Of a stretch of DNA of 64,000 bases, positions 1 through 64,000 are shown piece after piece. Under the pieces are notes generated by a model. The model saw nothing but the letters and a program-made list of their open reading frames with translations, was not told the DNA's origin and did no database searches. The translations under genes and the position numbers were made by a program. The stretch is from Halobacteriales archaeon QS_4_62_28 (GTDB lineage: Archaea; Halobacteriota; Halobacteria; Halobacteriales; Haloarculaceae). Every line of letters begins with the position of its first letter. Position 1 is the first letter of the stretch. Location of the stretch: positions 221,204 to 285,203 of the forward strand of contig PXRO01000037.1 of NCBI GenBank assembly GCA_003021685.1. Reading direction: 5' to 3'.

Positions 1-762
1 CTCGGCAACGATGTCGACGAGTGCGGAACCGACGATGATGCCGTCTGCACCGGCCGACACGATCCGTTCTGCGTGGTCGCCGGTCTTGATCCCGAAGCCG
101 ACGGCCCTGGGCACGTCCCAGTCGGCGATGCGGGCCAGACTCGCCTCGGTCGCGTCGTCCACGTCGTCGCGCGCGCCGGTGACGCCCAGTCGCGCCTGGA
201 CGTAGACGTAGCCCGAGGTCTGGTCCATCATCGCGGCCAGGCGGTCGCCCTCCGTCGTCGGCGCGACGATGAAGACGAGGTCGAGACCGTACTCGTCACA
301 GGTCGCCCGGAGCGGGCCGGCCTCCTCCGCTGGCAGGTCCGGCACGACGAAGCCCTCGATGCCGACCTCGGCGGCCTTCTTGACGAACGGCTCCGGGCCT
401 TGCTCCCCGCTCACGGCTTCGCCGTTCGCGTCGTCCGAGGCGTAACGCGCCTCGCTATCCCCGTACTGATAGATAAGATTGTAGTAGGTCATACAGACCA
501 GCGGCACGTCGACGTCCAGGTCCTCGACGAACTCGAAGAAACGGTCGGGAGTCATGCCCGCTTCCAGCGACCGGACGACGGCCTCCTGGATGGTCGGTCC
601 CTCGGCAATCGGTTCCGAGAAGGGGAGGCCGAGTTCGATCACGTCAGCACCGCCGCGGGCCAGTGCCTCGACGTACTCGACCGAGGACTCGTAGTCGGGG
701 TCGCCCGCCGCGAGATAGGGGACGAAGGCCGGTTCGTCGGCGAAGGCGCGTTCGAGTCCCAT
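1..762 (-). CDS. trpA: Tryptophan synthase alpha chain (C-terminus cut by window edge)
   Basis: Minus-strand translation [59 protein letters not shown]...; immediately downstream of trpB. Confidence 0.95.
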
Positions 763-2010
763 CTACATCCCGCCTCCCATCTCGCGGAACAGCGACATGT
801 CCGGCGCGATATCCAGGTCGCGCTTGCTGGTCTCCTCGATGACAGTTTCGAGGTCCTTGTCACCGCGGCCGGAGACGTTGACGACGACGGTGTCGCCCAC
901 CTGGTCGTGGTGCTCTTCGAGATAGCCAAAGGCGTGAGCAGTCTCCAGTGCCGGGATGACACCCTCGTCCTGGGAGAGGCGATGGAAGGCTTCCAGTGCG
1001 GCGTCGTCGTCGACGTTGACCGGCGTGACACGGTCCTCGTCGACGAGGTGGGCCAGTTCCGGCCCGACGCCGGCGTAGTCCAGTCCCGCCGAGACGGAGT
1101 GAGACTCCATGATCTGGCCGTCCGAGTCCTGCAGGAGTTTCGTCCGAGCGCCGTGCAAGACGCCCTCGTCGCCGGTCGACAGCGACGCGGAGTTCGGCGC
1201 GACGCCTTCCTCCTCGTCGACCGAGAGCGAGGAGCCACCGGCCTCGACGGCATAGAGGTCGACGGCCTCGTCGGGCACGAAGTGATGGAAGGCACCCATT
1301 GTGTTCGATCCGCCGCCCGCGCAGGCCAGTACTGCGTCCGGGAGGTCGCCGGTCTTGTCCTGGACCTGCTCGCGGGCCTCCTCGCTGATGACGGCCTGGA
1401 AGTCCCGGACCATTGCCGGGAAGGGGGCCGGACCGACGACCGACCCGATGACGTAGTGGGTCGTCTCGACGGTGGTCGCCCAGTCGCGCATCGTCTCGCT
1501 GATGGCCTCCTTGAGCGTGCCCCGGCCGGTCGTGACCGGGTTCACTTCGGCATCGTTGAGCCGCATCCGGAAGACGTTGGGCCGCTGGCGTGCGATATCG
1601 GTCTCGCCCATGTAGATCTCACAGGGCATGTTCAGGTGGGCCGCGGCCATTGCCGTCGCCGTGCCGTGCTGGCCAGCGCCAGTTTCGGCGATGATGCGCT
1701 CTTTGCCCATGTACTTGGCCAGCAGGACCTGTCCGAGCGCGTTGTTGAGTTTGTGCGCTCCGCCGTGTAAAAGGTCCTCGCGCTTGAGATACACCTCGGT
1801 GTCGTAGCGCTCGGAGAGTTGGTCCGCGCGCTGGAGGGGCAGTGGTCGGCCGCCGAAGTCTGCCAGTCGCCGGCGAAACTCGTCCATGAAGCCGTCCTCG
1901 TTGTCGATCACGTACCGCTCGTAGGCGTCTGTCAACTCCTCGATGGCTGGCATCAGCGCCTCGGGTACGAACTGTCCGCCGTAGTCGCCGAACTTCGATT
2001 CGCTACTCAT
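763..2010 (-). CDS. trpB: Tryptophan synthase beta chain
   Basis: [44 protein letters not shown]-binding region; adjacent to trpA and trpC. Confidence 0.97.
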
Positions 2011-2807
2011 TGTGTCTCGCTCGTCTGTTCCGTCAGTCGTCGTGTGTTCGCTGTCACGTCCGTCGCCGCGCCGCCCGCGTGGTCCATGATCGCCGAACCG
2101 ACGAGCAGGCCGTCCGCGCCGGCCCGACTCATTCGGGCCACGTCCTCGGGACTCTCTATGCCGCTTTCGGCAATGAGAGTGACGCCTTCCGGTGCTGCCG
2201 GGGCGACTCTCTCGAAGGTTGCCAGATCGACCTCGAGTTTCGCGAGGTCGCGGTTATTGACGCCGATGATCTCCGCGCCCGCCTCGATTGCCCGGCCGAG
2301 TTCCCCGGCGGTGTGTGTCTCAACGAGGACCTGGAAGCCACGGTCGCGCGCGGCCGCGATCAGGTCGTCGAGGTCGCCCGTCCCCGATTCGTCGAGAAAG
2401 CGCACGATCAGCAAAACCAGATCCGACTCGACCACGTCGAGTTGTGCCTCGTGCAGGACGAAGTCCTTGCGGAGGACGGGCACGTCGACGGCCTCGCGAA
2501 TCCGCTGCAGGGTCTCTATGGAACCACCGAAGTGCTCCGGTTCGGTCAACACCGAGAGCGCAGCAGCGCCCCCCTCGACCATGCTCCTCGCGAGTTCGAC
2601 CGGATCGTCCGTTCGCTCGCCGTCCGTCGTCGGACTCGTCGGCTTGATCTCCGCGATCAGTGGTACGCGACCGTCGGCGTCCGCTCGCTCGAATGCATCG
2701 ATCAGTGACCGGGCCTCGACGCTGACCCGACCCTCGGCACCACCCCGCTCGCGGGCGGCCGCCAGAATCGACTCGACTTCCGGTGCTATTTCATCACTGT
2801 CGCCCAT
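2007..2807 (-). CDS. trpC: Indole-3-glycerol-phosphate synthase
   Basis: [53 protein letters not shown] motifs; start taken at [10 protein letters not shown]; overlaps trpB start. Confidence 0.95.
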
Positions 2808-2999
2808 TGATGTACAGTAACGGACAGAGTTGTACATAAGACTTGTCTTTGCCGGTGCGGTCCACTGTTCCGGCCCTGTCACACGACGACCAGTCGCGGT
2901 ACATCGACAGGTGTCCCTGATTCGTTTGTCCCCTTCCTACTGCTGGCACCGAGTGCGGCTTGGCGAATGTTCAAGAGCCGACGGGGCGAGAAAGGGGAC

Positions 3000-3464
3000 A
3001 TGAGCACCGCAGAGGCGGGCATCTACGCACGAGAGTCCGAGTATCTGGACCGATACGTCCAGTTCGGCGCGGCAGGCGAGAAGGTGATCCAGTTGTCGTT
3101 CCCCGAGACACCGGAAGACGAGGCGCGGGCGGAACACGCCCTCTTGGACCGGATCGAGGCGTATCTCGAAGGGACCGAGGACAACTTCACCGATATTGAC
3201 GTCGGCCTCACCGTTCCGACAGACCACCGGAGCGTCCTGGAGGCGGTCCGAAAGGTCCCCTACGGCGAGCAGGGCAGCGTCGAACAGGTCGCACGGATGG
3301 CTGCAGGGATCAATCACGAGGACGAGGATAGCATCCGGACGGTCAGGGAGGCACTCGCGAACAACCCCGCTCCGTTGCTGATCCCCGACCACCGCGTGCG
3401 TGACGGGCCAAGCGGCGCACCGACACCCGTAGTGCAGAAACTCCGGATCGTCGAAGGACTGTAG
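3000..3464 (+). CDS. MGMT/Ogt-like alkyltransferase-like protein with active-site Cys replaced by Asp (PDHR)
   Basis: VLEAVRKVPYGEQGSVEQVARMA ... NNPAPLLIPDHRVRDGPSG; HTH and PCHR-equivalent region. Confidence 0.75.
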   Translation: MSTAEAGIYARESEYLDRYVQFGAAGEKVIQLSFPETPEDEARAEHALLDRIEAYLEGTEDNFTDIDVGLTVPTDHRSVLEAVRKVPYGEQGSVEQVARMAAGINHEDEDSIRTVREALANNPAPLLIPDHRVRDGPSGAPTPVVQKLRIVEGL

Positions 3465-3569
3465 CGGGCCGGATGGTCGAACGCACTCGTGGATTCGACC
3501 GCTCTTTCGATAGCTGGCAACAACGAATCGCCCACACGTTTATGTAATACGGTGTAATTGAGGGCAAAC

Positions 3570-3872
3570 ATGCCGACGATCAGTGCGCGTCTCGCCGACG
3601 ACGAGAAGGCAGAACTGGACGCAGTCGCAGAGCTACTCGCCGAGGACCGGTCGACGACGATCCGGAAGGCCCTGGGTGAAGGGCTGGAAACCCTGCGAAT
3701 ACGGGTCGCCGTCGAGCGCTACCAGTCGGGTGACGTCTCCGCCGCCGAGGCAGCCCAACTGGCCGACCTCTCCGTCGCCGAGTGGCTCAACGTCGCTCGC
3801 GAGCGCAACCTCACGACCCAACTCGCGCTTTCGGATCTGGAACTCGACGCCGACACCGCGACGGAGCTATGA
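3570..3872 (+). CDS. RHH/UPF0175-like antitoxin of a PIN toxin-antitoxin pair
   Basis: MPTISARLADDEKAELDAVAELLAEDRSTTIRKAL (RHH-like) plus AVERYQSGDVSAAEAAQLADLSVAEWLNVARE (UPF0175-like); ATGA overlap with downstream PIN gene. Confidence 0.8.
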   Translation: MPTISARLADDEKAELDAVAELLAEDRSTTIRKALGEGLETLRIRVAVERYQSGDVSAAEAAQLADLSVAEWLNVARERNLTTQLALSDLELDADTATEL

Positions 3873-4393
3873 CCCGGATCTACGTCGGCCCGACCGTCGT
3901 GTACAGCCTCGGGCAAGTCGGCGAGCTGTCGCTTTTGACCGCGTTCGACGGCGAGGTCGTCATTCCCGATCCGGTCGTTGCGGAGTCGACCGTCGAACCC
4001 GCAGCGACGAACCTGGCAGACCTGCTCGAGGGCGACGAGGTCAGCGTCGTCACGGACCACGAGGACCACGTCGAGCGAGCGCGGGTGCTGCTTGGCGAGA
4101 AAGACGTCGGCTCGGCCCTCTCGGTGCTGGCCGGCGTCCTCGGCCACCGCGACCCCGAGGATCGGTCGGCCGTCGCCGTCGTCTCCGAGGACCGGACCGT
4201 TCGCCGGATGACCCGTGGTCTCGGTGCGGAGGTGACGAGCAGTTTCGGCGTTGTCGTTCGGGCGACACTTGAAGACAAGTATCTGAGTCCGAGTCAGGCA
4301 AAGCGAATCGTCCGCCGGATCGACCAGCACGGGATGCATCTCACCGGCGAACTGCGCGAACGAGCAGTCGGCGAAATCGCCGAGTCGGATTAA
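3869..4393 (+). CDS. PIN-domain-like putative toxin nuclease
   Basis: VIPDPVVAEST, AVVSEDRTVRRMTRGLGAEVTSSFGVVVRA pattern; coupled to upstream antitoxin by a 4-bp overlap. Confidence 0.7.
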   Translation: MTRIYVGPTVVYSLGQVGELSLLTAFDGEVVIPDPVVAESTVEPAATNLADLLEGDEVSVVTDHEDHVERARVLLGEKDVGSALSVLAGVLGHRDPEDRSAVAVVSEDRTVRRMTRGLGAEVTSSFGVVVRATLEDKYLSPSQAKRIVRRIDQHGMHLTGELRERAVGEIAESD

Positions 4394-5553
4394 TATAGAG
4401 GCGCGAGTTCCTCGGTCTCGTCTCCCAGCAGTGCCTGGAGATTGTCGTCGCGCTCTCGCTGTGCGATGCCTTCCTTGGCTTCGATTGCCACCCGCTGGAG
4501 TTCCTTGACCCGCGGGACCTGGTGGACGCCAGCGAGGAGGACGACACTCGCAACGTGGTCGGCCGAGGGGAGCGGATAGTCGCCGCCCCGGACTTCCATA
4601 CTGCCCGTCTCCGCTTCGAGCCACGCGCGCCCGCGTTCGATTCCCTTCCGGTTGAGGTGCTCCGGCGGCCCGCTGCAAACCAGCAGAGACCGCTCTGTGC
4701 CCTGCAAGTCACAGGGAAGCGTGAGACGACCGAGCGCCGCCTTCCTGACGAGGCTGGTCACGCGATTGGTCGTCTCGGTTCCGTCCACGGAGTCACTGTC
4801 GTCTCCCAACAGAGGAATGGACGACCCAGTGTCAGTCTCGACGGTCTCGCGTGCGTAACCGACGGTCGAGACGCCACCGCCCGAGAGCGTGTTAATGATA
4901 TCCGAGGCGTCGACGACGCTCTCGCCGACCACGTCACTGGCGTCGACCGCACCCGCGCCAAAGAGGATCCCGAAGCGCCTGGCAATCTCCTGGTTGATCC
5001 GCTCGAATCCGCCGCGCATCGACTCGCCGGCGCTACGCCAGGCGTCGTTGTCGAACACCAGCAGATTGTCGACCTCGCGGACGAACGTCCGGAACGACCG
5101 CGCGGCATTCAGCGTGTACAGACCCCCCTCGGCCGCGGCTGGCAAGATCCCGAGACCGAACACCGGTTCGGTGTAAATCATCCGGAGGTGTTCGGCGAGG
5201 ACGGGTGCACCACCACTGCCGGTCCCGCCGCCGAGGCCCGCGACGATCAGAAACGCGTCGATCTCGTGAGTCGAGAGCCGATCTAGCGCGCCCTGCATCT
5301 CTTCGATGTCGTCGGCCGCGATCTCCGCTCCGAGTTCGTTGTCGCCCCCGACGCCGTGGCCCTCGACCCGCGATTGCCCGATCAATACGCGGTTCTCGTC
5401 GGGAACGTGTTCGAGGCCAGCGAGGTCGGCCGCCGCGGTGTTGACCGCGACCGGAGCCGTGAAGATGTCCTGCCCAGTGCGTTGTTCGTAGTCGACGAAC
5501 GCGTCGACGATCTTTCCACCCGCCTGTCCAAACCCGATCAGTGCTAATTTCAT
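4390..5553 (-). CDS. cetZ: CetZ-family tubulin-like cell shape protein
   Basis: MKLALIGFGQAGGKIVDAF start and tubulin/FtsZ signature AGLGGGTGSGGAPVLAEHL. Confidence 0.93.
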   Translation of the reverse strand: MKLALIGFGQAGGKIVDAFVDYEQRTGQDIFTAPVAVNTAAADLAGLEHVPDENRVLIGQSRVEGHGVGGDNELGAEIAADDIEEMQGALDRLSTHEIDAFLIVAGLGGGTGSGGAPVLAEHLRMIYTEPVFGLGILPAAAEGGLYTLNAARSFRTFVREVDNLLVFDNDAWRSAGESMRGGFERINQEIARRFGILFGAGAVDASDVVGESVVDASDIINTLSGGGVSTVGYARETVETDTGSSIPLLGDDSDSVDGTETTNRVTSLVRKAALGRLTLPCDLQGTERSLLVCSGPPEHLNRKGIERGRAWLEAETGSMEVRGGDYPLPSADHVASVVLLAGVHQVPRVKELQRVAIEAKEGIAQRERDDNLQALLGDETEELAPLY

Positions 5554-5565
5554 TGGTTAGTCCCC

Positions 5566-5623
5566 GGGGGCCGCCCGCCGTCGCCGGAGTGCAACCAGCG
5601 TCTTCTGGTCTGTCACGGCCCCC
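5566..5623 (-). promoter_or_regulatory. Hairpin in the presumed cetZ 5' leader
   Basis: Perfect 8-bp stem GGGGGCCG (5566-5573) / CGGCCCCC (5616-5623) with inner ACCAG/CTGGT stem, ending 12 nt from the cetZ ATG. Confidence 0.5.
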
Positions 5624-5822
5624 GTTCCAGATCGACGTATCACTACCAGCTCACATTGTTATAGAGTCGTTTACTCCAGCTGTCATTGCCACTAGGTTAC
5701 AGAACAACTTCCGAGAACGCCACCTCAACCGGTCCGTGCCTGTCGGACGGAGAGAGCCGTTGCCGGTCTGACGAGACTCGTTAGCTCGCCGTCCTCGTTA
5801 GGGACTCAGACGACTGATCGCT

Positions 5823-5866
5823 GCGAGATCGGGCGGCTCTACGGAGAGAGCCGCTGGCGATCTCGC
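5823..5866 (-). other. Two-part perfect inverted repeat spanning the aspS stop codon
   Basis: GCGAGATC...GATCTCGC outer stem and GCGGCTCT...AGAGCCGC inner stem; aspS TAG lies in the hairpin. Confidence 0.6.
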
Positions 5867-7137
5867 GGGAATATCACTGCCTCCCGAACGTTACCGAGAC
5901 CGAGCATCGTCATGATGAGGCGCTCGCCGCCGAGACCCCAGCCGGCGTGGGGCGGCATGCCGTACTTGAACATCTCGGTGTAGTAGTCGAAGGCTTCCGG
6001 GTCGAGTCCCTGCTGTTCGAAGCCTTCGACGAGGTGCTCGAAGCGGTGTTCACGCTGGCCGCCAGAAACCAGTTCCATCTCGGGGTGCATCATGTCGAAG
6101 CCGGTCGAGACTTCGTCGTCCTGGTCCATGATGTAGAAGGGCTTGATCTCGCTTGGCCAGTCGGTGACGAAGTAGTGTTCGCCGACGTCCCGTCCGAGCG
6201 CGTGCTCGCCCTCGGTCGGCAGATCGTCGCCCCAGACGAGCGGTTCGTCGAGTTCGTCCGTCGCGTTGATGCGTTCGATGGCCTCTTCGTAGGTCAGGCG
6301 CGGGAAGTCGCCATCGGGAGTTTCGAACTCGTCGGCTATGTCGAGCGCTTCGAGTTGCTCCCGGCAGTTCGCTTCGACGCCTTCGTAGGCCGCCTGGACG
6401 ACAGACTCGCAGGCGTCCATCGCTTCGGTGTGGTCGTAGAAGGCCGACTCGAAGTCGATGGAGGTCGCTTCGTTGAGGTGGCGGGGCGTGTTGTGCTCCT
6501 CGGCACGGAAGATCGGACCGATCTCGAAGACGCGTTCGAGGCCGGAGCCGATCATCAGCTGCTTGAACAGCTGCGGGCTCTGGTTCATGAACGCTTCCTG
6601 CCCGAAGTACGTGATCGGGAACAGCTCTGTACCGCCCTCGGTTCCGGTGGCGACGATTTTCGGCGTGTTGATCTCGGTACAGCCCAGTTCCCGGAACTGC
6701 TCGCGAACGGCACGCTGGACCTCCGCGCGGATCTCGAAGATGGCCTTGACCTCCGCTTTGCGCAGGTCGAGCGTTCGGTTGTCGAGTCGCGTCGACAGTT
6801 CGGCATCGACCTTGCCGGAGGGATCGAGTGGCAGTTCGGGGTCGGCCTCGCTGATCACGTCGACCGATCCGGGCGTGACCTCGACGCCGGTGGGAGCACG
6901 GGGCTCTTCCTCGACGTCACCCGTGACGCTGATAACGGACTCGCGGCGGACGTCGAGCCCCGTCTCGACGAGTGCGTCGTCCATCTCGTCTTTCTCGAAT
7001 TTGATCTGAATCTTCCCCGTCGTATCCCGGAGGATCAGGAAGGCGATGCCACCGAGGTCGCGCACCTCGTGTACCCAGCCAGCGACAGTGACCGTGTCGC
7101 CTGGCTCGGCGTCTGCCGTGTACGTTCGCTCGTCCAT
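5839..7137 (-). CDS. aspS: Aspartyl-tRNA synthetase (archaeal type)
   Basis: [29 protein letters not shown], class II motifs [32 protein letters not shown]. Confidence 0.97.
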
Positions 7138-7192
7138 GGGCGTCCGTTTGACGGCACGGACTTAAACTCCGTTTATTTAGATTCGCCAGCAG

Positions 7193-8122
7193 TCACCGAC
7201 CGCACAGCCACTCAGCGAGCCACTCGCGATGGACGGCGACGGCGTCGTCACCGGTCAGTTCGGGATAGCGCGGCCGCGTAACCGTCCCGGCCGAATCGAC
7301 AGCCGAGCAGACGATGGCTGCGACCCGGTCTGCAACCGAGACGTCTGGCAGTGGGCGAACCGACTCATAGCCCGCCCGGACGGCCCGCCGGAGCGTCGAC
7401 GGGTCCTCGGCGTACCACGTCGCCACGAGGTGTTGGACGGTCGCAACCGCGAGTGCTGGATGGGCGGCCAGTGGCTGTCCCCAGTCCAGAATCGCAGCCA
7501 GTTCGTCGCCGTCGACGAGGGCGTTGCCCGGCCGGAGGTCCCACGGGAAATAGCGAGCGGTTCCGGACACCGGCTGGTGGTCGGCCAGTGCGGATTCGAT
7601 GTCCGGCCGCAGGCTGTCGAACGCGTGGGGGAGCGCGCCGACGCCCTCGCGAGCGTACTGCTCGAAGAAGTCGGCCGGGTCCGGGCCTGTCGCAGTGAGT
7701 GTCCCGGTTTCGTCGACGGTCACCGGTCCCGCAGTCCCGAAGGCGAACGACGCGTGCAGTTCGCCGAGCGCTCGGCCGAATCGGCGCGCCAGTCGGCGCT
7801 GTGAAGCGTCGTCGAGGGCGGCGAATCGCTCGTGGAGGTCGTCGCCGGCGACGTACTCCGTGACGAGATAGCCCTCCTCGCCGCGACGGCCACTGCCCAG
7901 CAATCGTGGGACCGGAATCGTAGTGCGCTCGCTGATCGCAGTCAGGACAGCGGCCTCCGTGCGGGCCGTGCACGCCTCCGGCGTCGTCTGGACCACGACC
8001 GACGGGTGTGTGGCGTAGTGGGCCACGGCAGTCTCCTTGTGGTTGCCCTGCGACGGTCGCTCGACAGCGTCGGGGTCCTGGTCGCCGACGACGCGACTGA
8101 GAATGGACGCGACGGCCGTCAT
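7193..8122 (-). CDS. Phosphotransferase (APH/choline kinase-like) family protein
   Basis: LGELHASFAFG, YFPWDLRPGNALVDGDELAAILDWGQPLAAHPALAVA (Brenner-like motif and DW). Confidence 0.85.
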   Translation of the reverse strand: MTAVASILSRVVGDQDPDAVERPSQGNHKETAVAHYATHPSVVVQTTPEACTARTEAAVLTAISERTTIPVPRLLGSGRRGEEGYLVTEYVAGDDLHERFAALDDASQRRLARRFGRALGELHASFAFGTAGPVTVDETGTLTATGPDPADFFEQYAREGVGALPHAFDSLRPDIESALADHQPVSGTARYFPWDLRPGNALVDGDELAAILDWGQPLAAHPALAVATVQHLVATWYAEDPSTLRRAVRAGYESVRPLPDVSVADRVAAIVCSAVDSAGTVTRPRYPELTGDDAVAVHREWLAEWLCGR

Positions 8123-8787
8123 GCCAGCACGTCCGTCAGGTCGTCCGGTCGGTCGAAGACGTACTCCGGCCGGTACTCCTCCCGGTCGGACGGGTCGCGG
8201 GGGCACCACGCCGCCTGAAGTCCGGCACCGTGTGCGCCCGCCACGTCGTAGCCCAGCGAGTTGCCGACGTAGAGGGTCGCTTCGGCCGACCGCTCGATGT
8301 CGGCACAGACCGCTTCGAAGGGTTCCGGGTGGGGCTTTCGGCGGGGCATGTCACCGGCGTAGACGACCGAATCGACGCGGTCGTCGAGGGACAGTGTCTC
8401 GACTTTCGGGGCCTGCCGTCGCCGAGGGCCGTTCGTGAGAATCGCGACTGGGCCGTGGTCGCGTGCGACCGACACGGCGGCGTCTGCACCGTCGCGAAAC
8501 CGGACTGCGTTGCGGTCGCTCGCGTCGAGCAATCCCGCCGCGAGGTCGTCTGCCGGCACCCGCCGGAGGCCGTGCTGTGCGGCCACTCGCCGGAAGCCAA
8601 CCGCGAGATACGACTGCTCGTCGTCGGGGTCCGGCGGCCCGTCGAGGGCGGCCCAGAGTGCCCGGGCACTGCCGAAGGGGTCGAGGTCGGTTGCCTCGAA
8701 CGCCGCCTCGTAGAGCGCCGTCTCGTCCTGGGTCCCCTCACACAGGGTTCCGTCGAGGTCGAAAACCACTGCCGTCGGCGTCGTCAT
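8119..8787 (-). CDS. HAD-superfamily hydrolase
   Basis: AVVFDLDGTLCEGTQD, VAILTNGPRRRQAPKVETL, YVGNSLGYDVAGAHGAGLQAAW motifs; overlaps downstream kinase start by 4 bp. Confidence 0.9.
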   Translation of the reverse strand: MTTPTAVVFDLDGTLCEGTQDETALYEAAFEATDLDPFGSARALWAALDGPPDPDDEQSYLAVGFRRVAAQHGLRRVPADDLAAGLLDASDRNAVRFRDGADAAVSVARDHGPVAILTNGPRRRQAPKVETLSLDDRVDSVVYAGDMPRRKPHPEPFEAVCADIERSAEATLYVGNSLGYDVAGAHGAGLQAAWCPRDPSDREEYRPEYVFDRPDDLTDVLA

Positions 8788-8842
8788 GGCCGCCGCTTGG
8801 GGCCCAGCGAGCAAAAGTCACGTGCAAAAAAGGAGGGGGTCC

Positions 8843-8983
8843 CTACTCCTCGTCGCCGCCGTCGGTCACGATCTCGACGGTTTCGTCGACCTCCTCGTTG
8901 AGGAATTCTGGGATCTCTTCGTCGTCTTCAGTCGTCTCGTCCGGTTCGCGTGTCCAGTTGCGAGCGGTGTATTCATGACACAT
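8843..8983 (-). CDS. 46-aa acidic small protein (haloarchaeal MCHE-type hypothetical)
   Basis: Own reading of minus strand: MCHEYTARNWTREPDETTEDDEEIPEFLNEEVDETVEIVTDGGDEE*; absent from the ORF track because short. Confidence 0.65.
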   Translation of the reverse strand: MCHEYTARNWTREPDETTEDDEEIPEFLNEEVDETVEIVTDGGDEE

Positions 8984-9049
8984 GGTGTCACACCACAACA
9001 AGGTCACAGGACGCGAGAGGATTAATCCTTTCGCACGGCGCGAAAGATG

Positions 9050-9772
9050 TCACTCGCCGGTCGCGGGGGGCGTCTTCGCCGCCTGTGCGCCTTGAACGGT
9101 CTCGCGCACTGCATCGACGCCCTCGTTGTGGACGAGGTCACCGACGACAATCGCATCGGCGTGCTGGGCCATCGTGTGCGCCGATTCGTAATCGTGGATG
9201 CCACCACCGTAGAACAGCGTTGCCTCGTCGAGTGCCCCGGCCGCTGCGCCGACTATATCGGTGTTGCCCAGCATCCCCGAGTACTCGACGTAGACGATTT
9301 CCTGACTCAGCAAGTGCTCGGCGGCCTCCGCGTAGGCCGCAACCTCGTCGGCGTCGAGGTCACAGTTTGCATCGGTGTACGTCGCGACCGAGGCGTCGGG
9401 GTTCATTACGATGTAGGCCTCAGTAAACGTACGCGACCAGTCGATGTCGTCGTCGATCCGGATCCACTCCTTGTGCGCGCCCGTGATCCAGGTCACGTCG
9501 CCCGCGTTCATCACGACAGGAATCAAATAGCCGTCGTGGCAGTCACTGTGGACCACCGACGCCGGGTTCGATGGCTCGATGTAAACGGGGATATCGTGCG
9601 CCCCGCAGGCCTCGACGACACGTGACATCTTCTTTTCGGTCATCCCGGTGGTTCCGCCGATTTCGATTGCATCGGTTCCGGTGGCGGCGACATCCTCGAA
9701 CGTCTCGTCCTCGACCAGCGTCTTGTCGGGGTCGATCTTGACGATGTGGTCCCAGTCCGCCCACGTGCTCAT
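9050..9772 (-). CDS. Phosphoglycerol geranylgeranyltransferase (GGGP synthase)
   Basis: [48 protein letters not shown] (PcrB/GGGPS motifs). Confidence 0.93.
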
Positions 9773-9825
9773 ACGTCCACTGACGCAACCCTGGCTGTAT
9801 AACCGCTTCGAATGTGCGAGCAGTG

Positions 9826-10212
9826 TTAGACGCTGGCGACGAGCGAGACGTAGTTTATGCGCCCGTCCTCGACGGCCGTTTCGAGCGCCTAAAGGGAGCG
9901 TCGCTCACGCGACCCTGTGAGACACAGCGCCCGGGCGATGGGGTCGGGCAGGTCTGGTACGTCGCCCTCGACGACGACATCGGACAGTGCCAGACGACCA
10001 TCCGGAGCGAGCACGCGATCTGTCTCGGCGAGGGCCGCGTCGAGGTCATCTGCCAGACAGAGGACACACTCCGCAAGGACGACATCGACGGCACCGTCAC
10101 TGACCGGGAGTGCCGTCATCTCCCCTGGGACTGGTCGCAGGTGGCTGGCAGGTTCGTGGAGTAAGCAGAGCAGGCACCAAAGCCATTGCCGACGAGCGAG
10201 TACACCCACCAA
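9826..10212 (-). pseudogene. Remnant of a class I SAM-dependent methyltransferase
   Basis: [96 protein letters not shown]: motif I is missing and there is an in-frame TAG at 9889-9891. Confidence 0.5.
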
Positions 10213-10640
10213 TGCTCGGCGGTACGGAACTCACCACGGTACAGGATATCCGCGACGACGGATCGTACGTCTGTACGGTCAGGGACGCCTACGGCGACGA
10301 AGACGAGGTCATCGTCGTCTCCTGTTCAGACGATACTGACCAAGCGGTTAGGGGCTGGATCAACCGCTGTACGCACGAAGCCCAGCGGTTCGACACGGGC
10401 GAGGGCGTCCCGATGCGGGGCGGCCAGATTATCTGTCCCAGGCACGGGTCACTGTTCGATGCCTGCTCGGGCGAGTGTGACAACGGGATGGCCGCCGACA
10501 CCACGCTCCCCGATGTCGAACTCACCATCGAGGACGGCACAGTGTACCTGACCGACAACGATTATAAATTCTCACACGAGGGTAAGATAGAGAAAGACGA
10601 CGACAACGGCCCGAGTTCGACCTCACACATCGGGTTCTGA
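10212..10640 (+). CDS. Rieske (2Fe-2S) protein
   Basis: CTHEAQRFDTGEG...ICPRHGSLFDACSG Rieske CxH / CxxH motifs. Confidence 0.9.
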   Translation: MLGGTELTTVQDIRDDGSYVCTVRDAYGDEDEVIVVSCSDDTDQAVRGWINRCTHEAQRFDTGEGVPMRGGQIICPRHGSLFDACSGECDNGMAADTTLPDVELTIEDGTVYLTDNDYKFSHEGKIEKDDDNGPSSTSHIGF

Positions 10641-10665
10641 AATAGAAGTACCAATCGACGAACGA

Positions 10666-13149
10666 TCAGTCGGCGAGTTCGGCTTGCCAGTCTTCGACCT
10701 GACTCGCAGAGACGCCCTGGACGTCGGCAGCGATTTCACCGGGGTCGACATCCCGGAGGTCTGCCGGTTCTTCGACGCCGACGGCTTCGAGTTTCTCGGC
10801 GGTTGTGCCGCCGATACCGGTGAGGTCTTCGAGGTCGTCGATAGCGTTTCGGGCCTGGTATTCGGCGTAGTTGCAGATGGGACAGCCCAGTTCCCAGGGG
10901 TCGTCGTCCCCGTCGTGGATGGCGATCTCCGGCAGGTCGTGGTCTTCACAGCGGTCCTCACCGACCACGATGTCACCGTTGCGGGGCAGGGGCAGCGAGT
11001 ACTCGCAGTCCGGATAGCGGGTACAGCCAACGAGTCGAGAGCCAGAGCGGAGGCGCTTGATCGCCAGTTCGCCACCCTCGTCCTTACCGCAATCCGGGCA
11101 GATGCCGATGATTTCGTCCTCGGTCTCGTTGGCCTTCTCGGCCTCACAGCGGGGGCACCCATGGACGAAGGTGTCCCGGCCGGCCAGCATCTTGACACGG
11201 TTCAGGCCATGGTCCTCACAGGTGTCGTCGAGCACCTGGGGTTCGCCAGTCGAGGGCAATGGGAGCGTGTAGCGACACTCCGGGAAGCCGTCACACCCGA
11301 CGAAATACGACCCCTGGCGCGAGCGGCGCACGAGTAAATCGTCACCACAGTCGGGACAGGGTCCCAGCGTTTTGTCGGCCTTGAGCGACTCCTGGAGGTA
11401 CTCGCCGATCTCGTCGCGGGAGTCGGATAGTTCCTCGAACACGCGGTCGAGCATCTCCCGTGATTCCTGTGTCACTTCGTCGAACGTTGCTTCGCCGCTG
11501 GCGATGGCCGACATGTCGGCCTCCATCTGGGCGGTCATCTCCTCGCTGACGATGTGGTCGGCGAACTCCTCTGCAGCCTCGACAACGGCCTCGGCCAGCG
11601 TCGTCGGCCGTGGCGGGTCGTTCTCGATGTAGCCCCGGTCGTACAGTTTTTCGATGCTATTGTGTCTGGTACTTTTTGTGCCCAGCCCAAGATCTTCCAT
11701 TCTCTTGATAAGTCTGGACTGGCCGTAACGTCGCGGTGGCTGGGTCTGCTTCGCGTCGAGCACGACGTTACTCATGGCCAGCTCGTCGCCCTCGTCGACC
11801 GGTGGAACGACGTTCTCGCTGGCCGAGGAGTAGGGATAGACGGCGTGATATCCCGGTTCGAGCAGGCGCTTACCGTTTGCCTTCAGCGAGTGGCCAGCGC
11901 TCTCGGCGACGACACGCAGGTGTGCCCACTTGGCTGGCTGGGCGACCGTTGCGAAGAAGCGCCGGACGACCAGTTCGTAGATTTCCCACTCGTCGTCGTC
12001 GAGTTCGGTGCGGGCGGGCAACTCGCCGGTCGGATGGATCGGTGGGTGGTCGGTGGTCTCCTCGTCGCCCTCGGTCGGGACGATGTCGTCCTGTTCGAGC
12101 AGCGACTCGGCGTCCTCGCCAAAAGGTCCACTACCCACGAAGGAATCAAGTAGTTCATCCGGTTCGAGGTCGTCGGGATACACCGTGTTGTCCGTCCGGG
12201 GATAGGTCATGTAGCCCGCAGTGTACAGTTCCTCGGCCAGACTCATGGCTCGCTGGGCGGAGTAGCCAAGCGACCCTGCCGCGGAGATGAAGGCCGTCGT
12301 GTTGAACGGCTCGGGCGGCGCGTCGGTCCGGGTGCGCGTGCGCACCGAGGTGACCGTGGCGCTGTCGACGCCTGCGAGGTCATCATACACCGCCTGGGCC
12401 GTCTCCTCGTCCCAGACGCGCTCTGCCTCGCTGCCGTCGTCGTCGTAGAAGTACTGGGCCTCGAAGCCAGCATCGTCTTTCTGGAGGTCGGCGAAGAGTT
12501 CCCAGTAGTCCTCCGGATCGAACGCCTGGATCTCGCGCTCGCGGTCGACGATGAGTTTCAGCGTCGGCGACTGCACTCGACCGACCGAGATGAAATCGTC
12601 GCCCAGCTGGCGAGCCGACAGCGAGAGGAAGCGCGTCAGCGCCGCGCCCCAGACGAGGTCGATCACCTGGCGAGCCTCGCCGGCCTCGGCCAGGTCGAAG
12701 TCGATTTCGTCGGGGTTGGCGAAGGCCTCCGTCACCTCCCGTTCGGTGATCGAGGAGAAGCGCACCCGGTCGACGGGCACGTCGGTCTCCTCGCGGATGA
12801 GTTCGTAGGCCTCCTTGCCGATCAACTCCCCTTCCCGGTCGTAGTCTGTCGCGACGGTCGCTGTGTCGGCCTGGCGGGCGAGTTTCCGCAACGTCGCGAC
12901 GATGTTCTCCTGGGTGGCCGACTTGACGATCTCCGCATCGACGAGTTCGGCCGGTTCCACGTCACGCCAGTCGGCGTACTCCGGCGGGAAGTCGACGCCG
13001 ACGACGTGGCCCGAGAGGCCCATACAGCGCTTGGTGCCCCAGCGATAGACGTTGACACCGTTGACGCGGTCGGCAGTGGCAGCACCGTCGCTGAGGATCT
13101 CTGCGATACGCCGGGCAGCGTTTTCCTTCTCGGTGATGATCAACTCCAC
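10666..13149 (-). CDS. topA: DNA topoisomerase I (type IA) with C-terminal zinc-finger repeats and helix-hairpin-helix
   Basis: MELIITEKENAARRIAEIL Toprim start, TDYDREGELIGKE, TYPRTDNTVYP active site, CPDCG zinc motifs; GTG start. Confidence 0.97.
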   Translation of the reverse strand: MELIITEKENAARRIAEILSDGAATADRVNGVNVYRWGTKRCMGLSGHVVGVDFPPEYADWRDVEPAELVDAEIVKSATQENIVATLRKLARQADTATVATDYDREGELIGKEAYELIREETDVPVDRVRFSSITEREVTEAFANPDEIDFDLAEAGEARQVIDLVWGAALTRFLSLSARQLGDDFISVGRVQSPTLKLIVDREREIQAFDPEDYWELFADLQKDDAGFEAQYFYDDDGSEAERVWDEETAQAVYDDLAGVDSATVTSVRTRTRTDAPPEPFNTTAFISAAGSLGYSAQRAMSLAEELYTAGYMTYPRTDNTVYPDDLEPDELLDSFVGSGPFGEDAESLLEQDDIVPTEGDEETTDHPPIHPTGELPARTELDDDEWEIYELVVRRFFATVAQPAKWAHLRVVAESAGHSLKANGKRLLEPGYHAVYPYSSASENVVPPVDEGDELAMSNVVLDAKQTQPPRRYGQSRLIKRMEDLGLGTKSTRHNSIEKLYDRGYIENDPPRPTTLAEAVVEAAEEFADHIVSEEMTAQMEADMSAIASGEATFDEVTQESREMLDRVFEELSDSRDEIGEYLQESLKADKTLGPCPDCGDDLLVRRSRQGSYFVGCDGFPECRYTLPLPSTGEPQVLDDTCEDHGLNRVKMLAGRDTFVHGCPRCEAEKANETEDEIIGICPDCGKDEGGELAIKRLRSGSRLVGCTRYPDCEYSLPLPRNGDIVVGEDRCEDHDLPEIAIHDGDDDPWELGCPICNYAEYQARNAIDDLEDLTGIGGTTAEKLEAVGVEEPADLRDVDPGEIAADVQGVSASQVEDWQAELAD

Positions 13150-13236
13150 ACGACATCACCCTGAGGTCCGGTCATAGGACCTGATAGGACCGACACAGTT
13201 CTAAAGCTTTTCGCCCGAAATCGCTGCACAGCGCGG

Positions 13237-13278
13237 GTATGCGTGCGTTTGCGGGCGTGCATGCGGTCGCGCGTGTGC
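13237..13278. promoter_or_regulatory. Three strictly alternating purine-pyrimidine runs upstream of topA
   Basis: gtatgcgtgcgt (13237-13248), gcgtgcatgcg (13255-13265), cgcgcgtgtgc (13268-13278) read directly. Confidence 0.5.
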
Positions 13279-13449
13279 TGGTGGTGCGTTTTTGCTCCGG
13301 TCTCGACCTCTCTTGATCGAGGCCTCGTTCCGTGTCAGTGGTCGCCGGACCGTCGATCCCTCGCCCTAGCGTACTGTCCCGTGCATCCACGAATCCCCTC
13401 GATAGGACGTAACGAGTGGATTTTTCACGGGCCACGTTGATCCTCAGGT

Positions 13450-14508
13450 ATGCGTGTGGCGTTTGTCTCGATGGAGACGACAGACCATCGGGACACCGAA
13501 GGAAACCGTCGCCTCGAACGAGTGGCTCGGCACCTGGCCGAGGCCGGCCACGACGTGTCGATGTACTGTGCCCGCTGGTGGGACAGCGACCAGCGCACCT
13601 TCGAACCCGAGCGCATCACCTACCGAGCGGTGACGACCACGCCGTCCCCGGTCGCCTTTGCCACGCGACTGCCCGTCCGCCTCGCGCGCGACCCGCCGGA
13701 CGTAATCCACGCCAGTCCGTGCCCATCCGGCGGCGTCATCGCCGCTGGGATCGGAGGCACCCTCACCCGCGCACCGGTGCTGGTCGACTGGTTCGGCGAC
13801 GAGGACCTCGACGGGGCCCGCCCGGCCAACCGGGCCGCCAGAAGTCCGGACTGCGTCGTCACTCCCTCTGAACTGGTCAGGACGCGCGTTCGCGAACGTG
13901 GCGCGAGCGGCGACCGAACGCGGATCATCCCCGAGAGCATCGACATGGACCAGGTCCGCGCGACCGAACCAGCCGACACCGTCGACGTGGCCTTCGCTCA
14001 CCCGCTGGACGACAGCGCAAACGTCGAGAGCCTCCTGCTCGGACTGGCCGAGTTGCGCGAGAAAGACTGGTCTGCGAAGATCATCGGTGATGGGCCACAC
14101 CGGGCCGACTACGAGCGACAGGTCAGCGACCTCCGGATCGACGACCGCGTCGAGTTCGTCGGGGCCTGCGACCGCGAGGAACGAATCAGCATCTACCGGG
14201 GTGCTCACGTGTTCGTCCAGACAGCCTACAGGGAGTACTTCGCGACGGAGTTACTGTGGGCACTTGCCTGTGGCTGTATCGGCATCGTCGAGTACCAGGC
14301 CGAATCCAGCGCGCACGAACTCATCGAACAGCGTGATCGGAGTTTCCGGGTCACGAGCACCCAGCAGATGGCCAGGGCCATCGTCGAGGCCGGCGAGTTC
14401 GATCACGAAATCATCGACGAGTCGCTGGCCAAGTACGATCACGATGCCGTCAGATCACATTACCTGGACCACTACAGACGGCTGATCGACGACCACGGCG
14501 TCCTGTGA
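13450..14508 (+). CDS. Glycosyltransferase family 4-like protein
   Basis: AEAGHDVSMYCARWW, AKIIGDGPHRADYERQVSDLRIDDRVEFVGACDREERISIYRGAHVFVQTAYREYFATELLWALACGCIGIVEYQAES. Confidence 0.9.
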   Translation: MRVAFVSMETTDHRDTEGNRRLERVARHLAEAGHDVSMYCARWWDSDQRTFEPERITYRAVTTTPSPVAFATRLPVRLARDPPDVIHASPCPSGGVIAAGIGGTLTRAPVLVDWFGDEDLDGARPANRAARSPDCVVTPSELVRTRVRERGASGDRTRIIPESIDMDQVRATEPADTVDVAFAHPLDDSANVESLLLGLAELREKDWSAKIIGDGPHRADYERQVSDLRIDDRVEFVGACDREERISIYRGAHVFVQTAYREYFATELLWALACGCIGIVEYQAESSAHELIEQRDRSFRVTSTQQMARAIVEAGEFDHEIIDESLAKYDHDAVRSHYLDHYRRLIDDHGVL

Positions 14509-14605
14509 ACCGACTATACTCTCGCTTCGGGTTTGGCGGACAGAACGACGCGCCCTCTCCGCTCCGACGCAAGGGGTTTACTCGTCGGGCCGATACGGAC
14601 TGGCA

Positions 14606-16516
14606 GTGACCTCCGAGGATGCAGACCGGATAGGGGACGACGGTGACCGACTAGCAACTGAGCAAGAGACGCTCGCTGTCGGCGACGTGTACGACGCAAT
14701 CGACGCCGTCGGCAAGCCCCACCTCACGCCGGCGGAGTTGGCCGGCAAGACCGGCCTGACCGCCGACGTGGCGCGCGAGCAACTGGCGCGACTGGCCGAG
14801 GACGACGAACTAGAACGCCAGCGCGTCGCCGACGCCGAGGCGGTCTACTATCCGCCGGACCTCGACGCCGTCACCGACCGAGAGCGGGTGGTTCTTTTTC
14901 CGGACCGCCACGAAATCGTCGCCGAACACGCAGACCAGTTCACGCGCGCACAGTTATCGCAGTTTGCCCGTCTCGTCGATACCAATCGTTCGGGCGGAGC
15001 CATCTACGAGATGCGCGAGGAGGACGTCTGGCAGGCACCCTATGAATCGCTCGACGAATTGCTCACGACCATGCGGGACGTGTTCGGCGAGCGCTCGCCC
15101 CACCTCGAAGAGTGGGTCACCAGCCAGTGGGAACGCGCCCGGAAGTTCCGCCTGGTCACCCACGAGGACGGCTACACCGTCCTGCAGGCCGAGAACGACG
15201 ATCTGATGGGCAACGTCGCCCGGCAAAAACTCGACGACGACGTGTTGCGTGCGCCTATCTCTGACTCGGAATCGTGGGTCAACGAAGCGATGACGGCACA
15301 ACTCAAGCGCACGCTGTACGAGGCGGGCTACCCCGTCCGTGACGACCGGGACCTGGACGAGGGCGACGCCCTCTCCGTCGAGTTGCAGTTACCCCTCCGG
15401 GCGTACCAGGCCGACTGGGTACAGCGGTTCCAAGCGCAGGGATCGGGCGTGTTCGTCGGCCCGCCAGGGTCGGGTAAGACCGTCGCCACGATGGGTGTGA
15501 TGGACGCCATCGGCGGCGAGACGCTGATCCTGGTGCCCTCGCGGGAACTCGCCAGTCAGTGGCGCGAGGCGTTCCTCTTGCACACCGACCTCGACGAGAC
15601 ACAGATCGGCGAATACCACGGCGGCGAGAAGTCGATCCGGCCGGTCACTATCGCGACCTACCGGACGGCGGGAATGGACCGCCACCGGAAACTGTTCGAC
15701 GAGCGCCGCTGGGGACTGATCGTCTACGACGAGGTCCAGCACATTCCCGCAGACGTTGCCCGGCGGAGCACGCGCCTCCAGAGCAAACACCGTCTCGGCC
15801 TGACCGCAACCCCGGTCCGGGAGGACGACAAGGAAGAAGAGATTTTCACGCTCGTGGGGCCACCCATCGGCACCGACTGGTCGGCGCTGTTCGACGCCGG
15901 GTTCGTTCAGGAACCGGAGGTCCAGATCCGACTCGTTCCCTGGGCTGACGAGGACATCGCCGACGAGTACGTCTCTGCGGTCGGCCATGGCCGCCGCCAG
16001 ACCGCCGCCTCGAACCCGGCGAAACTCGACGAGATTCGCTACATCCTGGCCGAACAGTCCTCGGCAAAGGCGCTCGTCTTCGTCGAGTATCTCGACCAGG
16101 GCGAGGCCGTCGCCGAAGGTCTCGACGCGCCCTTCATCAGCGGCGAAACCCGACACGCCCGCCGAGAGAAACTGTTCGACGAGTTCCGACGCTCCGAGCG
16201 AGACACGCTCGTCGTCTCTCGTGTCGGCGACGAGGGCATCGACCTGCCTGACGCCGAACTCGCGATCATCGCCTCCGGCCTCGGTGGCTCACGTCGTCAG
16301 GGCGCACAGCGGGCCGGCCGAACGATGCGCCCGGTCGGCGACGCCAGACTGTATCTCCTCGCGACCCGGGGCACCGAAGAAGAGGACTTCGTCCGCCAGC
16401 AGATGCGCCACCTCGCTTCGAAGGGCATTCGCGTGACCGAGCACGACGCCGCGGCCGTTTCCGACCCGACCCGGGATGATGGAAACGAAACCCACGACGA
16501 CAACGGCCGCGCCTGA
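14606..16516 (+). CDS. XPB/Rad25-like DEAD/DEAH superfamily II helicase
   Basis: GVFVGPPGSGKTVATMG Walker A, VYDEVQHIP, LGLTATPVREDDKEEE, QRAGRTMRP motif VI; N-terminal winged-helix-like region; GTG start. Confidence 0.92.
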   Translation: MTSEDADRIGDDGDRLATEQETLAVGDVYDAIDAVGKPHLTPAELAGKTGLTADVAREQLARLAEDDELERQRVADAEAVYYPPDLDAVTDRERVVLFPDRHEIVAEHADQFTRAQLSQFARLVDTNRSGGAIYEMREEDVWQAPYESLDELLTTMRDVFGERSPHLEEWVTSQWERARKFRLVTHEDGYTVLQAENDDLMGNVARQKLDDDVLRAPISDSESWVNEAMTAQLKRTLYEAGYPVRDDRDLDEGDALSVELQLPLRAYQADWVQRFQAQGSGVFVGPPGSGKTVATMGVMDAIGGETLILVPSRELASQWREAFLLHTDLDETQIGEYHGGEKSIRPVTIATYRTAGMDRHRKLFDERRWGLIVYDEVQHIPADVARRSTRLQSKHRLGLTATPVREDDKEEEIFTLVGPPIGTDWSALFDAGFVQEPEVQIRLVPWADEDIADEYVSAVGHGRRQTAASNPAKLDEIRYILAEQSSAKALVFVEYLDQGEAVAEGLDAPFISGETRHARREKLFDEFRRSERDTLVVSRVGDEGIDLPDAELAIIASGLGGSRRQGAQRAGRTMRPVGDARLYLLATRGTEEEDFVRQQMRHLASKGIRVTEHDAAAVSDPTRDDGNETHDDNGRA

Positions 16517-16825
16517 CGCCAGGTATCGACCCGATCACACACGTACGCCAGTCACGTTCCACGCCCCCTCCCCGCGCCAGGACAGTCACTATCCCACGCT
16601 AAACACTCGTCCGGTAATCCGCGGTGGCGCGCACTCGCTCGCGCTTCGTCGCGAGCACACACTGTGCGAGGGACGAACGAGCGCAGCGAGTGAGTCGGTT
16701 GGGGAGGCGTGTGGTTTCGGTGTGGTGCTGTCCTGGTGGACGAACGGGCGAGAACAGGTCGCGGGTGGTGCGCGGGCACTATTGGAGCGAACGGAGTGAG
16801 CGAGAATATCCCGCACAGCACCCGC

Positions 16826-16896
16826 GAGCGGATCGAGGGCGTTCAGAGCAATGATGATTGTCGAGAAATATCGAGAGAGCGGATCGAGGGCGTTCA
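16826..16896. repeat. Direct repeat of 20 bp, 51-bp period
   Basis: gagcggatcgagggcgttca at 16826-16845 and 16877-16896; second copy contains the stop codon of the adjacent methyltransferase. Confidence 0.85.
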
Positions 16897-17322
16897 CTCG
16901 CCGTCGTTTTCCAGAGCCGTCTCGACGACGTACCCCCACCGTTCCAGTCCCTCGTCCTCGTGAGACCACAGTTGCTGAAGAATCGGAACGGCGGCGTCCC
17001 ACTGCTCGTCGGTCGTCAGTTCCTCCCAGCGCAGAATGATCGCGTGGTACGAGGCGATAGCGTCGAAGGCATCGTTGGCGAAAGGCAGGTTCGCGAGGTC
17101 GCCCTGGACGAACCCGGCGTCGGGGACCCGCTCCCGGGCAGTGGCGATCTGTTCTGTCGAGATGTCCAGACCGACGACGCTGTGGCGTTCGGCCATCGTC
17201 TTCAGCAGCGGCCGACCGGCCCCACAGCCAGCGTCGAGGACGAGTCCCGACTCGATGCAGCCGTTGCCCGCACACCACACTGCCAGGCACTCGTCTTCTG
17301 GAACCTCGGTCGTGTCATTCAT
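16894..17322 (-). CDS. Class I SAM-dependent methyltransferase
   Basis: GLVLDAGCGAGRPLLKTMAERHSVVGLDIS motif I and DLANLPFANDAFDAIASYHAIIL. Confidence 0.88.
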   Translation of the reverse strand: MNDTTEVPEDECLAVWCAGNGCIESGLVLDAGCGAGRPLLKTMAERHSVVGLDISTEQIATARERVPDAGFVQGDLANLPFANDAFDAIASYHAIILRWEELTTDEQWDAAVPILQQLWSHEDEGLERWGYVVETALENDGE

Positions 17323-17444
17323 GCCAGGTGTCCTGACCGCAGCACTCCTCCTCACCGGGTTCGAAACGCTGAGTCGCGGCTTCGCCATCAGGGGATCGAC
17401 AGGATGATACGACGACATCGAGGCGTTCACACAAACGAAGACAG

Positions 17445-18347
17445 ATGGGACTGACAGACATCATCGAGGACTACCTCTTGCTGTGGATCCTCCTCTCGGT
17501 CGTGATCGGCATCGCCGTCCCGCGAGTAGCGACCGTGACGCGTGTCTCGACGGCGATCCTGGCAGTGATGATCGGGAGCATCTCGCTGACACTGTCGGCT
17601 GACCAGTTCCGACAAGTCGATTCCCGGACACTCGGGGCCGTCCTCCTCGGCCACGTCACGATGCCGTTTCTCGCGTTTGACGTGGCATACGCACTCGGGT
17701 TGTCGCCGGAACTGACGGTCGGGTTCGTCGTGCTCGGATCGGTCACGCCGGAACTGGTGACGCCAGTGATGACCGAACTCGCCGACGGTGACACGGCACT
17801 CTCGACGACCGCGCTGGTCGTGATCGGCATCGGAAGCGTGGGGTTCATCCCCGCTGTCGTCACCCTTCTGGTCGGCGGTATCGACGTGCCGACAGCGCCA
17901 ATCGTCGAACAGTTAGTCGTCGCAGTCGTTGCACCGATGGTCGTCGCCGTCAGTGTGCGGGCGTGGCGACCCGACCGTGTCGGCGCATACGACGAGTACT
18001 ATCCGGCCATCTCTGCGACGATGGTCGTTCTCATCATCGGTGGCGTGACGGCCGCGAATGCGACAGTCATCCGCTCGAACCTCTCACTACTGGCGGGCGT
18101 CGGTGCCGGTGTCGTCGCCCTGAACGTGCTCGGCTATGGCGTCGGCTTTGTCGTCGGCAGTCAAGCACCACAGTCGATGCGTATTTCGTCGATTCTCTCG
18201 GTTGGGATGCGTGATTTCGCAGTCGCTGCTGCGCTCGTGATAGCGGCCGGCCTGCCGACGATTGCATCGCTCCCGGCAGTTGCGTTCGGAGTCGTCGAGA
18301 TGGCAACGAGCGCTGGTCTCGTAAAGTGGTTCACTCGGCGGAAGTGA
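17445..18347 (+). CDS. Bile acid:sodium symporter/BASS-like integral membrane transporter
   Basis: Multiple TM segments; GFVVLGSVTPELVTPVMTELADGDTALS resembles the SBF family. Confidence 0.75.
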   Translation: MGLTDIIEDYLLLWILLSVVIGIAVPRVATVTRVSTAILAVMIGSISLTLSADQFRQVDSRTLGAVLLGHVTMPFLAFDVAYALGLSPELTVGFVVLGSVTPELVTPVMTELADGDTALSTTALVVIGIGSVGFIPAVVTLLVGGIDVPTAPIVEQLVVAVVAPMVVAVSVRAWRPDRVGAYDEYYPAISATMVVLIIGGVTAANATVIRSNLSLLAGVGAGVVALNVLGYGVGFVVGSQAPQSMRISSILSVGMRDFAVAAALVIAAGLPTIASLPAVAFGVVEMATSAGLVKWFTRRK

Positions 18348-18422
18348 CCCGACCAGAGGCTCTGTTTCCAACTGTCGAGTGCGCGCCGGAGCCTAATATT
18401 TTAGCCAGGCGTCTTATACCTG

Positions 18423-18641
18423 ATGACTTCTTGTGATCCTATGATGAGTGTCCTCCGCCGAGTCCGAGACATCCTTCCAGCGAATAGTGAACAACCTAAT
18501 GTACCCGAACAGCCCTCGACACGCCTCTATCGGTGCGATCCGTGCAGTCGGACCTACGTCAGCGAGTCGATGGAGTCCTGTCCGGAATGCGGGGAGACGG
18601 TCGAAACGACGCCCACCGGTCAAGACCTGGGCTACCTGTAG
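18423..18641 (+). CDS. Small zinc-ribbon protein
   Basis: YRCDPCSRTYVSESMESCPECGETVETTPTG: two CxxC knuckles. Confidence 0.75.
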   Translation: MTSCDPMMSVLRRVRDILPANSEQPNVPEQPSTRLYRCDPCSRTYVSESMESCPECGETVETTPTGQDLGYL

Positions 18642-18683
18642 CAGTGCCGTTTTTCGACCGAATACCGCGCCTGGGTAGCGACG

Positions 18684-21122
18684 CTATTCGTCCTCGAACC
18701 TGTCGGGATCGTCTGCGGCCGTCACGACGTTCACCGCGGTAACGGCTTCCGGCACGTCGTGGACCCGGACGATGTCGGCCCCGCGTTCGGCGGCCAGCGT
18801 CGTCCCGGCGATGGTTGCCTCCAGGCAATTACCGGCCTCGGCCCCGACGAGTGAGAACATCGACTTGTGAGAGTGGCCGACGAGGATCGGACAGCCAAGC
18901 GACTGCAATTCCTCGATCCGACCCAGTAGTTCGAAGCTCTCGGCGGGGTCCTTGCCAAAGCCCAGGCCGGGATCGACGATGATCTGCTCGCGGTCGAGAC
19001 CTGCCTTCTCGGCCAGCAGGACCCGTTCGGTAAGCTGGTCGATGCAGTCCTCGACCACGTCGTCGTAGTGGATGTCGGTGCCCGGGTCGACCGGCGTCTC
19101 GATGCTGTGCATCACGACCACGGGCACGTCGTAGTCGGCGGCGACCAGTCGCATTCCCGGGTCTTCGAGGCCGGAGACGTCGTTGAGGATGTCTGCGCCG
19201 GCATCGAGTGCGGCACGGGCGACGGGCGCTTTTCGCGTGTCGACGGCGACGGCGACGTCGAGGTCGGCGAGGCGTTCGATCACCGGTTCGATCCGGGCGA
19301 TTTCCTCCTGGACGGGGATCACGTCGGCACCGGGTCGGGTCGACTCTCCGCCAACGTCGAGGATGTCGACACCGGCGTCCACCATCGCCCGTGCGCGCTC
19401 GGCGGCGTCGTCGACAGCGTTGTATTCGCCCCCGTCGTGGAAGGAGTCGGGCGTGATATTGAGAATGCCCATGACGGCAGTGCCGTCCTCCCAGGGGTAC
19501 CCTCGCGACCGGTCCGGTTGCTGGATGTCCAGCGCTCGCTCGAGTTCGTCGGCCAGCGACGCGAGGCCGTATGGCTGGCCGTCGAGTTTCTCGGTCAGGC
19601 GCTTGTACTGGGCCAACGTGGCCATCGTGAGTACGTCTAGCATCTCCTCGTCCTGGTTGTTCAGCGCCGATATCGCACAGTCCCCACCCAGCGAGAGCAG
19701 TTCCTCCTTGAGATACTGTGCCTGCCGTGGCTGGACGCGAGTCTTGAGGAGGCGATGGACTGCCTTGCCACGCATCCGCCACGTGCCGGCCTCGGTGACG
19801 TTCGCCGCTTCGATGGTTTCGCGGGCCGCTTCAATGCTGTCGGCGCGTTTCGGAATCGTCGGCCTGATCCAGCGCTGTCGTGCCTCCGCGACGGCGTACA
19901 GCGACCCGGTCACGAGGACACAGTCGTCCCCGTCGGCGGCGTCCAGTGCCGTATCGAACGCGCCGGCCACGTCGCTTCTGGTTTCGACCTCGGCGTCGGT
20001 AGCGTCCTCGAACGCGGTGGCGACGACGCTTTCGTCTTCGGCCCGGTCGCGGTCTGGCTGGCAAGCCACGACGTGGTCGGCCTCATCCAGAGTCCTCGCG
20101 ATAGATCGCAGATCCTTGTCGACCATCGCGCCCGCGACGACGTGGAGGGTGTCGTACTCGAAGCTCTCCAGGGTCTCGGTGACTCGCTGGACGCCGCCGG
20201 GATTGTGCGCGCCGTCGAGGACGACCAGCGGTGCCTGACTCATGACCTCGAAGCGACCGGGCCAGTGGGCGTTGCGGAGGCCACGGGCCAGCGTCGCCTC
20301 GGCCACGTCTGTGACCTGTCTGCACAGCGCCGCCGCGATACCGGCGTTGGTCGCCTGGTGTTCACCGAGCAGGGGCAGATTCGTCTCGACGTGCCAGCCG
20401 TCGCCGTCGATTGTGACGACCCCTTCGAGTCCCTCGCGACCGCGGTATTCGACAGTGATGTCGTCGTCTTCGCTGCCGACGGTCTGGACCGCGCCGGCAA
20501 TCTCACGGACGCCCTCTCGGGCCTCGCCGGTCACGGCCGTCACCAGCGGGCGGTCCGTCGGCGCGACGTGGGCCTTGTCCCGGGCGATTTCCTCAGCCGT
20601 GTCGCCGAGGACACTGGTGTGTTCGAGCGTCACCGTCGTCACCGCGCTCGCGATGGGGTCGACGACGCTGGTCGCGTCGAGTCGCCCGCCGATTCCGACT
20701 TCGATGACGGCAACGTCGACCTGCTGACGGGCAAACTCCCAGTATGCAAGCGCCGTCAGCGTCTCGAACAGCGTCGGTGCGGTCCCATCGGCCGCCCGAT
20801 CAGTGACGTATGGCTTGACCCGCTTGACGAATTTGACAATCGAGGACTCGGGGACTTTCCGGCCGTTGACACGGATTCGTTCACGAACGTCGTCCAGATG
20901 TGGAGACGTGTACAGGCCCACGTCAAGTCCGGCCTCCCGGAGCGTGCGTTCGACCATGCGTGCGGTGCTTCCCTTCCCGTTCGACCCGGCGATCTGGATG
21001 CAATCGAGTGACTCGTGGGGATCGTCGAGATGGCCCAGCAGTGACCGGGTGGCATCGGTCCCCGGTCGCAGTGCAAATCTGCGTAGATCGAAGAGGAAAT
21101 TCGCCGCCTCGTGGAACTCCAT
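18684..21122 (-). CDS. folCP: Bifunctional folylpolyglutamate synthase/dihydropteroate synthase (FolC-FolP fusion)
   Basis: N-term IQIAGSNGKGSTARMVERTL (FolC); C-term VMGILNITPDSFHDGGEYN, DVGGESTRPGA, ILNDVSG (FolP). Confidence 0.95.
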   Translation of the reverse strand: MEFHEAANFLFDLRRFALRPGTDATRSLLGHLDDPHESLDCIQIAGSNGKGSTARMVERTLREAGLDVGLYTSPHLDDVRERIRVNGRKVPESSIVKFVKRVKPYVTDRAADGTAPTLFETLTALAYWEFARQQVDVAVIEVGIGGRLDATSVVDPIASAVTTVTLEHTSVLGDTAEEIARDKAHVAPTDRPLVTAVTGEAREGVREIAGAVQTVGSEDDDITVEYRGREGLEGVVTIDGDGWHVETNLPLLGEHQATNAGIAAALCRQVTDVAEATLARGLRNAHWPGRFEVMSQAPLVVLDGAHNPGGVQRVTETLESFEYDTLHVVAGAMVDKDLRSIARTLDEADHVVACQPDRDRAEDESVVATAFEDATDAEVETRSDVAGAFDTALDAADGDDCVLVTGSLYAVAEARQRWIRPTIPKRADSIEAARETIEAANVTEAGTWRMRGKAVHRLLKTRVQPRQAQYLKEELLSLGGDCAISALNNQDEEMLDVLTMATLAQYKRLTEKLDGQPYGLASLADELERALDIQQPDRSRGYPWEDGTAVMGILNITPDSFHDGGEYNAVDDAAERARAMVDAGVDILDVGGESTRPGADVIPVQEEIARIEPVIERLADLDVAVAVDTRKAPVARAALDAGADILNDVSGLEDPGMRLVAADYDVPVVVMHSIETPVDPGTDIHYDDVVEDCIDQLTERVLLAEKAGLDREQIIVDPGLGFGKDPAESFELLGRIEELQSLGCPILVGHSHKSMFSLVGAEAGNCLEATIAGTTLAAERGADIVRVHDVPEAVTAVNVVTAADDPDRFEDE

Positions 21123-21139
21123 ACAAAAGCAACCCCGTG

Positions 21140-21670
21140 TCAGCCTCCGGCCTGTAGTCGGCGCACGACAACGGCGGCGACAGCAAGCAGCGCCATCCCG
21201 AGGATCGGTGCTACGTCGATCTTCGAGGAGAGCCGCTCGCTCGTGGCGGTCTCCGTTTCGCTGCCGCCGTCTGTCCCCCCGCCGTCTCCGACCGGCAGGC
21301 CATCCCGGTCGTCGAAGTCGAAGTCGATTCCCCTGTCGCGGCCTCGGCGGCGGTAGAGGACGGCCCCGACGACCGCGAGGGCGGTCACGCTGATAGCGCC
21401 GACCAGAGCGATCCGCCGACGGTTCCGCCCGCCAGCGTCACTCCCCTCGGCCTCGGTTGTCGGATCGCCAGCCCCTGGCGGCGGGGTCTCGCCGACGCGT
21501 GGCCCCGTTCTCTCTGTCGAAGGTGGTGATTCACCCGCCTCGTCGTCGCCGTCATCGGTCTCGGCCAGCGGTTCCAGGTCTGCCGGTTCGACACCGGGAA
21601 TCGCTTCGAGCAGTGTTCGCATCGCCTCGGAATCCACGTCCAGACGGAGGACGGTCAGGTCATCTGTCAT
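21140..21670 (-). CDS. Hypothetical protein with two C-terminal TM segments
   Basis: RRIALVGAISVTALAVVGAVLYRRRGRDR and ILGMALLAVAAVVVRRL; start at MTDDLTVLRLDVDSE. Confidence 0.7.
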   Translation of the reverse strand: MTDDLTVLRLDVDSEAMRTLLEAIPGVEPADLEPLAETDDGDDEAGESPPSTERTGPRVGETPPPGAGDPTTEAEGSDAGGRNRRRIALVGAISVTALAVVGAVLYRRRGRDRGIDFDFDDRDGLPVGDGGGTDGGSETETATSERLSSKIDVAPILGMALLAVAAVVVRRLQAGG

Positions 21671-21686
21671 ATCTGTGCCGACGACT

Positions 21687-21714
21687 TCCGACAGTATAAA
21701 TTCATGCTGTCGGA
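21687..21714. promoter_or_regulatory. Inverted repeat bracketing a TATA-like sequence upstream of 21140..21670
   Basis: TCCGACAG-tataaattcatg-CTGTCGGA, perfect 8-bp arms. Confidence 0.5.
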
Positions 21715-21778
21715 CGAGCTTTCGGGAGTCTCGCCACTCTCGGGTGCCAAAACGCGTCACGGACGCACGTCGACTGTA

Positions 21779-22369
21779 TTAGCCGCGCTCGGGTTCGGTG
21801 TGTCTGCGATCAGTCTCTCGCTCGTCGGTAGCCGCGGTTTCGTCGTCGCCGCCAGCGGCCGGTTCCGCGTCGAGATTGTCGACGGTCGAGCGGTCGACAT
21901 CGGTGTCCGATTCGTCAGACAGCAGCGCATCGAGTTTCCGCTCGTACTCGATCTGTGTCAGTTCGTCGTCGACGTAGCGCTGCGTAAGTCGCTCCCGTTT
22001 CGTCTCTGCTGAGAGTGCAAAGCGATCCGAGAGACCGAATCGTGCCAGCGACGGGAACGTCCGCTCTGCCCGGTCGAGGGTATTCGAGAGGCGTTCGCTC
22101 TCTGGAAGCGACGGCAGCGCCGGCCCCGACACCCGCCGGGTGACGGTAACGAGGAAGGCAATAGCGAACGCGAGGTCCGCAGCAACGAGGGTGGCAGCGA
22201 TCAGCAAGACCAGCGCTGCGTCGCCGAGGACGGTACCGATACCGGCACCGCTGGCCAGTCCGGCGAGTACGGACAGCAGACCGACACCGACCGTTCCGAC
22301 GGCCAGAACCGTCGTGACGGCGACCAGCGCGAGCAGGATCCAGTGGCGGTTACGGTCGAACCAGGACAC
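21779..22369 (-). CDS. SHOCT-domain membrane protein
   Basis: N-terminal TM segments; RERLTQRYVDDELTQIEYERKLDALL SHOCT-like motif. Confidence 0.75.
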   Translation of the reverse strand: MSWFDRNRHWILLALVAVTTVLAVGTVGVGLLSVLAGLASGAGIGTVLGDAALVLLIAATLVAADLAFAIAFLVTVTRRVSGPALPSLPESERLSNTLDRAERTFPSLARFGLSDRFALSAETKRERLTQRYVDDELTQIEYERKLDALLSDESDTDVDRSTVDNLDAEPAAGGDDETAATDERETDRRHTEPERG

Positions 22370-22444
22370 ACCGGCCCTTAGTGTGGCAACGGTAAAAACG
22401 CGTGGTAGTTCTGGTTCCAGCGGTCCGTCCTATAGTGGTTGTCG

Positions 22445-25400
22445 TCATTCTGGCTCGGCGGCTGTCCGTCTTTCGAACAGTTGGCACATGACGCGTTGCT
22501 GGCCGCGTCGGAGATGACGGTTGACTGTTGGCTGTGAGACGCCGAGCATCTCTGCGATTTCTTCGCCGGTCGTGTCCCGTGGCCAGTTGAAAAAGCCGGC
22601 GAAGAACGCGGTCCTGAGGACTTCTTGCTGGCGCTCGGTGAGGTGTTCGATGATCGCGTCGACGAGGCGCTCCTGGCTCTGCAGCGAGCGGGTGACCTCC
22701 CGCTTGCTGACCAGTTCGACACTTTGCTCCTGTCCGACCATTTCGACGAAGGAGCGAACGTCAGTCGACACCGGAACGTCGACGACGATGTCACTCCCGT
22801 CGGCGGTGGCCTCGATGGACTGCGGGCGGCCGCCATGTCGGACCATCTTCGAGACGATGGATTCACCCCGAAGCGCGAGTTCGAAGACGTCACCGTCGTC
22901 GGATTCGCTGACGTGGCGATAGTGGCTGATCGCGTGTCGACCGTCGAGTCCGTCCGCAACCGTCGACGCGTCTGCTCCTGTCGTCCGGACGAACAGGCGG
23001 GTCTCCTCGGCCGACCGCGTCGCGAGTCCCTCGTAATGGACCGTACAGTCGGCCGCTGCAGCGATTCCGGTGAACTGATCGCCGGTGTCCTCGACGCGCA
23101 GTGTCAGCGAGACGAGTGTATCCGAGTGAAGGGCTTGCTTCGTTGTGACGCTGCTGATAGCGTTGGCGATGCTCTCGCCGAGTTCCGCGAACACCGTCTC
23201 TTCGAGCGTCCCGAACATATCCGTCTCGGGTGCGTACACCGCCAGGACGCCGTAGCCGTACTCGTCGAGTGTGATCGGTACGGCGAGTACTGACTGGAAG
23301 TTCGACGCGAGCGCGGTCCGTCGCCACGCCTCTTGCTGGACGTTCTGGGCAACGGTGCCGACGGCAGTCGGTTCACCTGTGACAGCGGTTTCGACGGCCG
23401 GTTCGAGGGTTTCACCGGAACTGTCCAGCGACGCGCTGTCCAGATAGCCCTGCTCTGACCCGGCCCACTCCCGGGCCCGAAGTGACTGTCCGGCCGAATC
23501 AAACTCGCCGATCCAGGCGAAGGCGATGTCGTCGCCGGCCGCTAACCGCTCGCAGACGTCCTCCTCGAGTTCGGACTGGCTGGTCGCGCCGATCAGCGAC
23601 TGTGAGACCGACCTGATCGTCTCATTGATCCGTATCTGGCGTCGCAGGCGCTCGTTCTGGGCCTCGATCTCCGCCTCGCGCTCGCGCAACGACGCTTCGC
23701 TTTCGATGCGGTCGAAGGCTGCTTCCGTCGTCGCGACGAGTGTCTCGATCAGGCGTCGCGTCGACTCGTCGAGACGGTCGGATTCGTCGACAGCGACGAA
23801 GACGCCGTGGCCCCCGATCGGGACGACGATGCCGCTACTGACACTGCTGACCAGAGCCCCGTCCTCGGGGATGGGGGCGGTATTGTCGATAGCGCTGAGG
23901 GTACCGGTCACGTACGAATGCCAGAGGAACGACTCCGTTCCGGGACCGATTGCACGCACGTCCTCGTTATAGCACGCTTCGAAGTCACTGGACAGTGCTG
24001 CCGGTGTGAGCACGTTTTCCGTGTCGTCGTACTGGTAGATACCAACGGCGTCCACGTCGAGGATCGACGCTGCGGCGTCGACGACGAGGGACGCAGCATC
24101 CTCGATGGTTTCGGTCGTGAGCAGGTCCTGTGTCGACTCCTGGAGTGATTCGAGGGCGAACTCGCGTTGCTTCTGGTCTGTCACGTCTTGGATCGATGCC
24201 CGAACTGCGACCACGTCGCCGTCCTCGGTCACAGGGTCGGCGATTGCCCGGAGCCAGCGAGTGTCTCCCGTCGCAGTGACGACCTGGAATTCGATGTCGT
24301 AGGATTCGCCGAGGTCGACCGCACGCTCGACGTGGTCTCGAACGTACTGCCGGTCGTCGGGATGGACGATCTCGAATGCTTCCTCGTAGGCCATGTCTGC
24401 GTCGGTCGGCAGGTCGTAGATCCGATACACCTCGTCGGTCTGGAACAAACTGGGTTCCGACCCACGTACGTCGAGTTCCCAAGCGCCGACGCGTGCGAGT
24501 CGCTGGGATTGCTGGAGCATCTCCTTGGTTCGCTGGAGTTCCCGCTCGCGCTCGCGTAACTGGCGCTCGCGTTCCTTGCGCTGGGTGAGATCGCGAGTAA
24601 CGCCGACTATCTGTTCGATCTCGCCGTCGCGAACGACCGGCGACAGTTTCGTCTGGAACGTGGCAGTTTCGTCCGGCAAGTCATACGTTTCCTCGTAGTC
24701 GACCGGTCCCTGTTCTTCGAGACACTCCCGATACCGTGATCGTACACTGCTCGCAATATCCTCGTCGAACAGTTCTCCGATTTCTCTCCCGGTCGCCTCG
24801 CTGGCGGAGAGACCGAGTACGTCCTCCTCTGCGTTGTTGATTCGGGCGATCCGGAACTCGTCGTCTGCCTCGACGTCGACGAGAAATATCGCATCCTGCG
24901 TGTTGTCGAGGACCGTCTCGTACTCCTCGTTGAGTTCCTGGAGGCGCTGCTCGCGCTGTTCGCGTTCGGTAACGTCGTGGCAGATTCCGACGAGACGCTC
25001 ACTAGCATCTCCCTGGGTGAGGGACATCGTCACCTCGATCCAGCGCTCCTCGCCGTCGAGTGTTTGCATCCGGGATAGCTCTTGCTGGACTGTCGTCTCT
25101 CGTTGCACTTTCTCTAAGAGTTTCTCGCGGTCTGCTGGGTCGACCCACAGCTCGCTCGCTTCGTGTTCATACATTTCCGCCGTCGAGTCGGCACCGAACT
25201 GGTTGGCAAACGCCTGATTGACGTCAAGAATCGTTCCGTCGACGCTGGTCAGGAAGGTGGCGACAGGGGCCGAGGCCACCAGATCCTCGTAGCGTTCGAG
25301 TTCCGTCACACGGTCATGGCGCTCGAAGACGTGACTGATCCACCGACCGATCAGATCGACGAACACCTTCTCGGTGTGTGAGAAGGTCATCTCGCGCGGT

Positions 25401-26104
25401 TCCGAATCGATGAAACAGAGTGTCCCGGCGAGTTCGTCGTCGATCAGGAGCTTGGTTCCCAGATAACAGCTAATCCCCCACTGGTCGTACGCGGGATCGT
25501 TCTCGTACCCCTCTTCGCGGGCGTTATAGACGCCGAGTGAGTCATCGGCAGTGACTGTCTTGCGACAGAACGTTTCGGAGAGATCAGTGACAGTACCTGC
25601 AGTAACAAAATCACTCCCGTTGGCCCGCTGTATCTCGTAGCGACCACTCTCCTGGTCGATGTCGGTTATTACTGTACTTTCGACGCCAAGCCGTTCACGG
25701 CCGAGTGCGAGCAGTCGGTCGATCTTCTCGTCGGCGTCCAGATCCGTATTCGAGGTGATGTCGTATAGCTGCCGCCGATAGCGCTCGCTCTCCTGGAGTG
25801 CGTCCTCGCTGGCACATCGGTTGTCGACCAGGTCACCGACGGCGTCGTACAGGTCGCCGATTTCATCGTCCCGGTCAGTGGTGAAATCGACCGACTGCTC
25901 GCCCTGCTCGACCCGGCGGATCTTCTTCGTGAGTCGCGAGATCGGACAGCCTGGCGTCCCCTCTATCGCGACCCCGAGAAGCCCGACACACAGGAGCCCC
26001 ACGACGACCCACCCACCAGAGCGTGGTCCCTGTATCGATACGACCGCCGTCCCGAGAGCCTCTCCCCCGTCGACTGGGAGAGCCGCAAGCCACCACAGTA
26101 GCAT
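22445..26104 (-). CDS. Membrane-anchored HAMP-GAF-PAS(x3)-GAF sensor with bacterio-opsin-activator HTH-10 output
   Basis: N-term TM GGWVVVGLLCVGLLGVAIEG, HAMP-like ISRLTKKIRRVEQGEQSVDFTTDRDDEIGDLYDAVGDLV, PAS blocks, C-term LTERQQEVLRTAFFAGFFNWPRDTTGEEIAEMLGVSQPTVNRHLRRGQQRV. Confidence 0.88.
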   Translation of the reverse strand: MLLWWLAALPVDGGEALGTAVVSIQGPRSGGWVVVGLLCVGLLGVAIEGTPGCPISRLTKKIRRVEQGEQSVDFTTDRDDEIGDLYDAVGDLVDNRCASEDALQESERYRRQLYDITSNTDLDADEKIDRLLALGRERLGVESTVITDIDQESGRYEIQRANGSDFVTAGTVTDLSETFCRKTVTADDSLGVYNAREEGYENDPAYDQWGISCYLGTKLLIDDELAGTLCFIDSEPREMTFSHTEKVFVDLIGRWISHVFERHDRVTELERYEDLVASAPVATFLTSVDGTILDVNQAFANQFGADSTAEMYEHEASELWVDPADREKLLEKVQRETTVQQELSRMQTLDGEERWIEVTMSLTQGDASERLVGICHDVTEREQREQRLQELNEEYETVLDNTQDAIFLVDVEADDEFRIARINNAEEDVLGLSASEATGREIGELFDEDIASSVRSRYRECLEEQGPVDYEETYDLPDETATFQTKLSPVVRDGEIEQIVGVTRDLTQRKERERQLRERERELQRTKEMLQQSQRLARVGAWELDVRGSEPSLFQTDEVYRIYDLPTDADMAYEEAFEIVHPDDRQYVRDHVERAVDLGESYDIEFQVVTATGDTRWLRAIADPVTEDGDVVAVRASIQDVTDQKQREFALESLQESTQDLLTTETIEDAASLVVDAAASILDVDAVGIYQYDDTENVLTPAALSSDFEACYNEDVRAIGPGTESFLWHSYVTGTLSAIDNTAPIPEDGALVSSVSSGIVVPIGGHGVFVAVDESDRLDESTRRLIETLVATTEAAFDRIESEASLREREAEIEAQNERLRRQIRINETIRSVSQSLIGATSQSELEEDVCERLAAGDDIAFAWIGEFDSAGQSLRAREWAGSEQGYLDSASLDSSGETLEPAVETAVTGEPTAVGTVAQNVQQEAWRRTALASNFQSVLAVPITLDEYGYGVLAVYAPETDMFGTLEETVFAELGESIANAISSVTTKQALHSDTLVSLTLRVEDTGDQFTGIAAAADCTVHYEGLATRSAEETRLFVRTTGADASTVADGLDGRHAISHYRHVSESDDGDVFELALRGESIVSKMVRHGGRPQSIEATADGSDIVVDVPVSTDVRSFVEMVGQEQSVELVSKREVTRSLQSQERLVDAIIEHLTERQQEVLRTAFFAGFFNWPRDTTGEEIAEMLGVSQPTVNRHLRRGQQRVMCQLFERRTAAEPE

Positions 26105-26344
26105 AGGACAGCATTATTCGCGGATGGTGATTACTGTCACGATATTGTCGACCACCGATATTTTTGCAGCGCCATTCTATCGACACGACCGGGGCTTGAC
26201 CGCCACCGAGCGATCACGTTCCAAATCGACGGACTGCACCGCGACTTCACGGGTGGCGCTATACATATAGCCCCGGAACCGGTGGTGCGTGAACATAGTT
26301 ATGGGCTACGGGCAAGACCCTGGGCGGCTTTGAGTGAAACAGGT

Positions 26345-26593
26345 ATGACGATGAAAGCCACTCCACGGACACGCGCTGCACCGTCCATCCGCGTCGTGCA
26401 CGCGGTCGCGAACACACTCGATACCGACCCGGTCGAACTGTCGCCACCGCTTGGCGCAGTGCTCGATCCGGACGCACTCGATAGTATCGGCCGGAGCAAA
26501 GCGGCCACGACCTTCGAATACGCTGGTTGCTTGGTGACGGTGACCGCAGACAACGAAGTCCGCGTCGAAAAATCCGACGACAACTCTCCGTGA
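26345..26593 (+). CDS. HalOD1 output domain protein
   Basis: SIRVVHAVANTLDTDPVELSPPLGAVLDPDALDSI...TTFEYAGCLVTVTADNEVRV. Confidence 0.85.
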   Translation: MTMKATPRTRAAPSIRVVHAVANTLDTDPVELSPPLGAVLDPDALDSIGRSKAATTFEYAGCLVTVTADNEVRVEKSDDNSP

Positions 26594-26597
26594 TACA

Positions 26598-26753
26598 ATG
26601 CCAACGAACGAAACCAACCGGGAATTAGACGACGAGATCCGCGAAACGTACGAAGAGTACACGCTTGGCGGCCAGCGAGTCGCAATGATCGCCGATCCGG
26701 AGAACACGCACGCCTGGATCCAATCGTCCTACACAGTCGAGGTTGACCCGTGA
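26598..26753 (+). CDS. 51-aa small protein in a sensor operon
   Basis: Own reading: MPTNETNRELDDEIRETYEEYTLGGQRVAMIADPENTHAWIQSSYTVEVDP*; 4 nt after HalOD1 stop. Confidence 0.75.
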   Translation: MPTNETNRELDDEIRETYEEYTLGGQRVAMIADPENTHAWIQSSYTVEVDP

Positions 26754-26816
26754 GCATCCCGATCCGCACCTGCGGGGGTGCCGGTCAGCCACGCACAGTG
26801 TCCCTGTACAAACAGT

Positions 26817-27599
26817 ATGATTAGTCCGGATAACGACGCGCGCTCGCCAGGTACGAACCGGACTGACGGGATAACTGTCCTCTGTATAGGCGAGGACACC
26901 GAGTATCTCGCGATGATCGAAACTGCGTTCGAGGACACAGACCGCCTCAGTATCCTGATCGAAACCGAACCATCGCAGGCACTCGACCGGTTGGACGGCG
27001 TCGACTGCGTCCTCAGCGAGTACTGCATGACTGGCCTCGATGGCATCGAACTCCTCGATGCCATCCGTCAGCGCGTCCCAGACCTCCCGTTTGTCCTCCA
27101 CGACGACATCGACCTGGCCGAAGTGAGCGATCGCCTCTTCGACCGCCCGAAAACGGATTTCCAGTCGAAAGAGTGGGACGAAGCGTGTATGCGACTCCTC
27201 TCTCGACGAATCACGCTCGTCGTCGAGTACACGCGCTTCGAAGCAACTGCGAACCGGCTCTCTGCGGCAGTCGAGACGAGCAGGGAGGCGACGCTCGTCG
27301 TCGACCCGGACGGCACGATTGCATTCGTCAACGACCGACTCGCCGCGGAACTCCCAGACGACCTGCTGGATGGGGCACAGAACCACTGGGAGGCACTGTT
27401 CACTGACGAATCGGTCACACATCTCCAAACTGACGCCTTCCCCGTCGCTGCCGACGGGTGGAACTGGACCGGTCAAACGGTCCTGCACACCCGGTCAGAC
27501 GGCGATGCGACCGCACGGACCACCCTCTCGCATCTGGACGACGGCAGCATCGTCTTCGTCTTTCACCGTCTCGACCGCGCGACCGGCGAATCGTCGTAG
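26817..27599 (+). CDS. Response-regulator-like REC (atypical) plus PAS domain protein
   Basis: ITVLCIGEDTEYLAMIETAFEDTD...VDCVLSEYCMTGLDGIELLDAIRQRVPDLPFVL then PAS-like SREATLVVDPDGTIAFVNDRLAAEL. Confidence 0.8.
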   Translation: MISPDNDARSPGTNRTDGITVLCIGEDTEYLAMIETAFEDTDRLSILIETEPSQALDRLDGVDCVLSEYCMTGLDGIELLDAIRQRVPDLPFVLHDDIDLAEVSDRLFDRPKTDFQSKEWDEACMRLLSRRITLVVEYTRFEATANRLSAAVETSREATLVVDPDGTIAFVNDRLAAELPDDLLDGAQNHWEALFTDESVTHLQTDAFPVAADGWNWTGQTVLHTRSDGDATARTTLSHLDDGSIVFVFHRLDRATGESS

Positions 27600-27624
27600 A
27601 TGTTTCGCTCGATCTCGTCTGGTA

Positions 27625-29205
27625 TTAATCGTGCCGGAAGCTCCGCTGGCCCGTGAACACCATCGTGATGTCGTGTTCGTCGGCGGCCTCGATCACCGCA
27701 TCGTCGTTTTTCGATCCGCCGGGCTGGATGACCGCATCGATGCCGGACTTTGCGGCCTCCTCGATACCGTCGGGGAAGGGGAAGAAGGCGTCCGAGGCCA
27801 TCACAGCGCCGTCTATACGCTTGCCTTCGGCGTGCTCCTCGGCTTTCATCGCTGCGAGGCGGACAGCGTCGACCCGGGACACCTGCCCCATGCCGATGCC
27901 GACAGTCTCGGTCCCCTTCGCAAAGAGGATCCCGTTGGATTTGACGTGCTTGAGCGTGTGCCAGGCAAAGCGCATCGATTCGATCTGTTCGTCGGTCGGT
28001 TCGCGCTCGGTGACGACTTCGAGGTCCTCGGCGGTGAGGTGTTGTCGGTCGCGCTCCTGGACGAGTCGCCCGCCGACGAGGGGCTTCTCGGTGAGGTCCT
28101 CGGTCACATCGAAGTTGTCGTTTACATCTAGTACACGCAGGTTCTCCTTCTCGAAGAGCACGTCGAGTGCGTCGTCGGTGTAGTCCGGCGCGACGACGAC
28201 TTCTTTGAACGAGTCGATGATCTGCTCGGCAGTGCCGGCGTCACACGTGCGGTTGAGTGCGACGATGCCACCGAATGCGCTCATCGGATCCGTCGACAGG
28301 GCCTTCTCGTAGGCCGTCTCGACGGAATCAGCAGTCGCACAGCCAGCAGGATTCGTGTGCTTGATGACGGCGGCGGCTGGCTCCTCGAACTCCTTGATGA
28401 GATCGAGCGCGCCGTCCGCGTCGTTGTAGTTGTTGTAGCTGAGTGCCTTTGCGCCCTCGTTGCGCTGGTCCGCGTGGACGACGCTGGCCTCTTCAGTCGT
28501 CCGGTCGGCGTACACTGCGGCCGCCTGGTGAGGGTTCTCCCCGTACCGAAGGTCGGCCACACGGTCGTTCGAGACGAGACGCCGGGTCGGCAACTGGCCG
28601 CCGTCGTCGTCCTCGACAGAGACGGTCTCGGTGTCCCAGTCGACAGTGACGCGGTCCCGGGCGAACCACTCGATTGCACGCGGGTAGGCTGTGAACTCCG
28701 CCTCGTAGAGAACGCGCTCTTTCAGGGCTGCAACGTCGTCACCTTCATACACCGGAACGGGTTCCTGCGTGACGATTGGCCCGTCGTCGACGGATTCGTC
28801 GACCACGTGAACGGTACAGCCGGTCGTTTTGACGCCCGCATCGAGGACTTCCTCGTGAGCGTTCGCGCCGGGGAACGACGGGAGTAGCGACGGGTGGACG
28901 TTCAGCGTCGTCGGCACGTCGCCGAGGAACGTCTCGGTCAGGATGCGCATGTAGCCGTCCAGACAGACCAGGTCGAAGTCGTAGTCGTCCAGTGCATCGA
29001 GGACACGCAGTTCGTGGGCCACCCGCTCCTCGCCGTCCCGGTGCTCGACGACTGCCGTTGGAATCCCGCGTTCTTCGGCCGCCGTCAGCACGGGTGCGTC
29101 AGCGTGGTTCGTCAGCACGACCGACAGCTCTGCCCCACCCGGAGCACGGTCGGCGATGTTCATCAGGTTCCGGCCGCGATTGCTGGCTACACCGGCGAGT
29201 TGCAT
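27625..29205 (-). CDS. purNH: Fused phosphoribosylglycinamide formyltransferase/AICAR transformylase (PurN-PurH)
   Basis: N-term MQLAGVASNRGRNLMNI, LNVHPSLLPSFPGANAHEEVLDAGVKTTGCTVH; C-term DLRYGENPHQAAAVY, KHTNPAGCATA, DAFFPFPDGIEEAAKSGIDAVIQPGGS. Confidence 0.93.
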   Translation of the reverse strand: MQLAGVASNRGRNLMNIADRAPGGAELSVVLTNHADAPVLTAAEERGIPTAVVEHRDGEERVAHELRVLDALDDYDFDLVCLDGYMRILTETFLGDVPTTLNVHPSLLPSFPGANAHEEVLDAGVKTTGCTVHVVDESVDDGPIVTQEPVPVYEGDDVAALKERVLYEAEFTAYPRAIEWFARDRVTVDWDTETVSVEDDDGGQLPTRRLVSNDRVADLRYGENPHQAAAVYADRTTEEASVVHADQRNEGAKALSYNNYNDADGALDLIKEFEEPAAAVIKHTNPAGCATADSVETAYEKALSTDPMSAFGGIVALNRTCDAGTAEQIIDSFKEVVVAPDYTDDALDVLFEKENLRVLDVNDNFDVTEDLTEKPLVGGRLVQERDRQHLTAEDLEVVTEREPTDEQIESMRFAWHTLKHVKSNGILFAKGTETVGIGMGQVSRVDAVRLAAMKAEEHAEGKRIDGAVMASDAFFPFPDGIEEAAKSGIDAVIQPGGSKNDDAVIEAADEHDITMVFTGQRSFRHD

Positions 29206-29269
29206 ATCTGAGACGGGGAGGGCACCGAGCAAAGTAATTGCGATGTCGGGATGACACAGTCGACACCTG

Positions 29270-32200
29270 TCAGTCGTCGCTCGGTACCACGTCGGGTTCG
29301 ACGGTGTCTGCCTCGACGGTCGCCGAGGCGGGCGGTTCGTTGCGCACGTCGTCGCGTTCGCGCTCGTCGATGACCTCGGCGTAGGCGTCGGGCATGATTT
29401 TCACGAACTGATCGAGTGCCTCGTCCCACTCCTCAAGCAGTTCGGCCGCGCGCTCGGAGTCGGTGTAGGCGTAGTGGTTCTCGACCAGTCGGGTGACCAT
29501 CTGTTCGTCTTTGCCTTCCAGCGAGCGTGACAGCGAGACCATCTCGGTGTTTGCCGTCTCCTCGAAGTCGCCCTCGGGGTCATAGACGTAGGTGACGCCG
29601 CCGGACATCCCGGCCGCGAAGTTCTTGCCCGTGTCTCCGAGGACGACGATGGAGCCACCGGTCATGTACTCACAGCCGTGGTCGCCGACGCCCTCGACGA
29701 CGCCCTTGACACCGGAGTTCCGGACGGCGAAGCGCTCGCCGGCCATCCCGTTGATGTAGGCCTCACCCTGGGTCGCGCCGTACAGCGCGACGTTGCCGAT
29801 GACGATGTTCTCGGCGGGGTCGAAGCCGGCCGTTTCCGGGGTCTTGATGAGGAGTTTGCCACCGGAGAGACCCTTGCCGACGTAGTCGTTTGCAGTGCCG
29901 TCAAGTTCCATCGTGACGCCGTGCTGGAGGAAGGCACCGAACGACTGGCCGGCTGTCCCGTCCATGTCGATCCGAATCGTGTCGTCGGCCAGCCCGTCAC
30001 CGCCGTACTTTCGACTGATCCGGTTCGAGAGCGTCGCACCGACAGCCCTGTGGACGTTGTCGATGTCGGTCTCGACGGTGACTGGCTCCCGGTTTTCGAG
30101 TGCCGGTTTGGCGGCCTCGATCAGCTCCCAGTCGAGTTGCTCGTCGATGTCGTGGTCCTGCTCGCGGGCCTTGACCCGGTCGTCGCCCGCGGGTTCGGCG
30201 ATGACACTGGAGAGGTCGAGCCTCCTCGCCTTCGGGTTCTCGATGTCGTCGCGCTGGCGGAGCAGTTCCGCCCGGCCGATCATCTCGTCGACCGTCTCGA
30301 CGCCCAGTTCGGCCATAATTTCTCGCAGTTCCTGGGCGATGAACGTCATGTAGTTGATGACGTGCTGTGGCTCGCCGGGGAACCGGTCGCGGAGTTTCTC
30401 GTTCTGGGTCGCGACGCCGACCGGACAGGTGTTCTCGTGACACTGGCGGGCCATCACACACCCGGAGGTGACCAGCGACGCGGTCCCGAAGATGTACCCC
30501 TCGGCACCGAGCAGTGCGGCGACGGCCACGTCGCGGCCGGTCTTCATGCCGCCGTCGGTCGTGATCTTGATCCGCGAACGCAGGTCGGTCGCCCGCAGCA
30601 TCTGGTTTGCCTCGGCCAGGCCCAGTTCCCAGGGCAGGCCGGCGTTCTTGATCGAGGTCTTCGGCGAGGCACCAGTCCCGCCGGAGTGGCCCGAGATGTG
30701 GACCACGTCGGCGTTTGCCTTCGCGACACCGGCCGCGATGGTCCCGATGCCGTCCTCGGCGACGAGTTTGACGTTGATGTCTGCCTCGGGGTTTGCAGCC
30801 TTGAGGTCGTGGATCAACTGCTTGAGGTCCTCGATGGAGTAGATGTCGTGCAGCGGCGGCGGAGAGATGAGGCCAACGCCGGGTGTCGCATACCGGACGT
30901 GGGCGATCATCTCGTTGACTTTCTTGCCGGGCAGGTGCCCACCTTCACCGGGCTTGGAGCCCTGTGCCATCTTGATCTGGAGGGTCTCTGCGGATGCGAG
31001 GTAGTCACTGGTGACGCCGAAGCGACCGGAAGCGACCTGCTTGGTCTTGCACTCCTTCTCGGTGTCGAACCGTTCGGGCGGTTCGCCGCCCTCACCGGTG
31101 TTTGCGTTTGCGCCGATCCGGTTCATCGCGATGGCGTTGTTCTCGTGCATCTCCGGTGAGAGGCTCCCGAGACTCATCGCAGCCGTCTCGAAGCGCTGGA
31201 CGATGTCGGAGACGGGTTCGACATCCTCGATAGGGATCGACTCGCGCTTCTCGTCGGCGAATTCGAGCAGTCCACGCAGGGTCTGGAGGTTCTGTTGCTG
31301 GTCGTTGATCTCCGTCGCGAACTCCTCGTAGGTCTCGTAGTCGCCCATCCGGACGGCCTGCTGGAGTTTCCCGACCGTACTGGGGTTCCACTGGTGGTGG
31401 ATGCCGTTCGAGCGGAACTCGTACTCGCCCTGGCGTGGTATTTCGGGTTCCTCTTCGCTCCAGGCCACGTCGTGGCGCTTGTTCAGATCGGATTCGATCT
31501 CTTCGATACCGATCCCCTCCGTGCGGCAGGTCGTGCCCTCGAAGTACTCGGCGATGAAGTCCGAAGACAGACCCACGGCCTCGAAGATCTGCGCACCTTG
31601 GTAGCTCTCGACCGTCGAGATACCCATCTTCGCCATCGTCTTCAGGAGGCCGTCCTCGACGGCCGTGATGTACGCGTCGATGGACTGTTCGAGGTCGGCT
31701 CCGTCGGGACCGGCGACCAGGTCCTCGATTGTCTGGTAGGCCAGATACGGGTTGACCGCACCGGCACCGTATCCGATCAGAGTCGCGAAGTGATGGACAG
31801 CACGCGGGTCGCCCGATTCGAGCACGAGACCGACGTGGTTTCGCAGACCGTTTCGCACGAGGTGGTGGTGGATCCCGCCGACTGCGAGCAGACTGGGGAT
31901 CGGGACGCGGTCCTCGCCGGCGGCCCGGTCCGAGAGGACGATCACGTCGACATCCGCCGCGATTTCGTCGGCCTCTGCGCGAACGTCCTCGATGGCGTCT
32001 CGGAGGTCACCGTCTTTCTCGTAGGTGATGTCGAGTACCGCAGCGGAGAGTCCGTTCTCGTCGAGTTCTTTGATCGCCCTCGTCTCCTCGTCGGTGAGAA
32101 TCGGTGAATCGAGGACGAGCTGGTTGGCGTGTGCCCGGGTCTCTTCGAGCAGATTGCGCTGGTTACCGAGCCGGGACTCCAGGGAGGTGACCAGCTCCTC

Positions 32201-33817
32201 GCGGATGTAGTCGAGCGGCGGGTTCGTCACCTGCGCGAACAGTTGCTTGAAGTAGGTAAAGAGCGGGCGGTTGAACTGCGACAGTACCGACAGTGGCGTG
32301 TCGTCACCCATCGAGCCGACGGGGTCTTTCCCCTGCTCGGCCATCGGCTGGATCAGGTGGTCGACCTCGTCGTACGTGTAGCCGTACATCGCCTGGTGGC
32401 TCCGGAGGCCGTCGACCTCGCCCATCGGTTCGTCGGACTCGCGGGGTGCGACATCCTCGATACCGACCTGCTGGTCGTCGACCCACTCGCCGTACTTGTC
32501 GTCGCTGATCCGATCGAACACTTCCTCGTCGGGGATGACGCGGCCTTCCTCGGGATCTGCGAGGAAGCACTGACCGGGCTGGAGGCGTCCTCGCTTTTCG
32601 ATTTCGTCGGCGGTGTGGTCCAGCGCACCGATTTCTGATGACATCACGAGCGTGTTGTCCGTGAGGATGTCGTAGCGACACGGTCGGAGCCCGTTACGGT
32701 CGAGCACGGCACCGACGCGGTCGCCGTCGGTCGCTGCCACGAGTGCCGGGCCGTCCCAGGGTTCGACGACCGAGGCGTGGTAGTCATAGAAGTCCCGCCG
32801 GTCGCCGGTCACGTCGTTCATCTCGCCGCGCCACGCTTCCGGAATGAGCATCCGTAGCGCGTGCGGGAGGTCGCGCCCGTCCTGCAGGAGGAGTTCCAGT
32901 GCGTTATCGACGCTCGCCGTGTCTGACTGCTCGGGGTCGTCGATGATCGGCTTGATCTTCTCGATATCGTCTTCGAACGCGTCGCTCTTGATATCCGTCT
33001 CACGTGCCCGCATCCAGTTGATGTTCCCCTGGATGGTGTTGAACTCGCCGTTGTGAATGATGTTCCGGTAGGGGTGGGCGAGGTGCCACGCGCCGAGAGT
33101 GTTCGTCGAGAACCGCGCGTGGACGAGTGCGAACGTCGACTGCATCCGCTCGTCGGTCAGTTCCGGGAAGTATCCCGGTAGCTGCTCGGCCTTGAGCAGA
33201 CCCTTGTAAACGACCGTCTCGCGGTCCAGCGAGCAGACGTAGAACCGTTCGTGGCCGTCCGGTTGCTCGGCTTCAATCGCGTTTTCGAGCATCCGACGAC
33301 CGACGTAGAGCTGGCGGTCGAACTCGTCGTCGGTTGCCGCCCCCATCGATGTGACGACGACCTGTGTCACGTCGGGTTCGGACTCCAGTGCAGTCGCGCC
33401 GAGACCCTCGTTGTTCGTCGGGACCGAGCGCCACGCGAGCACGTCCAGTCCTTCCTCGGCCAGCGTCGACTCGACGAACGCTTTCAATCCTGTCGCCGCC
33501 TCGTCGTCCTGTGGGAGAAAGAGCGTTCCGACGGCGTAGTCGCCGGGCGCAGGGAGAGCGGCGTCGATTTCGTCGAGAAAGAACTCATGGGGAATCTGCA
33601 GCATGATGCCGGCACCGTCGCCAGTGTCCTTCTCGGCACCGGTCGTGCCGCGATGTTCGAGGTTCTCCAGCAGCTCGATCCCGTCCTGTACAACCCAGTT
33701 GTGTGACCCACCGTCGAGGTCCATGACGACCCCGACACCGCAGTTCGACCGTGTCTCGGTCGGGTCTGCGAGCCCTGCGCCACTCGCAGACTGGCCACTC
33801 TGCTGTCGCTCAACCAT
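29270..33817 (-). CDS. gltB: Glutamate synthase large subunit
   Basis: NCGVGVVMDLDG GATase II nucleophile, EMHENNAIAMNRIGANANTGEGGE, QGSKPGEGGHLPGKKV, CPVGVATQ, GXGXG C-terminal domain. Confidence 0.96.
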   Translation of the reverse strand: MVERQQSGQSASGAGLADPTETRSNCGVGVVMDLDGGSHNWVVQDGIELLENLEHRGTTGAEKDTGDGAGIMLQIPHEFFLDEIDAALPAPGDYAVGTLFLPQDDEAATGLKAFVESTLAEEGLDVLAWRSVPTNNEGLGATALESEPDVTQVVVTSMGAATDDEFDRQLYVGRRMLENAIEAEQPDGHERFYVCSLDRETVVYKGLLKAEQLPGYFPELTDERMQSTFALVHARFSTNTLGAWHLAHPYRNIIHNGEFNTIQGNINWMRARETDIKSDAFEDDIEKIKPIIDDPEQSDTASVDNALELLLQDGRDLPHALRMLIPEAWRGEMNDVTGDRRDFYDYHASVVEPWDGPALVAATDGDRVGAVLDRNGLRPCRYDILTDNTLVMSSEIGALDHTADEIEKRGRLQPGQCFLADPEEGRVIPDEEVFDRISDDKYGEWVDDQQVGIEDVAPRESDEPMGEVDGLRSHQAMYGYTYDEVDHLIQPMAEQGKDPVGSMGDDTPLSVLSQFNRPLFTYFKQLFAQVTNPPLDYIREELVTSLESRLGNQRNLLEETRAHANQLVLDSPILTDEETRAIKELDENGLSAAVLDITYEKDGDLRDAIEDVRAEADEIAADVDVIVLSDRAAGEDRVPIPSLLAVGGIHHHLVRNGLRNHVGLVLESGDPRAVHHFATLIGYGAGAVNPYLAYQTIEDLVAGPDGADLEQSIDAYITAVEDGLLKTMAKMGISTVESYQGAQIFEAVGLSSDFIAEYFEGTTCRTEGIGIEEIESDLNKRHDVAWSEEEPEIPRQGEYEFRSNGIHHQWNPSTVGKLQQAVRMGDYETYEEFATEINDQQQNLQTLRGLLEFADEKRESIPIEDVEPVSDIVQRFETAAMSLGSLSPEMHENNAIAMNRIGANANTGEGGEPPERFDTEKECKTKQVASGRFGVTSDYLASAETLQIKMAQGSKPGEGGHLPGKKVNEMIAHVRYATPGVGLISPPPLHDIYSIEDLKQLIHDLKAANPEADINVKLVAEDGIGTIAAGVAKANADVVHISGHSGGTGASPKTSIKNAGLPWELGLAEANQMLRATDLRSRIKITTDGGMKTGRDVAVAALLGAEGYIFGTASLVTSGCVMARQCHENTCPVGVATQNEKLRDRFPGEPQHVINYMTFIAQELREIMAELGVETVDEMIGRAELLRQRDDIENPKARRLDLSSVIAEPAGDDRVKAREQDHDIDEQLDWELIEAAKPALENREPVTVETDIDNVHRAVGATLSNRISRKYGGDGLADDTIRIDMDGTAGQSFGAFLQHGVTMELDGTANDYVGKGLSGGKLLIKTPETAGFDPAENIVIGNVALYGATQGEAYINGMAGERFAVRNSGVKGVVEGVGDHGCEYMTGGSIVVLGDTGKNFAAGMSGGVTYVYDPEGDFEETANTEMVSLSRSLEGKDEQMVTRLVENHYAYTDSERAAELLEEWDEALDQFVKIMPDAYAEVIDERERDDVRNEPPASATVEADTVEPDVVPSDD

Positions 33818-34171
33818 GTGTGACTGCTCACTAACGGCTCCCCCCACAAGAGGCTGACCCTCTAAGAATAAGGGGTCATTATACACAACTATATGCGCAT
33901 CTCTCTATCACCCAAGATGATGGTGAATATCGAACGGCCATCCGTGTGCTCGCTGGAACGATACTGGTAAAAAGATCGGTCCGTTGGCATAAAGCAGACA
34001 GACTAGGAGAAATATTTGCTGGTTATTGGCTGCAGTCTGTCGTTTGTCACACGATAGTCTGACGTCCATTTATACTTCCCCATCAGGGATAGCTTCCTGG
34101 GGGCACCGGAGAATGTCACACGCTCCCCGACCCCATCTTCGTTTTCGCGCCGACGGTGCGGTAGACGACGG

Positions 34172-35626
34172 CTAGTAGCTCTTGGCGAAGTATGCGGTTT
34201 CTTCGGCGATCTCACCACAGATGGCACACTCGTCGTGCACCGGTTCCTCGTCGCGGTCGAGGGGCACCATCACGATTTCGGCGGCGATGGCGTCCTTGAT
34301 CGGTTCCTCGCAGTCCTCGTCACCGCACCAGCCACACTTGACGTAGCCGCCGTACTGGCCGATGGTGCCAAGGATCTCCTCGCGGGACTCTGCCTCGCGA
34401 ATCTCGCCTTCCAGCGTCTCCTCGGCGCTGGCGTACAGTTTGGCGAAGACCTCGTCGAGTTGCTCCCGGGTCGTGTCGACGATGTCGGTGCTGCTTTTCG
34501 TAACCGACTGGCCGTCGGGGCGATGCGAGAAGGTGACCTCTCCGTCCTCGACCTCGTTGGGGCCGATTTCGATGCGCAGGGGGACGCCCTTGAGTTCCCA
34601 GTCGTTGTACTTGAAGCCGGGATTGCGGTGGTCGCGGTCGTCGAGGTGGGCGCGAATCCCCGCCTCGTCGAGTTCGGCGGCGATGTCGGCGGCGTATTCG
34701 AGCACCTCGTCTCTGGTGTCCTCTTGCCAGATGGGGACGACGACGACCTGTTTGGGCGCGAGCGTCGGCGGGAGGACGAGTCCCTGGTCGTCGGAGTGGG
34801 TCATGATCAGCGCGCCCATCGCGCGCCAGGAGATGCCCCACGACGTGGTGTGTGCGGTCCGTTCATTTTCGCCCTCGTCGATGTATTTGATGTCGAAGGC
34901 CTCGGCGAAACTCGTCCCGAGATAGTGAGAGGTCGCGGCCTGGACGGACTTGCCGTCGGGCATCAGCGTCTCGATGGTCGTGGTCGTGTGTGCGCCGGGG
35001 AACTTGTCGTGTTCGGGCTTGCGACCCTTCATCGGGGGCATGGCCAGCACCTCCTTGTACAGGCGCTCGTACTGGTCGAGTCGGGTCATCGTCTCCTCGA
35101 CGGCGTCGTCTTCGTCGCGGTGGGCGGTGTGACCCTCCTGCCAGAGGAACTCCTTAGTCCGGAAGAAGGGCTTGGTCTCGGTGGCCTCCCAGCGCACGAC
35201 CGAACACCACTGGTTGACTCGCAGGGGGAGGTCCCGGTGCGAGCGAGTCCACTGTGCGAGGAAGGGTGCGATGATCGACTCGCTGGTGGGCCGCACTGCG
35301 AGGCGCTCTTCGAGTTCGTCGTGACCACCGTGGGTGACCCAGGCGACCTCGGGGTCGAACCCTTCGACGACGTCTTTCTCCTTTTCGAGGTAGCTCTCGG
35401 GGATGAACAGCGGGAAGTAGGCGTTCTGGACGCCGGTATTCTTGAACCAGCCGTCGAGGTGCTCCCGTAGTCGCTCCCAGACGGCGTATCCGCGGGGGCG
35501 CGTGACGATGAACCCGCCCATCGGCGCATAGTCGGCCAGCTCGGCCTTCTGGACGACTTCTGTGTACCACTCGCCGGGACTGTGTTCTTTGCTCTCGGTA
35601 ATCCCCAGTTCCTGCTCTTCGCTCAT
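34172..35626 (-). CDS. proS: Prolyl-tRNA synthetase (archaeal/eukaryotic type)
   Basis: ELADYAPMGGFIVTRPRGYAVWERL, RPTSESIIAPFLAQWTRSHRDLPLRVNQWCSVVRWE, TEFLWQEGHTAH-like motif. Confidence 0.95.
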   Translation of the reverse strand: MSEEQELGITESKEHSPGEWYTEVVQKAELADYAPMGGFIVTRPRGYAVWERLREHLDGWFKNTGVQNAYFPLFIPESYLEKEKDVVEGFDPEVAWVTHGGHDELEERLAVRPTSESIIAPFLAQWTRSHRDLPLRVNQWCSVVRWEATETKPFFRTKEFLWQEGHTAHRDEDDAVEETMTRLDQYERLYKEVLAMPPMKGRKPEHDKFPGAHTTTTIETLMPDGKSVQAATSHYLGTSFAEAFDIKYIDEGENERTAHTTSWGISWRAMGALIMTHSDDQGLVLPPTLAPKQVVVVPIWQEDTRDEVLEYAADIAAELDEAGIRAHLDDRDHRNPGFKYNDWELKGVPLRIEIGPNEVEDGEVTFSHRPDGQSVTKSSTDIVDTTREQLDEVFAKLYASAEETLEGEIREAESREEILGTIGQYGGYVKCGWCGDEDCEEPIKDAIAAEIVMVPLDRDEEPVHDECAICGEIAEETAYFAKSY

Positions 35627-35722
35627 ACAGGACACTCTCTCATGGAGGCAATAAACGCCCTGTGTTTCGCCCGTCGTCTCGTTCGAGGTGACCGCGTGGT
35701 GTTGGCAATCACACGACGCAGG

Positions 35723-36448
35723 CTACGCGCCGATAGTCGTCAGCGAGGCCATCGAGTCCGCCACGCGCCGATCCATGTCGGCCCCGTCGAAACTCGGGAC
35801 GGGGTCGACTCCGACTGCGTAGTACTCGTCCTCGTCGTCTGCAACGAAATCGACACAGATAGCGCGGGCGTCGGAGCGATCCAGCAGTTCCCGGATGCGT
35901 GTCGCGAGTTCGACGCGCACGTCCGTCTCTTCGAGGATCCGCTCGTCCTCCGTGAGTTTCGACCGGAGTGTTATCGCTGTCAGATGGGTCTCGATGCCGT
36001 CGTCGAGCGCGTAGTATTTGTGGACGACTGACTCCGTACTGACCTGTGCCCGGTAGAAATCACCACCGCCGCTGATTGCCGGCGGTCCGTCCCAACAGTA
36101 GCGTGTCATCTCGACGTGCTCGCCCTGCGGTTCTTCCAGGGAGATGTGAGGAACGGGACACCCGACCCGCTCCAGTGCGTGAAAGGCAACGAGTCGGCAG
36201 GCAAGCGCTGTCGTCGCCAGATAGCCGTTCCACGTCTCGATCCCGTTGTGATCGGCATAGTGGAGCGCGGCGAGGGCCTGCCGGCGGAGCGACTGGTTGA
36301 CGAGTGCATCGAGTGCGTCGATGTCGACAGGCTGGATCGGTTCACCCGGCGAGAAGAACTCGACGTGGAATCCCCTGGCAGCGAGCCGTTCTGCAACTCG
36401 CCCGAAGACGGCGTCGTCCGGCGCACAGATGACACCGATCGTGTCCAT
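35723..36448 (-). CDS. RimK-like ATP-grasp family protein
   Basis: MDTIGVICAPDDAVFGRVAERLAARGFHVEFF...ALDALVNQSLRRQALAALHYADHNGIETWNGYLATTALACRLVAFHALERVGCPVPH. Confidence 0.75.
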   Translation of the reverse strand: MDTIGVICAPDDAVFGRVAERLAARGFHVEFFSPGEPIQPVDIDALDALVNQSLRRQALAALHYADHNGIETWNGYLATTALACRLVAFHALERVGCPVPHISLEEPQGEHVEMTRYCWDGPPAISGGGDFYRAQVSTESVVHKYYALDDGIETHLTAITLRSKLTEDERILEETDVRVELATRIRELLDRSDARAICVDFVADDEDEYYAVGVDPVPSFDGADMDRRVADSMASLTTIGA

Positions 36449-36495
36449 GCTGACCACCACGAAGCCGGGTTTCAAAAACGTATGGTCAATACCGA

Positions 36496-36978
36496 TCACT
36501 CGATAGCAAAGGGACTGTCCGACTCGCGCCAGGACCAGCCGGGCAACCGGGTCTGGAACCCGGCGGCGAGTGCAGCGTCGAGGTCGTCGGCCCCTGCCGG
36601 ATCGTCGCCGTCGCCGTGGGTCGCGACATCTGCGTAGTGAAAGGTCGCCTCCGCCAGCAACCTGAGCGGTTGCTCGCCGGCGATCATCGCCGCCAGTTCT
36701 CTCCCCAGCAGTTCGTCGACGACGAAGCCCGGATAGTCGTTGTCCACGTCGAGGTCCCGAAGCAGTCCGATCAGCGCGGCGACGTTGACTGCCCGGTCCC
36801 CGTCTGCGAACACCTCGTCGACAGCCGTCAGGTACGTCGCAGTCTCCACTCGCCCGACATCTGTCTCGAACTCCGTCCCGAGGCGCTGGCGAGTCTCGTT
36901 GATCAGCGGAACGATCACCGTCGCCCGCTCGCGAGTCCACTCGTGCTCTGCCCGGACCGTCGCTTTCGTGAGTCGCAT
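36496..36978 (-). CDS. Conserved hypothetical haloarchaeal protein
   Basis: MRLTKATVRAEHEWTRERATVIVPLINETRQRLGTEFETDVGRVETATYLTAVDEVF..., haloarchaeal composition. Confidence 0.7.
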   Translation of the reverse strand: MRLTKATVRAEHEWTRERATVIVPLINETRQRLGTEFETDVGRVETATYLTAVDEVFADGDRAVNVAALIGLLRDLDVDNDYPGFVVDELLGRELAAMIAGEQPLRLLAEATFHYADVATHGDGDDPAGADDLDAALAAGFQTRLPGWSWRESDSPFAIE

Positions 36979-36993
36979 ACTCGAGATTGGGGC

Positions 36994-37032
36994 GCTCGAA
37001 GCAAAGTAGCGGTGGGACTGGGATTCGAACCC
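36994..37032 (-). repeat. Partial duplicate of tRNA-Ser 3' end plus 16 nt of its downstream flank
   Basis: gctcgaagcaaagtagcggtgggactgggattcgaaccc, 38/39 identical to 37106-37144. Confidence 0.9.
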
Positions 37033-37121
37033 GATGCCAGACCTCGCTGTGCTCGGTCTCCCGTGATTCACATCCCAGCGTCTCGCTGTTGCTTCTCGCG
37101 TGAGAGCTCGAAGCAAAGTAG

Positions 37122-37203
37122 CGGTGGGACTGGGATTTGAACCCAGGAGGCTTGCGCCACCTGCTTTCAAGGCAGGCGCAATGGGCCGCTCTGCCATCCC
37201 ACC
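37122..37203 (-). tRNA. tRNA-Ser (anticodon TGA)
   Basis: RC GGTGGGATGGCAGAGCGGCCCATTGCGCCTGCCTTGAAAGCAGGTGGCGCAAGCCTCCTGGGTTCAAATCCCAGTCCCACCG: acceptor GGTGGGA/TCCCACC, T-arm CTGGG TTCAAAT CCCAG, anticodon loop CTTGAAA, long variable arm. Confidence 0.93.
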
Positions 37204-37303
37204 GTGGTGCGTCTGTCGATAGTGAGGGGGTGCCCTAAGGCGTGTCGATTGTCGCTTCGGCATCGGGCAAAGAGCGAAGGCAGGTGCCGTCGAATCGACT
37301 CCT

Positions 37304-38359
37304 ATGTCGAGTGACTCACTCGCCGTGGTCGGCACGTACACTGACAAGGGAAGCGAGGGAATCTACACAGTCGGCGTCGACACGAGTGGCGCAGTCGAAC
37401 GGCGGTCCGTGGCAGACGCCGGCCGGAACCCATCGTTCCTGGCGATCAGCCCCGACGGCGGCACCTGCTACGCGGTCAACGAAATCGAGGACGGTGCCGT
37501 CACTGCACTCTCGGTCGATCAGGACACCGGCGCTCTGGCCCGGCTCAACCAGGTCACGACGGGCGGTGGCGCGGATCCGTGTCACTGCAGCATAGACGCG
37601 ACCGGCCAGTATCTCCTCGTTGCACACTACACTGGCGGCGCTGTGGCGATGGTTCCCATCGCCGACGACGCAGTCGGCGACCCGACTGCTGTCGTCGAAC
37701 ACTCCGGTTCGGGCCCGAACGAGGAGCGACAGGCGTCGGCCCACCCACACTCGATCCAGCCCGGACCGGACAACGAATTCGCGTACGTCCCTGATCTCGG
37801 TGCGGACCGTGTCGTCGGCTACGAACTCGACCTCGAAAGGGGGACACTGCTCCCTGCCGAGGACGCGACGGTTGCGCTCCCCGACGGTGCTGGCCCGCGC
37901 CACATGGCGTTTGGCCCTGACGGCGAGTACGCCTACCTGATCAACGAACTCGACTCGACGGTCGCTGTGCTGTCCCGCGATGCCGACACCGGCGGCCTCT
38001 CTGTCGTCGGGACGGCACCCACGCTCCCGGCCGAGTACGACGGCGAGAACATCACCGCAGACATCCACGTCCACCCCTCGGGCGAGTGGGTGTTTGGCTC
38101 CAATCGCGGCCACGACAGCATCGCCATCTTCGCCGTCGAGGACCACGCCGGCCACATCGAGTTCCGCGGGACAGAATCGACGCGGGGCGAGTGGCCGCGA
38201 AACTTCGCACTCACGCCAGACGGCGAGGCCCTGATAGCCGAGAACATGCACAGTGACGAGATCGTCACGTTCGAGAGAGACGCGACGACCGGTGAACTCT
38301 CGCCGACCGGCCACGTGACCGACGTTCCCAGTCCGTCCTGCCTCCAGTTTTTGCAGTGA
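37304..38359 (+). CDS. Lactonase family protein (6-phosphogluconolactonase-like beta-propeller)
   Basis: VVGTYTDKGSEGIYTVGVD, NPSFLAISPDGGTCYAVNE, DPCHCSIDATGQYLLVAHYTGG, GPRHMAFGPDGEYAYLINELDSTV. Confidence 0.9.
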   Translation: MSSDSLAVVGTYTDKGSEGIYTVGVDTSGAVERRSVADAGRNPSFLAISPDGGTCYAVNEIEDGAVTALSVDQDTGALARLNQVTTGGGADPCHCSIDATGQYLLVAHYTGGAVAMVPIADDAVGDPTAVVEHSGSGPNEERQASAHPHSIQPGPDNEFAYVPDLGADRVVGYELDLERGTLLPAEDATVALPDGAGPRHMAFGPDGEYAYLINELDSTVAVLSRDADTGGLSVVGTAPTLPAEYDGENITADIHVHPSGEWVFGSNRGHDSIAIFAVEDHAGHIEFRGTESTRGEWPRNFALTPDGEALIAENMHSDEIVTFERDATTGELSPTGHVTDVPSPSCLQFLQ

Positions 38360-38371
38360 CTCCCGACAGTA

Positions 38372-39115
38372 TCACGACCGCTCGACGGTCGTCTCACCGT
38401 CCTCTTCGACGACGCTGAGTCCAAGCGTCTCGATCACCGCCGTCGTCCGGGACGGCACTAGCCTGCCCGCTGCCTGCCGCGCCCGGAGTTGCGAGACGAC
38501 TGTTGGCAGGTCTGCTGGCGTCTCCAGGACCGGGACCGTCGGCAGGAAATCGACCGACAGTCCGGCGTCGTTGGCCCGCTCGACCAGTGTCTCGACCTGT
38601 GGCGTGGAGTCGGCGTTCTCGAAGTCGATGGTCTCGGCAAACCCGGCGTAGGTGACGCGACCGTCTGTTGAAGGGCCAAGCACCACGTCGTTGCTCCGGA
38701 GTTTCATCGCTGCGCTGTCGATGTGCCGGCGGCCGAGCAGTGCCGCCGACGGCGTGACCGCTGCTGCCGTCCGGACCCCCTCTCTGTCGAGCAAGTGGGT
38801 GATCGTGTTGCCGACACGGCCGGCGAACGTCGACCCGACCTGCACCTCGAACCGCGTCGAATCAGCGTCGATCACGTCGCTGACGGCCGCCCGCACCGCC
38901 GCTTCCGAATCGGTATCGCCATCGGGCAACTGCTCCTCGGGCCGATAGTTCACCAGCAGGTCGGCCCCACTGGTGTCGACGGCCCCACACACGTCCGCGA
39001 GCAGTGCCGCGTACAGTTCCGTCGCCTCCGCGGGTGTCAGCAGGCTCTCGCCGATCAGTTTCGGGAGCACAACCCCATCTCGGGGCGGATCTGCCAGGAC
39101 AGCGATGGTCGTCAT
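38372..39115 (-). CDS. DUF2064/GT-A-like protein
   Basis: MTTIAVLADPPRDGVVLPKLIGESLLTPAEATELYAALLAD...AMKLRSNDVVLGPSTDGRVTYAGFAE. Confidence 0.65.
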   Translation of the reverse strand: MTTIAVLADPPRDGVVLPKLIGESLLTPAEATELYAALLADVCGAVDTSGADLLVNYRPEEQLPDGDTDSEAAVRAAVSDVIDADSTRFEVQVGSTFAGRVGNTITHLLDREGVRTAAAVTPSAALLGRRHIDSAAMKLRSNDVVLGPSTDGRVTYAGFAETIDFENADSTPQVETLVERANDAGLSVDFLPTVPVLETPADLPTVVSQLRARQAAGRLVPSRTTAVIETLGLSVVEEDGETTVERS

Positions 39116-39217
39116 GTCTCTCTCTCGGGCGACCCGACTCTTTGCACTTTCCACTGATCGGCGGTGACGAAAAAACGCCAGGGGTCAGCAGAGGGGCTTT
39201 GGGCCATCTCCGTTCGG

Positions 39218-39844
39218 CTATCGACTACGTCGTCCCTTCGTCTGGCGGTAATCCCGTCCGAGCGTCTGGCTGATGTGTTCGAGGAACGCTTCGCGCTGTT
39301 CGTCGGTCTGTGCCGCCGGTTCGATCATCGGGAGGAGTTCGAAGCCACGGCCACGAATCGTCGTCGCGTGGCGCTCCTCGATATCGAGTTCGTCCTCGCT
39401 CAGGGTCGTGTACTCGAACGCCAGTGCTTCGAGCGCGTCCTGTCCGACCGGGAGCAGCAGTTCGGGATTGATCATCCGGACCTCGCTGTTGAGGTACGGC
39501 TCACAGTTCCCGACCTCCTCCTCGGTCGCCGCCCGCTCGGGGTGGTAACACCGGGCGACGTAGGTCAGATACACGTTATCGAACTGCGGTTCCTCGGCGT
39601 CGGGGTCCTTGACCATATCGATGGCAGCGAGGATATCGAGCAGTTCTCGCTCTTGCTCGCCGACGAATGGGAGACCGGACTCGTCGGCCGCTACGCTCGG
39701 CGAGTCACCGAGAACGAGAAATTCCGCGCCCACGTCGCCGTAGCCGTGGACGACGTTCGTGCGTGTGTCACACAGCTCGGGGCAGTTCTGGCACTCCTCG
39801 TCCATGCCATAGGGGTTCGAGAGGGACTCCTGGTTAGCGTCCAT
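39218..39844 (-). CDS. Uracil-DNA glycosylase family protein (family 4-like, Fe-S)
   Basis: CQNCPELCDTRTNVVHGYGDVGAEFLVLGDSPS...GLPFVGEQERELLDIL, NVYLTYVARCYHPERAATEEEVGNCEPYL. Confidence 0.9.
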   Translation of the reverse strand: MDANQESLSNPYGMDEECQNCPELCDTRTNVVHGYGDVGAEFLVLGDSPSVAADESGLPFVGEQERELLDILAAIDMVKDPDAEEPQFDNVYLTYVARCYHPERAATEEEVGNCEPYLNSEVRMINPELLLPVGQDALEALAFEYTTLSEDELDIEERHATTIRGRGFELLPMIEPAAQTDEQREAFLEHISQTLGRDYRQTKGRRSR

Positions 39845-41045
39845 CGTCGCCCTCGTCGACGGTCTTCGCGTGGGTATCGGCCGCTTCGGGGTCGTTTTGC
39901 GGACTCGACGGGTGATACTCGGTATCGTACTGGCCGGGCCGGTCGTCGAGGCGGTCGGGGTTGATGCGACCGCCAAGCAGCATGAAGTCCAGAACGGTGC
40001 AGTACAGCATCGCCTCGACGACGGGCACCGCCCGCGGCGGCAGGACTGGATCGTGACGGCCAGTCACTGTGATCTCCTTTTGATCGTCAGTCTCCCAGTC
40101 GACGGTCCGCTGGGTCTTCGGGAACGAAACGGGGGCGTGCCAGGTGACCTCCCCGTAGATCGGGTCGCCGGTCGTGATGCCGCCCTGGAGACCGCCGTGG
40201 TCGTTGCCGACCGGGACGGGGTCGCCGTCTCCGTCGAACTCCCAGTCCTCGGTGTACTCCGTTCCGGCCGCAGTCCGAGCGTCGCGACCGATACCGAGTT
40301 CGAAGTCGGTGACCGCCGGAATCGAGTACATCGCCTGCCCCAGTCGCGACGGAACCGAATCGAACCGTGGCGCACCGAGACCGCGGGGGACGCCGCGACA
40401 CTCGAAGTAGACCCCGCCACCGATGGAATCGCCTTCCGTCTGGTACTGGTCGGCCAGGTCACGCATCCTCTCGGCGGCCTCCGGGTCGGCACAGCGAACC
40501 TTGTTTTCCTCGCTGTGTTCGAGCATGTCTTCGAAGGTGACCTCGCCGGCCTCGATGTCGCCGATCTGGTTGACGTGAGCCTTGATCCGGATGTCGTACT
40601 CCGACTGTTCGATGATCTGCTTTGCGACGCCGCCCGCCGCGACCCAGTTGACCGTCTCACGTGCCGACGAACGGCCGCCACCACCCCAGTTGCGCGTCCC
40701 GAACTTCGCGGAGTACGTGAAATCGCCGTGGGAGGGACGGGGGGCTGTAATAAACGGCTCGTACTTCCCCGAGCGGGCGTCCTTGTTCTGGATAACCATC
40801 CCAATCGGTGTCCCGGTCGTGTAGCCGTCCTGTCGGCCCGACTTGATCGACACCGTGTCCGGTTCGCCGCGTGACGTGGTAATCATCGACTGGCCGGGCT
40901 TGCGGCGGTCGAGGTCTTTCTGGATGTCTTCTTCGGACAACTCGACGCCCGCCGGGACCCCCGAGACCGTACAGCCCATCGCCTCCCCGTGGCTCTCGCC
41001 GAACGTGGTCAGCCGAAACAGCCGACCGAACTCGTTCCCGTTCAT
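39834..41045 (-). CDS. aroC: Chorismate synthase
   Basis: MNGNEFGRLFRLTTFGESHGEAMGCTVSGVPAGVEL, RPSHGDFTYSAKFGTRNWGGGGRSSARET. Confidence 0.97.
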   Translation of the reverse strand: MNGNEFGRLFRLTTFGESHGEAMGCTVSGVPAGVELSEEDIQKDLDRRKPGQSMITTSRGEPDTVSIKSGRQDGYTTGTPIGMVIQNKDARSGKYEPFITAPRPSHGDFTYSAKFGTRNWGGGGRSSARETVNWVAAGGVAKQIIEQSEYDIRIKAHVNQIGDIEAGEVTFEDMLEHSEENKVRCADPEAAERMRDLADQYQTEGDSIGGGVYFECRGVPRGLGAPRFDSVPSRLGQAMYSIPAVTDFELGIGRDARTAAGTEYTEDWEFDGDGDPVPVGNDHGGLQGGITTGDPIYGEVTWHAPVSFPKTQRTVDWETDDQKEITVTGRHDPVLPPRAVPVVEAMLYCTVLDFMLLGGRINPDRLDDRPGQYDTEYHPSSPQNDPEAADTHAKTVDEGDDGR

Positions 41046-41219
41046 TACGTTGACGGTAGAGTCGGGGGCATTTCAAGCTTACAATCGCCGGGACGAACGT
41101 TTACGTACCGGGACGGGGCCACGCATCGCCATGACCTGAGAACTGACGCGCGCCGGCCCGCGGGAGCACGGCACACCGGCGCGCGACGGATCCGTGCCGT
41201 CTGTTCGCCCCCTCGTCTG

Positions 41220-42467
41220 TCACTGCAATCGATCCGCTCGTACCGCCGCGAACGGCACCAGCATCTCGTGTGGATGCAGCCCCCCGTGCATCCCGACGAG
41301 TTCGAGTTCCGCGGCCTCGATATCACCCCACCAGGTCCCGAGGTCCCGATGGGTCACTACGAGGTCGCCACAGCGACGCTGGAACCGATCCGACGCCGGT
41401 CGATCACCGAACAACTCCCGCTCCAGCGCTTCTGCTCGCGTGAACGTCCAGGCGTCTAAGTCGGCAAGTGCCGCCCGCGTCTCATCTACAGCACCGTCCT
41501 GCAGATGCAGGTGAGCGTTGCGTGGACTGCCGGCCAGTCGAATCGGTGTTCCGTCACCGTACCGGCGGAGATTCGCCAGCAGCGTCTCGTTGTTCGAGAG
41601 GTCGACGTTGGACTCGGGCACGGTATCGACGTGGCCGTGATCGGCGGTCACGACCAGCAACGTCTCCTCGGCCGTGGTCTCGTCGAGGCCATCGACGAAC
41701 GCCTCGATCTCCGCACAGACCGTCGCCAGCGTCGCTTGGAACTCGTCGCTGTCGGTCCCCACCTCGTGGGAGACGTGGTCCACGTCCGGGACGTACCCGT
41801 AGACGTAGGTCGGGTCGTCGCTCTCGGTCACGACCGTCGAGAGGCGTCGCCGAAAGTCGTCGAGGCCGTCGTACGTGTGCTGGGTGACGCCTTCGGTTTG
41901 CTCCTCGAATGGCTGGAGTCGATGACAGTCGACGCCACGGGCCGCTATGTCTGCGTAGTGGTAGTCGATACCGTCGTCCGTCTCCGGTACGATAGCGCCA
42001 TCGTCGCCACGAGCGCCGCTGGCGTCGTGCTTGATATCGCCACCGAGCGCGAGAAAAGATCTGTCGGTCGACGGTTCGTAGACGTTCCAGCCGATGCGGC
42101 CGTGTTCGCAGGGCAACTGACCCGTCTCGAAGGTCGTCATCGCCGCTGCTGTCTCGGAGGGATACACGGAGGTCAGCGGCGTCACGGTTCCGCGCTCGCT
42201 CAGGCGGTCGAGAAACGAGTGGCTGTCCCGGTCTCGCTTCCAGGTTTGGAGACCGTACCCGTCGACGAGCACCACGACGACGTTCGAAACGTCCGTGTCC
42301 ACGCCTTCGAACACGTCGTCGGGGAGCGCTCGCCGCCCGCCCGCGTCGAGGACCGACCTGATCGTGGCTGGTACGTTTCCGAAGCAGTAGCTATGGTAGG
42401 CCGGCAGCAATCGGCCTGCGGTCTGGTTTGCCTCTCGAAGTCGTTCCTCGACGCCAGTCCGGAGCAT
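41220..42467 (-). CDS. Alkaline phosphatase/nucleotide pyrophosphatase superfamily protein
   Basis: VVVVLVDGYGLQTWKR, TSVYPSETAAAMTTFETGQLPCEHG, VTADHGHVDT metal-binding motifs. Confidence 0.9.
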   Translation of the reverse strand: MLRTGVEERLREANQTAGRLLPAYHSYCFGNVPATIRSVLDAGGRRALPDDVFEGVDTDVSNVVVVLVDGYGLQTWKRDRDSHSFLDRLSERGTVTPLTSVYPSETAAAMTTFETGQLPCEHGRIGWNVYEPSTDRSFLALGGDIKHDASGARGDDGAIVPETDDGIDYHYADIAARGVDCHRLQPFEEQTEGVTQHTYDGLDDFRRRLSTVVTESDDPTYVYGYVPDVDHVSHEVGTDSDEFQATLATVCAEIEAFVDGLDETTAEETLLVVTADHGHVDTVPESNVDLSNNETLLANLRRYGDGTPIRLAGSPRNAHLHLQDGAVDETRAALADLDAWTFTRAEALERELFGDRPASDRFQRRCGDLVVTHRDLGTWWGDIEAAELELVGMHGGLHPHEMLVPFAAVRADRLQ

Positions 42468-42531
42468 ACACTGATCTTTCCGAGTGTGCAAAAAAGCCCA
42501 CCGGCTCCCTGTCGGGCGTTACCGTGGCTCG

Positions 42532-43824
42532 CTATCGGCTGACGGCTCCGCCAATCGATTCCAGCACGTCGAAGAAGTCCGGGAACGAGACGTCCACGTG
42601 TTCGATCCCTTCGACGGTCGTCGTACCCTCGGCAACGAGACCGGCGAGAGAGAGCGCCATGACGATCCGGTGGTCGGCGCGGCCGTCGACGACCGCCCCC
42701 TTGAGGGTGGATTCGCTGCCGTGGATCGTCAGCATGTCCTGTTGCTCTTCGACGCTCGCACCCATCTTCGTCAGGGATTCAGCCATCGCGCTCACGCGGT
42801 CGGTCTCCTTGTACCGGACGTGTTCGCAGTCGACGATTCCCGTCGTTCCGTCGGCCACAGCCCCGAGGGTCGCAATCGTCGGCAGCAGATCCGGCGTGTC
42901 TGCGACGCTGACTTCGATACCCGATAGTGGGGCGCGGCTGACGGAAATCTCGCCGTTCTCGCGGTCCCAGTCGACGGTTGCGCCCATCTCCCGGACGATG
43001 TCGACGATGGCCGTATCGCCCTGGGCGCTCGGGTACGCCGACGTGATCGTCAGTCCGTCGTCGCTGGCGAGTGCACCCGCGGCGAGGAGATACGAGAGCG
43101 ACGAGAAGTCACCGGGCACGTCGTACTCACCACCCGCTGGATCGTAGGACTGTCCGCCGGCAACGGCGAACCCGTCCGGTGTCGCTTCCGCGTCAACGCC
43201 GAAGTCTTCCAGCACTTCGAGCGTGATATCGACGTAGGGCGCGCTCTTGAGTTCCGTTTCGAGGTGGATTTCGATTCCCTGCTCGGTGACTGCACCGGCC
43301 ATCAGTAGCGCAGTGATGTACTGCGAGGACACATCGCCGGGAATCGACACCTCGCCGCCCTCGATACCGCCGCCGACGACCAGTGGGGCCTGTCCGTTCG
43401 CCCGGGTACTCTTCGCTCGCCCGCCGAGGTCATCACCGATGGCCCGGAGTAGCGGACCTTGCGGTCGCGAGCGAAGCGAGTCGTCACCCGTCAGCACTGT
43501 CAGGCCGTCCTGCAGTGCCGCGGTGGCGGTGACCAGTCGCATCGTCGTGCCGCTGTTGGCACAGTCGATCACGTCGTCGGGTGTGTCCGGACGGCCCCCG
43601 AAGCCGCTGATATCCAGTACGTCGCCGTTGTCTCTGCGGCCGACGCTGCCGCCGTAGGCAGTGACTGCCCGCATCGTTGCCTTCGTGTCTGCACTCACCA
43701 GTGGGTCGTGGACGACTGCGCCGTCGGCGTAGCCTGCCGCCAGAATCGCGCGGTGCGTGTAACTCTTCGACGGCGGTACCTGTGCCCGGCCGCTGACCGT
43801 CGACGTGCTGAGTTCGGCGTTCAT
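42532..43824 (-). CDS. aroA: 3-phosphoshikimate 1-carboxyvinyltransferase
   Basis: [72 protein letters not shown]. Confidence 0.97.
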
Positions 43825-44113
43825 GTACGTGCCCTCGATTCGGTCTGCCAAGAGGGTGTCGGGACTGTCGCCGCTGTGTCCCCGTCGTCGTCAGGGCGAT
43901 CCGTGTCACTGGCTCGATGAGACGGTCATTGCGAAGGCTTTTATTATCTGAAGGGAATACGCTCAGTTAGAATCGGTTTTCCGGGCATCGTTTCCAGTCC
44001 GGATACTTCGACGGCTAGCCGATCACGTCAACTATGTTACTACACAGCGTTCGTCCCGCCGTTTGCCGGTCGGTCTCGCCGGCCACGCCAGGGGCGACAC
44101 TCGCTTCTGAGCT

Positions 44114-46033
44114 ATGAGTACGGTAGATAAGCAACTCGAAACAGTTCGTGCAGAGATCGCAGACGAGGTTCCGAGAGACATCTCCATCTCCGATGTGAAA
44201 TACGAGGGGCCGGAACTGGTCATCTATACGCGGGATCCGAAGAAGTTCGCGCGCAACGGCGACCTCGTCCGACGCCTTGCCAGCACACTCCGCAAGCGGA
44301 TCACCGTTCGACCCGACCCTGACGTGCTGACCCCGCCCTCACAGGCCAGAGAGGAGATCCGCTCGGTCATTCCCGAAGAAGCGGGCGTCACCGACCTCGA
44401 TTTCGACGCCGACACGGGCGAGGTCGTCATCCAGGCCGAGAAACCCGGCGTCGTCATCGGTCACAACGGGTCGACACTCCGGGAGATCACACAGAACGTC
44501 GGCTGGACGCCCGAAGTGGTGCGCACCCCACCGATAGAATCATCGACAGTCGAGAACGTCCGTAACTTCCTCAAGCAAGAGCGCAACGACCGGCGCAACA
44601 TCCTCGAACGCGTCGGCCGACAGATCCACCGTGAACCCATGTCCGACGACGAGTACGTCCGGATCACGACACTGGGATGCTGTCGGGAAGTCGGTCGCGC
44701 GGCCTTCGTCCTCTCGACGCCGGACACGCGCATCCTCATCGACTGCGGGGACAAGCCCGGTGCCGAGGGCGAAGTGCCCTACCTGGAAGTGCCCGAAGCC
44801 TTCGGTACCGGCGCGAACTCAATCGACGCGGTAGTGCTCACTCACGCCCACCTCGATCACTCCGCACTCGTCCCGCTGCTGTTCAAGTACGGCTACGACG
44901 GCCCGATCTACTGTACGGAACCGACACGAGACCTGATGGGCCTACTGACGCTCGATTACCTCGACGTGGCCGCCAAGGAAGGGCGCACGCCGCCCTACGA
45001 CTCCGAGATGGTTCGCGAGGCGATCAAACACACCATCCCACTGGAGTACGGCGACGTGACCGACATCGCACCGGATGTCAAACTGACGTTGCACAACGCC
45101 GGTCACATTCTCGGCTCTGCCGTGACCCACTTCCACATCGGCGACGGCCTGTACAACGTCGCCTTCTCCGGCGACATCCACTACGACGACACGCGCCTGT
45201 TCGACGGCGCGACGAACGAGTTCCCGCGCGTCGAGACGCTCGTCCTCGAATCGACCTACGGCGGTCGCAACGACTATCAGACCGATCAAACCGACTCCGA
45301 AAAAAAGCTCAAGAAAGTCATCAACGAGGCCGACGACCGCAATGGGACGGTCCTGATCCCGGCCTTCGCCGTGGGGCGTTCACAGGAGATCATGCTCGTC
45401 CTCGAAGAGGCCATGCGCGAGGGCGACATCCCCTCGATGCCGATCCACCTCGACGGGATGATCTGGGAGGCGACGGCGATCCACACCACTTACCCCGAGT
45501 ACCTGCGCGAGGACCTGCGCAACAAGATCTTCCACGAGGACGAAAACCCGTTTCTCGCAGACGAGTTCAACCACATCGACGGCGGCGAGGAGGAACGCCA
45601 GGCGGTCGCCGACGGCGGCCCCTGCATCGTCCTCTCGACATCGGGGATGGTCACCGGCGGTCCGATCATGTCCTGGCTCGAACATCTCGGTGGGGACGAC
45701 GACTCCACGATGGCTTTCGTCGGCTACCAGGCCCAGGGGACGCTCGGCCGACGCATCCAGAACGGCTGGGACGAAATCCCGATCAGCGACGACACCGGTC
45801 GCTCGAACACGATGCAAATGGAGATGAACGTCGAGACGATTGACGGGTTCTCGGGCCACGCCGACCGGCAGGGCCTGGAGAATTTCGTGCGCACGATGAA
45901 CCCTCGCCCCGAGAAGATACTCTGTGTCCACGGCGACGAATCATCGACACAGGACCTCTCTTCGGGGCTATACCACGACTACAACCTGCGGACCTTCGCG
46001 CCGAAGAACCTCGAAACGTTCCGCTTCGTATAG
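44114..46033 (+). CDS. Beta-CASP ribonuclease aCPSF1/FttA (transcription termination factor)
   Basis: N-terminal KH region, THAHLDHSALVP metallo-beta-lactamase motif, VLSTSGMVTGGPIMSWLEHLGGDDDSTMAFVGYQAQGTLGRRI, SGHADRQGL. Confidence 0.95.
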   Translation: MSTVDKQLETVRAEIADEVPRDISISDVKYEGPELVIYTRDPKKFARNGDLVRRLASTLRKRITVRPDPDVLTPPSQAREEIRSVIPEEAGVTDLDFDADTGEVVIQAEKPGVVIGHNGSTLREITQNVGWTPEVVRTPPIESSTVENVRNFLKQERNDRRNILERVGRQIHREPMSDDEYVRITTLGCCREVGRAAFVLSTPDTRILIDCGDKPGAEGEVPYLEVPEAFGTGANSIDAVVLTHAHLDHSALVPLLFKYGYDGPIYCTEPTRDLMGLLTLDYLDVAAKEGRTPPYDSEMVREAIKHTIPLEYGDVTDIAPDVKLTLHNAGHILGSAVTHFHIGDGLYNVAFSGDIHYDDTRLFDGATNEFPRVETLVLESTYGGRNDYQTDQTDSEKKLKKVINEADDRNGTVLIPAFAVGRSQEIMLVLEEAMREGDIPSMPIHLDGMIWEATAIHTTYPEYLREDLRNKIFHEDENPFLADEFNHIDGGEEERQAVADGGPCIVLSTSGMVTGGPIMSWLEHLGGDDDSTMAFVGYQAQGTLGRRIQNGWDEIPISDDTGRSNTMQMEMNVETIDGFSGHADRQGLENFVRTMNPRPEKILCVHGDESSTQDLSSGLYHDYNLRTFAPKNLETFRFV

Positions 46034-46088
46034 GCGGCCCGTCCCGTTTCCTCGTTCAATTTCTCTCCAATGTGACTGCCGACCACTG

Positions 46089-47216
46089 CTACTCGTCTCC
46101 CTCGCCATCGGTACTTTGCCAACGGAACGTTACCGTCCACTCCTGCTCGCCGTCGTCCGTTCGGGAACGTTCGACTATCTCCACGTCGTTGTCTGCTTCG
46201 GAGAGCGGTCGAACTTTCCGGAGCGTGCCGGTGAACATCTGTCTCTCTTCGTTTTCTACGGGTCGACTGGTCGTCTCGATCGGCCCGTCTTCCACTTCCA
46301 TCTCCTCGTAGTAGCCGGTCAGTCGCGTTCGGAAATCGCGGAGATAACTCGCCAGTTCGCCGCCAGCCATCGATGTGCTGAGTTCCGTCTCGCTCTTGTC
46401 GTGTGCCGCGTCGTGGCCGTTACCGCCGGGCGCGCCCTCCGAATGGCCGCCGATGACGGCGTTCAGGACAGCGCCGACGAGAATCACGAGTCCCGAGAAA
46501 TACAACCACGTAACGACGACGATCACGCCACCGAAGAAGCTCTCTGACCCATCGCCAGTGAAGACGAGATATACCTGGAAGACGGCCTGCAATGCTGCCC
46601 ATCCGAGTGCGGCAAAGACCGCTCCCGGGAGAACGTCTCGCCAGCCGAGTTCGGTGTCAGGGAAGCGATAGTACATGGGGAAGAAGGCCAGTACGAGTCC
46701 GGGGACGGGTACGAGCGGTGTCAGGAGGCCGACGAACGGAATCTGATCGGAGAGTATCTCGAAGACGGTACTGACCGCGACCGTTGCGACGATTGTGATG
46801 ATGACCGCGACCAGTGCGACGAACCCGTCGACGAATTTGTCGACTAACGTGTTCTCACCGACAGTCTCGTAGATCTCAGAGAAGGCGGTGTCGAGCCCAC
46901 GGAATATCTTGAGCGTCCCCCAGAGCAGCACGACTAGGCCGACGACAGACACGCTGGTCGCTTCCGACTCTCCCGAGAAGATTCCGGTGATGACGTCCGA
47001 TATCGGTCCCGGCAGTGAGTTCTCTATGATCGTGACGAGACGTGTTTCGAGGCCGCCACCGACGACCGAGATAAACAGCAACAGTAGGATCAAGAGCGGC
47101 GCGAGCGAGACGAACGCGTTGTATGCGATGCCCGCCGCCATGAACGAGACGTTCTTGTCGGAGAAATCCGAAAACACCTGCTTGCCGACTTCGAGGGGGT
47201 CCCACAGACTGGGCAT
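46089..47216 (-). CDS. YihY/virulence factor BrkB family membrane protein
   Basis: FSDKNVSFMAAGIAYNAFVSLAPLLILLL, RLPDTELGWRDVLPGAVFAALGW-like, VVVTWLYFSGLVILVGAVLNAVI. Confidence 0.9.
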   Translation of the reverse strand: MPSLWDPLEVGKQVFSDFSDKNVSFMAAGIAYNAFVSLAPLLILLLLFISVVGGGLETRLVTIIENSLPGPISDVITGIFSGESEATSVSVVGLVVLLWGTLKIFRGLDTAFSEIYETVGENTLVDKFVDGFVALVAVIITIVATVAVSTVFEILSDQIPFVGLLTPLVPVPGLVLAFFPMYYRFPDTELGWRDVLPGAVFAALGWAALQAVFQVYLVFTGDGSESFFGGVIVVVTWLYFSGLVILVGAVLNAVIGGHSEGAPGGNGHDAAHDKSETELSTSMAGGELASYLRDFRTRLTGYYEEMEVEDGPIETTSRPVENEERQMFTGTLRKVRPLSEADNDVEIVERSRTDDGEQEWTVTFRWQSTDGEGDE

Positions 47217-47290
47217 ATGATTCCTTGTGGAGGCATCTCAAAGAGAGTTGGCCGCGAGCGAGTCCCTGGCCTCTAGCTATAAATAAGATA

Positions 47291-47353
47291 CTGGCCGCAC
47301 TCTTGCCTCGTATGGACGATTCCCAGTACAAACGGCTTCGATCCCTGTATCGT
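47291..47353 (+). repeat. Truncated 5' copy of the amidohydrolase at 48840 (direct repeat A)
   Basis: 63-nt match to 48819-48881 with 4 mismatches; encodes MDDSQYKRLRSLY then diverges. Confidence 0.9.
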
Positions 47354-47551
47354 ATCCCCTCGTTTCCGTCTGCGGTCGGTCTCTGCATACAACGAATACG
47401 TCTGTAATACCGGCCAGCAGTCTTCTGTGTTTGTTTGGCTTACTCAAAACTGTATCATGGTAGTGTATGTGTTACAACCTGATATTCCCCATATAGTAAT
47501 AATCCGTTCACTAGAATTGTTACTCCCCTATTAGTGGACGGGGTGATCATA

Positions 47552-48664
47552 ATGACACGAGACATTTGCGCATGCCGACGCAGAGACGTATTGCAACTGA
47601 TCGGTGCTGTTGGGGTCGGTGCGACCGTTTCCGGGCACGGGGCCGCACAGTCACAGAACTGTGATCTGCAGGTCAATCCTGACGCCAATTCGCCACAGCA
47701 GTACGATACGGTCCAGGGTGCGGTCGACGATGCGTCTGCGGGTGACACCATCTGCGTGACGGCCGGGACCTACGAGGGCCAAGTCGTCGTCGACACGGAC
47801 GATTTAAGTATCAGAGGCACCGGGAACCCGAAAAACGTCGTCATTGATGGCGGAAGTGGCGTCCGTGATGCAGTTTTCATCACCAACGCCGCTGGCGTCA
47901 CCGTTGAGCGAATCACAGTCAGGAACACGGGCGGAAGCGGTGACTCTCAAGAGAGCTTCGGCGTTCGCGTCGTGGGCGAGAGTGACGGTTTCACCCTGGA
48001 GAATTCCGTCGTCGAGGACGTTAGCGAGGAGGCGCGGGCGACAGGACTCGGCGTCGATGCCGCACCCGGCCCGCTCCCCACTGTCAGCCCGAGTAAGGCA
48101 ACGATCAGCGGGACGACCGTTCGTAACTGTCGAATCGAGAATATCGCCGCAACGAGCGACAGCCCTGGCGGTGACTTCGGGAGTAAGTCGAAGGCGAAAG
48201 GCATCGCGAATCACGGCGACGTTCCGGGGACGACCATTGTGCAGACCACGGTCACGAACGTCGGATCGAGCGGTTCGACGTTCGGCCGCGCGGTGACTCT
48301 GACCGAGGACGACAACAACGTCGGCCCAACTGACTTCGAAATTCGACAGTCTGAGTTCAGTGACATGACGGGCACCTTCGGGAACCCGTTCGAAGGTGCC
48401 GCCCTGTTCGTCGGGGAGTACCCGGACTTCGGCGACCACGTCGTCGAGAACAACAACATCCTCTCGACGGTGGAGAACTTCCCCGACGGCGACCCCCCAC
48501 AGTCCAACAACGACGTGCTCGACGCACCCAGTAATTATTGGGGCGCCAGCGACGGACCGAACGTCGTCAATGGAGGCGGTGGAAGCGGATCCGCCGTCAC
48601 GAAAAACGTCGAATTCGATCCGATCAGGGAGGGCGAGGTGAACAACGCAGGAGCGAACGTATAG
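47552..48664 (+). CDS. Tat-exported right-handed parallel beta-helix protein
   Basis: Twin-arginine leader CRRRDVLQLIGAVGVGATVSGHGAAQ; repetitive beta-helix pattern TVQGAVDDASAGDTICVTAGTYEGQVVVDTDDLSIRG, VVIDGG, ITVRNTGG. Confidence 0.85.
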   Translation: MTRDICACRRRDVLQLIGAVGVGATVSGHGAAQSQNCDLQVNPDANSPQQYDTVQGAVDDASAGDTICVTAGTYEGQVVVDTDDLSIRGTGNPKNVVIDGGSGVRDAVFITNAAGVTVERITVRNTGGSGDSQESFGVRVVGESDGFTLENSVVEDVSEEARATGLGVDAAPGPLPTVSPSKATISGTTVRNCRIENIAATSDSPGGDFGSKSKAKGIANHGDVPGTTIVQTTVTNVGSSGSTFGRAVTLTEDDNNVGPTDFEIRQSEFSDMTGTFGNPFEGAALFVGEYPDFGDHVVENNNILSTVENFPDGDPPQSNNDVLDAPSNYWGASDGPNVVNGGGGSGSAVTKNVEFDPIREGEVNNAGANV

Positions 48665-48671
48665 CATTTCC

Positions 48672-48751
48672 GATACTGCCGGCTGTCACTGTGTCATACT
48701 GTTCGCGACTCGGGGTTGCGAAATCTGTTACAGACGTACAGCCGGCAGTAT
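48672..48751. repeat. 80-nt inverted-repeat element, copy 1 (ATACTG...CAGTAT)
   Basis: atactgccggctgt ... acagccggcagtat, 14-bp perfect terminal arms; inner ttcgc/gcgaa stem; 8 nt after the beta-helix gene stop. Confidence 0.85.
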
Positions 48752-48839
48752 AACCTTGACAGCACTATTTTCGACGCTCGATCGGCAGCGCTAGTGGCAG
48801 CCGATACCAGTTAAGCCGCTGGCCGCGCTCTTGCCTCGT

Positions 48840-50111
48840 ATGGACGATTCCCAGTACGAACGGCTTCGATCCCTGCGTCGTGACCTGCACCGACATCCAG
48901 AACCCGCCTGGCGGGAGTTCTACACGACGGCGCGTCTCGTCGAGGAGGTACGGCCAGCGGCAGACGAGGTGATCGTCGGCCCGGACCTGCTGGACGACGA
49001 GCGCCGTCTCAACGTCTCCGACGAGGAGACGCTGGCCGAATGGCGCGAGCGCGCACTCGACGCGGGGGCAGACGAGGAGACGGTCGCCCACCTCGAAGAC
49101 GGTCAAACCGGTCTGATGGCGATACTGGACCGGGGCGAGGGGCCGACGGTCGGCCTCCGTGTCGACATCGACGGCCTGCCACGGGAGGAATCGGCGGACC
49201 CGGACCATCAGCCAGTCGCCGAGGGCTTTTGCTCCGAAACCGGCGCGATGCACGCCTGCGGGCACGACGCCCACGCGACGTTCGGCGTCGGCGTCTTGGA
49301 AGCCATCGCCAACAGCGACTTCTCCGGAACGCTCAACGTCCTGTTCCAGCCAGCAGAGGAGATCATCGGCGGCGCGAAGGCCGTCCAGCATCGGCATCTC
49401 GACGACATCGATTACTTGCTGGCGGTTCATATCGGACTCGACCACCCGACTGGCGAAATCGTCGCGGGGATCACGGACATCCTGGCGGTCAACCAGTTCC
49501 GCGCCGAGTTCACCGGCGAACCGGCCCACGCTGGCGGCCACCCGGCCCAGGGCCGCAACGCCGTCCAGGCGATGGCCGCGGCCGTCCAGAATCTCTCTGC
49601 GATTCCCCGCCACGAAGACGGGGTGACCCGGGTCAACGCCGGGGTCGCCGAGGGCGGGACGGCCACGAACATCATCCCCGAGCAGGCACGTATCGAGGGC
49701 GAGGTCCGGGGCGAGACGACCGATCTGATGACCTACATGCGCGACCGGGCCGACCGGGTGATCCAGAGCGCCGCCGGGATGCACGACTGCGAGGTCACTA
49801 TCGAGCAGACGGGCGACGCGCCGAGCGGGGACAACGACGACGAACTCGTCTCGCTGGGCTACGACGTGGCTGGCGACGTGCCCGGCCTCTCGTCGCGTCT
49901 CCGCACGGCACCGCTTGGCGGGAGCGAGGACGCGACGGTGCTCATGGGGCGGGTCCAGGAAACAGGCGGCAAAGCCGCGTTCGTCTGTGTCGGAACCGAC
50001 CATCCGGGCGGCCATCACACCGCGACGTTCGACGTGGACGAGCCGTCGCTGGCCATCGGTGTCGACTGGCTCTCGGCGACGTTGCGAGAGATTGCACGGC
50101 AACGGCCCTGA
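48840..50111 (+). CDS. M20 family amidohydrolase/peptidase
   Basis: LRRDLHRHPEPAWREF, VGLRVDIDGLP, MHACGHDAHATFGVGVLEAI, HAGGHPAQGRNAVQAMAAAVQNL. Confidence 0.93.
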   Translation: MDDSQYERLRSLRRDLHRHPEPAWREFYTTARLVEEVRPAADEVIVGPDLLDDERRLNVSDEETLAEWRERALDAGADEETVAHLEDGQTGLMAILDRGEGPTVGLRVDIDGLPREESADPDHQPVAEGFCSETGAMHACGHDAHATFGVGVLEAIANSDFSGTLNVLFQPAEEIIGGAKAVQHRHLDDIDYLLAVHIGLDHPTGEIVAGITDILAVNQFRAEFTGEPAHAGGHPAQGRNAVQAMAAAVQNLSAIPRHEDGVTRVNAGVAEGGTATNIIPEQARIEGEVRGETTDLMTYMRDRADRVIQSAAGMHDCEVTIEQTGDAPSGDNDDELVSLGYDVAGDVPGLSSRLRTAPLGGSEDATVLMGRVQETGGKAAFVCVGTDHPGGHHTATFDVDEPSLAIGVDWLSATLREIARQRP

Positions 50112-50192
50112 TACTGTTTGTTGTAACTGTTTACCGCTGGCTCGCCGACACGGTGTGGCGAGCCAGCGGTGCTGACTTACAACAGACAGTAT
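50111..50192. repeat. 82-nt inverted-repeat element, copy 2 (ATACTG...CAGTAT)
   Basis: atactgtttgttgtaa ... ttacaacagacagtat; inner perfect 13-bp stem ccgctggctcgcc/ggcgagccagcgg; first base overlaps amidohydrolase TGA. Confidence 0.85.
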
Positions 50193-50215
50193 AAAAACAG
50201 GTTCGTGCGAGTGGG

Positions 50216-51589
50216 TCAGTATTTGGGGTCTGCGCCGGTGACGGCGTACACCTCGTCCATCAACTCGTCGCGCCGGGACTGCCACCGGCCGAAGTCGTCG
50301 GGACTGGACGGGTAGGACTCGTAGTGATCCAGCAGTGTGTCGGCGAGTTGCTTCGTCTGATAGAGGTCGTAAATCGTCCCCCAGTGGCCGAAGCTCTTGA
50401 TCGCGGTCTTGAGTTTGAGTCCCAGTCCTATGTCGGCCGACCCGGAGTACAGGGCGTCTGCGATCTTCGTGGCCGGCATCGCGGCCAGTAGTCCCATCAG
50501 GTCGTCCACGTCGTAGGCCGTCGTGAAGATGTTGTACACGTCCAGCGCCGCGTAGCGCGAGCCGAAGTGGGCCATCACGCGCTCGTTGTACTCCCAGAGG
50601 GCGGCCTCCTCGTCGGCCCGGCCGGATTCGAGCGCTTCGATAGCCTGCTCGCCGGCGTACTGGCCGGCGTAGGCGGCCCCCGCGATGCCGCCACCGGTTG
50701 TCGGGTTCACGTGGCCAGCGGCGTCGCCGACGGCGATAAAGCCCGGCGCGACGGCCGAATCGTAGGGCCGCCGGGTCGGCAGCGCCGCGCCGAGTTTGTC
50801 CTGGACGGTCACGTTCTCGAACTCCGGTCGCCCGGCGAGGTCCTGTTTGAGGTCGTCGACCAGTTCCATCGGTTCCTCGGTCATCTGGAACCCCAGACCG
50901 ACGTTGATCTCCGTGTCAGTGCGCGGGAAGTACCAGACGTAGCCCGCCGCGCGTTCGGCCGGCTTGAACACGAGCGCGTCGTCCCAGGGCACCGGTTCCT
51001 CGGTCTCGACGATCTCGCGATAGGCAGAACTGAACTGCGAGTAGGTGACGTTGGTGTCGAACGTCGCCGCGTCGAGGTCGGCCTTGTCCTGCAGGATCGA
51101 CAGCGCGCCCGCGGCGTCGATCACCAGGTCGGCCTCGTAGGTGACAGCATCGCCGTTCCGGATCCCGGAGAGTCCCGTCACGCGCCCGTCGTCGTCCTGG
51201 CGTACGTCCTGAACGACGGTGTCGTAGTGGAACTCGACGCCGGCCATTTGCGCACCCTCGATCAGCAGGCGGCCGTACTCCCAGCGGTCGATGACGGCGA
51301 GTTCGCCCGGCACCGGAATCTCCAGGATCGTGTTTTCCTCGGGAATCTCGAAGCGTCCGTGGTCGACACCAGTGTTGGTAAAAGCCCCCTCGATCTGTGA
51401 TTTGGGGATGGCCTTCGGGAAGTTCGAGGCACCCTTCAGTGCGTCGCCACAGGCGATGTGGCCCGCCTCCGTCTCGTCTTTCCGCTCGGCGACGACGACA
51501 TCGTACCCTTCGTGGGACAGCGTCGCCCCAGCGTAACAGCCCGACGTGCCCGCACCGACAATGGCCACGTCGTACTCGTATGTGGTCAT
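50216..51589 (-). CDS. Geranylgeranyl reductase family protein
   Basis: DVAIVGAGTSGCYAGATLSHEGYDVVVAE Rossmann motif, VIGDAAGHVNPTTGGGIAGAAYAGQYAGEQA-type motif. Confidence 0.9.
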   Translation of the reverse strand: MTTYEYDVAIVGAGTSGCYAGATLSHEGYDVVVAERKDETEAGHIACGDALKGASNFPKAIPKSQIEGAFTNTGVDHGRFEIPEENTILEIPVPGELAVIDRWEYGRLLIEGAQMAGVEFHYDTVVQDVRQDDDGRVTGLSGIRNGDAVTYEADLVIDAAGALSILQDKADLDAATFDTNVTYSQFSSAYREIVETEEPVPWDDALVFKPAERAAGYVWYFPRTDTEINVGLGFQMTEEPMELVDDLKQDLAGRPEFENVTVQDKLGAALPTRRPYDSAVAPGFIAVGDAAGHVNPTTGGGIAGAAYAGQYAGEQAIEALESGRADEEAALWEYNERVMAHFGSRYAALDVYNIFTTAYDVDDLMGLLAAMPATKIADALYSGSADIGLGLKLKTAIKSFGHWGTIYDLYQTKQLADTLLDHYESYPSSPDDFGRWQSRRDELMDEVYAVTGADPKY

Positions 51590-51829
51590 GCAGAGCACTG
51601 TTCTCCCGAGGGAGAAAACTCTTTATTCCGACGCCACAGAATCTGTCGATTCGACGGGTCGTTCACCGGCCCAGCGTCAGTGCCAGATCTCTTCGTTCCG
51701 GCTGTGATGGTAGTGATAACTTATCACACGGACCGGACGATCCGGAGACGGGTGAACTACCCCGACCTACCGTGGGGACTGAATCCGTAGTCCGAAGAGT
51801 TTTGCCGGGTGGTTCCGAACCCCCGAAAT

Positions 51830-52156
51830 ATGAGCGAGCACACGGTCAAGTTCGTGGGGACCGGGGAGGTCATCACGGTTTCAGACAAAGAGACGATCCT
51901 GAGCCGCTGTATCGAGGAGGGGATCGCACAGGAGTACTCCTGTCGCGTCGGGATGTGTCTGGCCTGTTCCGCGGAGGTCGTCGAGGGTGATGTGGTCCAG
52001 CCTGCCGCGCGCGGGCTGACTGAACAGGAGCGTGAGAGCTACGCACTGACCTGCATGGCGCGGCCGGCATCGGACCTACAACTCGACCGCGGCAAGTACC
52101 CGCCGAGCATCGAAACGGAGACCGAGACGGACGAACCTGCCGCTGCTGACGATTGA
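51830..52156 (+). CDS. 2Fe-2S ferredoxin
   Basis: EYSCRVGMCLACSAEVVEGDVVQPAARGLTEQERESYALTCMARP: CxxxxCxxC...C plant-type ferredoxin. Confidence 0.92.
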   Translation: MSEHTVKFVGTGEVITVSDKETILSRCIEEGIAQEYSCRVGMCLACSAEVVEGDVVQPAARGLTEQERESYALTCMARPASDLQLDRGKYPPSIETETETDEPAAADD

Positions 52157-52361
52157 TTCGATTACTTCCGGACGAACGAGCAGAAAGAAGTTCGGAGATA
52201 CTACTCGACAACTCAAGGCGGGCTTTCGACCGGTTTCAGACGCGTTGGCATGCGTCTGTCGAAAGGACAGATGATATAAGCGAGTGGCTCCTACAGTAGG
52301 TTGACCCGTTGCAGTCCTCCGCCAGGGGACGGCCGTCAAAGCTTGCCACACTTTCACAATC

Positions 52362-52961
52362 ATGACCAGTCGCGTATACAGACTCCACTCGACGCTCGAA
52401 CTGCCACTCGAAGACACGTACGATTTCTTCGAGGAACCTGATCTTCCCCCGAACATCTCCGATATCGAGATCACTCGCCGAAACAATACGCTAATTATCA
52501 GTGCTGTTTCGGCCGACGACACGATCAGCAAGTACACGCCAACGGCCCAGCTCAAGGCCAGCGTTACCGAAAACCGGGTGTACGAGGAAGATCCAGAAGA
52601 GATGGACGGTCCCGGACCGGGGCCGAGTGGCGGTGGTGGCAATCCTCAGTGGGGCGCATTCGAGGAGGAAGAAGAGGAGATACCGTCCGAACTCGTCGAG
52701 TACGCCTGTTTCAAGGGCGACCGCGAGACCGTTTTGCAGAACACGGCACTCCAGTACCCGATGTTCCAGGTGCTCTGTGAGGTCGCGAAAAACGCAGAGA
52801 AAGGCACTCTTACTGCGATTGTCTGCGTCGACGAGGAACTCGACGCAGTCCGTATCGTCGACGGCGAGGAACGACCCGCGACGATCAACGTCGCCGAGGA
52901 ACCACGCGAAGACCGCGACGACGACAGCGTCGACTGGCGAAACAACGAGTTCATCAGCTAA
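52362..52961 (+). CDS. Conserved haloarchaeal hypothetical (DUF7110-like)
   Basis: MTSRVYRLHSTLELPLEDTYDFFEEPDLPPNISDIEITRRNNTLIISAVSADD...; acidic, Gly/Pro linker. Confidence 0.7.
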   Translation: MTSRVYRLHSTLELPLEDTYDFFEEPDLPPNISDIEITRRNNTLIISAVSADDTISKYTPTAQLKASVTENRVYEEDPEEMDGPGPGPSGGGGNPQWGAFEEEEEEIPSELVEYACFKGDRETVLQNTALQYPMFQVLCEVAKNAEKGTLTAIVCVDEELDAVRIVDGEERPATINVAEEPREDRDDDSVDWRNNEFIS

Positions 52962-53041
52962 TCGACGACACGTCTCTGGACTCGCTTCGTCGATGGCGAC
53001 TGGCACCATGAGACTAGCGACCGTCGGCCGAAAGATGTCCT

Positions 53042-53620
53042 TTATCGGCCGATCTGCTCTGCCAGCCGAAGTGTCACCTCGGCCTCGATCCACGCCGCGA
53101 CGACGATCATGACGACGGCGACCGCATAGAGGACGGCGGCTTCCCTGATTTCCTGACCGGTGACGAGTTCGTCGGTGCGCCCGCGGATGTACAGGTACGT
53201 CCGGTGGCCGAAGCGAAAACCGATGGCTGCGACGAGCAGGATCGCCGGAATCTCGACGATCCCGTGGGGCGCGATCAGCACGAAGACCGTGAGCGCCGAC
53301 ACTTCGCCCATCGCGATCTGTGCGACCGCGCCGACGACGATGCCGTTCAGCACGAGTACGAAACCACTGAACAGACCAATCGAGACGACTCCGAGCAACG
53401 TGACGGTGATCGCTATCAGGTTGTTGACCAGGATCGTCCCGAACGTGATCTCGTCCGGAAAAAACGGCGATCCGCCGGCGTCGCCACGCAACAACTCAGC
53501 GGGTACCTGTGTCCCGAGCAGAAAGCCGAGGGCGATGCTGACGGCAAAGAGGGCTGTGGCGGCGGGGACGTAGCCGCGAAGCCATCGACCGGCAATCGCC
53601 CGGGCGTGCCTGCGTCGCAT
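53042..53620 (-). CDS. SpoIIM-family membrane protein
   Basis: ILVNNLIAITVTLLGVVSIGLFSGFVLVLNGIVVGAV...IAPHGIVEIPAILLVAAIGFRFG. Confidence 0.9.
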   Translation of the reverse strand: MRRRHARAIAGRWLRGYVPAATALFAVSIALGFLLGTQVPAELLRGDAGGSPFFPDEITFGTILVNNLIAITVTLLGVVSIGLFSGFVLVLNGIVVGAVAQIAMGEVSALTVFVLIAPHGIVEIPAILLVAAIGFRFGHRTYLYIRGRTDELVTGQEIREAAVLYAVAVVMIVVAAWIEAEVTLRLAEQIGR

Positions 53621-53752
53621 TGGCTGTCTTTTGAGACTGGTCTTGCCTAATCATCTGTGCTTTGAGGCGTCGGTGCTGGTGTGTTTACTGTTCACACATC
53701 TGTCGGTTGTCCAAAAAGTACTTACATCTGACCTAATTACATCTCATTACGA

Positions 53753-54730
53753 ATGAGCGAGCAGGCAAACTTCCCGGAGTATCTCGACGTCGACTACAGC
53801 GACGGCGAAGGCGAGTCGCCAGAAGACTACCCGTCGATCAACCACAAGATCGAGAAGGCCATCGAAGTAACCAAGCAGGGTCTCGAACAGTACGAGAACC
53901 CGGTGGTCATGTGGACCGGTGGCAAGGACTCGACGCTGACGCTGTACTTTGTCAAGGAGGTCGCCGACCGCTTCGACCTCGAAGTCCCGCCGGTCGTCTT
54001 CATCGACCACTACCAGCACTTCGACGAACTCATCGAGTTCGTCGAGCGCTGGGCCGACGAGTGGGACCTCGAAGTCGTCTGGGCGCGCAACACCGACGTT
54101 GGCGACTACGTCGCGGAGAACGACCTCTCCCCCGGTGACGACGTTCCCGTCGACGCGCTCTCGGAGCACAATCAGCACCACATCCGAACTATCCTCGAAT
54201 ACGAGGAGGACACCTTCCCGTTCCTGCTCGACACGTACGTCGGCAACCACCTCCTGAAGACCGTCGCGCTCAACGACACTATCGAAGAGCACGACGTCGA
54301 CGGGATCATCTCGGGCATCCGCTGGGACGAGCAGGAGTCCCGCGCCGACGAGACGTTCTTCTCGCCGCGTCACGACCCCGACATCTACCCGCCCCACGAC
54401 CGCATCCAGACGATTCTCCAGTTCGCCGAGGCCGACGTGTGGGAAGCCTTCTGGAACTTCGTCGCCCCGGACACCGTCGAGGCGTTCCCGGACGAAGGGT
54501 ACGTCCCACAGGGTCAGGACGACCTCCCCGAGGGCGTCGAGAAAGAGGACGTGCCGGTCTCGCCCAAGTACTTTGCCGGGTTCCGCTCGCTCGGCAGCGA
54601 GGTCAGCACCGACAAATCCGCCGAAGAGCCTGCCTGGCTGCAGGACATGGCGAACACGACCGAGCGCGCCGGCCGCGCTCAGGACAAAGAGGACCTGATG
54701 GAGCGCCTGCGCGACCTCGGCTACATGTAG
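53753..54730 (+). CDS. PAPS reductase/CysD-like PP-loop family protein
   Basis: PVVMWTGGKDSTLTLYFVKEVADRF PP-loop; GIISGIRWDEQESRADETFFSPRHDP. Confidence 0.9.
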   Translation: MSEQANFPEYLDVDYSDGEGESPEDYPSINHKIEKAIEVTKQGLEQYENPVVMWTGGKDSTLTLYFVKEVADRFDLEVPPVVFIDHYQHFDELIEFVERWADEWDLEVVWARNTDVGDYVAENDLSPGDDVPVDALSEHNQHHIRTILEYEEDTFPFLLDTYVGNHLLKTVALNDTIEEHDVDGIISGIRWDEQESRADETFFSPRHDPDIYPPHDRIQTILQFAEADVWEAFWNFVAPDTVEAFPDEGYVPQGQDDLPEGVEKEDVPVSPKYFAGFRSLGSEVSTDKSAEEPAWLQDMANTTERAGRAQDKEDLMERLRDLGYM

Positions 54731-54742
54731 TGCAACGCCGGC

Positions 54743-56125
54743 CTACACTTCTTCGGCCAGTTCGTCGGCAACACCGGTGTAGTCCACCGGCGTGAGCGCG
54801 AGCAGTTCCTCGCGAACCGACTCCTCGACATCGAGTTGCTCGATCATCTCGTGGACGTCCTCTATCGTGACCTCCGTCCCTCGCGTGGCTTTCTTCACCT
54901 GTTCGTAGGCGTTCTCGTGGCCCTCGCGCCGGAGAATCGTCTGGATTGCCTCGCCGATCACCTCGGGGGTTGCATCGAGGTCGTCGCGCATCACTTGCTC
55001 GTTGGGGACGACCTTGTCGAGGCCACGCTGGCATTTCTGGTAGGCGACCAGGCAGTGGGCGAACGCCCCACTGATATTGCGCTTGACCGTCGAGTCCGAG
55101 AGGTCACGCTGGAGTCGAGAGGTGGTGACGTAGTCGCCGAGGAAGACCAGATCGGAATTGGCCTTGGTGAGGTTCCCCTCGCTGTTCTCGAAGTCGATGG
55201 GATTGACCTTGTGGGGCATCGTCGAGGAGCCCGTCTCGCCCTCGACAGTCTGCTGACCGAGGTAGCGATCCGAGACGTAGAGCCACATATCCAGATCGAG
55301 GTCCCGGAGGATGTCGTTCGCACCACGGAAGGCGTCGAACAGTGCTTCCAGGTCGTCACAGGGGTTGACCTGCGTCGTCAGTGGCTCGTGTTCCAGTCCC
55401 AGGTCACGGACGAACAGCCGAGAGAACACCGGCCAGTTCACGTTCGGGTAGGCGGCTTCGTGGGCGGCGTAGGTCCCGGATGCGCCGGCGAGTTTCCCGG
55501 CAAGTTCGTCGGCGGCACGCTCGATGCGTGCAATAGCCCGACCGAGACGGGAGGCGTAGACGGCCATCTCCTTGCCGAAGGTCGTCGGTGTGGCTGGCTG
55601 GCCGTGTGTGCGGGCCAGCATCGGCAGGTCGCCATGCTCGTGAGCGAGGTCGACGAGTCGGTCCCGGACCGTGCGTAGTTCCGGCACGAGCACGTCCACA
55701 GCAGCGGGCTTGATCAGCAATCGATGCGCGAGATTGTTCACGTCCTCGCTGGTGAGTCCGAAGTGGATCCAGTTGTCTACGTCCAAATCCTCGGGCTGGC
55801 GCAAGCGAATAAAGTATTCGACGGCCTTCACGTCGTGGTTAGTCGCCGAGTACCCCTCGTAGCCCTCCGTTTCGAGTTGCTTGACAACAGTCGCATCCTC
55901 GCCGTCGAACGACTCGTAGAGGGCGCGCAGTGCTTCACGCTGAGCTGTATCGATAGAGAGCGACGTCTCGTCCAGATCAGCCAGTGCGATCAGGTATTCG
56001 ATCTCGACCTGCACGCGAGCGCGCATGAGCGCACGCTCGCTGGCGTACGGAACGAGCGGTTCTGTATGACGAGCGTAGCGGCCGTCGAGCGGCGAGACGG
56101 CGTCGAGTGGACCCCGATCAGTCAT
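54743..56125 (-). CDS. purB: Adenylosuccinate lyase
   Basis: VSPLDGRYARHTEPLV, LPMLARTHGQPATPTTFGKEMAVY, GSSTMPHKVNPIDFENSEGNL. Confidence 0.97.
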   Translation of the reverse strand: MTDRGPLDAVSPLDGRYARHTEPLVPYASERALMRARVQVEIEYLIALADLDETSLSIDTAQREALRALYESFDGEDATVVKQLETEGYEGYSATNHDVKAVEYFIRLRQPEDLDVDNWIHFGLTSEDVNNLAHRLLIKPAAVDVLVPELRTVRDRLVDLAHEHGDLPMLARTHGQPATPTTFGKEMAVYASRLGRAIARIERAADELAGKLAGASGTYAAHEAAYPNVNWPVFSRLFVRDLGLEHEPLTTQVNPCDDLEALFDAFRGANDILRDLDLDMWLYVSDRYLGQQTVEGETGSSTMPHKVNPIDFENSEGNLTKANSDLVFLGDYVTTSRLQRDLSDSTVKRNISGAFAHCLVAYQKCQRGLDKVVPNEQVMRDDLDATPEVIGEAIQTILRREGHENAYEQVKKATRGTEVTIEDVHEMIEQLDVEESVREELLALTPVDYTGVADELAEEV

Positions 56126-56164
56126 ACTCGTGGATGTGCGAGGCCGGCGAAAAAGGGTGTCGGA

Positions 56165-57133
56165 TCAGGCGTCGGTCCGCTCAGCCTCGCCGCTGGCGCG
56201 CTCGTAATACGCCCGGTACCGCGACAGTTTCCGGTACAGCGCGTAGCCGACGATGCCGTCGAAGAGAACGACGAAGCCGAGCAGGGTCAGGATATTCCAG
56301 ACCGGCAGGACGGTCGGCAGCGTCGAGACCAGCGTGTTGTAGGTCGCGTGGATCAACGCGGCGATGAGGAGGCCCTTGACCACGATTGGGCCCCTGTCGT
56401 CGGGATTGAACTTCGCCAGACCGAGGTAGTAGCCCGCGAAGGCCGAGTACAGCACGTGGCCGGGACCGACGAGGGCGCGACCCGTCGCGGTGCCGACGGC
56501 CTGCTGGAGTTGTGCCATGTTACTCATACTCGCCGCCTGCAGGTACCCCTGGGCGATGTACAGCGTGTTCTCTATAGTCGCAAAGCCGAGGCCAGCAACG
56601 GCCCCGTAGACGGCTCCATCGACGACGGCGTCGAACGACTCCCTCTCGTAGGCGTGGGTTCGGATCGCGAGCCACTTGACCGTCTCTTCGATGGGACCGA
56701 CGACGAGGAGAAAAGACAGCGCCAGACCGATGATCGGGATCAGCCGGAAGAAGCCACCGAGGATGGTGTTGACCGGTGCGGCAATCGCGGCGAACAGCAC
56801 TGCGAGGACGAACGTGATCGCCATCGTCTCCACTGGCTCCCGGCGCGTCGGGTCACCGTACCAGACGTACGCGACGAGCGCAACGGCAGGAACCGCCGAC
56901 AGCAGTGCGAGCACACCCAGACGTGGCCGGCGAACGACGAGCAGGCCGGCAAAACTCAACTGGAGGGCGAACAGGACAATCGCTCCGAGGAGCAGGATGT
57001 ACCGGCGACTGGCACGGAGAAAGCCATGGAGAGACACCGAAAAGCGGTCGAAGGCTGATCTCGGGTCCCACTCGGCCACGTCGTACAGGTCTTCCTCGCC
57101 GAGGGCCTGCTGGATGGGGTCACGATCCGACAT
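56165..57133 (-). CDS. PrsW family intramembrane metalloprotease
   Basis: VVGPIEETVKWLAIR, VDGAVYGAVAGLGFATIEN, GPGHVLYSAFAGYYLG motifs. Confidence 0.92.
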   Translation of the reverse strand: MSDRDPIQQALGEEDLYDVAEWDPRSAFDRFSVSLHGFLRASRRYILLLGAIVLFALQLSFAGLLVVRRPRLGVLALLSAVPAVALVAYVWYGDPTRREPVETMAITFVLAVLFAAIAAPVNTILGGFFRLIPIIGLALSFLLVVGPIEETVKWLAIRTHAYERESFDAVVDGAVYGAVAGLGFATIENTLYIAQGYLQAASMSNMAQLQQAVGTATGRALVGPGHVLYSAFAGYYLGLAKFNPDDRGPIVVKGLLIAALIHATYNTLVSTLPTVLPVWNILTLLGFVVLFDGIVGYALYRKLSRYRAYYERASGEAERTDA

Positions 57134-57183
57134 ACTGTATCACTCGCCCGCCTCTGTGGAGTATTTTTGGGCTCGTCTGCGAC

Positions 57184-57744
57184 TCACCGGCGCAATGCGC
57201 TCGGTTCGAGATGCTCGGTGGGTTGCTCCGGGTTAGACTGGAGATACCACCCGAAGCTGATCCAGGACAGGCCGAGTGGAATCGCGAGCAGCGTGGTGAG
57301 CCCCTCGCCATCGCTAAAGCCCAGAAAGAGAATCGTCCCGACGATCAGGGCGACACCAATCCAAGGCGGCGTCCGGCGCGCCCGAAGCAAAGCGATAGCG
57401 AGCAACAGCGTGCCACCGACGAGCGCGAGAACGCCGAGAGCGATGAGTAACTCGACGAGGACGTCGCCATCTACGAGGAGTGTCAGCCACTGACCGATTG
57501 CAAATACGAGACCACCGACCAGAGCGATGCCGCTGCCTTCGCCGCCCGGGAACTTGTAGATCCACGGGAGTCGTAACACGACGCCGAGCAGACCGACCGC
57601 GAGGACGAGTCCGGAGAAACCGACGAAGGCCCGAATCGGCCCGGTGGTCGCGCCGGTTGCGAACATTGTCAGGCTCCATCCGGTCCAACAGACGCCACCG
57701 AACGCGAGTGTGATCTGTGGCCACGGACGCTCCTGTTCGGTCAT
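57184..57744 (-). CDS. Hypothetical membrane protein
   Basis: Several hydrophobic segments; MTEQERPWPQITLAFGGVCWTGWSLTMFATGATTG. Confidence 0.75.
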   Translation of the reverse strand: MTEQERPWPQITLAFGGVCWTGWSLTMFATGATTGPIRAFVGFSGLVLAVGLLGVVLRLPWIYKFPGGEGSGIALVGGLVFAIGQWLTLLVDGDVLVELLIALGVLALVGGTLLLAIALLRARRTPPWIGVALIVGTILFLGFSDGEGLTTLLAIPLGLSWISFGWYLQSNPEQPTEHLEPSALRR

Positions 57745-57844
57745 ACCACGTCGGTCGGTGCCGTCCCCTGAAAACGTTACTGTCGCCCTCGCCCGATCTC
57801 CACCTCGGCCCTACAGTTTTGTCACTCCCCCGCAACAGACTGGT

Positions 57845-58831
57845 ATGGACACTGTCCTCGTCATCGGTGGAACACGGTTTATCGGGCGTCACACGGTCGA
57901 AGTGTTCCGTGACCAGGGGTACGACGTGACGATATTCAACCGGGGCACGCACTCGAACCCCTTTGCCGACGACCCCACCATCGAACACGTGGCGGGAAAC
58001 CGCCGAGACCGAGAGGACCTGCGGGCCGCCCGCGAGGCGGTCGATCCCGACGCCGTCGTCGACTGCGTCGCGTACTTTCCCGAAGACGTTCGCGAAGCGA
58101 CAGACGTGTTCAGCGACGCCGGGGCCTACGTCTACGTTTCCAGTGGTGCGGCCTACGGTGCCGAGCGCGTTCCAAAGCGTGAGAACGACACCGTACTGGC
58201 CGACTGCACGCCCGAGCAGGCGACCACCGACAGCGCGGCGACGTACGGGCCGCGCAAGGCGGAGGGCGACCGCGAGGTGTTCGCGGCCGCCGACCGGGGC
58301 GTGCGGGCGATGAGTGTCAGGCCGACGGTGGTGTACGGTCCTCACGACTACACCGAACGGTTCGACTACTGGATCGACCGCGTCGACCACCACGACGCTG
58401 TTGTCGTCCCCAGTGATGGGCTGTCCCTCTGGCAGATGGCCTACGTCGAAGACGTGGCGAGTGCGTTACGAATCGTCGCCGAGAATGGCGAGGCGGGCGC
58501 GGCCTACAACGTCGGCGACGAACACGCGCCGACACTCGGCGGATGGATCGAGTTGCTCGCCGACGCCTGTGACACGTCGGTCGAAGCGGTCGGTGCGAGC
58601 GAGCGAGAACTCGCCCGGTTCGACCTCGAACCGGATTCGTTCCCGATCTATCGGTCCCCGCCTCATCTGCTGTCAGTCGAAAAGCTACGGTCGCTCGGGT
58701 GGTCCTCGACCTCGCACGACGAAGCGCTCGCTGCCACTGTCACAGAGCACAGAGCGAGTGAGCGAACAGGGAGAGAAGCGGGGCCCGACCGAGCATACGA
58801 ACAGCGAATGATCCGCGAACTCGGCGAGTGA
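57845..58831 (+). CDS. NAD-dependent epimerase/dehydratase family protein
   Basis: VLVIGGTRFIGRHTVEVFRDQGYDVTIFNRG; YVSSGAAYGAERVPK; YGPRKAEGDREVF. Confidence 0.92.
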   Translation: MDTVLVIGGTRFIGRHTVEVFRDQGYDVTIFNRGTHSNPFADDPTIEHVAGNRRDREDLRAAREAVDPDAVVDCVAYFPEDVREATDVFSDAGAYVYVSSGAAYGAERVPKRENDTVLADCTPEQATTDSAATYGPRKAEGDREVFAAADRGVRAMSVRPTVVYGPHDYTERFDYWIDRVDHHDAVVVPSDGLSLWQMAYVEDVASALRIVAENGEAGAAYNVGDEHAPTLGGWIELLADACDTSVEAVGASERELARFDLEPDSFPIYRSPPHLLSVEKLRSLGWSSTSHDEALAATVTEHRASERTGREAGPDRAYEQRMIRELGE

Positions 58832-58940
58832 GAGGGCTGTCAGCGGTCGGATCGAACGGGCGGCGCGTAGGCACGGAGGCGATGCCGTCGGACGGCATAC
58901 GACCCCCGGCACGGTGCTCCCCCGACTTCTGTCCCCCAAT

Positions 58941-59063
58941 CTATACCCATTTGTCAAGACAGTCCGTCGAGCAAAACGCCAGGTCCACGTCTGAGTCGGA
59001 CTGGTCGACGTGGGCCCTGAGCGTGTACGCCTGTTGGTTGCTGTCACAGTTAACACACGACAT
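58941..59063 (-). CDS. 40-aa zinc-finger-like small protein
   Basis: Own reading of minus strand: MSCVNCDSNQQAYTLRAHVDQSDSDVDLAFCSTDCLDKWV*; CxxC...CxxxC; TATA-like TATAAC about 35 nt upstream; not in the ORF track. Confidence 0.75.
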   Translation of the reverse strand: MSCVNCDSNQQAYTLRAHVDQSDSDVDLAFCSTDCLDKWV

Positions 59064-59250
59064 CGCAACTACGTATTCAGGTACCATTCACATTGTTATA
59101 CTGTACTTACCAGCCGTAGTAGAGAGCAGATAGCCGACCAGGGTCGAAATCGCGACCAGAAACTGACGTCGCGTTCGATCCTCGCTACCGACGCGGCGGC
59201 AACCACCGATCACGGCAAGGGTTTTCACCCGTGGCACGCCAGCCACAGGT

Positions 59251-60309
59251 ATGTTCGACAAAACGAGTTGGATCCGCCTCCCTCACAACGTCGTGGTGGG
59301 CCACGGGGTTCTCGACCAAACCGTCGCTGCGGTCGAGGACATCCACCTGTCGGGACGACCGCTGGTCGTCTCGAGTCCGACCCCGTACGAAGTCGCGGGC
59401 GAGCGCGTCGTCGCACAGTTCGCGGCGACCAACGCGGACCCGGCCGAGGTGATCGTCGAGGAGGCCAATTTCACGGCCGTCGAATCGGTTATCGAAACGG
59501 CACAGTCGGTCGACGCGGGCTTCCTGCTCGGGGTAGGTGGCGGGAAAGCTATCGATATCGCCAAGATGGCCGCCGACGACCTGAACCTGGGCTTTGTCTC
59601 GGTGCCGACCGCCGCGAGCCACGACGGTATCGTCTCGGGCCGGGGGTCGGTCCCAGAAGGCGATACGCGCCACAGCGTCGCCTCGGAGCCGCCACTGGCG
59701 GTCGTCGCCGACACCGAAATCCTCGCGGAGGCCCCCTGGCGGCTGACGACTGCTGGCTGTGCCGACATCATCTCGAACTACACGGCCGTCCGGGACTGGC
59801 AACTCGCCAACCGGCTCAAAAACATCGAGTACTCCGAGTACGCCGGCGAACTCGCGCGAATGACTGCCGAGATGCTCGTCGAGAACGCGGGGTCGATCAA
59901 GCAGGGTCTCGAAGAATCGTCCTGGATCGTCGTCAAGGCACTCGTCTCCTCGGGTGTCGCGATGTCGATTGCCGACTCCTCGCGGCCGGCATCAGGTGCC
60001 GAACATCTCTTTTCCCATCAACTCGACCGGACCGCGCCCGACCCGGCCCTGCACGGCCACCAGGTCGGCGTCGGATCGATCATGACCGAGTACCTCCACA
60101 GCGGGGCGAACGGCCAGTGGATCGACGTGCGTGACGCGCTGGCCTCGATCGGTGCCCCGACGACGGCCGGGGAACTGGGCATCGACGAGGAGACCGTTCT
60201 GGAGGCGCTGACGACCGCCCACGAGATACGGGATCGATACACGATTCTGGGTGACGGGATGAGCGAAGCGGCGGCCCGCGAGGCGGCAACGGTCACGGGC
60301 GTCATCTAG
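59251..60309 (+). CDS. egsA: NAD(P)-dependent glycerol-1-phosphate dehydrogenase
   Basis: FLLGVGGGKAIDIAKMAADDL, SVPTAASHDGIVSGRGSVP, GAEHLFSHQLDR, ALHGHQVGVGSIM. Confidence 0.95.
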   Translation: MFDKTSWIRLPHNVVVGHGVLDQTVAAVEDIHLSGRPLVVSSPTPYEVAGERVVAQFAATNADPAEVIVEEANFTAVESVIETAQSVDAGFLLGVGGGKAIDIAKMAADDLNLGFVSVPTAASHDGIVSGRGSVPEGDTRHSVASEPPLAVVADTEILAEAPWRLTTAGCADIISNYTAVRDWQLANRLKNIEYSEYAGELARMTAEMLVENAGSIKQGLEESSWIVVKALVSSGVAMSIADSSRPASGAEHLFSHQLDRTAPDPALHGHQVGVGSIMTEYLHSGANGQWIDVRDALASIGAPTTAGELGIDEETVLEALTTAHEIRDRYTILGDGMSEAAAREAATVTGVI

Positions 60310-60324
60310 GGCATCGGCCGGGAC

Positions 60325-60807
60325 CTATACTAACCCGGGCGTCTCTGGATCGGACTGCCAGACGCCGTCGCGCAGTTTTCCACCTGATCGGGAGCCGTCG
60401 AACAGGACGAGCAGTCGATACACTGTCTCGGCGTCCGGATCGTCGGCGTTTCGGACGCCGGCGATCGTGACACGGACGATCTGTTCGATTGAACACGTGA
60501 CGCCGGTCGACTCTTCGACAGCGTTTCTGGCGCGGTCTTTGAGCGACCGACCGCTGTCACCCACACATCGCGGGACGCGACGCTGCCCATCCGTGCCGAT
60601 GTGGAGTACGTCGCCGTTGTCGTTGTAGACGCGCACGTACACGTCGGCGATACCTTCACTCGCGCGCTCGCTCGCGTCGTGGTACGCGTCCGCTCTCAGG
60701 GAGAGCGTCGTCTGATTGACCGGAAACGAACCGTGTCGCTTCTGCAGCGACTCGATCCCCTCACCGATGATGTTACTGGACCCACCCGCCATATCCATAT
60801 CATCCAC
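60325..60807 (-). CDS. Nudix-like hypothetical with degenerate Nudix box
   Basis: ADVYVRVYNDNGDVLHIG...SLKDRARNAVEESTGVTCSIEQIVRVTIAG aligns by eye to Nudix region but lacks REUXEE. Confidence 0.6.
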   Translation of the reverse strand: MDDMDMAGGSSNIIGEGIESLQKRHGSFPVNQTTLSLRADAYHDASERASEGIADVYVRVYNDNGDVLHIGTDGQRRVPRCVGDSGRSLKDRARNAVEESTGVTCSIEQIVRVTIAGVRNADDPDAETVYRLLVLFDGSRSGGKLRDGVWQSDPETPGLV

Positions 60808-61068
60808 TGAACGTCGGTACTAATAAAAGCAACCGGTCGTTTTCAGTCTCGGATCCCGTTCAGGTAGCCCTAGTATATAGGAATACACCATCGCGAACAG
60901 TGCGACGACGGCAACCAATGCGGTCGCGTCTGGCGAGAGTGTAAGGCCGCCAGTGCCTGTCCCACCGCAACGTCGTCGCCGACGTTCCAGCGACAGTCGC
61001 GGTGCACACCCACACGCCCCCTGCCACAAGCATAATCCCTTTCCACGGACAAGCCGTACCCCTCGCCA

Positions 61069-62034
61069 ATGTCGAAGTGCGACGCGTGTGGCAAGACCGA
61101 GAATATGCCGTACCGGTGTCACCACTGTGGGGGGACCTACTGCTCTGAACACCGGTTGCCGGAGGCTCACAACTGTCCGGGCCTGGAGAACTGGGACGAC
61201 CCGAACGGCGTGTTCGATAGTGGATTCGACGACAGCGTCCAGACGAACCAGTCACAGGGCAGTGGTGGCTTCAGTGATCGGCTCTCGGTCGATACCGGGC
61301 CCGGGAGCCTGTTCGGGTACTTCCGCGGGAACGCCACCTACACGATGCTCGGACTGATGTGGATCACGTTCCTGTTAGAGCATCTCGTTGCCCTCTTCGG
61401 TATTCCGATCGGGGGCGAAACCTGGAGTGCCATCTTCACGATCCAGCCCCAGCATCCAGAATACGTCTGGACGTGGGTCACATCGATTTTCTCGCACGCG
61501 CCGGTCCAGTTCGGCCACATCGTGTTTAACAGCATCATCATCTTCTTTTTCGGACAGATCGTCGAGGACTACATCGGCTCCAGGAAGTTCGTCTACCTGT
61601 TTATCGGGTCCGGCGTCCTGGCCGGACTCGGTCAGATCGGCCTCGCGCACGCGCAGGTCTTGCTCGATATGACGAACACGCTCGGTCCGGGTGCCCTCGG
61701 TGCCAGCGGTGCCGGCCTGGCGATCATGGGCGTTCTGACGGCGCTCAACCCCAACTTGCGCGTCTATCTCATGTTCCTCCTGCCGATCCCGATCTGGGCG
61801 TTCACCGGCTTCTATCTCGTCATCAGTATCGCGGGCGTCCTCTCGACCGGTGGTGGCCTGCTCGGTGGCAACGTCGCCGACATGGCCCACCTCGTGGGAC
61901 TGCTGGTCGGACTCTGGTACGGTCTCAAAGTCAAGGGACAGCGCCGGACGCCCAACCAGATCCAGCTGGGCGGTGGCGGGCGCGGTCCGGGCGGTCCCGG
62001 CGGGCCGGGTGGACCCGGTCGCCGTCGACCCTGA
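61069..62034 (+). CDS. Rhomboid-family intramembrane serine protease with N-terminal AN1-type zinc finger
   Basis: CDACGKTENMPYRCHHCGGTYCSEHRLPEAHNCPGL (AN1); FSHAPVQFGHIVFNSIIIFFFG, LGASGAGLAIMGVL (GxSG), HLVGLLVGLWYGL. Confidence 0.93.
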   Translation: MSKCDACGKTENMPYRCHHCGGTYCSEHRLPEAHNCPGLENWDDPNGVFDSGFDDSVQTNQSQGSGGFSDRLSVDTGPGSLFGYFRGNATYTMLGLMWITFLLEHLVALFGIPIGGETWSAIFTIQPQHPEYVWTWVTSIFSHAPVQFGHIVFNSIIIFFFGQIVEDYIGSRKFVYLFIGSGVLAGLGQIGLAHAQVLLDMTNTLGPGALGASGAGLAIMGVLTALNPNLRVYLMFLLPIPIWAFTGFYLVISIAGVLSTGGGLLGGNVADMAHLVGLLVGLWYGLKVKGQRRTPNQIQLGGGGRGPGGPGGPGGPGRRRP

Positions 62035-62876
62035 TGGAGCCAGTCCGTCCCGAGTTCGTTCCGGACCCCGCGCTGTCCCGCGAAGAGATGGACGCAGTTC
62101 AGCGCGACATCGCAGCGGCGGCGACGTTCACCGATGACTTCGACTTCGATGTGGCCGCGATTCACCACGACGATGTCAGACAGCAAACACTCGGCACCGC
62201 CGACGAGGCGGGCGATCAGCAAGTGCTCGACGCTGGCGCTATCGAAGACGGGCGTCCACTCGTTGCCGGCGTCGACCAGGCGTTCGTTGACGACGTGGCC
62301 GTCTCGGCTATCGTCCTGACCCGCGGCGACGAGGTTGTCGAGCGCGTCTACGCCGCCGTCGAGACAGAGATCCCCTACGTTCCCGGTTTGCTCTCCTTTC
62401 GCGAGGGGGGCGCGATTCTGGCGGCGTTCGAACACCTCAACGGGACGCCGGACCTCGCGCTGGTCGACGGGAGCGGACGCATTCACTTCCGCGAGGCCGG
62501 ACTGGCGACCCACGTCGGCGTCGTCCTCGACGTGCCAACCGTCGGTGTCGCGAAGAGTCTGCTCTGTGGGACGCCACGCGAGTCACTGGACCGAAGGCTC
62601 CCGGTCGGCACACGAATCGAGGTCGAAGCCGACGATTCGGTCGAGACGACCGATCCCGGAACGCTGATCGGTCACGCCGTCCAGACCCGCCAGTACGAGT
62701 CTGGGAACCGCTCCATCAACCCCCTCTATGTCAGCCCCGGCCACCGGATCAGTGCCGAAACGGCGGCCGACATCGTGCTGGCCTGTCGGGCCGGCTACAA
62801 ACTCCCGGAACCGACGAGACTGGCCGATAGTTACGCCGACGAGGTCAAAGCCGAGGTTCGCACTCAGTATGACTGA
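62034..62876 (+). CDS. nfi: Endonuclease V
   Basis: VAGVDQAFVDDVAVSAIVL, YVPGLLSFREGGAILAAFEHL, LALVDGSGRIHFREAGLATHVGVVLDVPTVGVAKSLLCG. Confidence 0.93.
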   Translation: MEPVRPEFVPDPALSREEMDAVQRDIAAAATFTDDFDFDVAAIHHDDVRQQTLGTADEAGDQQVLDAGAIEDGRPLVAGVDQAFVDDVAVSAIVLTRGDEVVERVYAAVETEIPYVPGLLSFREGGAILAAFEHLNGTPDLALVDGSGRIHFREAGLATHVGVVLDVPTVGVAKSLLCGTPRESLDRRLPVGTRIEVEADDSVETTDPGTLIGHAVQTRQYESGNRSINPLYVSPGHRISAETAADIVLACRAGYKLPEPTRLADSYADEVKAEVRTQYD

Positions 62877-62955
62877 TACTGCCGGTTGTAACTATTGCAA
62901 GAGATTCGCGACCCCGGGCTCGCGGCATGCTTCACGGACGGACAGCCAGCAGTAT
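62876..62955. repeat. 80-nt inverted-repeat element, copy 3 (ATACTG...CAGTAT)
   Basis: atactgccggttgtaact ... acagccagcagtat; first base overlaps endonuclease V TGA exactly as in copy 2. Confidence 0.8.
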
Positions 62956-63022
62956 GACCGCATGGCAGTGTGGCCGGCACAGTGACGGGAACATTAACTA
63001 CCCGGGGGGCGACCCCTCGTGC

Positions 63023-63838
63023 ATGACGAAGACGGTGTTGATAACGGGTGCCGCCTCCAGTATCGGGCAGGCGACGGCACGGACCTTCCTCGACGACGAC
63101 TGGCAGGTCTGGGCGACAGCCAGAAACGACGACCTGGAGGCGTTGGCCGACGAAGGGTGCAAGACGGCCGAACTGGACGTGACCAACGCTCGCGAGTGCG
63201 AGCGGGTCGTCGACAACCTCGTCGCGGCCGAGGGTCGGATCGACTGCCTGGTCAACAACGCTGGCTACGGCCAGTACGGCCCGCTCGAAGATGTCTCGAC
63301 GGTCCAATTACACGAGCAGTTCGACGTGAACGTCTACGGTCCCCATCGACTCGTTCGAGAGGTCCTCCCGCACATGCGTGAGCGCGAGGACGGGACGATC
63401 ATCAACCTCTCTGGTAGCTCCGGCCGGATCGCAGTCCCCGGGTCCGGTGCGTACGCCGGGTCGAAGTTCGCGCTGGAGGCGATGAGCGACGCCCTGCGCT
63501 CTGAGGTCGCATCCTTTGGCGTCGACGTGGTGCTGGTCGAACCCGGCCCCGTCGACAGCGATTTCTTCGAGCGAGGGCGCGAGAGCCCCGAAAGCACCGA
63601 GCAGTCCGGTGCCTACGACTGGCTGTACGAACTGTACGAGGAGACGTCACTGGTCGGTGGCCGTTCTATCGAGGTGACGCCAGAGGAGGTCGCACTGACG
63701 ATCAGGGACGCCACTGTCGCGTCGAACCCGCGGCCCCGCTACCCGGTCGGACAGTTCGCACGCATTACGGCCCTGGCCCGGCACCTTCCGGGCCGGTGGC
63801 AGGACGCTGGGGTCGCGATCCTTCGCAAATTCGTGTGA
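63023..63838 (+). CDS. Short-chain dehydrogenase/reductase
   Basis: VLITGAASSIGQATARTFLDDDWQVWATAR, LVNNAGYGQYG, YAGSKFALEAMSDALRSEV. Confidence 0.95.
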   Translation: MTKTVLITGAASSIGQATARTFLDDDWQVWATARNDDLEALADEGCKTAELDVTNARECERVVDNLVAAEGRIDCLVNNAGYGQYGPLEDVSTVQLHEQFDVNVYGPHRLVREVLPHMREREDGTIINLSGSSGRIAVPGSGAYAGSKFALEAMSDALRSEVASFGVDVVLVEPGPVDSDFFERGRESPESTEQSGAYDWLYELYEETSLVGGRSIEVTPEEVALTIRDATVASNPRPRYPVGQFARITALARHLPGRWQDAGVAILRKFV

Positions 63839-63975
63839 CCGACAGCGTCGACGACCTCGCTGTGACCCCCCGCTATGAATAGATAAGCAACCGCGCCGAA
63901 TACATCGGAGACACCGAAAGCCCTCGTACAGTTGCAGTCCCGCGGCTCGCTGCGCGCGCTTCGCGTGCTTGCCAC

Positions 63976-63996
63976 GAGGGACTCTCCGAGTCCCTC
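63976..63996. repeat. Short perfect hairpin
   Basis: GAGGGACTC-tct/cc-GAGTCCCTC, 9-bp arms, 3-nt loop, at window end. Confidence 0.7.
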
Positions 63997-64000
63997 GGCC

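Follow-up and report, generated by a model that had tools for sequence, protein, structure and literature searches.

Three palindromic sequences with the termini ATACTG and CAGTAT are present in the window, i.e. the whole 64,000-nt stretch of haloarchaeal DNA that was analysed, and two of them start on a stop codon, which raises the question of what kind of sequence settles at the ends of genes in this way. The answer that we consider very probable is that they belong to a large MITE-type superfamily of haloarchaea, which duplicates a TNA target, is moved by a transposase supplied in trans, and for which stop codons are safe targets. The pattern ATACTG-N-CAGTAT has exactly three matches in the window (48673-48751, 50111-50192 and 62876-62955), as against 0.01 expected from dinucleotide shuffles, and the places, sequences and arm pairing proposed earlier in a sequence-only reading were confirmed. 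That reading was also right about the sequence of the termini, but not about their extent. The base preceding ATACTG is identical to the base following CAGTAT, these two being placed in a T-N and an N-A context, so that the elements run from TACTG to CAGTA (77, 80 and 78 nt for copies 1, 2 and 3) and are flanked by direct repeats of TNA. The outer A and T are part of the duplicated target. The features are the following:

48674..48750, no strand assigned: copy 1, TACTG...CAGTA, 77 nt, CCGGCTGT subfamily, with flanking triplets CGA and TAA
48671..48673, no strand assigned: left target copy of copy 1, CGA, a decayed TNA (flank comparison)
48751..48753, no strand assigned: right target copy of copy 1, TAA (flank comparison)
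50112..50191, no strand assigned: copy 2, TACTG...CAGTA, 80 nt, TTTGTTGT subfamily, with relatives of the same subfamily at loci L007, L009, L019 and L025
50109..50111, plus strand: left target copy of copy 2, TGA, the stop codon of the amidohydrolase-type gene 48840-50111 (orthologous stop empty in G002)
50192..50194, no strand assigned: right target copy of copy 2, TAA, differing from TGA at one position (flank comparison)
50134..50146, plus strand: 5' arm of the inner stem of copy 2, CCGCTGGCTCGCC (sequence, folding)
50157..50169, plus strand: 3' arm of the inner stem of copy 2, GGCGAGCCAGCGG (sequence, folding)
62877..62954, no strand assigned: copy 3, TACTG...CAGTA, 78 nt, CCGGYTGT subfamily, with about 40 relatives in G001-G003
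62874..62876, plus strand: left target copy of copy 3, TGA, the stop codon of the gene 62034-62876 (gene call, flanks)
62955..62957, no strand assigned: right target copy of copy 3, TGA, an intact duplication (flank comparison)
about 21690..21779, no strand assigned: decayed family copies of the TCGGACG subfamily, a half copy CCGACAGTA with a degraded full copy behind it

Copies 2 and 3 directly follow a TGA and copy 1 lies about 8-9 nt past a stop codon, in agreement with the earlier placement (8 nt for copy 1), and the 13-bp perfect inner stem attributed to copy 2 is real. Decay of the target copies rises from copy 3 (TGA/TGA) through copy 2 (TGA/TAA) to copy 1 (CGA/TAA). The fourth place of the family in the window, at about 21690-21779, is decayed.

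The source genome, a 2.64-Mb draft in 57 contigs, contains 50 palindromes of the type ATACTG-N55-85-CAGTAT against 0 for a reversed control pattern, which disposes of the objection, foreseen in the earlier reading, that only three copies might exist. According to the bases that follow TACTG, three subfamilies occur there (CCGGCTGT, TCGGACG and TTTGTTGT). With a narrower pattern (TNA plus TASKG...GTA at both sides), 21 of 60 relatives gave matches, with zero control matches everywhere; the numbers of copies were 92 in G001, 79 in G009, 76 in G023, 46 in G003 and 43 in G029, and many sister genera of the same family among the relatives scanned had none. G001, a member of the same genus as the source genome, seems to be Halomicrobium katesii or a closely similar strain, since the distances between three of its elements (3086 and 1795 bases) are those of the H. 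katesii locus L451. In the 2.0 Mb of G009 that were scanned, about 152 loci, full or partial, were found, and both G009 and G001 have many near-identical copies at unrelated sites. The elements typically measure 74-80 bp and have no coding capacity. Named carriers include Halomicrobium, Haloarcula, Halapricum, Halovenus, Halostella, Salinirussus, Halostagnicola, Natrarchaeobius, Natribaculum, Natronorubrum and Halobellus, among others. Viral contigs gave no match to the two-ended element pattern and only chance matches, lacking the partner end, to one-ended patterns; phage records contained no family elements, and the annotation lists no feature at plasmid copies. A one-sided match of 28 bp on a plasmid of Haloarcula sp. 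JP-L23 proved to be merely another MITE.

Mobility of the elements is evident from their flanks and from orthologous loci. The two flanks carry identical TNA triplets in 35 of 37 G009 copies, 32 of 48 copies from the source genome and 88 of 111 at loci of named species, in searches of which such identity was no requirement, and around the target C is enriched before and G after, giving a CTNAG-like context. Orthologues of the copy 2 gene were found within the genus. The one in G002 ends with GACGAC-TGA-ACGATCAG and has no element (empty site GACGAC-TGA-ACGATC), and at the same stop codon G003 carries the tandem pair TGA-[TACGG...CCGTA]-TGA-[TACGG...CCGTA]-TGA-ACGG and G001 a different pair of TACGG elements arranged likewise. 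The site of copy 3 is unoccupied in five congeners (G001 to G005), so that the comparison of orthologous loci suggested earlier did reveal presence/absence differences for both copies. In addition, three nested insertions were detected, all inside known elements, with duplication of TAA in two cases and of TCA in one: twice in G009, TACGGTCGGTTG-TAA-GTCTG of another element is split as TAA-[TACTG...CAGTA]-TAA, and the insertion with TCA is at locus L425. The empty site, the re-used sites and the nested insertions therefore establish movement with a 3-bp TNA duplication. A search for empty sites between G009 and G030, genomes that are too distant for this purpose, yielded one usable comparison, a gene end without an element. 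Duplication of TA only, as with IS630-like elements, was ruled out since both copies of the triplet share the same N and only one TGA is present at the empty site.

The architecture of the elements is not fully symmetric. Three terminal classes are present in G009 (TACTG, TACGG and TAGTG). Almost all copies have two ends of one class, and in single copies with TCGTG...CACGA or CACTG...CAGTG ends the changes are matched at both ends as well. Among 114 elements, pairing is nearly universal at positions 1-12 (about 85-100% of copies), poor at most of positions 17-22 and 26-28, and restored in the centre (about 29-37). Position 16 practically never pairs. Counted from either end, it is C on one side and G on the other in 108 of the 114, in all classes and in both genomes. 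The two ends are therefore non-equivalent, and each element has a distinguishable left-type and right-type end. The simplest reading is that the unlike halves descend from the two ends of one ancestral transposon, and a functional need for unlike ends is possible.

An autonomous partner was sought with scans for TIR plus TNA, which gave no transposase-bearing unit with family ends in 1.99 Mb (69%) of G009 and no autonomous partner in the other loci examined. In six congeners, ends without the usual element body behind them did not lead to a transposase-bearing unit either. The domains PF13359 and PF13586 are absent from 40 relatives. PF01609 (DDE_Tnp_1) had 103 matches in six genomes, and the 30 loci of this type that were examined had other ends, none of them TACTG or TACGG. 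Apparent long elements were rejected as partners, these being MITE pairs or MITEs interrupted by unrelated ISs (an ISH8-type element with TSD CTTTACGAAC, an IS66-type with a nested IS630-type, and an IS630-type alone). A unit of 1128 bp in G003 (1116 bp at the same site in G001) is bordered by TCA left and right, and its ends TACGGACGGKTGTAGTTGC agree at 18 of 19 bases; it encodes a winged-helix regulator and a DUF7509 protein and has no transposase gene. This gene pair looks like captured cargo, because it is also present elsewhere without such ends. DUF7509 itself was discarded as a candidate transposase, as it is absent from G009 and the source genome and occurs elsewhere without these ends. 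The family is thus an orphan for now.

The directly observed family, its copy number, the target duplication, the empty site, the nested insertions and the stop-codon excess described below can be brought together in one mechanism. An element of about 78 bp without a gene, having a left-type end ...GTAAC, a right-type end ...GTAAGTYYGT and a short central palindrome between them, would be inserted by a putative transposase, supplied in trans, that cuts TNA with a 3-nt stagger and duplicates it. Insertion in a TGA or TAA stop codon, both of which are TNA targets, rebuilds the stop at the junction, leaves the protein unchanged and is therefore silent. If insertions in or just behind the stop are tolerated or preferred, elements should gather at gene ends. 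In G009 (1.99 Mb, home-made gene calls), the stop codon is the duplicated triplet in 27 of 83 non-genic copies, compared to 8% among all non-genic TNA triplets available (binomial p 1.4e-10), and only 2 of 85 copies lie inside genes; in the source genome a stop codon serves as the target for 18 of the 48 copies. The density ratio reaches 3.7 on the stop triplet itself, drops to 0.58 over the following 10 nt (1 copy), is 2.6 from 11 to 30 nt and close to 1 from 31 to 120 nt, and falls further out; between divergent genes it is 0.65. We infer that tolerance of harmless insertions accounts for most of this pattern. The excess at stop codons is nevertheless larger than simple promoter avoidance would give at neighbouring 3' sites, and with so sharp a peak an active preference or a benefit is conceivable. 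As a refinement, active guidance of the transposase to stop codons or 3' ends is a tentative possibility, for which the fall from 3.7-fold to 0.58-fold within 10 nt and the occupation of one stop codon by different elements in three congeneric genomes can be adduced, but TGA and TAA fall within TNA and are thus ordinary targets, insertion there is harmless, and the counts behind the peak, based on home-made gene calls, are small (27 and 1). It seems unlikely, but can be conceived, that a haloarchaeal transposase of an undescribed type recognises matched but unlike ends, or a folded hairpin with a fixed mismatch, and is steered to stop codons that it rebuilds; the three terminal classes would then be lineages of enzymes and ends that changed together.

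An entirely different explanation is that the hairpins act as RNA and were fixed at gene ends by selection, as 3'-end stabilisers, processing sites or terminators. Such roles had been among the proposals of the sequence-only reading, together with the view that compensatory changes in the arms indicate selection on a folded DNA or RNA. The accumulation at and just behind stop codons would suit these roles, and copies 1 and 2 indeed fold far better than shuffled sequences (z for the two strands, -6.7/-6.3 and -9.4/-11.6), but folding is good on both strands and copy 3 folds no better than shuffles (z -1.6/-0.7). Among 47 independent pairs of close copies with a mean identity of 92%, the outer arms had 16 double changes at paired positions against 2.9 expected under independence, 13 of which retain Watson-Crick pairing, and the centre, with the inner arms, had 20 against 6.7; the excess is weaker in the spacers (9 against 4.1), and mutual information is often, not always, higher for the true partner than for shifted partners in arms and centre. 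The excess over independence is therefore real, but the outer arms have more single changes by which a pair is lost or gained (43) than doubles by which one is kept (13). Matched arm changes are, moreover, expected if both ends must fit one transposase, so that they do not alone show an RNA function, and hairpin-templated correction is another possible ordinary source. The orientation relative to the upstream gene is inconsistent (left end first in 20:6 in G009 and 8:9 in the source genome), and a strand-specific role is therefore not supported. Furthermore, 14 of the 83 copies in G009 and about a quarter of those in the source genome lie between divergent genes, and no Rfam family matches the elements. 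The consistent orientation and stable fold in every copy that a functional RNA or terminator should have were not found, and as a general explanation such a role is highly improbable. Even less credible is transposition of the palindromes in the form of single-stranded hairpins by a Y1 (HUH) transposase, as with REP/RAYT or IS200/IS605 elements. The strong palindromes, the fixed mismatch at position 16, the unpaired spacers conserved in all classes and the failure to find a DDE partner would fit this, but HUH transposition gives no target duplication, whereas flanks, empty site and nested copies all show the 3-bp TNA duplication. The earlier description as a small MITE/REP-like family with a preference for gene ends was thus right in kind, in view of the mobility, the 3-bp TNA duplication and the stop-codon excess, but the TNA duplication contradicts movement of the REP type.

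The preferred explanation, a TNA-duplicating MITE-type superfamily, accounts for hairpins on stop codons without an RNA function. It adds a mobile-element superfamily, spread across many haloarchaeal genera and blank in the annotation, and provides a clear case in which the target sequence of a transposon turns stop codons into safe landing sites. It also poses the question which enzyme moves this partnerless element, and whether that enzyme is drawn to gene ends.

Of the haloarchaeal elements described so far, the nearest are SMR-A and SMR-B of Haloquadratum walsbyi, which measure 80-110 bp, have inverted terminal repeats and reportedly make no target duplication (PMC3119063). The present family resembles these in its haloarchaeal host range, similar short size, inverted repeats, lack of genes, lack of a matching autonomous transposon and nested insertions. 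Unlike the SMRs as described, it duplicates TNA, with a bias towards stop codons and 3' flanks. SMR-A was reported to target PATEs/IS605 elements, and IS605-type elements insert without target duplication (PMC3119063), which is not what this family does. REP/REPIN elements with RAYT transposases are likewise dispersed palindromes, often at gene 3' ends, but differ from this family, which has a target duplication and near whose copies no linked Y1 gene was noticed. Among MITEs of bacteria and archaea, the Correia/NEMIS, RUP and ERIC-type elements that have known partners mostly depend on IS630-type enzymes and TA duplication. Like the present elements, such MITEs are short, gene-less, high-copy, intergenic and hairpin-forming, with inverted repeats and target duplication (review PMC10969869). 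The present elements differ in that TNA is duplicated and no partner was found. A 3-bp TNA (or TWA) duplication is known for the IS1031 and IS427 groups of the IS5 family and for PIF/Harbinger-Tourist MITEs. The TNA duplication of the present family is like that of these groups, and we know of no TACTG, TACGG or TAGTG ends in IS1031/IS427 or PIF/Harbinger elements. For PIF/Harbinger the 3-bp target duplication is documented (PMC2213677). Unlike the IS5 family, no IS5-type transposase was found between the family ends, in line with the results above for PF13359 and PF13586, which are Pfam domains of enzymes of these groups, and for the PF01609 loci examined. The strings of the element ends were not found in the haloarchaeal literature searched. 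Being short, non-coding and multicopy, with terminal inverted repeats, a TSD of fixed length (TNA) and presence/absence polymorphism at orthologous sites, this previously unannotated family is placed among the MITEs as a new member.

A unit of 1128 bp that carries the TACGG-type ends of the family and is flanked by a TCA target duplication is present in the congeneric genome G003 (L549:1501-2634); two genes lie inside it, one for DUF7509 and one for a winged-helix regulator. The same site in a second congener, G001 (L551), is occupied by a TACGG-ended two-gene unit as well. G002 lacks DUF7509, and in G004 the gene is present without TACGG-type ends around it. The pair looks like host genes that were caught between family element ends.

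At the copy 2 site in G003 and G001 (L285 and L286), tandem elements on a single stop codon have the TGA that separates them in common (element-TGA-element), and similar tandems occur at 658662, 1395637 and 2375696 in the relative G009. Degenerate sequences are found in the window itself:

21690-21779, decayed copies of the TACTG...CAGTA family, including a half copy with the end CCGACAGTATAA

A different dispersed repeat, ccgaaagccctcgtacagttgcagtcccgcggctcgctgcgcgcgcttcgcgtgc..., lies at 63907-63972 of the window, and copies with 91-97% identity are found at many places in G001-G003.

One family copy was detected in a contig binned as bacterial (L455, SKSM01000107.1, Nitriliruptoraceae MAG), which is probably a haloarchaeal contig put in the wrong bin; the CSSed sample series from which it originates also yielded haloarchaeal MAGs with the family element.

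Since family elements are interrupted by unrelated insertion sequences, of ISH8 type (L069:3501-4997), IS66 type with a nested IS630-type element (L068:3501-6335) and IS630 type (G009:C1:235401-236599), the palindromes act as landing sites.
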